In this document: positions 1-24,551 of the stretch, piece after piece
How the letters are laid out: every line of letters begins with the position of its first letter
How positions within the stretch are numbered: position 1 is the first letter of the stretch
Source of the DNA: a virus
IMG/VR virus record: IMGVR_UViG_3300044684_000191
Coordinates: 1 to 24,551 of that record
Direction: 5' to 3' (one strand)
Length of the DNA stretch: 24,551 nucleotides
Made by a program: the position numbers and the translations under genes
The notes under the pieces: generated by a model
Told to the model about the DNA's origin: nothing
What the model saw: the letters and a program-made list of their open reading frames with translations, nothing else
Databases searched by the model: none

Positions 1-68
1 ATGGCGGGCCTTGCGGCGAGCTGACGTGCCGGTGCTTTGATGCATTGCGCAATCACGGCTGGCCGCGG

Positions 69-82
69 CATTTTCGAAAATG
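69..82. repeat. 14-bp perfect palindrome at the attL border
   Basis: cattttcgaaaatg is its own reverse complement and straddles the first bases of the left repeat (identity with attR starts at 77). The corresponding place at attR reads cattgaaaaatg, so the palindrome exists only on the host side. It may be part of the original transcription end of the host tRNA gene, or chance. Confidence 0.5.
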
Positions 83-127
83 GTGCCCCCGATACGATTC
101 GAACGTACGACCTTCCCCTTAGGAGGG
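77..127. repeat. attL, 51-bp copy of the tRNA-Arg 3' part
   Basis: This stretch is identical to 24425-24475 and carries the complement of the CCA end, acceptor 3' strand, T arm, variable region and most of the anticodon arm of tRNA-Arg(CCT). Identity stops inside the 5' strand of the anticodon stem, where attL continues aga and attR continues gga. Because the integrase and the whole tRNA are at the other end, this copy is the displaced host 3' end, followed leftward by host DNA. The 99 bases between the repeat and the first gene show nothing recognisable apart from the ribosome binding site of that gene. Confidence 0.93.
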
Positions 128-226
128 AGAATGCCATTCGCATAAGAATGCGGGTTGTGGGCTATGCTGTGCCCGGACTGTGACCAATTGAATAATTGGC
201 AGCGAGCTTGTTCAAGGGGGAAGAGG

Positions 227-976
227 ATGCGCTTTGACGGCTTTCTGGCCCATTCGTCGTGGGCAATTTCATCGTTTTGGCCCGGCCCTTCTCCACTGCC
301 GGCGGCCCAGCCGGTAAATCCAAGCGACCATATCGCGTGGGTAGTAGGCATCTCGACCGTATTCGCGACTCTAGTAGGGCCGATCCTCGCAGTGCAGGCG
401 CAGAAGTGGATCGAGCGATTCAGGGAGCGCCGCCAGGGCAAGCTATGGGTGTTTTCCCAGTTAATGATGACGCGCCAGTACCGTCTTTCCCCGGAGCACG
501 TCCGAGCGCTCAATCTTATTGAACTGCAGTTCTATGGCCTTCGGTTTTTCGGATTTCGCCTACAAAGCAGTCGCGATAAAGCGGTCGTCGATGCGTGGCG
601 GGACTATCTAATCAAGCTCAACCCAAAGCCGGATGATATGTCGCTCGATTTGTGGATAAGCAAACACAATGAAAGCTTCTACGACCTATTGAAGGTCATG
701 GCCCGGGCAACGGGTTTCGATTTTAGTGATGCGGACCTTCAGACCGGCTCTTATTCGCCACAGATGCATACAAATGTCGAAATGGAATACGCAGCCATAA
801 GGCAGGCGCTGCTCAAGGTTGTGAACGGAGAAAGTAGTATCGGAATGCGCGTCGTCGAGTTCCCGAAACCAACCCCTGAGGCAGAAAAGCTGCGCGATGG
901 ACTGGTCAAAATTGCTGACGGTATTGAAAATATCGTCGGTAAAGCCGTCGAGGGCGCGGACAAAGCGGAAAACTAG
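227..976 (+). CDS. Membrane-anchored DUF6680-like accessory protein
   Basis: A protein of about 249 residues with one hydrophobic segment near the N-terminus (around residues 36-55, IAWVVGISTVFATLVGPILA) followed by a basic, mostly helical soluble part (KWIERFRERRQGKLW onward). This arrangement resembles DUF6680 proteins as I remember them; no biochemical role is known to me. I chose the ATG at 227 because a purine-rich AAGGGGGAAGAGG precedes it; an upstream ATG at 155 would add 24 unconvincing residues. It is the first gene inside attL, is more AT-rich than the phage core, and is convergent with the SRAP gene, the two stop codons sharing CTAG at 973-976. The position and membrane anchor suit a gene expressed by the lysogen, for example for superinfection exclusion, but that is inference. 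Confidence 0.75.
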   Translation: MRFDGFLAHSSWAISSFWPGPSPLPAAQPVNPSDHIAWVVGISTVFATLVGPILAVQAQKWIERFRERRQGKLWVFSQLMMTRQYRLSPEHVRALNLIELQFYGLRFFGFRLQSSRDKAVVDAWRDYLIKLNPKPDDMSLDLWISKHNESFYDLLKVMARATGFDFSDADLQTGSYSPQMHTNVEMEYAAIRQALLKVVNGESSIGMRVVEFPKPTPEAEKLRDGLVKIADGIENIVGKAVEGADKAEN

Positions 977-1971
977 ACCTCTTCGGACTCCCTCGATACC
1001 AGCTCGTACTGGTAGTAGGCGTCTACGGGATCGTCCAGGATCGCGTATGAGGCGGCGAGGTTGTGCGGATCCGGTTCGAGCCAAGCGTCCAGGTTCTCTG
1101 GCCGGATGGCGATGACGCAGCGATCGTGGCCAGCGGCGGCCACCTCCGGCGGCGGGTCTCGCGTGATGATGGCGAACGAATAGAAGCCGGCGCCATCCTC
1201 GTCGTGCTCTGGCTCGACGTAGCGCCACAGGCACGCCAGCATCAATTCCTGCTTCGGTTCCGGCTCGAACTGGATCTCCACGCTCTGCTCGCGCTCGCCG
1301 GGCACCAGGCCACGACCCTGCAGTCGATGGAGCGATACCGACTCGTAGAAGCGGCTGGCCACGACGATGCCGTGGTTGTAGCCGAACAGCTTCTTCCAGA
1401 CCGTCGACAGCTTGTCGCGCCGGGCGTTGTAAGTGCCCGGCCTTAACGCCTCTTCCTTGGCCGTCCAGCCGTAGAGCCGGCAGCGGTAGCGCATTGGGAC
1501 GATCATCCGCTCGCCGGTGCTGTGGTCGCGGATCAGGACCGGGCAGTACGAGCCTGGCCAGATGCGGCCCATGCCGTCGGCGTTGGCAGCCTTCCCCAGC
1601 TCGGCCAACTTGGCCTTGGCCGCGGCGATCTTATTGGTTGCGACCCGCTGGTCGGTCTCGGCCTTCTTGGTCGGCTTAGATGACGCCAGGACGGCCTGCG
1701 CCTTGGTCAGGCGCTCAGCCTGCTCGGCGATCTCCTGCTCGAGCGCCAGCGCCGCTGCGTGATCGGCCTCGGCGGCAATCGCCTTGAGCTCGGCCTCGCC
1801 GGCATTGCGCGGGTCGGCGAACGAATCACGCATCGACTTTGGCACCTTGCGCACCCAGTCGCCACTTTTCTTGCGCTCCCAGAACAGCTTCACATAGGCA
1901 CGCAGATCGAGCGTCCCGCCGAGGCGCTCGTACTTCTTGAAATCCGCGAATATCTGGGCCGAGTAGCACAT
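973..1971 (-). CDS. SOS-response-associated peptidase (SRAP, YedK/HMCES-like)
   Basis: SRAP proteins form a thiazolidine crosslink between their N-terminal cysteine and abasic sites in single-stranded DNA, shielding them during replication. The protein (332 aa) begins MCYS, giving Cys2 after methionine removal, and retains the other family landmarks: Asn182 in RPGTYNARRDKL, Glu210 in ASRFYES, and His282 in AGHDRC. Residues about 55-128 form an Ala/Glu/Lys-rich, probably coiled-coil insertion that short SRAPs lack, which explains the length compared with about 220 residues for YedK. The start follows a GGAG about 8 bases upstream. It stands alone on the minus strand between two plus-strand genes. 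Phage-borne SRAPs are known; a role in protecting phage or host DNA is likely but not shown here. Confidence 0.93.
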   Translation of the reverse strand: MCYSAQIFADFKKYERLGGTLDLRAYVKLFWERKKSGDWVRKVPKSMRDSFADPRNAGEAELKAIAAEADHAAALALEQEIAEQAERLTKAQAVLASSKPTKKAETDQRVATNKIAAAKAKLAELGKAANADGMGRIWPGSYCPVLIRDHSTGERMIVPMRYRCRLYGWTAKEEALRPGTYNARRDKLSTVWKKLFGYNHGIVVASRFYESVSLHRLQGRGLVPGEREQSVEIQFEPEPKQELMLACLWRYVEPEHDEDGAGFYSFAIITRDPPPEVAAAGHDRCVIAIRPENLDAWLEPDPHNLAASYAILDDPVDAYYQYELVSRESEEV

Positions 1972-1998
1972 GGCCGCGCTCCGGAAACCGGGAAGACC

Positions 1999-2505
1999 AT
2001 GATGCCACGGTCGCTCCCAGGGCGTGAGACGGGATCGGCCTACCCTTCCGTCATGGACTTTGAGCAGCGCACCACCATCCGACGAATCCTTGAAGCAGGC
2101 GTGCGCGGCGGTGACCCGACGCGGCCCGTTGAAATCGAATGGGAGCGGCTTTGGATCGAAGGCAATCTATACATGGACACTTGGCATGCGCGCCTGCGCC
2201 GGCCGGTGGTTTCGATTACCTTCGGCACCGTTCGGAAATTGGAACAAGGCGGATGGTCTGTGGCCATCTTCCCGAACGGCGGCGATGAAGGCCCAAACTT
2301 CTACGTGAGATATTGCAGTAGGGATCGCGCCGTCGAGCAGTTCGAACAGTGGACGCGCTTTAACTGGCGGCGCATACAACCGCAGCCGATGGGCCATAGC
2401 TGGGGAAAAGCCAAAGAGCGGCCGTCACGCGATACCCCTCCTCAACGTCCAGGCTGGGACGCATCGATCGATGAATTGGGGCGGTGGATCGCGCGCAACG
2501 GGTAG
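1999..2505 (+). CDS. Hypothetical protein, divergent from SRAP
   Basis: A protein of up to 168 residues that I do not recognise. It has a mixed composition typical of a real soluble protein, with many Trp and Arg residues, a central beta-rich part (RRPVVSITFGTVRKLEQGGW) and a polar, Pro/Arg-rich C-terminus. The start is uncertain: ATGs at 1999 and 2002 follow GGGAAG closely, whereas ATG 2053 (MDFEQRTTIRRILEAG) gives a 150-residue protein with a more natural N-terminus but no clear ribosome binding site. It starts 27 bp from the divergent SRAP start and ends 7 bp before the o-spanin end on the other strand, so it fills the space between accessory and lysis genes. Confidence 0.65.
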   Translation: MMPRSLPGRETGSAYPSVMDFEQRTTIRRILEAGVRGGDPTRPVEIEWERLWIEGNLYMDTWHARLRRPVVSITFGTVRKLEQGGWSVAIFPNGGDEGPNFYVRYCSRDRAVEQFEQWTRFNWRRIQPQPMGHSWGKAKERPSRDTPPQRPGWDASIDELGRWIARNG

Positions 2506-2512
2506 TCCCCGC

Positions 2513-2776
2513 TTACTGGCAGGCCTGGATCGCAGCGAGCAGTTCGCCCTCATATCCCTTTCGTTGAAGCCGTTCGCCACGCAACGCCGCCATCTGGTCC
2601 CAAATTGCGGCACCCAGCGGCAATGCGTCGACAGCCCATGCCGGCGCCTTCGGCAAAGTCACCTTGCACGACACGGCTACCGGTATTTTTACAGTAACGG
2701 GCACGGCCGGGCGGACCTGCTTTGTGCATCCAGCGCACGCGGCTATAGCGGACACCACCAGCACTAGTCGCTTCAT
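2513..2776 (-). CDS. o-spanin (Rz1-like outer-membrane lipoprotein)
   Basis: An 87-residue protein with a lipoprotein signal: MKRLVLVVSAIAACAGC, with a plausible lipobox IAAC at residues 11-14 (Cys17 is an alternative). The mature part is Pro/Val-rich (RPAVPVTVKIPVAVSCKVTLP), as usual for Rz1-type o-spanins that reach across the periplasm to an i-spanin and fuse the two membranes at lysis. The start at 2776 overlaps the stop of the upstream spanin gene in an ATGA arrangement. In-frame codons extend further upstream, but the signal peptide fixes the start. It is the last gene of the leftward structural operon. It is probably intact, but its partner seems to lack a membrane anchor. Confidence 0.8.
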   Translation of the reverse strand: MKRLVLVVSAIAACAGCTKQVRPAVPVTVKIPVAVSCKVTLPKAPAWAVDALPLGAAIWDQMAALRGERLQRKGYEGELLAAIQACQ

Positions 2777-2961
2777 TTCTCGCCCCTTTCCTGCCGCAAT
2801 TCTTCGTCGAACGCCTGCGACGCCGCGCGGCATTCGTCCTCGCCGAGCGGGCGGCTCGCTACGATGGCAGCGGCCTTCTGGTTGTAGGACTCGGCAGCAG
2901 CCGCAGCCGTGCGCTGAGCGACAATGGCAGCTTGCTCCTTCTGCTGCGCGCGCAACGCCAT
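2773..2961 (-). pseudogene. i-spanin (Rz-like) C-terminal remnant
   Basis: A 62-residue Ala/Gln/Glu-rich helical protein (ALRAQQKEQAAIVAQRTAAA) ending in GEDECRAASQAFDEELRQ, which resembles the periplasmic part of an i-spanin, and directly followed by the o-spanin with a 4-base overlap. A functional i-spanin needs an N-terminal transmembrane anchor; none is present. In the same frame spanin-like residues continue upstream of the only ATG (RRQNDAISD), through the stop codon of the next gene, and then the frame runs out within that gene's coding sequence. I read this as a gene that lost its 5' half in a deletion joining it to the tail gene upstream. The start shown is just the first available ATG. 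Confidence 0.65.
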
Positions 2962-2983
2962 GTCGCTAATTGCATCGTTCTGC

Positions 2984-3679
2984 CTACGCGTTGATCTGGG
3001 CGGCCACCTTCCCGACGGTCTGCGAGACCGGGCTATTGGGAAGAATGCCGCCCACCGTCGTCACGTTGAGCATCGTGTTGTCGGCCGCGGCGATCAGCGT
3101 CAGCACGCGGCTTTGTACCGCCTGGATGGGCTGCAGTACCGCGTTGATAGTCGACTGTGCCGCGTTGGCGAACGTCGAGACGCCGCTGATTGCCGTGTTC
3201 AGTGTGCCCAGCAACCCCGACAACGCTCCATCGCCGATCTGGCTGCCGAGACCGTTGGCCGTGTTCATGTCCTGCGTCAGCTGCGCATCGATGTCGGGCA
3301 CATCGCCGGCGACCGTCGGCGTGGCGTTGTCCTGCACGACCTCCAGGACGATTTCGTAGGGAATCCGATATTCGAACTCGTACCTCGCCACGAACCGCCG
3401 GATCACCACCAGGAAATTGAAGCTCGACCACGTCAGCGTCAGCGGCTGGCCAAGGATGCGCTGCGTGTTGAGGTATTGGGCGCGATCGACGGCCGTCGAT
3501 CCCATGAAGATGCCGGACCATTCGATCGGCGCATCATCACGTCCCATCGCGTCCACAACACGGGCACCGCCGACGAGCTTGTGGATCGTCAGCGCCTGCT
3601 CGCCGCCCCAGGGGATGACTTCGGGCACCTCGAAGGCCCCGAAGGTCATATCGCCAAGGGAAAGGGTCACAGTGCTCAT
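2984..3679 (-). CDS. Tail protein downstream of the tape measure, probably C-terminally truncated
   Basis: A 231-residue protein starting MSTVTLSLGDMTFGAFEVPE and containing EWSGIFMGSTAVDRAQYLN and a hydrophobic Ala/Thr/Val-rich second half (GLLGTLNTAISGVSTFANAA). This is the type of tail-tip or baseplate-adaptor protein found right after the tape measure in several phages; the exact role is unknown to me. It begins 8 bp after the tape measure ends. It stops at a TAG that lies within the spanin-like frame described for 2773-2961, suggesting that the true C-terminus and the following baseplate, fibre, holin and endolysin genes were deleted. Family relatives are longer as far as I remember; I cannot measure by how much here. 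Confidence 0.72.
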   Translation of the reverse strand: MSTVTLSLGDMTFGAFEVPEVIPWGGEQALTIHKLVGGARVVDAMGRDDAPIEWSGIFMGSTAVDRAQYLNTQRILGQPLTLTWSSFNFLVVIRRFVARYEFEYRIPYEIVLEVVQDNATPTVAGDVPDIDAQLTQDMNTANGLGSQIGDGALSGLLGTLNTAISGVSTFANAAQSTINAVLQPIQAVQSRVLTLIAAADNTMLNVTTVGGILPNSPVSQTVGKVAAQINA

Positions 3680-3687
3680 GGGGTTCC

Positions 3688-6027
3688 TTAGCCGTTACCG
3701 CCGACGAATCCGATGGGGCCGGGCATCATCGAGCCATCGAACGACGACATGCCGGTCTGCGGTCGCATCGCTTCACGCGTCTGGTGCTGCGTAACGGCGC
3801 GGCCGACTTCGCGCTTGTCGAGGTAGACCTTCGAATGGACCTGGATGGCGTGGCCCGCATTTCCCGTGTAGTTCGACGCGAGGTGCGCCTTCCACTTTGC
3901 GTTGTTGGCGATCGCTTCCTTGGCGTCTTTGTTGCCGAAAAACGCTAGCGTGTGCGCCTCTGCACTGCCGAGCCAGTCTCCGAACTTCGTACCGGAAACG
4001 TAGTGATCGCTGATGTACTTACCAGCAGCAGATCCCGCTTTCCATGCAAGCATTGCAGCAACCACTGCGGCCATTGCTGGGGCTAGAGCCGTCAGACCGG
4101 TTGAAACACCGGCGAGGCCAGCGGCCAGACCGCCGCCAGCAGTGATTGCGCCGCTGATCAACGTAAAGGCGCCGCCAACTGAAACGACAGCACCTGACAC
4201 CATCGCCAGCGTTCCGATGCCCGCGAAAAGCACCAGAAGGCCTTTGGTGAGGGTCGAGTGCCGTCCGATCCACGCAGCGGCCTGCGCAAGGTGCGGATTC
4301 AGCCACTGCAGACCACGGATGAGCATCGGCAAAATTTGCGTGCCCAGCGCGATCTGCAGGTTTTGCATCTGCTTGTGATAATTCAGCAGCTGGCCCTGGT
4401 AGGTCCCCTTTGCAACATTGACCGACGCGTCGATGCCTAGCGTCTTGTTCTGCGCTTCGACGGAATGCTTGATGTTTTCCATCTGCCGATCGATCAGGCT
4501 GAACAGCATTCCTCCTGTGCGGCCAAAGATCAGCGTGTTTTCGCGTGCGCGGTCTTCCGTGGAGTCGAGATGCATCCGCTGATACATCGGCAGGATGTTC
4601 TTCTCGTAGAACGCCACGGGGTCCGAGGAAAAAGTCTGCATGTCCCGCAGTGGGTTGCCATTGAACCGCTTGATGCCGCCCTGCGAGTTCCACACGATCC
4701 GGGAGGCATCCCAAATACCGTTGTCTGCGAGAAGGTGCGCGACCTGGTTGGGAAGGCGCACGCCTCCAACCAGTCGGTTGTAAGACGTCATCCAAGCGTT
4801 GCCAGCAGTGCTTCCCTTCAACTCGCCAATGACCGGTTCCAGCTCTCCAAAAAGGGCCTTGTTGCTGAGCCCTTGGGCTGCGACACCGCCGCGTGCCATG
4901 AACTGGCGCAACTGCTCCCAGTTGACGTTGCCTCCGGAACTGCGGATCGCCTTCCAGCCAGCTTCGGCAATGCCATTGAAAGCAGCTGGGCTATTCAGGC
5001 CGCCGCGCATTTCAATGAAACGCAGCATCGCCAAGCTTTGCGTGTGCAGCCGGGATTGGGACTCTTCGTCCAGGCCCGACGTCGCAAATGCGATCTTGGC
5101 CAGCATTGGCGCCGCCAACTTCGCGCCTCTCAGAGCCTCCGATCCCTGCAGGCCCGACTCACGAAAGACGCCCTGCGCCTCCGCCATGTAGTTGACGGCA
5201 TCCGTCATCGACGTGCCGACGATCTTCATGCTTCGCGCGAATTTGATCGCGTCAGCGTTGAGCCGATCTCCGAGGCCGAAGAGTTGGAAGCGCGCCACTG
5301 CGGACTGGTATCGGGCAGCTTCGTCGATTGGAGCCTGGAGCATGCCGAGCTCAACCTCGCCGCCACGGGCCAGCATCGCCCCGCCCATCATTCGGCCAAA
5401 GGCGTTGTAGTTGAACCCGCCACCGTTGCTACCACCACCGCCGTTCCCGCGGCCGCCACCGAAACCGAATGGCCAGCCGGCGGCCCGAACGGCACCGCCG
5501 CCGCGGTAAGGGAAGCCGCCAGCGGTAGAAGGGGACGGCGGGACTATCGAACCGCCGCCTCTGCCGCCAGCCATGCTCAGGAGCGCCCCCGAAGGCGCGC
5601 CGAGGAGGCGAACGGGTGGCGCGCCCAGACGCGCGGACGCGGAGCCGGGCAGCGCTTGATTGGGATAACCCCGGAACCGAATCTGGTCCTCCTGCTGCAT
5701 CCGCCCCAGGGCGGCGGCCATGACCATATTCGACGCTGAGATCGATGCAGGGGACGCTCCCCCACCGGCTCCGCTTGTGGCGCCACGTGCAGAGCGTGCT
5801 GCCCGGGCGTATCCTTCGGCCTCACGGCGAGCGTTCCGGAAGTCCTGCGCGGCGCTGCTCGCCCAGCTCGTTTTGCGGCTGAGTTCTTCGTTTACTTCGC
5901 GCAGAACCTTCAGGAAGGAGGACGCTTCGGCCTGAGCTTTCGCGAATTGAGCTGCAATTTTGAGGATGTTTCCACGAGTGCCGTCAGCGACGGCAATGCG
6001 TACGCCGATTTTGTAGGCTTCAAACAT
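3688..6027 (-). CDS. Tail tape measure protein
   Basis: At 779 residues this is the largest gene of the window. It starts with a helical, Ala/Glu/Arg-rich region (about 1-85), then a Gly/Pro/Ser-rich low-complexity stretch (about 85-205, with GGGRGNGGGGSNGGG), a long helical middle, and a hydrophobic Gly/Ala-rich segment at about 595-660 (GLLVLFAGIGTLAMVSGAVV), a pattern typical of tape measures, which set tail length and help DNA entry. By the usual rule of about 0.15 nm per residue it would give a tail near 115 nm. Its position after the chaperone genes agrees. The gene is open throughout. Two plus-strand accessory genes start only 18 bp from its start codon, separating it from the preceding tail gene. 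Confidence 0.92.
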   Translation of the reverse strand: MFEAYKIGVRIAVADGTRGNILKIAAQFAKAQAEASSFLKVLREVNEELSRKTSWASSAAQDFRNARREAEGYARAARSARGATSGAGGGASPASISASNMVMAAALGRMQQEDQIRFRGYPNQALPGSASARLGAPPVRLLGAPSGALLSMAGGRGGGSIVPPSPSTAGGFPYRGGGAVRAAGWPFGFGGGRGNGGGGSNGGGFNYNAFGRMMGGAMLARGGEVELGMLQAPIDEAARYQSAVARFQLFGLGDRLNADAIKFARSMKIVGTSMTDAVNYMAEAQGVFRESGLQGSEALRGAKLAAPMLAKIAFATSGLDEESQSRLHTQSLAMLRFIEMRGGLNSPAAFNGIAEAGWKAIRSSGGNVNWEQLRQFMARGGVAAQGLSNKALFGELEPVIGELKGSTAGNAWMTSYNRLVGGVRLPNQVAHLLADNGIWDASRIVWNSQGGIKRFNGNPLRDMQTFSSDPVAFYEKNILPMYQRMHLDSTEDRARENTLIFGRTGGMLFSLIDRQMENIKHSVEAQNKTLGIDASVNVAKGTYQGQLLNYHKQMQNLQIALGTQILPMLIRGLQWLNPHLAQAAAWIGRHSTLTKGLLVLFAGIGTLAMVSGAVVSVGGAFTLISGAITAGGGLAAGLAGVSTGLTALAPAMAAVVAAMLAWKAGSAAGKYISDHYVSGTKFGDWLGSAEAHTLAFFGNKDAKEAIANNAKWKAHLASNYTGNAGHAIQVHSKVYLDKREVGRAVTQHQTREAMRPQTGMSSFDGSMMPGPIGFVGGNG

Positions 6028-6045
6028 GGATCACAGGTTCCCGTA

Positions 6046-6444
6046 ATGACCAACCGAATTGCCACGCTGAAAGGATCGGTCGTAATTGCAGTCGTCGCAC
6101 TGGTAGGCGCCTGGTGGATGTGGAGTCCGCGAGCTGCACCGGCGCAGCCTAAGAGCGTCGTGACGGTGACATGGGATGAATTGGTCGCCGAGCAGAATCA
6201 GAACGCTTTGGCGTTTTCGGCGAAGTACAAGGACAGCGATTTCCGCCTTACCGGAAACGTCGTCAGCGTCGCGGGGTCAAACAGCTTCCCTGATGTGGAG
6301 CTCGCATCGCCGAGAGGTACTCAGTTTGACGCCAACTTCGATTCGAAATCGGCAGATGCCATCGCTAAGCTGAAGCCAGGCGACACCATCCAGATCACCT
6401 GCAGTTCAACGAACGGTCTGGCGATGCAAGAGTGCGTGCTATGA
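6046..6444 (+). CDS. Membrane-anchored OB-fold (tRNA_anti-like) accessory protein
   Basis: A 132-residue protein with an N-terminal hydrophobic anchor (about residues 8-25, GSVVIAVVALVGAWWMW) followed by a periplasmic-looking domain that resembles small OB-fold (tRNA_anti-like) proteins: WDELVAEQNQNALAFSAKYK, then DFRLTGNVVSV and KLKPGDTIQITCSS. ATG 6046 is chosen because upstream codons would overlap the tape-measure start and add a non-hydrophobic leader. It is encoded opposite to the surrounding tail genes and overlaps the next gene by ATGA, so the two form a self-contained insertion (moron). Function is unknown; membrane morons often alter the envelope or exclude other phages, which is inference here. 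Confidence 0.78.
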   Translation: MTNRIATLKGSVVIAVVALVGAWWMWSPRAAPAQPKSVVTVTWDELVAEQNQNALAFSAKYKDSDFRLTGNVVSVAGSNSFPDVELASPRGTQFDANFDSKSADAIAKLKPGDTIQITCSSTNGLAMQECVL

Positions 6445-6728
6445 GCGTGCCGCTTCGGATGCGGGTCCAAGACTGGCTCGCTGATCACTTCCGCTTCGTG
6501 CAGTACTCCGTGCCGCGGAGAAAGCCAGTCAACGATATCCCGGCCACTGACTACCGTCGCCTTGCCCGCGACCTGGCGGTCGGCTGTGCGCAGATCCTGC
6601 TCTGGCTGACGATTGCCATCAGTGCGATTTACCGTATGCGCAAACAACCAGGCGCGGCCGTCGCTGCCTTGCTGCTCGTCTACTTCGCGTCGCTTGGTGC
6701 CGGAAAGGTGTTCTCATTCCTCATCTGA
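6441..6728 (+). CDS. Small two-helix membrane protein, moron partner
   Basis: A 95-residue protein with a basic N-terminal half (RMRVQDWLADHFRF, PRRKPVNDIPATDYRRLARD) and two hydrophobic segments at roughly 47-64 (LAVGCAQILLWLTIAISAIY) and 73-93 (AAVAALLLVYFASLGAGKVF) with a short basic loop between them. ATG 6441 overlaps the stop of the OB-fold gene, implying coupled translation and a joint membrane role. Its 3' end overlaps the end of the convergent tail gene by 15 bp. I do not recognise a family. Confidence 0.72.
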   Translation: MSVPLRMRVQDWLADHFRFVQYSVPRRKPVNDIPATDYRRLARDLAVGCAQILLWLTIAISAIYRMRKQPGAAVAALLLVYFASLGAGKVFSFLI

Positions 6729-7205
6729 GGTGTGCTCAATGCCGATCGGCAACACAACGCCACCCATCCAGGCAATCGCATAGGCCTCGGCCAAGTCCCT
6801 GACGACAAGCTCTTCGTTGGTGAGGGCCGCAGGGCCCATCACCGGTCGCGGCGGAATATGCTCGGTTCCGACCTCCTGCCAGTAAAGGATGTCGCTGTCG
6901 CTCGCAACTACGCCTTCCATGTCCTGAATCTGGCTTTCGATGGAATCGCGTGTCTCACCGCTACGAAGCAGCGGATCATTTTCAGCATAGCCTTCGCGCA
7001 CTCGGTCTTGCTTTGTCGCGTCAGCCAATTCGGCCCATGCGGGGAACTGACCAACCCCATCCTGGTACGTGCCGATGCTTTCCTTGGCCGCCGTCTCGAT
7101 GCGCTTGAGGCCCTTTTCTAAACCGCGGTGCACGGCCACCTTTGTAACCGGTTCCATGGCGAGCATGAACGCCGCGAACTCGCCGAAATCGTTAAATTCG
7201 CGCAT
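6714..7205 (-). CDS. HK97 gp10-like / tail completion or minor tail protein
   Basis: A 163-residue protein with an N-terminal helical region (VTKVAVHRGLEKGLKRIETAAKE split over residues about 20-42) and, near the C-terminus, the pattern YWQEVGTEHIPPRPVMGPA. That pattern is characteristic of HK97 gp10-like and virion-morphogenesis proteins, which usually read as ..fGt..mpaRPfl.pa. These proteins act in tail completion or joining. Its ATG overlaps the stop of the frameshifted chaperone as TGATG, so its translation is likely coupled to the -1 frame. It lies between chaperone and tape measure in the tail block. Confidence 0.75.
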   Translation of the reverse strand: MREFNDFGEFAAFMLAMEPVTKVAVHRGLEKGLKRIETAAKESIGTYQDGVGQFPAWAELADATKQDRVREGYAENDPLLRSGETRDSIESQIQDMEGVVASDSDILYWQEVGTEHIPPRPVMGPAALTNEELVVRDLAEAYAIAWMGGVVLPIGIEHTSDEE

Positions 7206-7776
7206 CAGCTTTCCTCAACAAAGCGCATGCTCTGCATGTCGAATTTTGCACCCTCGAAGATCCTGAAGCAGATCGCCAGCGCCGTGCGATCAACGTCGTC
7301 CAGCTGGTCCGCACCGGTTCCATCGAGCCCAAATGCCATCTGGATCGGCACCCCGTTCTTCACGAGCCACGCTCGCTGCTTGTACTCGGGATGCCTTAGG
7401 CGTTTTTTACCTGCTCCTGCAGGTCAATATCGGGCGACTGGAAGTGCAACATGCTGCCCTTGAACACCGCGGCGTATCCGTCCTCGTCAAGGCGCTGCAG
7501 AATCGCCTCGACCTGCAGCTTCGTCGTAGGCGTCGGCACCGGGTCGCCGTCGATACTCGCTACGTACAGGACCGGCGAGACGCTGTTCATATAGGCCTCG
7601 TTCGTCGCGGACGGGCCCATGGCTTCGATAAGGCGGAACTGAGCTAGGAACGGTGGCTTTCGGAGTCCTATCACGCGACCACGCGCATCAGTGACCGTGA
7701 TGTCCTTGGGAGCTTCGGGCGCCGGCGCCTGGGTTCCTTCCAGGATCTGCATTCTTACGTTGTTGTCGTTGCTCAT
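7205..7776 (-). CDS. Tail assembly chaperone, -1 frameshift product (GT-like)
   Basis: The long form is read as 7776 to 7402, then again from 7402 to 7205 after a one-base slip, about 190 residues in total. The extra 65 codons read RLRHPEYKQRAWLVKNGVPI and end EGAKFDMQSMRFVEES, a plausible acidic/basic folded domain without internal stops. The stop TGA overlaps the ATG of the next gene. This matches the G/GT layout: two products sharing an N-terminus and made in a fixed ratio. The -1 extension is otherwise unexplained sequence between two tail genes. Confidence 0.82.
7396..7776 (-). CDS. Tail assembly chaperone, zero-frame form (G-like)
   Basis: A 126-residue acidic protein (MSNDNNVRMQILEGTQAPAP, then ..DARGRVIGLRKPPFLAQFRL) located between tail tube and tape measure, the standard position of the lambda G/GT-type chaperones that bind the tape measure during tail assembly. 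I chose ATG 7776, which overlaps the upstream stop as TGATG; a GTG at 7779 is possible. The reading frame ends with QVKNA and TAA right after an A AAA AAC heptamer. The downstream sequence continues open in the -1 frame, so this is the short product of a programmed frameshift pair. Confidence 0.85.
   Translation of the reverse strand: MSNDNNVRMQILEGTQAPAPEAPKDITVTDARGRVIGLRKPPFLAQFRLIEAMGPSATNEAYMNSVSPVLYVASIDGDPVPTPTTKLQVEAILQRLDEDGYAAVFKGSMLHFQSPDIDLQEQVKNA
7402..7408 (-). promoter_or_regulatory. Programmed -1 frameshift slippery site A AAA AAC
   Basis: On the minus strand the zero-frame codons GTA-AAA-AAC present the X XXY YYZ heptamer A AAA AAC, one of the most efficient bacterial -1 sites, two codons before the zero-frame stop. 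A perfect 5-bp stem with a 3-base loop (CGAGC GTG GCTCG, 7363-7375) lies about 26 bases downstream and could act as a stimulator, though it is further away than usual; a tiny GCC-TAA-GGC stem also sits next to the heptamer. Confidence 0.85.
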
Positions 7777-8426
7777 CACTGCACCTGGATGCGACGGGAG
7801 GCGAAGGCATGGACCTTCGCGTTGACGAGGGAGTCACCACGCCACGAACCGGGGTCGTCCAGACGCAGTGTCACGCCGGTGTAGCGGAACTGCGAAATGC
7901 CGCCGCCAGGTTCCTGGATGATTTCGGTGATCGTCCCAGGCTGCAGGTTCTGCCCATTGAAATACGCGGCTTCGAGGGCAGAAAAATAAGCATCGAATGC
8001 CGGCCCGTTGCGCTCGAACTCGATCATTCCGTCCCAGCCCACGGGGATACCCGTGCCAAGCGCAGGCCCCGGGGCGATGCCGAGGAACCCGCACATGCGC
8101 CGCCGCCAGTCGTCGAAGAGCCGCTTCCTGTCGCCGACCTCGTTAGCGTTGTGCACCCACACCGACGCCTGGGCGGTATCGAGGTTGCCTGATGCGGCCA
8201 CGATGGCGTTCTCCAACGTGTAGAGGTTGGTGAGGTACACGGTGATCAGCGTGCTTTCGTTCTCCGGCGTGAGATTGCTGAGCCGGTGAAACAGCGTCTG
8301 CCAGACGCCCGGCGACACGAAGCCATAGGCAAAATCGCGGGAATCATCCGCCGGCGTGTCGGTGCCCAGCATCGGGTAGCCCGCGAACCGACGCACGTCG
8401 GCGATCTGCTGGGTGGTCAATGCCAT
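7776..8426 (-). CDS. Chimera: head-completion-like N-terminus joined to tail-tube C-terminus
   Basis: The 216-residue protein seems to be built from two unrelated phage proteins. Residues 1 to about 122 (MALTTQQIADVRRFAGYPML, DNLDTAQ-like, DDWRRRMCGFLGIAPGPALG) look like a small head-tail connector encoded after the coat gene, a type that normally ends near GPGLG. From about 127 on (GWDGMIEFERNGPAFDAYFS, TITEIIQEPGGGISQFRYTG, then FASRRIQVQ) it reads like the C-terminal half of a tail tube protein. The frame is open across the joint (about 8045-8055). The genes expected in between, tail terminator and, in a contractile phage, the sheath, are absent. The family assignments are from memory, so a search is needed. 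Neither half is likely to work normally. Confidence 0.68.
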   Translation of the reverse strand: MALTTQQIADVRRFAGYPMLGTDTPADDSRDFAYGFVSPGVWQTLFHRLSNLTPENESTLITVYLTNLYTLENAIVAASGNLDTAQASVWVHNANEVGDRKRLFDDWRRRMCGFLGIAPGPALGTGIPVGWDGMIEFERNGPAFDAYFSALEAAYFNGQNLQPGTITEIIQEPGGGISQFRYTGVTLRLDDPGSWRGDSLVNAKVHAFASRRIQVQ

Positions 8427-8432
8427 TGTGGA

Positions 8433-8684
8433 TTACGCCTGCTGGTCGGTCGTAGCGCCCCTGCTGCGGCGGCCACGGCCGGCTACCACCGCCGCGGCAG
8501 CCTGCGCATCTTTCGCGGCGTCGCCGGCGACGTCCTTAACTTCGGTTTCGACTTCCGCGGCCACCTTCTCGACCTCGGCTTCGACCTCTTTCCAACCGAG
8601 ACGCAGATGCTCTTCCAGCGCATTGATGTGCACGCGGATGCGCTGGGCGTCCTTCTCGATCGTGACGAGCAGGGAATCGGACAT
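8433..8684 (-). CDS. Small Ala/Glu/Val-rich helical protein after the coat gene
   Basis: An 83-residue protein: MSDSLLVTIEKDAQRIRVHI, then a repetitive helical stretch (EVEAEVEKVAAEVETEVKDV) and a basic tail (AGRGRRSRGATTDQQA). ATG 8684 is preceded by AAGGA at good distance; further in-frame codons upstream run into the coat gene hairpin and are not used. It resembles the small, low-complexity proteins commonly found right downstream of coat genes (HI1506-like in position), but I cannot name a function. It ends 7 bp before the next gene. Confidence 0.75.
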   Translation of the reverse strand: MSDSLLVTIEKDAQRIRVHINALEEHLRLGWKEVEAEVEKVAAEVETEVKDVAGDAAKDAQAAAAVVAGRGRRSRGATTDQQA

Positions 8685-8711
8685 ATTCGTTTCCTTCGGT
8701 GTAGGGGGAAA

Positions 8712-8730
8712 GCGGGGCCAAAGGCCCCGC
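8712..8730 (-). terminator. Possible weak terminator after coat gene
   Basis: A perfect 8-bp GC stem with a 3-base loop (GCGGGGCC TTT GGCCCCGC on the minus strand) lies 11 bp after the coat stop codon. It is followed by CTTTCCCCC rather than a clean U-tract, so it may be an attenuator or an mRNA-stabilising hairpin rather than a full stop. Confidence 0.45.
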
Positions 8731-8741
8731 ACCCAGGTGGA

Positions 8742-9902
8742 TCAGCCCAACAGCAGCGCTGTGTGCTCCGGCTTGATGTTGGCCCAGCCGTAGGCAATGG
8801 CCACTTCGTAGCGGACGCGGCGGTACTGGCGGTACATCGAAAACTCGAACGCCATGCCGCTGCGCGGATCGACGATGACCGTCCGGTCATCGGCCGCGTC
8901 GCCTTCCTTCGGCAGTGCCGGCAGACGCGTCGCGAGGACGATGGCGGAGCGCGCGAACGCCAGGTTGCGGGTCGAAGGGCCCAGCACCGTCACCGCGGCG
9001 GCAGCGGCCGTCTGGCGCAGGCCTGGCGCATTGATCACCACCGTGCCGCTGGTGGAAGCGCCGATGTTGGCCGCCTGCGCAACGACGTATTTGTTCGGAT
9101 CACCGGCGAGGGTGATCACGTCGCCTGCCAGCAACGCGACCGCACCACCGGCCGGGGTGGTCAGCGTGATGCTGGTCGCGCCCTTCGCGCCCGCGGCAGT
9201 GACGGCACCGGTGACGGAGCCGGCAGCCACCGACTCGGCCACACCGGCCGACTCGCGAAGCGTGAAGCCGTGCAGCTCCAGCAGCTTGCCCTGAGCACGC
9301 AGTTCGACCGTGCCGGCTTCGTTCGCCTTGGTCAGCTGCGCCAGGCTGCGCAGGTTTGCGCCAGCAGTGGTGTCGATCACGCACTGCATGTCCGCCGTCG
9401 ACGCACCGTTGTCGGACAGAATCTTGCGCAGTTGCGCGGTATCCGTCAGACCGGTGGCGAACGGGGTGGTGCCGGCCGTGCCTTCCGCGCGCGACATCGT
9501 GGTGAACAGCGTGCCGACGTTCGTCTCGACTTCATTGACCAGCGTGCGAATGGCCTGCTGAATCTGATTCTGGCGGATCGCACCATAGCCACCGTTCGGC
9601 GACTGGTTATCGACGCCCTTCTGCTCTTCACCGGTCCAGCGAAACGGAACCATGCGGGACTTGGTGATGATGATCTGATTGTTGCCGATGTTCTGGTCGC
9701 CATCATCGGGCGGCAGCTGGCCGGGCGTGACGTCCTCGGCGGCAGCGGCCGGGGTGATCGGCACTCGAATCGGTTCGTTGAGCGCGGCGCGCTCGGCGGT
9801 GGCGCTCAGGGTGACGGCGGGAATGAAGCCGACCATCTCGCGCGAGACGACATCGATCGCCTCGTACAGGTCGGGGATGAGGCTGGTAAGCGTGTTCGAC
9901 AT
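8742..9902 (-). CDS. Major capsid protein, P22 coat-like
   Basis: A 386-residue protein starting MSNTLTSLIPDLYEAIDVVS, the usual opening of P22 gene 5-like coat proteins. It has an N-arm and spine-like section (residues about 30-110), a Gly/Ala/Thr-rich beta domain at about 225-310 (SITLTTPAGGAVALLAGDVI) that corresponds to the inserted domain of P22-type coats, and a C-terminal part with RRVRYEVAIAYGWANIKPEH. Length and order look complete. A GGAG lies about 8 bases before the ATG. It forms the procapsid with the scaffold encoded just upstream. Hairpins flank it on both sides, which would let the coat mRNA be separated from the scaffold mRNA. Confidence 0.93.
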   Translation of the reverse strand: MSNTLTSLIPDLYEAIDVVSREMVGFIPAVTLSATAERAALNEPIRVPITPAAAAEDVTPGQLPPDDGDQNIGNNQIIITKSRMVPFRWTGEEQKGVDNQSPNGGYGAIRQNQIQQAIRTLVNEVETNVGTLFTTMSRAEGTAGTTPFATGLTDTAQLRKILSDNGASTADMQCVIDTTAGANLRSLAQLTKANEAGTVELRAQGKLLELHGFTLRESAGVAESVAAGSVTGAVTAAGAKGATSITLTTPAGGAVALLAGDVITLAGDPNKYVVAQAANIGASTSGTVVINAPGLRQTAAAAAVTVLGPSTRNLAFARSAIVLATRLPALPKEGDAADDRTVIVDPRSGMAFEFSMYRQYRRVRYEVAIAYGWANIKPEHTALLLG

Positions 9903-9989
9903 GGATCACTCCGGGGTTCGGAAAGGTCAGGAATGCGTTCGTGAGCCATCCGGCCCGAGCACCCGCGTGGCATCCGCCGTGCGGGCATG

Positions 9990-10017
9990 AAAAAAGGCCG
10001 CTCGGTTGAGCGGCCTT
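9990..10017 (-). terminator. Rho-independent terminator after scaffold gene
   Basis: On the minus strand a GGCCGCTC / GAGCGGCC stem with an AACC loop is followed by TTTTTT. It lies between the scaffold stop (10054) and the coat start (9902). Confidence 0.8.
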
Positions 10018-10053
10018 CGTGTGGTGTTGCGAGAGAGCTTTGGTGGTGCGTGA

Positions 10054-10815
10054 TCAGTCGGTGATCGCGCCGCCACCTTTCACATGCGCCATCTGCGCGC
10101 TGGGATCGAGCTTTTCGAACTGCGCGCGCGGCATGGACTTGTTGCCACCGGCACCGCCGCCGTCGTTCTTCGCACCGCCGCCACTGGCGCCGGAGCTCTT
10201 CAGAATGGTGTCGCGGTACGGGTACTGCTCAACGATCATCTCGAGCGCTTCATCGAACGTCGCCAGCTCGCCCGGGTTGGATCGGCTGAAGAGCTTGTTG
10301 CCGGACTTGTCGTAGGCGACCACGTTTTCGCCTTCGAGCTTGAAGTGCTCGCCGAAGCGCGCCTGCACCAGATCCGCGGGGATGGCCAGCTTGTCGGCGA
10401 TCAGCTTGCTGCGCGCGAAGCTGCCGCCGATCTTCTCGGAGACGAGCGCAGACTGCAGCTTGTCGCGTTCCTTGACGATCGGCGCGTACTTATCCTCAAC
10501 GGCCTTGATGGCTTCCGTCTTGATGCGCTCGACATCGCCGGCGTCCACCAGCTTCTTGTCGTCCAGGTTCTTCACGACGTCCAGCGCCTTGCGCGCCGCG
10601 GCGGCATCCAGGCCGTCGAAGACCTTCAGGGCGCCTTCGGCGGTCTCAGCGCGCTCGCGGTGGCCCTTGGCCTCACCGTTAAGCCGCTTGATGGTGTCCA
10701 CGGTCTGCACGGCATCGAAAGGAATTTCCTTGCCGTCGTCGTGCACGTAGACCGGTTTGCCATCGGCGATTTCGGCGTAGTGCTTGCCATTGAGTTCGAC
10801 TGTCTTGAGTTTCAT
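10054..10815 (-). CDS. Scaffold-like protein (DUF6651-type)
   Basis: A 253-residue highly charged protein: a small N-terminal domain (KLKTVELNGKHYAEIADGKP), a long Lys/Glu/Ala-rich probably coiled-coil section at about 45-135 (ERAETAEGALKVFDGLDAAA), then a short folded part, a Gly/Ser linker (GASGGGAKNDGGGAGG) and a C-terminal helix (MPRAQFEKLDPSAQMAHVKG). Position between portal and coat, charge and C-terminal helix all fit an internal scaffolding protein of a P22-like procapsid. The ATG follows a GGATGACAGACG spacing. The portal terminator lies upstream and its own terminator downstream. Confidence 0.8.
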   Translation of the reverse strand: MKLKTVELNGKHYAEIADGKPVYVHDDGKEIPFDAVQTVDTIKRLNGEAKGHRERAETAEGALKVFDGLDAAAARKALDVVKNLDDKKLVDAGDVERIKTEAIKAVEDKYAPIVKERDKLQSALVSEKIGGSFARSKLIADKLAIPADLVQARFGEHFKLEGENVVAYDKSGNKLFSRSNPGELATFDEALEMIVEQYPYRDTILKSSGASGGGAKNDGGGAGGNKSMPRAQFEKLDPSAQMAHVKGGGAITD

Positions 10816-10888
10816 CGTCTGTCATCCAACAGGTGTGATGGCGGCCCATCCGGGCCAGTGGCGGCTTTGCGCATCCGCGCTAGGCCGG

Positions 10889-10913
10889 AAAAAAAAAGCC
10901 CCGGTTAAGGGGC
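10889..10913 (-). terminator. Rho-independent terminator overlapping the portal gene end
   Basis: Minus strand GCCCC TTAACC GGGGC followed by nine T residues. The portal stop codon TAA lies in the loop, so the terminator begins within the coding sequence. Confidence 0.85.
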
Positions 10914-12284
10914 CTTGAGATTGCTGTTTGGATCAGCGGCCGGTTCCTTGGCAGGATCCGGCGCTTCGGCTTTGAGCCTGGCCGCTTCATCGGACCACTC
11001 GCGATCCGGGGCCAGCACATCGCGGCGCTTCAGTTCCTCGAACGTCGTCTGCTTCGAAATGACGCCCGTCTTGGCCGCGGCCGTCAGCGTCGGCACATCC
11101 GTGCTCGGCGCCTGTTCGTAGGCCTTGAACAACTCGACCTCGATGCCGTCAGCGGGCTTTCCAACCCACTGCGCCATGAAACCCAGGGCCTGTTCCAGCG
11201 ATTCTTCGAACTGTTCGACGATCTGCTGCAGGAGCGATCGCGCAGCTTCGTCCTCGGAATTGATTTGCGTTGCCGTGGGCCCCTGTTCCTGGTCAATCAG
11301 CTCCGCGCCGATGGCGCGCATGCGGTCTTCCAGGTCATCCAGCGATTGCTTGCCGGCCTCGATCGCAGCACCGGTGTGTTCGGTGTACGAGAGGTCCGCG
11401 TCAGGGTTGTCGCTGGTGATGGCCGACGATGCACCGATCTTGATTTCGGACTCCCCGAAGCCGACGGCAACCAGAATTGGCACGCGGGCGACATGCAATA
11501 CGTTCTGCTGATCGCTGCTGGATTGGTAGTGCTCAACGTTCAGATACGCGAGATCGAGCAGCGGGCATTCGCCGCGGCCGAAACCGACACGGTGGCCGTA
11601 GAAAAACACCCAGGGAATCTCTTTCAGAGAGTTGGTGCCCTCGGCAAACAGGTCCCACTGTTCCTTGATGTTCGGGTTCTGGCGATACGTCTGCCAAGCC
11701 CCTGGTGTAAGCACACGGACCTGCTCGATGGTCTTTGTGGCCCAGGGCCCGTCATCGACCTCGACGCTTTCCAGCAGGCGAAGCTGCGCCAGGCGCGTGC
11801 CCTGCATCTTCCAGCCCAGGATCTGCTGCGGCTCGTAGCGCACGAAGTAGGGCCGCAGGTCCGCCTTCTTCTCGTCCTCGCGGGTGCGGACGCCGTCGGC
11901 CGGCGGATAGTCCACCAGCACCCCACACAAACCGTAGGCCAGCGCCTGGATCAGCAGCGCGTTCGCCATTGCCGGCAGCGGCATGCCGAGCTGGTCGATG
12001 TCTTTCAGCCATTCCTCGGGAATGTTCGGTGCTTTGACGGTCGGCGGTTTTGCAAAAGGCCTTGCCGCATTGACCGTCACCGTGTGGCGAAACGCGGGAT
12101 ATAGCACCGCCGTGTTGAGCCGCGCGCTGTAACAGTCGTCGTCCTCGCCCGGCCATTTCGGCAGGAGCGATTTGCCCGCAGCGCGCATGGCTGCCGTGCC
12201 GCCCATCAGAGCCTGGAACATCGGCCAAGCAGCAGACTGCGCCGCCATCGCGGGCGAGAGGGATCGGACGGTCGGTGTGGTCAC
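10905..12284 (-). CDS. Portal protein (DUF4055 type)
   Basis: A 459-residue protein encoded between large terminase and scaffold, matching DUF4055-type portals: ARLNTAVLYPAFRHTVTVNA near the N-terminus, YPPADGVRTREDEKKADLRP, WKMQGTRLAQLRLLESVEVD, PWVFFYGHRVGFGRGECPLL in the middle, and the late pattern GPTATQINSEDEAARSLLQQ. The portal forms the dodecameric ring through which terminase drives DNA. It begins 21 bp after the terminase ends. The tail is Pro/Ala-rich (PDPAKEPAADPNSNLKAP). It appears full length with no sign of damage. Confidence 0.92.
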   Translation of the reverse strand: MTTPTVRSLSPAMAAQSAAWPMFQALMGGTAAMRAAGKSLLPKWPGEDDDCYSARLNTAVLYPAFRHTVTVNAARPFAKPPTVKAPNIPEEWLKDIDQLGMPLPAMANALLIQALAYGLCGVLVDYPPADGVRTREDEKKADLRPYFVRYEPQQILGWKMQGTRLAQLRLLESVEVDDGPWATKTIEQVRVLTPGAWQTYRQNPNIKEQWDLFAEGTNSLKEIPWVFFYGHRVGFGRGECPLLDLAYLNVEHYQSSSDQQNVLHVARVPILVAVGFGESEIKIGASSAITSDNPDADLSYTEHTGAAIEAGKQSLDDLEDRMRAIGAELIDQEQGPTATQINSEDEAARSLLQQIVEQFEESLEQALGFMAQWVGKPADGIEVELFKAYEQAPSTDVPTLTAAAKTGVISKQTTFEELKRRDVLAPDREWSDEAARLKAEAPDPAKEPAADPNSNLKAP

Positions 12285-12305
12285 AGCAGAGCCTGTGTTG
12301 TCGGG

Positions 12306-13580
12306 TTACAAGCGCAGCGGCTTGACGCTGCTCGATGGCAGCCGTACCACTGGCCAGCGGAAGACCATGAAATAGCCGCCAGCATCGTTTGCGTGATCGT
12401 GCCCGGTCTTCTTGTCGGGGTCGCCGTGATCGTCGTAGGGCTGCTGCTCAAGGCTTTCGGTGAAGCTTGGGCACATATCGGTGTTGACCTTCAGCCGACG
12501 CTCGCCCTTGTCATTCAAAATCAGCGCATTGACGCTGTTCACGCGGTCCTTTACCGGCGGATTGGCGTCTTTCGCCCGGATTTGAAAGCCAGCCTGCTGC
12601 AGGATTGTCAGGTCCGACTGGCTTGCGCTCTTGCTGCTGGTGTTCTTGCCGCTGGCATCGGGGTAGACGGTGATGCTGTGCCCATTGTCGACATAGCGTT
12701 CGCGCAGCTTGCGCGCCATTTCCGGTGTATCGCGCACCTTCGTCAGTTCACCAACAGCGTGCGGGGCGTCATCGCGCACCACGAAAACGATCGCTGCCAT
12801 CTTGTTGACGTTGAAGTCCATGCCGACATGCAAAGGCTCATCCGGCAGAGGGACCGTGGGAGCATGGTTCAGCACCCGGTCGAAATCCGGATACACGCAA
12901 CCGCTGGTGAGGTTGACGAAGCGCCCAGCCAGGTAGGCTTCGATCAGTTGCGGCGGATAGCTCGTGCGCAGTGTATCGACGTAATCGGGTGCCAAGAACG
13001 GATTGGTCCACGTCGGCGCCTGCACCATGACGTAGCCTGGCTTGGGATTCCTCCCCCAAGTCTCATAGACGAAGTTGAAGCCTTCCGGCGTGGTATAGGC
13101 GCTCACCCGGTTGAAGGGCTTCTTCACGCCTTTGGGGCTTTGCCGGTTACGCGCGATGATCTTGCGCCAGATCAGCGTGGCGCGATCTTTTTTAAGCGTG
13201 TCGATCTCATCTACGTGAGCGCGATATGACTCGTAGCCAACAATGCGCGCTGGATTGTCCAGCGTCCGCAGGATGAAATCGCCGCAGCCACCGTTCGAGG
13301 TGTAGATGATGTTTTCGGTCTTGTTGTACTTGTAGCGGACGCCAAGCTCCGAAAGCTTGTCCTCCATGCGCGGCGCGAGGATCAACCGCACCAGGTCATA
13401 GGTAGGCTCGTACAGCGCGATCAAGGTCGACGATGAGGTCAGCACATCGCGCACTGCGCACATGGCCAACGCTTCGGTCTTACCGGTGCCGAAACCGCCT
13501 ACAAACGCAGGGAATTTATCGGGAAGCTGAAAGAACCGCGCCTGCGGCTCCGTCATCGTCAGCTCAAGCTCCCGTCCCAT
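12306..13580 (-). CDS. terL: Terminase large subunit
   Basis: A 424-residue packaging ATPase/nuclease. Walker A is GGFGTGKT (residues 28-35), Walker B with the catalytic acid is in AHVDEID (Asp124, Glu125), and the RNase H-like nuclease has acids at LHVGMDFN (Asp255), ITVYPDASG (Asp308) and the late DHANDAGGYFMVF (Asp395/Asp399). The order and length are standard, so the motor itself looks functional. It overlaps the end of the small-subunit fusion gene by 17 bp, indicating coupled translation. Its natural partner, the small subunit, is here present only as a C-terminal half fused to a methyltransferase. Confidence 0.95.
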   Translation of the reverse strand: MGRELELTMTEPQARFFQLPDKFPAFVGGFGTGKTEALAMCAVRDVLTSSSTLIALYEPTYDLVRLILAPRMEDKLSELGVRYKYNKTENIIYTSNGGCGDFILRTLDNPARIVGYESYRAHVDEIDTLKKDRATLIWRKIIARNRQSPKGVKKPFNRVSAYTTPEGFNFVYETWGRNPKPGYVMVQAPTWTNPFLAPDYVDTLRTSYPPQLIEAYLAGRFVNLTSGCVYPDFDRVLNHAPTVPLPDEPLHVGMDFNVNKMAAIVFVVRDDAPHAVGELTKVRDTPEMARKLRERYVDNGHSITVYPDASGKNTSSKSASQSDLTILQQAGFQIRAKDANPPVKDRVNSVNALILNDKGERRLKVNTDMCPSFTESLEQQPYDDHGDPDKKTGHDHANDAGGYFMVFRWPVVRLPSSSVKPLRL

Positions 13581-14736
13581 GACCCACTACCCTGATCGTG
13601 ATGCCGGTTACGGGCCTGTCGTCGACGTCGTCGCCGATCTCGCGTTCGCGCTTCTGGATGTCCAGGCGCTTCAGGTCCGCGTCCAGCTCCTGCTGGATGA
13701 GCAGCGCGCGGCGCGCCTCCAGGGATTCAATGCGAGCGGTCAGGCGATCGATAAGGCCGGCGTAATCACGGACCTTGTGCTTTTCCTCGCTACGCGCCCC
13801 AACTTTGTCGTTGACCTCGCGCTCGATGCGCTCTTCAAGTTCCGGCTCGTCGCCTTTTTCCTGTTCGCGCTCCAGCGCCCTCAGAAGGCGGATGCGCGTC
13901 AGCCGCAGTTCTTCGTCGACATTGCCCAGCTCGAGTCCCGCAGCAATGTCGCGCTCCTCCTCAGTGAGGAAACGGCTATAAAGGCTGCCGGGCTTGGTGC
14001 CGGCGCCGTAGTCACAGGCTTTCAGTAGGCGATATTCGCCGACGTAGCCAAGCTCGCGCATCACGGCATTGAACTTGCGCCAGGTCTCGCCGAGGCGGCG
14101 CTTGTCCGGCACAAGATACTGCCGTTGCACCGGCACGCGCTCACCTGGCTCGGCGATGCGATTGGTCATGACGGGCTTGCCGCGGCGCATGACGACCTCG
14201 CCGGTCTCTTCGTCGATCAGCGGGACCATATCCAACGTCACGACGCGGCCGGTGGCCTTGTCGCGCTTGGCGACCAACGGACACCACTGCAGGATCTGCT
14301 TTACGTTTTCGAGCGAGATGATCCGCGGCGCAAGCCCGTGGCGAGCAAGCCGGCCGGCGATCTTCGGAATAACCCAGCTGAGCGATCGCGTTGCCTTGTC
14401 GCGCGGCTGGCCACCCTTCGCCTGGCTGAAGTGCGTGCAGTCGGGCGACGCGTGGAACCAACCGACCAGGCGGCCGGCCACCTCGCGCAATATGTCCACT
14501 TCCCACACGTCCGCTGGCAGGTGCTGGGTGAAGGGATGGTTCGCCGCATGCATGCCGATGGCTTGCGGATCGTGATTCACCGCAACGTCGGGATCGCGGC
14601 CCAGTGCTTGGCGCAGCGCCTCGCTGGCGCCGCCCCCGCCCGCAAAGAAATCCACGACGATCTCGCCTGCGCGCAATGCGCTGACCAGCTTGCGATGCGG
14701 GAAGTTGAACCCGTGTTGACCGATTCCATCAGGCAT
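13564..14736 (-). CDS. Chimera: C5-cytosine methyltransferase N-half fused to terminase small subunit C-half
   Basis: Residues 1 to about 244 of this 390-residue protein are a C5-methyltransferase: SAM-binding motif I VVDFFAGGGGASEA (28-40), catalytic cysteine motif in FHASPDCTHFSQAKG (Cys100), and motif VI ENV (143-145). The domain stops at KACDYGA, just where families of this type continue into the R-rich motif VIII, the target recognition domain and motifs IX-X, all absent. From about 245 on (TKPGSLYSRFLTEEERDIAA, NVDEELRLTRIRLLRALERE, RDYAGLIDRLTARIESLEA) it is the C-terminal half of a terminase small subunit, without the N-terminal DNA-binding helix-turn-helix. The joint is near 13998-14008, in frame. 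Methylation is probably abolished. The TerS oligomerisation and TerL contact part may survive. A natural fusion cannot be excluded, but loss of both functional ends points to a deletion. Confidence 0.82.
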   Translation of the reverse strand: MPDGIGQHGFNFPHRKLVSALRAGEIVVDFFAGGGGASEALRQALGRDPDVAVNHDPQAIGMHAANHPFTQHLPADVWEVDILREVAGRLVGWFHASPDCTHFSQAKGGQPRDKATRSLSWVIPKIAGRLARHGLAPRIISLENVKQILQWCPLVAKRDKATGRVVTLDMVPLIDEETGEVVMRRGKPVMTNRIAEPGERVPVQRQYLVPDKRRLGETWRKFNAVMRELGYVGEYRLLKACDYGAGTKPGSLYSRFLTEEERDIAAGLELGNVDEELRLTRIRLLRALEREQEKGDEPELEERIEREVNDKVGARSEEKHKVRDYAGLIDRLTARIESLEARRALLIQQELDADLKRLDIQKREREIGDDVDDRPVTGITIRVVGHGTGA

Positions 14737-14944
14737 GCGCCATTGCTCCTATCGTTACTACGCCGGCCGTCTTAGCGACGGCTTCCGATACGCATGCACG
14801 GCAGCGCCCGAAGCGGAGCTTGCCGCTTTCAATCCGCCAGAATTCGGAGGTAGCTGGATGCCAAGAATCCTCGCCATAGCCGCGCGCGACGCAGCTGCGG
14901 CACTGGCGGTATTCGCCATCGGGACGATGCTGAAAGTCGCTCAT
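14729..14944 (-). CDS. Small zinc-ribbon protein (CxxC...CxxC)
   Basis: A 71-residue protein with two Cys pairs, Cys15-x2-Cys18 and Cys48-x2-Cys51, separated by a Phe/Trp-containing spacer (YRQCRSC, then GKLRFGRCRACVSE). This is like the zinc-binding modules often found at the start of phage HNH proteins. Here no HNH domain follows. Its stop overlaps the start of the methyltransferase fusion by 8 bp, so they are translated together. It is the first clear gene of the leftward operon. Function unknown. Confidence 0.7.
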   Translation of the reverse strand: MSDFQHRPDGEYRQCRSCVARGYGEDSWHPATSEFWRIESGKLRFGRCRACVSEAVAKTAGVVTIGAMAHA

Positions 14945-15060
14945 GCTGCAGCCGCCTGCCGGTGATCAGCAGGCCACCAGGTCAGCGCGAGATTGCCGGT
15001 GAGCGTACATTCGCGCTTATCCCCTTTCACTACGGCGTTTGCGCGCACAGCTTCCCTCAC
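14941..15060 (-). pseudogene. Possible 3' remnant of a leftward gene
   Basis: On the minus strand the frame ending at a TGA that overlaps the zinc-ribbon ATG (ATGA type) is open for about 40 codons back from GTG 15060: REAVRANAVVKGDKRECTLT and GNLALTWWPADHRQAAAA. There is no good start codon and a TAG stop shortly upstream. The coupling to the next gene suggests the tail end of a real gene whose front was removed, but it overlaps the nuclease gene on the other strand, so it may be chance. Confidence 0.28.
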
Positions 15061-15850
15061 CGTCCGCGCCAGCTCCTGGGCCAGCCTGTTTGATTGCGCC
15101 TATCGCTGGGAGGGCATCTACCTCAAACACATGCGCAACGTCGTCGGATTGCGCGCTGCGCTCGGTACAGCCATCCATGCCGCTACGGCCGTCTTCGATC
15201 AAGGCAGGCTCGATAACGCTGACATTACGGCCGACGACGCCGCCGGCGTGATGGTCGACAAGCTGCGGGATCCTTCGAACGAGTTCGATCCTCGGCGCGA
15301 CGACCTGACCATGCGGGACGCTGAGCGTGCCGGCCTATCGCTCGTGACCACGTACTGCCTCGATGTCTCACCGCACTACCAGTTCGTCGCCGTCGAGATG
15401 GAAACGAAGCCACTGGATATCGACTGCGGTGGCGGTGTGATTGTGCGCCTGACCGGAACCATGGATCGCGCTCGCGTGCGGAAGGCCACTCATGGTGTCG
15501 GTATTGCTGACCTCAAGAGTGGCGGTGCAGCCGTGCAAAACGGCGTTGCGGTCACGAAGGGGCACGGTCCGCAGGTGGGCACGTACGAACTCCTTTACGA
15601 GCACACCACTGGCGAAGCAATCACCGACGAAGCCGAAATCATCGGTTTGAAAACGGCTGGCCGGCCGGAGATCGCCACCGGATCCATTTCGAACGGCAAG
15701 CGCGTGATGGTCGGCACCGAAGACCAGCCCGGCCTTATCGAATTCGCCGCTGACATGTTCCGCAGTGGTCGCTTTTATCCGAACCCAAAATCTCTGCTCT
15801 GCAGCGCGGCGTACTGCCCACGCCATGCGAGCTGCCCATTCCACGACTAA
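14993..15850 (+). CDS. PD-(D/E)XK exonuclease with Cas4/AddB-like cysteines
   Basis: A nuclease of up to 285 residues. Core motifs: GTAIHAAT (His62), LTGTMDRA (Asp158), GIADLKSG (Asp173-x-Lys175) and QVGTYEL (Gln194, Tyr198), the order seen in RecB-like and Cas4-like nucleases. One Cys near the N-terminus (FDCAYRW, Cys35) and three at the C-terminus (Cys270, Cys275, Cys281) recall the iron-sulfur staple of Cas4 and AddB. With the annealing protein that follows it forms a two-component phage recombination system: 5'-3' resection, then strand pairing. The start is uncertain: TTG 14993 or GTG 14999. Conserved-looking sequence begins at LTVRASSW (residue 22), and the leader may be altered by a deletion joint. 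A 62-bp gap to the next gene holds its ribosome binding site. Confidence 0.88.
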   Translation: MPVSVHSRLSPFTTAFARTASLTVRASSWASLFDCAYRWEGIYLKHMRNVVGLRAALGTAIHAATAVFDQGRLDNADITADDAAGVMVDKLRDPSNEFDPRRDDLTMRDAERAGLSLVTTYCLDVSPHYQFVAVEMETKPLDIDCGGGVIVRLTGTMDRARVRKATHGVGIADLKSGGAAVQNGVAVTKGHGPQVGTYELLYEHTTGEAITDEAEIIGLKTAGRPEIATGSISNGKRVMVGTEDQPGLIEFAADMFRSGRFYPNPKSLLCSAAYCPRHASCPFHD

Positions 15851-15912
15851 CTCCGTCGCGTGAGTCATCAGCACGCGCGCCCGAAGCAAGTACCTCCATC
15901 AAAGGACCGACC

Positions 15913-17082
15913 ATGAGCACCGCAACCTCACTCGCCGCTGTAAAGCAATCCGGGGACCTCACCAGCGGTCCGGACACCAAAGTCGACATGTTCTCCGCGC
16001 GCGGTTTCGCGCTTGCGCAACGCATCGCAAATGCGTTTGCTTCGAGCGACGCCGTGCCAGCGCAGTTTCGATCGCACAACCTCAAGCGCGAGAGCAACGG
16101 GGCGGAAAACTGGGTGCCGAACCAGTCCGCACTCGGAAATTGCATCGTAGCGATCGAGGTTGCGCAGGCCGTTGGCATGTCCGTAACTGCCGTCATGCAG
16201 AACGCGGACGTGATCGAAGGGAAGCTGCGGTGGTCCGGCAAATTCGTGATCGCGGCCATCAATGCGTCGCGCAGGTTTACCCCGCTCCGCTTCGACATCC
16301 AGAACCTCGGTCGGATCAAGGCCTCCTACAAGGAAAAAGGCTCCTGGAATAAGGAACTGCGGCGATACGACATGACCGAAAAGACGGTTGAGGTCGAGAA
16401 CCTGCAGTGCATCGCCTGGGCCATCCCTGCAGGCGTGCAGATGCCGCCTGGTGTCTACACGCTCGCCCAGGCGCGCGAGGCCAAACTGCCCGTCATCGAG
16501 TCGGCCCCGGTGTCCATCAAGATGGCAGTCGAGGAAGGCTGGTATTCCAAAGCAGGCAGTAAGTGGCAGACCGAATTGAAGCACCTGATGCTGCAGTACC
16601 GAGCCGGCACTTTCTTCGGCAACATCCATGCACCCGACATCGTGATGGGCATGGGCCGCACGGTCGAGGAAGAACGCGACATCATCGATATCACGCCTGA
16701 AGGAGCCGTCGTCAGCATCACGCCGGCATCTCTCCGTGAGCGCAACGGTTCCCAGGCGAAAGTAGTCAACCAAGGCCCCGCTGATACCGTCGTCGCGGAT
16801 CCTGTCACCGCCGAAGTCATCAGCACGAGCGGCAACGAAGCCACCGGCGCGCAGGAGGCTCAGCCGGCGCAAAGCCAGCACCAGCACAGCGTTCCCACCG
16901 TCGCCGACGCGCTCTCATTCGTGAACCAGGGCGACTACGACATGGCCAGGGACATCGCGCGCAGCCTCGGCCATGAATGGCTCGAACACATCGAAAAGGC
17001 TATCGCTTCGCGCGACGCTGGCCAGCAAGAACAGCCTCAGCAGTCCGGTGGCCGCCGTAATCGTGGCGCCAACCTCGAATAA
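15913..17082 (+). CDS. RecT-like single-strand annealing protein
   Basis: A 389-residue protein with the RecT-family core at about 25-245: DMFSARGFALAQRIANAFAS, NCIVAIEVAQAVGMSVTAVM, GKLRWSGKFVIAAINAS, and the typical end KWQTELKHLMLQYRAGTFFG with IVMGMGRTVEEERD. RecT proteins coat single strands made by the partner exonuclease and anneal them to homologous DNA. The C-terminal third is low-complexity (QEAQPAQSQHQHSVPTVADA) with a short helical module after it and a basic tip (GGRRNRGANLE). ATG 15913 follows AAAGGA. The 190 bp after it (17083-17273) show no gene; they hold short GC-rich inverted repeats but no convincing terminator. Confidence 0.9.
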   Translation: MSTATSLAAVKQSGDLTSGPDTKVDMFSARGFALAQRIANAFASSDAVPAQFRSHNLKRESNGAENWVPNQSALGNCIVAIEVAQAVGMSVTAVMQNADVIEGKLRWSGKFVIAAINASRRFTPLRFDIQNLGRIKASYKEKGSWNKELRRYDMTEKTVEVENLQCIAWAIPAGVQMPPGVYTLAQAREAKLPVIESAPVSIKMAVEEGWYSKAGSKWQTELKHLMLQYRAGTFFGNIHAPDIVMGMGRTVEEERDIIDITPEGAVVSITPASLRERNGSQAKVVNQGPADTVVADPVTAEVISTSGNEATGAQEAQPAQSQHQHSVPTVADALSFVNQGDYDMARDIARSLGHEWLEHIEKAIASRDAGQQEQPQQSGGRRNRGANLE

Positions 17083-17273
17083 CGCTTCCCCCTGCGAGCT
17101 CGTCCCCTGGCGAGCTGGCCGTTAGCTGCTGGCGTACTTGCGGGGAGGCCCGGCCCCTCACAGCAGCACCGGGTGTTTCGTTCGGCGGTGAATGCACCCG
17201 CATTGCCTAGATGCCGCCTATCGGCAGCGGACACCGTCTCCTTTTTTGCAGCATCAACTCCAAGGAAATCGAC

Positions 17274-17993
17274 ATGAGCAATCAGAACGACGATGTGAGC
17301 AGCATCCTCAACATGACCTCGGACAGCATCGGCATTGATCTGCTCAATGCACTGGTGACAGAGCTGAAACTGCTCCCCGACGTCTGGCACAAGCTGCCGA
17401 AGGCGCGGCAGGACGATGTGATCGACCGGCTGCGTAAGCGCGTAGAGACCAACGTCAAAATGGCGGTGCACCTGCTCTCAAGCAAGGGCCGCACCGTGGT
17501 TACGGGCGACCTCGATCAGATCACGATCAAGGATGGCGTAAAGGCGGTAATCAAGTTCGGACTCAGCACGCCTCACCTGCATGAGCTTTACGAATCCAGC
17601 GGCAAACCGGTGCTGGTGGTCGTTGCCGGTGTCGAAGAACACACCGGTGGCATGGACCAGGTCCAGGGCGAGGCCGACCAGCGCGGTTTTAATCTCGGCG
17701 GCGAATACACGTCCCGGGATGGGGAAGGTATGCCGGATCCTGAGGGTGGCGCGGTCATCGACGGCAGCTTCACCGCGCTGCCGCCGCCGGCGAACGATGG
17801 AAAGGCGCCTTCGCCGAGCGAAGACGAACGTGATGCTGCCTATAACGCCGGCTACGACGCCGCGGCGGCCGGCCAGCCGCAGTCTGCTTGCCCGGTCATG
17901 GCTGGCGATCTCTGCATCGAGTGGATCAAGGGCTGGAAGGACTGGCATGAAGAAAACGCCAACGCCGGCACCGACACCGCGGAGGCAGCGTAG
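17274..17993 (+). CDS. Phage protein with C-terminal RMF-like (ribosome modulation factor) domain
   Basis: A 239-residue protein starting MSNQNDDVSSILNM after AAGGA. Residues about 20-120 form a domain seen in phage hypotheticals (LTELK-type helix, DLDQITIKDGVKAVIKF, SGKPVLVVVAG). After a Gly/Pro-rich linker, residues about 187-226 read AAYNAGYDAAAAGQ, Cys206-Pro207, then CIEWIKGWKDW. That matches the ribosome modulation factor pattern (RGYQAG..G....CPY.......W..GW). In free-standing form RMF blocks ribosomes in stationary phase. Here it could tether the protein to ribosomes or be a reused fold. It lies in the recombination operon directly before the ATPase fragment. Confidence 0.75.
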   Translation: MSNQNDDVSSILNMTSDSIGIDLLNALVTELKLLPDVWHKLPKARQDDVIDRLRKRVETNVKMAVHLLSSKGRTVVTGDLDQITIKDGVKAVIKFGLSTPHLHELYESSGKPVLVVVAGVEEHTGGMDQVQGEADQRGFNLGGEYTSRDGEGMPDPEGGAVIDGSFTALPPPANDGKAPSPSEDERDAAYNAGYDAAAAGQPQSACPVMAGDLCIEWIKGWKDWHEENANAGTDTAEAA

Positions 17994-17995
17994 CC

Positions 17996-18445
17996 ATGGA
18001 GTTTTACACGCACATTCCCGGCGAGATCCTTGCCGAAGCACTGGAGCCACTCAATGCACGGCTGCGCTGGTCCGCCGATGTTGCCGAATGGCCGCAGGTC
18101 CTTATCCAGCCCAGTATGTCGATCCTCATTGCCGGCAATAAGTCGGGAACGGTCTGGCGTCCGTACAACCTGGTATCTGAATCGGAGCAGTGGCGGGTAG
18201 ATGCGATGGTTGCCGAAGCCATCACCCACCTTTCCGGTTTGCGCCTGCTGGTGCTGGATCGCTTCGACGTTCTGGATCTGCGCGGCAGGGGTGACCTGAT
18301 GGCATGGCTCGAAGCGATCGCTGGCGAGGTCGACACCGCCATCCTTTTCGGCACTCTCAAGTCGCTCCCGGCCAACTTGCCAGCCGTTGCCACCGCTCAC
18401 TGGCTCGACCACGGCTCTCTCGCACAGCTCAAAGAAGCAGCATGA
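17996..18445 (+). pseudogene. C-terminal fragment of an SMC/Rad50-like phage ATPase
   Basis: The 149-residue protein contains the late part of an ABC-type ATPase: SESEQWRVDAMVAEAITHLS (signature-helix region) followed by LRLLVLDRFDVLDLRGRGDL (Walker B-like, hydrophobic strand ending in Asp) and DTAILFGTLKSL. The Walker A half, the coiled-coil arms and most of the length (such proteins run to several hundred residues) are missing. The first few codons (MEFYTHI) and the GGAGG before them look like an original gene start, so the two ends of one gene may have been joined in frame near 18010-18030. It cannot hydrolyse ATP as it stands. Overlaps the next gene by ATGA. Confidence 0.65.
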
Positions 18446-18696
18446 ACCTCACCACCATTCACGCAGAGATCGCGAAGGAGCGGTTCCTGGACCTGTTAGC
18501 CACCGGCGGCATGACCTCGAAGGCTGCCGCTGATATCGCCACTGCGGACGCGAATGCGTTTGTGCGCGGCTACCGGCCGATCGCGCCACCTGTCGAAGAG
18601 GAGAGGACTAAAGGCTGCCCGGCATGCTTTGGCAGCGGCGGGAAGCGGAACAGTCCTTGCCACACGTGCACGGGCACTGGGAGGGTCGCGGCATGA
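18442..18696 (+). CDS. Small protein with DnaJ-type zinc finger
   Basis: An 84-residue protein: an N-terminal helical part (MNLTTIHAEIAKERFLDLLA, then TSKAAADIATADANAFVRGY) and a C-terminal zinc finger CPACFGSGG...CHTCTGTG, two CxxCxGxG motifs exactly as in DnaJ zinc fingers but only one pair. It overlaps both neighbours by ATGA. Such mini zinc-finger proteins are common in phage early operons and have no fixed function. Confidence 0.78.
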   Translation: MNLTTIHAEIAKERFLDLLATGGMTSKAAADIATADANAFVRGYRPIAPPVEEERTKGCPACFGSGGKRNSPCHTCTGTGRVAA

Positions 18697-19109
18697 ACCT
18701 CGAACAGCGCGTGCGCGAATACATCGCGACCATGGCGGCAATCACGACGCCCGTAGTTCCCGCCGTCATCGCCAATGATCTGTTGGCAATCGTCGAAGCC
18801 TCATCTACATCGGACCTCGCTGCGCCGCCGGCCGCTGACCTCGCCACTGCGATCGGCAGCGAATTGGATCGGGCAGTTGGCGCAACGTTTCGCGGCGCCA
18901 GGACTGACCATGCCTTCCGCGCCTGGGCGCAAAGCGATGGTCAAGCCGTGGCATGGGAGTTCCGCGATAACTCGTGGCGGGACGGTATGTGGGCATCGAT
19001 CACGAGGGAGCAGTACGAAAACTACCTCAGCCCAGATATCACCGGCCCGCGCGATTCTTGGCAGGTGCGCGCGCTGTTCGATCATCCGTATGTTCGGCGT
19101 GCGCGGTGA
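18693..19109 (+). CDS. Hypothetical protein
   Basis: A 138-residue protein starting MNLEQRVREYIATMAAITTP at an ATGA overlap with the preceding gene. The N-terminal part is helical and Ala-rich; the C-terminal part is polar and aromatic (EFRDNSWRDGMWASITREQY, RDSWQVRALFDHPYVRRAR). I do not recognise a family. Gene coupling and composition make it real. It is the last gene before a short stretch with a minus-strand gene. Confidence 0.65.
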   Translation: MNLEQRVREYIATMAAITTPVVPAVIANDLLAIVEASSTSDLAAPPAADLATAIGSELDRAVGATFRGARTDHAFRAWAQSDGQAVAWEFRDNSWRDGMWASITREQYENYLSPDITGPRDSWQVRALFDHPYVRRAR

Positions 19110-19132
19110 TGGAAAACCACGCCGTAAACCGA

Positions 19133-19354
19133 CTATTGCGACAGCCTTTTAATATGGGCAATGGCGGCTGCCCACGCAGCGTCTTCGTCGCTGAATCCCT
19201 GGGAGTTATCAGTAAGCGGTCTAGTGAACCGTCCCCTCAGCGTGCGCAGGCGCAGCTGGTAGGTGATAGCTGGCGGCTGAGACACCAATGGGTGAGGAAC
19301 CGCAAACACGGTCAGCTCCCAGTCGCCCAGCATTTCCTGACGCAGGACTTTCAT
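19133..19354 (-). CDS. Small antisense-oriented hypothetical protein
   Basis: A 73-residue protein (MKVLRQEMLGDWELTVFAVP, ending AAWAAAIAHIKRLSQ) preceded by a good AAAGGA ribosome binding site. The mix of beta-like N-terminus and amphipathic C-terminal helix looks like a genuine small protein. It runs against the surrounding operon in the 337-bp space between two plus-strand genes, which otherwise would be empty. I cannot assign a function. Confidence 0.55.
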   Translation of the reverse strand: MKVLRQEMLGDWELTVFAVPHPLVSQPPAITYQLRLRTLRGRFTRPLTDNSQGFSDEDAAWAAAIAHIKRLSQ

Positions 19355-19446
19355 AGCCAGTTTTCCTTTCGAGGCTGTCTTGGGCGCAAAGCTACTCGCC
19401 TGTCCAGCTGCCGTCTATTGAAGTCTCCCTTCACTCAGGTGGCGAA

Positions 19447-20547
19447 ATGAGCGCTCGCAGCAAGATCGAATGGACCGATGCCACCTTCAATCCTTGGATC
19501 GGGTGCACGAAGGTTTCGCCAGCCTGTGACCACTGCTATGCCGAAGCATGGGATCGCCGCTTCGCTGTGAGCGGACACGCCATGCACTGGGGTCCCGGCA
19601 AAGCACGGCGCCGCACTTCTGCGGCGAATTGGAAGCTGCCGCTGCGCTGGGAGCGTGAGCACGCGGCGTTCTTCGCACAGCACGGGCGCCGCCGCCGCGT
19701 GTTCTGCGCCAGCCTGGCCGATGTGTTCGACAACGAAGTGCCTGGATCGTGGCGCGCTGACCTGTTCGACCTGATCCGCTCCACCCCGAACTTGGACTGG
19801 CTGGTGCTGACCAAACGCATCGGTAACGCCATGGCGATGCTAGATGAAGCCGGCGGTTGGGCTGGCATTGACACACACGGCGCGCGAAACCCTCTGTCCA
19901 ACCTAAAGCTTGGAGCGACGGCCGCAAACCAATCCGAGGCCGATCGCGACATCGCCAGATTGCTCGCGGTGCCCGCTGCAGGACATTTTGTGTCGATCGA
20001 ACCGATGCTTGGTCCGATTGATCTAGAGCACCTCGGCCGATACTCGGCCTACCGATGGATCAACGCGCTCACCGGCTGGGTTACCGAGGGTCATTTGGCC
20101 AGGTCCCCAGAAGAATGCAGTAGCAATGTCGCCTGCTATCAGGCTACTCGCCTGGATTGGGTAATCGTCGGTGGCGAGTCTGGCCCCGGTGCACGCCCCA
20201 TGCATCCCGACTGGGCACGCTCCCTGCGTGATCAGTGCGCCAGCGCTGGCGTGCCGTTCTTCTTTAAGCAGTGGGGCGAGTGGCGCCCGGCAGCAAGCGT
20301 TGCAGAGGCAACCAACTACCCGACCCTGGCCAACAACCGCTTGACGCTTCCGGAAGATGACCCGGCGCGTGACGTGAATCCTATGTCCGGCTGCTATCAG
20401 CTAGCCCACCAGGTCGGGAGCTTGCTGGATGGCACCGGTCAATACGCGCACCTCAACTGCGCCATGTTTCGCGCCGGCAAGCGCGCCGCCGGCCGCCTAC
20501 TCGATGGCGTCGAACACAACGCATTCCCGGGACAACGCAATGCCTGA
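19447..20547 (+). CDS. DUF5131 family protein (phage Gp37/Gp68-like)
   Basis: A 366-residue protein with the family signature at the N-terminus: IEWTDATFNPWIGCTKVSPA, then CDHCYAE, giving Cys20, Cys27 and Cys30, a cluster like that of radical-SAM-type metal sites. Further conserved-looking blocks are RVFCASLADVFD, LDWLVLTKRI, FVSIEPMLGPI, DWVIVGGESGPGARPMHPDW and VPFFFKQWGEW. The length fits the family. These proteins are frequent in phages and prophages and their reaction is not established. It starts on its own ATG after a gap and ends 1 bp before the end of a convergent minus-strand gene. Confidence 0.9.
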   Translation: MSARSKIEWTDATFNPWIGCTKVSPACDHCYAEAWDRRFAVSGHAMHWGPGKARRRTSAANWKLPLRWEREHAAFFAQHGRRRRVFCASLADVFDNEVPGSWRADLFDLIRSTPNLDWLVLTKRIGNAMAMLDEAGGWAGIDTHGARNPLSNLKLGATAANQSEADRDIARLLAVPAAGHFVSIEPMLGPIDLEHLGRYSAYRWINALTGWVTEGHLARSPEECSSNVACYQATRLDWVIVGGESGPGARPMHPDWARSLRDQCASAGVPFFFKQWGEWRPAASVAEATNYPTLANNRLTLPEDDPARDVNPMSGCYQLAHQVGSLLDGTGQYAHLNCAMFRAGKRAAGRLLDGVEHNAFPGQRNA

Positions 20548-20548
20548 C

Positions 20549-21205
20549 TTAAAGCACGGCTCCGAAGGTTTCCCGGCAGTACTTCAAGTAGGGTTCGAAA
20601 TTCTTTTGAATCTGTACACAGTGCGTTTCAACAGTTGCGGCGACCTTCCGTTGAGCGTCCATCGCGAAGCCGTCCTGAGTAAGATTCGGTTGAATCGAAT
20701 ACGCAAGCCTGCTGGCAAATCGCGCGGCGCTCATCGCGCCAGCTGTCCATGCTGCACACTCCTCGGGAAGCTCTGCAACACTTTCCGGTCTGACGTCATT
20801 GATTGCTTCATTCCAGTGTTTCGCGTGCTCGAAGAGTTGAGCTCCAAGCCGCCTCATAACCGTGTAGTCAGTTGCTGCAGCAAGCCCGCTAGCGCTTGCT
20901 TGGACTGGCTGGATAAAGCCGTATACAAGCGCAATTTCATTGAAGATGTAGGCCGCATGCACTTCTGCGCGCCTGGCGCTCTTCGTGTCCTGTCGCTCGT
21001 CTTCCTTCTTTGCAATTTCCAGGGCTGTCTTGGCAGCCCAGAAGCTTGCCACGGCCGCTGCGAATCCACCGGCAGCTGCAAGCAATCCAACAAACGCCGC
21101 CGCCCAAGCCGCTTGCTCGCCAGCATTCAGCCCAAGCCACCAGCGAACGCTTGGCGTGGAATGTTGCAGCGTGCCGGCAGCTGCGCAAACTGGATCCAAC
21201 ATCAT
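20549..21205 (-). CDS. Single-pass membrane protein encoded against the operon
   Basis: About 218 residues: a short N-terminus, one strongly hydrophobic segment at about 28-52 (WAAAFVGLLAAAGGFAAAVA) and a charged helical rest (ALEIAKKEDERQDTKSARRA, HAAYIFNEIALVYGFIQPVQ). ATGs at 21205 and 21202 follow GGGGAG. It starts head-to-head with the ASCH-like gene, their start codons overlapping, and converges with DUF5131. More AT-rich than the neighbours. The layout, one membrane helix then cytoplasmic helices, is like the DUF6680 gene at the left end, though I see no clear sequence similarity. Likely an accessory gene expressed independently; function unknown. Confidence 0.7.
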   Translation of the reverse strand: MMLDPVCAAAGTLQHSTPSVRWWLGLNAGEQAAWAAAFVGLLAAAGGFAAAVASFWAAKTALEIAKKEDERQDTKSARRAEVHAAYIFNEIALVYGFIQPVQASASGLAAATDYTVMRRLGAQLFEHAKHWNEAINDVRPESVAELPEECAAWTAGAMSAARFASRLAYSIQPNLTQDGFAMDAQRKVAATVETHCVQIQKNFEPYLKYCRETFGAVL

Positions 21206-21914
21206 GCGTGAACTCCCCATTCTGTTCTCCGCGCCGATGGTGCGCGCGATCCTGGAAGGCCGCAAGTCGCAGACGCGGCGCGCGGTCAAACCTCAGCCAA
21301 CACAATGTTGCCCAACGGGGTCCTCACTACCCCTTGCGCAAGGCGATTGGGCTTGGCCATATCCGAAGACCGGCGGTGGAATCGTCCGCGTGTCAAACCG
21401 CCGAAACGGACCAGAAGGTTGGACCGAGCACTGCCCCTATGGGCAGGCTGGTGATCGGTTATGGGTGCGCGAAACATGGCGTTATGCCGACTGGACTGGA
21501 GACGGCTATCCGTGGATCGAATACCAGGCTGACTCGGCCAAGTCGCTGCGCGACAGCCAATTGCCGCCGGAATGGTCAGAACGCGTCATCGATATCTGGG
21601 CCAAGCTTTCCGAGGAAGAGAATTTCGCGATCGACGGCCGTGCGGCCGATCGCAAGTGGCGCCCATCCGTCCACATGCCCCGCTGGGCCAGCCGCATCAC
21701 GCTGGAAGTCACCGACGTGCGCGTGGAGAGGCTGCAGGACATCAGCGAGGCGGATGCGATCGCCGACGGCTGCATCGCCGTGAACAAGGGGATTTCGTGG
21801 CACACAGCGGCAGATGCGTTCGAGGCGCTCTGGAATTCGATCAACGGGCCCGGCGGCTGGGATGCCAACCCTTGGGTGTGGGTGGTCGCGTTCAAGCGCG
21901 TGGAGGAAGCATGA
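21204..21914 (+). CDS. ASCH-like phage protein
   Basis: A 236-residue protein starting MRELPILFSAPMVRAILEGR with KSQTRRAVKPQP, a start shared by phage proteins related to the ASCH fold. Later come GDRLWVRETWRY, KWRPSVHMPRWASRITLEVT and VRVERLQDISEADAIADGC, also typical. ASCH domains resemble RNA-binding folds and some have amidohydrolase activity (YqfB), so a nucleic-acid or nucleoside role is plausible but not shown. In-frame codons upstream overlap the opposite membrane gene and are not coding in my view; ATG 21204 has only a weak ribosome binding site. Overlaps the next gene by ATGA. Confidence 0.85.
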   Translation: MRELPILFSAPMVRAILEGRKSQTRRAVKPQPTQCCPTGSSLPLAQGDWAWPYPKTGGGIVRVSNRRNGPEGWTEHCPYGQAGDRLWVRETWRYADWTGDGYPWIEYQADSAKSLRDSQLPPEWSERVIDIWAKLSEEENFAIDGRAADRKWRPSVHMPRWASRITLEVTDVRVERLQDISEADAIADGCIAVNKGISWHTAADAFEALWNSINGPGGWDANPWVWVVAFKRVEEA

Positions 21915-22147
21915 GCGACATCCTTGATGCCGACTTCGACGCGGTGACAAAACTAGCCATGGAGACGATCCAAGCCGGCATGCACCTCAAGCCCGTGGAC
22001 AAGGAGGCTTACCTGGAAGTGCTTGGGAACATCGCCATCCAGGTGATGCGAGCCACGTGGGGAGATGAATATGCGCGTGGCTGGTTGGACTCCGCAGTTC
22101 GCTCGTTGAGCGAACCGTGCGTGTTGAATCTGAGGAAGCCGCAATGA
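21911..22147 (+). CDS. Small hypothetical phage protein
   Basis: A 78-residue acidic helical protein (MSDILDADFDAVTKLAMETI, AYLEVLGNIAIQVMRATWGD) with ATGA overlaps at both ends and GGAGGAAGC before the start. Real by coupling and composition. Family and function not recognised. Confidence 0.72.
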   Translation: MSDILDADFDAVTKLAMETIQAGMHLKPVDKEAYLEVLGNIAIQVMRATWGDEYARGWLDSAVRSLSEPCVLNLRKPQ

Positions 22148-22701
22148 GCGATCTCTTCCAGAACGAAACCGAATGTTTGATTTCCGAGTGCGGCCAGTTT
22201 CGATACCTGATCCGCGAAGTGTGGGAACCGACGAAGCCCAAAGTGGGCTGGGTGCTCTACAACCCGTCGACCGCCACGGCAGAGAAAAGCGACCCAACGA
22301 AGAGCCGCATCCGCAACTTCACTGCTGCATGGGGGTACGGCGGCTACCTGCTGGCCAACCAGCACGCCGGCGGCCGCTCACCCAACCCCGGCGACTTAGA
22401 CGCAATGGCAGACCCGACCGGACCGGAGAATGATCGCTGGCTTGAGTACCTGGCGCGCGAAGCCGATCTGATCCTGGTCGCATGGGGCGATCTGCCGACT
22501 TCTCCCGAACGCACGCGCCAGGTCATCGAGATCCTGCGCGCCACCGGCAAGCCGCTGCACTGCCTCGGTACGGCCGCCAGCGGCAACCCCAAGCATCCGC
22601 TCGCGCGCGGCAAAGCGGCGATCCGAACCGATCAGAAACCTATTCTTTGGCTGCCAAGCAGCGACGTGATGAGCAACCCGCCTTCAAGGAAAGCACCATG
22701 A
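22144..22701 (+). CDS. DUF1643 family protein
   Basis: A 185-residue protein with the pattern that marks DUF1643: FRYLIREVW, then GWVLYNPSTATAEKSDPTKS, a Gly/Tyr stretch YGGYLLANQHAGGRSPNP, DLILVAWGD and a late LHCLGTAASGNPKHPL. Members are common in phages and mobile elements; no activity is established that I know of. ATG 22144 overlaps the previous stop and its own end overlaps the next start. Confidence 0.88.
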   Translation: MSDLFQNETECLISECGQFRYLIREVWEPTKPKVGWVLYNPSTATAEKSDPTKSRIRNFTAAWGYGGYLLANQHAGGRSPNPGDLDAMADPTGPENDRWLEYLAREADLILVAWGDLPTSPERTRQVIEILRATGKPLHCLGTAASGNPKHPLARGKAAIRTDQKPILWLPSSDVMSNPPSRKAP

Positions 22702-23150
22702 GCCTGCCCTATGAAAACGCCACCAGCGGCAGCAATGCGATCAACGACATCCAGAAGATGTTGCGAACGTTTGGCTGCGCCAAATTCGCCACTGGCGAGG
22801 ACTACGAAAAGCGAGAGCTATTCATCCAGTTCGAACACCGGGGCCGCCAGGTTCAGCTGAAGGCCAGCGCGCGCGGGTACGCAGCAGCCTGGTTGAAAGA
22901 GCATCCATATAGTTCGCGCATTCGCATGTCGAAGGCCCAGCACGAAAGCCGCGCGCTTTCGATCGGAAGCATTGCCGTTTATTCGATCCTGCGCGACTGG
23001 GTGAAGGGCCAAGTCACGGCGATCGAGATCGGCATGATGAGTTTCGAAGCGGCCTTCCTGTCGCACATCATGCTGCCTAGCGGCATCACGGTGATCGAGT
23101 ACGCAGAACAAGAACGCTTATTGCCGGCGCCGGCAACCGAAGGAGCGTAG
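22698..23150 (+). CDS. Hypothetical phage protein
   Basis: A 150-residue protein starting MSLPYENATSGSNAINDIQK after AAGGA. It contains ELFIQFEHRGRQVQLKASAR, a long basic/aromatic stretch and YSILRDWVKGQVTAIEIGMM, SFEAAFLSHIMLPSGITVIE. It resembles phage proteins encoded next to integrase cassettes, but I cannot give a function. Overlap with DUF1643 is ATGA and the excisionase-like gene begins 2 bp after its end. Confidence 0.75.
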   Translation: MSLPYENATSGSNAINDIQKMLRTFGCAKFATGEDYEKRELFIQFEHRGRQVQLKASARGYAAAWLKEHPYSSRIRMSKAQHESRALSIGSIAVYSILRDWVKGQVTAIEIGMMSFEAAFLSHIMLPSGITVIEYAEQERLLPAPATEGA

Positions 23151-23152
23151 CC

Positions 23153-23491
23153 ATGGGTGCCGCCGAGAAGATCGATCTGGCCGGCAAAGACTGGCTGACC
23201 GTGGAGGAAGCCGCCCACTACTGCGGCGTTTCGGACAGCCAGTTTCGCAAGAACGCGAATGCCTACGGACTGGTGGCGAAGCGATTTATGGGCAAGCAGC
23301 TCTATGCAAAGTCCGACCTATACGCAGCAATCAACGGAGCAGAATCGTGGCTGACGTCGTCACCATCTATTGGCGAGGTCCGTGCGCATACCTCAATTGG
23401 CGCCAGGGCGGTCAACGATTCAGGCGGAGCCTCGGCAAACTTACAGCCGGTGAGGCTGAGAAAATTCGTTCCCAGAAAGAAGCGGAGCTGA
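23153..23491 (+). CDS. Excisionase-like helix-turn-helix protein
   Basis: A 112-residue protein. Residues about 13-62 (DWLTVEEAAHYCGVSDSQFR, KRFMGKQLYAKSDLYAAI) form a MerR/excisionase-type winged helix-turn-helix as used by many Xis proteins that bend DNA near the attachment site and direct excision. The C-terminal 45 residues are Ser/Ala/Arg-rich, lie in the part that overlaps the integrase gene by 145 bp, and look like overprinted sequence. Position directly before int supports Xis. An additional regulatory role is possible because no other repressor-like protein was found in the element. Confidence 0.78.
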   Translation: MGAAEKIDLAGKDWLTVEEAAHYCGVSDSQFRKNANAYGLVAKRFMGKQLYAKSDLYAAINGAESWLTSSPSIGEVRAHTSIGARAVNDSGGASANLQPVRLRKFVPRKKRS

Positions 23492-24348
23492 TTCATGGCG
23501 TGCGAATCATTTCGCGCGCGCCGCTCGTTCGCGATTTCTTTGAGCGTTGGTATTTCGACCACTACGATGCAACACATCCAACCACGGGCGGTAAACTGCG
23601 CAGCGAGGTGAAGCGCTTCATTGCGCAGTTCGGGCATCGGCCGATCGATTCGCTGAAGCGCGAAGAACTGAATGCCTACACGAATGCTCGCCTCACAAAA
23701 GACAAAGCATCCCGCGAGACAGTAGGCAAGGAAATCCGTAGGCTGAAGGCGGCGTTCAACCTGGGTATCGAGATGGAGCAACTCGACGCCAATCCCATGA
23801 AGGGAATCAAGGCACCCCGCGGAGTGCGAAGCGTCGCAGTGAAGTTCTACGACAAGACCGCGCTCGCTAAGCTGTATAAGGCCAATCCCACGCGCGCCCC
23901 ACTCTGGCAGTTCATGGCCCACACCGGCATGCGACGCGGCGAAATGGTCAAGTTCACCAAGGACGACGTGCAGCGTAACTGCGTGGTGATCGAGTCGATC
24001 CCTGACGAAACCGGCGCGGGTCGGACAAAGTCGGGCAAATGGCGCCAGGTGCCGCTCAATGCGAAGGCGAAAGCAGCGCTGAAGAGGCTCCCGCACAAGC
24101 CGGTCACGGTGCATTTTGACACGCTCACCGATTGGTTCAGCGCTGACGCGAACGCAGCGGATATCGGCGGCACACTAAATCGCCTGCGCCACACGTTCGG
24201 CGCGAACCTGACCATGGCCGGCGTACCGTTGCGCCGCGTACAGGAATTGATGGGCCACGCAGATTACAAAACAACCGAGAAGTTCTATGCGCACCTCGCG
24301 CCTGAGGGTGCAAGCGGCGCAGTGAAGGCGCTGGAAAAGGTACTGTGA
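23347..24348 (+). CDS. int: Tyrosine-type site-specific integrase
   Basis: A 333-residue integrase. N-terminal arm-binding part: ITIYWRG-like start (VTIYWRGPCAYLNWRQGGQR); core-binding helices at about 58-150; catalytic domain with Arg196 (HTGMRRGE), Lys228 (TKSGKWRQVPL), Arg281 (RLRHTFGA), His304 (LMGHADYKTT) and nucleophile Tyr314 (KFYAHL). The residue three before Arg281 is Asn278 where most relatives have His. The start is GTG 23347, overlapping the excisionase-like frame by 145 bp; the N-terminus then matches family usage. It ends 76 bp before the attR repeat. It explains integration in the tRNA-Arg. Confidence 0.95.
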   Translation: MADVVTIYWRGPCAYLNWRQGGQRFRRSLGKLTAGEAEKIRSQKEAELIHGVRIISRAPLVRDFFERWYFDHYDATHPTTGGKLRSEVKRFIAQFGHRPIDSLKREELNAYTNARLTKDKASRETVGKEIRRLKAAFNLGIEMEQLDANPMKGIKAPRGVRSVAVKFYDKTALAKLYKANPTRAPLWQFMAHTGMRRGEMVKFTKDDVQRNCVVIESIPDETGAGRTKSGKWRQVPLNAKAKAALKRLPHKPVTVHFDTLTDWFSADANAADIGGTLNRLRHTFGANLTMAGVPLRRVQELMGHADYKTTEKFYAHLAPEGASGAVKALEKVL

Positions 24349-24424
24349 CCACTGTGCCCGGGTGCATCCGAAATGCGGCGAAATATACCAACCTGACGCA
24401 GACACAATGAACGTAAGTCATTGA

Positions 24425-24475
24425 AAAATGGTGCCCCCGATACGATTCGAACGTACGACCTTCCCCTTAGGAGGG
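24425..24475. repeat. attR, 51-bp core within tRNA-Arg
   Basis: Identical to 77-127. It covers the 3' part of the intact tRNA gene from the anticodon stem to the CCA end plus four bases. If strand exchange takes place in the anticodon loop, as with many tRNA-targeting integrases, the 3' part of the present tRNA was supplied by the phage and restores a functional gene. The 76 bp between int and this repeat contain no gene; arm-type integrase sites are expected there but I cannot identify them. Confidence 0.93.
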
Positions 24476-24505
24476 GGACGCTCTATCCAACTGAGCTACG
24501 GGGGC
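24429..24505 (-). tRNA. tRNA-Arg(CCT)
   Basis: The minus strand folds into a complete cloverleaf of 77 nt including an encoded CCA: acceptor GCCCCCG/CGGGGGC, D stem GCTC/GAGC, anticodon stem TCCCC/GGGGA with loop CTCCTAA (anticodon CCT, reading AGG), variable AGGTC, T stem GTACG/CGTAT with loop TTCGAAT, and discriminator A. A run of five T follows the CCA. It is the integration target, and is kept intact by the phage-side repeat. Confidence 0.97.
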
Positions 24506-24551
24506 ATCTCTATTACTTTACACGAACGTCGGCCTGTCATGCCCTTCGCTA

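Follow-up and report, generated by a model that had tools for sequence, protein, structure and literature searches.

The open reading frame that overlaps the large terminase (TerL) gene in the window (the whole stretch of 24,551 nucleotides of virus record IMGVR_UViG_3300044684_000191) is an in-frame chimera, formed by the front of a phage C5-cytosine methyltransferase and the C-terminal part of a small terminase subunit (TerS). The fusion is very probably an accidental deletion scar, one of at least four, in a shrunken and defective prophage. A deletion that removed the intervening genes was one of two origins offered in the preliminary description, and it is supported because both halves are separate and complete genes in relatives, the joint (J1) carries a 3-bp microhomology, and at least three further joints (at ~8050, ~18010 and ~2980) are present in the same record. 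The positions of the features are given in Table 1.

Table 1. Positions of the fusion, the deletion joints and the associated prophage genes in the window.
Feature	Position	Strand	Description and basis
Left att repeat	77..130	none	54 bp, 98% identical to 24425-24478; copy of tRNA-Arg 3' part; repeat search, ARAGORN
Rz1-like lipoprotein	2513-2776		follows i-spanin part
i-spanin (Rz-like) C-terminal part	2773..2979	minus	no membrane anchor; putative, from gene pair and lipoprotein signal
Truncated tail gene	2984..3679	minus	~231 of ~321 aa kept; phrog_21362; J4 just below
Second in-frame fusion (head/tail genes)	7776..8426	minus	phrog_14539 N part and phrog_12993 C-terminal part; J3 at ~8050-8054
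TerL, intact	12306..13580	minus	Pfam Terminase_6N and Terminase_6C; fusion stop overlaps by 17 bp
Methyltransferase-TerS fusion ORF	13564..14736	minus	single open frame, ATG start, 390 aa
TerS half of fusion	13564..13995	minus	last ~140 aa and stop; homologous to L082 TerS (186 aa); phrog_1889
Joint J1 of fusion	13995..13997	minus	CCA, 3-bp microhomology common to both parental sequences; pairwise alignments to L002, L082
Methyltransferase half of fusion	13996..14736	minus	motifs I, IV, VI present; motif VIII, target recognition domain (TRD), motif X lost
71-aa ORF	14729..14944	minus	overlaps start of fusion
Phage exonuclease	14993..15850	plus	phrog_69
RecT-like annealing protein	15913..17082	plus	phrog_561
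SbcC-like ATPase remnant	17996..18445	plus	C-terminal 144 aa only, of ~600 aa; J2 at ~18010
Tyrosine integrase	23347..24348	plus	adjoins tRNA; Pfam Phage_integrase 4.7e-18
Right att repeat	24425..24478	none	within intact tRNA-Arg(CCT) gene
tRNA-Arg(CCT), intact	24429-24505	minus	ARAGORN

The chimera itself had been described before, with no strand given, and is upheld by profile matches to both families. Residues 27-149 match Pfam DNA_methylase (PF00145, E value 2.4e-11), residues 25-246 match the DNA methyltransferase family phrog_116 (4e-42), and residues 252-359 match the terminase small subunit family phrog_1889 (2.5e-4). J1 falls at codons ~247-248, and residues 1-248 correspond to the methyltransferase. 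The 17-bp overlap with TerL that had been reported is borne out by the ORF coordinates.

The methyltransferase side of the joint (13995-14736) has 95% DNA identity to locus L002, and the retained part of the protein is 98% identical. The gene in L002 continues to ~710 residues; motif VIII (SRERV) and motif X (GNSVSPP) are both present in its full-length product, as is the recognition region. Motifs I, IV and VI, which the fusion has in common with other phage C5-cytosine methyltransferases (phrog_116, PF00145), are recognized in the translation and by the Pfam and PHROG matches, as had been stated. Comparison with the full-length L002 protein and a solved DNMT1 chain (KACDYGAGT/SRERV and EAGAYGVSQ/SRKRA, respectively) places the cut directly before motif VIII, in agreement with the earlier observation that the homology stops at KACDYGA. 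In contrast to these phage enzymes, motif VIII, the target recognition domain and everything else downstream of the cut, including motif X, are absent from the fusion. The methyltransferase extends at least 302 residues past the truncation point in 73 viral loci, counting those not cut by an edge. The fusion product is expected to have no methyltransferase activity. Two Pseudomonas genome contigs (L267 and L292) have methyltransferase relatives with short frames that end soon after the matched part; these could be either truncated genes or small forms in their own right.

The other side of the joint, with TerS and TerL (12346-13997), has 76% DNA identity to locus L082. TerS in L082 is a separate gene of 186 residues, with its own start and a Cys/His HGG segment at the N-terminus, and it is likewise separate in other relatives, with its own N-terminal HGG segment. 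The C-terminal ~140 residues, the gene position and the overlap with TerL of phrog_1889-type small subunits are all found in the fusion. On the other hand, the N-terminal segment of ~45 residues is missing and the methyltransferase part is located in its place. The HGG motif is visible in all 11 of the aligned relatives, with the rows of L088 and L178 starting too late to show the segment whole. The preliminary description was correct in assigning a C-terminal part of TerS to the fusion, but this part amounts to about three quarters of the protein (the last ~140 of 186 residues) rather than half. The same description had the TerS portion lacking its DNA-binding domain. The loss of the HGG segment agrees with this, and a role of the segment in DNA binding or recognition is plausible. 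Without it the product would probably be useless as a TerS, having no specific DNA recognition. The predicted TerS model is of moderate to low confidence (pTM 0.43), and a sequence search found no solved structure for this TerS family.

The three further joints show the same kind of damage. At J3, homology to L408 extends down to 8050 and homology to L412 up to 8054, an overlap of ~5 bp. The two parent genes are separate in L408 and L412 and lie 3.3-3.6 kb apart in four relatives, with ~3.5 kb gone from the window. At J2, at least 189 residues precede the part homologous to the ATPase remnant in 61 of 61 relatives, and the remnant is probably preceded by the initial codons of a small gene, which in G013 is found after the same neighbor. 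At J4 (~2980), the tail gene stops after 231 residues, running out of frame into the end of the putative i-spanin gene and the Rz1-like lipoprotein. The gene pair and the lipoprotein signal suggest a spanin pair here, with no match to a named family. The frame is kept at three of the four clear joints, which counts against the deletion reading, as random frames would give this with a chance of ~0.11. A further loss, the fifth, may have occurred between the methyltransferase gene and the 71-aa ORF, because in L003, L006 and L007 the homologue of this ORF lies upstream of the methyltransferase at a distance of 0.8-1.1 kb.

The two att repeats mark both ends of one integrated prophage in the window, 24.35 kb in length. 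An excisionase-like ORF is found beside the tRNA-Arg and integrase genes. Two Dyella family genomes have integrases of 72% and 63% identity next to the same tRNA. The joined att site matches genomes of this family over the tRNA region only, with up to 100% identity, and a search of them for an empty integration site gave matches to the tRNA part, with the flanks unmatched. The host is probably a bacterium of the Dyella family. Intact copies of TerL, portal and the major head genes remain in the element, and damage or loss affects the genes for tail, adaptor, lysis and early functions. PHROG scans of the ORFs, several small ones of which had no match, recognized neither an immunity repressor nor a replication gene. 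The prophage is probably dead. As a point against a defective prophage, stops and frameshifts do not abound in its remaining genes.

The relatives used for comparison (G003, G004, G012 and G013) are 40-60 kb in size, and the element is colinear with them but gapped. The distance between the exonuclease and TerS genes is 9-13 kb in G004, G005, G012 and G013, compared to 1 kb in the element. In G252, which carries a different terminase type, this interval contains a full-length methyltransferase of the same family as that in the fusion, followed by another methyltransferase and by primosomal genes; these lie consecutively with TerL and portal on one strand, opposite to that of the exonuclease. 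This same-strand arrangement makes a deletion from the methyltransferase gene into TerS a natural event.

These observations are consistent with the following course of events. A temperate phage would have integrated into a bacterial tRNA-Arg gene, with the usual order of integrase, RecT-exonuclease, immunity region, methyltransferases and replication genes, TerS, TerL, head, tail and lysis. Several internal deletions may then have removed about half of the prophage genome. One of them would have extended from within the methyltransferase gene into TerS on the same strand, the ends being joined on the 3 bp of microhomology and the frame being kept by chance. The setting for such a short-microhomology deletion would be a prophage whose function is no longer required. 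In the methyltransferase half, dN/dS relative to L002 is ~0.03 (34 synonymous and 4 nonsynonymous changes). There is no acceleration of this half relative to L003, nor of TerS relative to TerL. The low dN/dS and the lack of acceleration in either half indicate that the joining is recent or that the halves are still constrained, of which a recent joining needs fewer assumptions.

The same fusion, which the preliminary description had suggested looking for elsewhere, was not found in any of the sets searched, which may omit entries nearly identical to the window. With the whole protein as query, 261 phage records match and none covers 80% of the query. No such fusion was seen in viral contigs, where a degenerate DNA pattern for the joint also had no match, and in the genome contigs and 233 Dyella family genomes only unfused methyltransferases or TerS-like matches were found. 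A family with both halves as one protein was not found among these records. The papers retrieved in a literature search for a methyltransferase-TerS fusion do not seem relevant, judging by title and abstract. A near-identical undeleted copy of the prophage was not found either, and the ancestral state was therefore rebuilt from relatives that are 5-25% diverged in DNA.

The single occurrence of J1 might also be expected of an assembly or amplification artefact, in which reads or templates of two related phages from one sample were joined. The two sides of J1 resemble different phages, L002 and L082 (close to the respective sides) have the same sample prefix, and the homologies overlap at J1 by just 3 bp, like those of chimeric templates. 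We nevertheless consider an artefact unlikely. The gene order of intact relatives is kept in the record, and its ends are defined by matching att repeats at a genuine tRNA-Arg site. The GC content is similar on either side of J1 (0.62 and 0.61), and ordinary k-mer misjoins need a longer overlap than 3 bp.

In the other origin offered in the preliminary description, a packaging subunit had gained a SAM-binding head and would package DNA without specificity, as reported for gene transfer agents. The open frame across J1, the intact TerL, portal and major head genes and the low dN relative to dS in both halves would fit such a domesticated, functional fusion. However, no second instance was found in the phage records, viral contigs, genome contigs or Dyella family genomes, the methyltransferase fold ends short of motif VIII, and the predicted model of the fusion (pTM 0.48) has a low-confidence linker at residues 237-273, around the joint. 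The broken or missing tail, adaptor, lysis and early genes and the retained integrase and att sites also argue against it. A functional fusion is highly improbable on these grounds, and neither the acquired head nor the packaging trait is sustained. The likeness to gene transfer agents is superficial and consists of head genes without an evident complete phage genome; those agents are locked in the genome, with a complete head and tail cluster and no integrase or att sites, whereas the element has an integrase, att repeats and broken genes. A variant in which the shrunken prophage is young, selection kept head, portal and TerL, and TerS exchanged its DNA-recognition segment for the SAM-binding head, leading to unspecific packaging, is barely credible.

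As a probable deletion scar, the fusion belongs to a further defective prophage of an already described kind. Prophages that have become defective through deletion of lytic functions, with the integrase retained, are well known (reviewed in PMC6379469; statistics of gene loss in PMC7744054). The element resembles such cryptic or grounded prophages in its integrase and att sites at a tRNA gene, its short genome, its lost lysis, tail and apparently also replication functions and its fused gene remnants. It differs from them in one respect, as packaging genes are reported to be preferentially lost in incomplete prophages (PMC7744054) and the head genes and TerL are largely intact here. Prophage deletions can thus create open and plausible chimeric genes, which annotation pipelines would call new domain architectures. 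The presence of other joints within the same record is a warning sign for such chimeras.

Several other features of the prophage were observed. The tape measure protein (3688-6027) contains ~165 residues (48-213) for which the nearest relative has no equivalent. A gene for an SOS-response-associated peptidase (SRAP, 976-1971) is located near the left end and is a possible cargo gene. A DUF5131/phrog_2045 protein of unassigned function (19447-20547) is conserved in several exonuclease-bearing relatives. The region 21203-22650 includes a DUF1643 gene and shares 84-98% identity with G001, from which the 95% methyltransferase match also comes. In G001 the orientation of this region relative to the methyltransferase is opposite to that in the window, and the likeness reflects mosaic exchange between the two elements.
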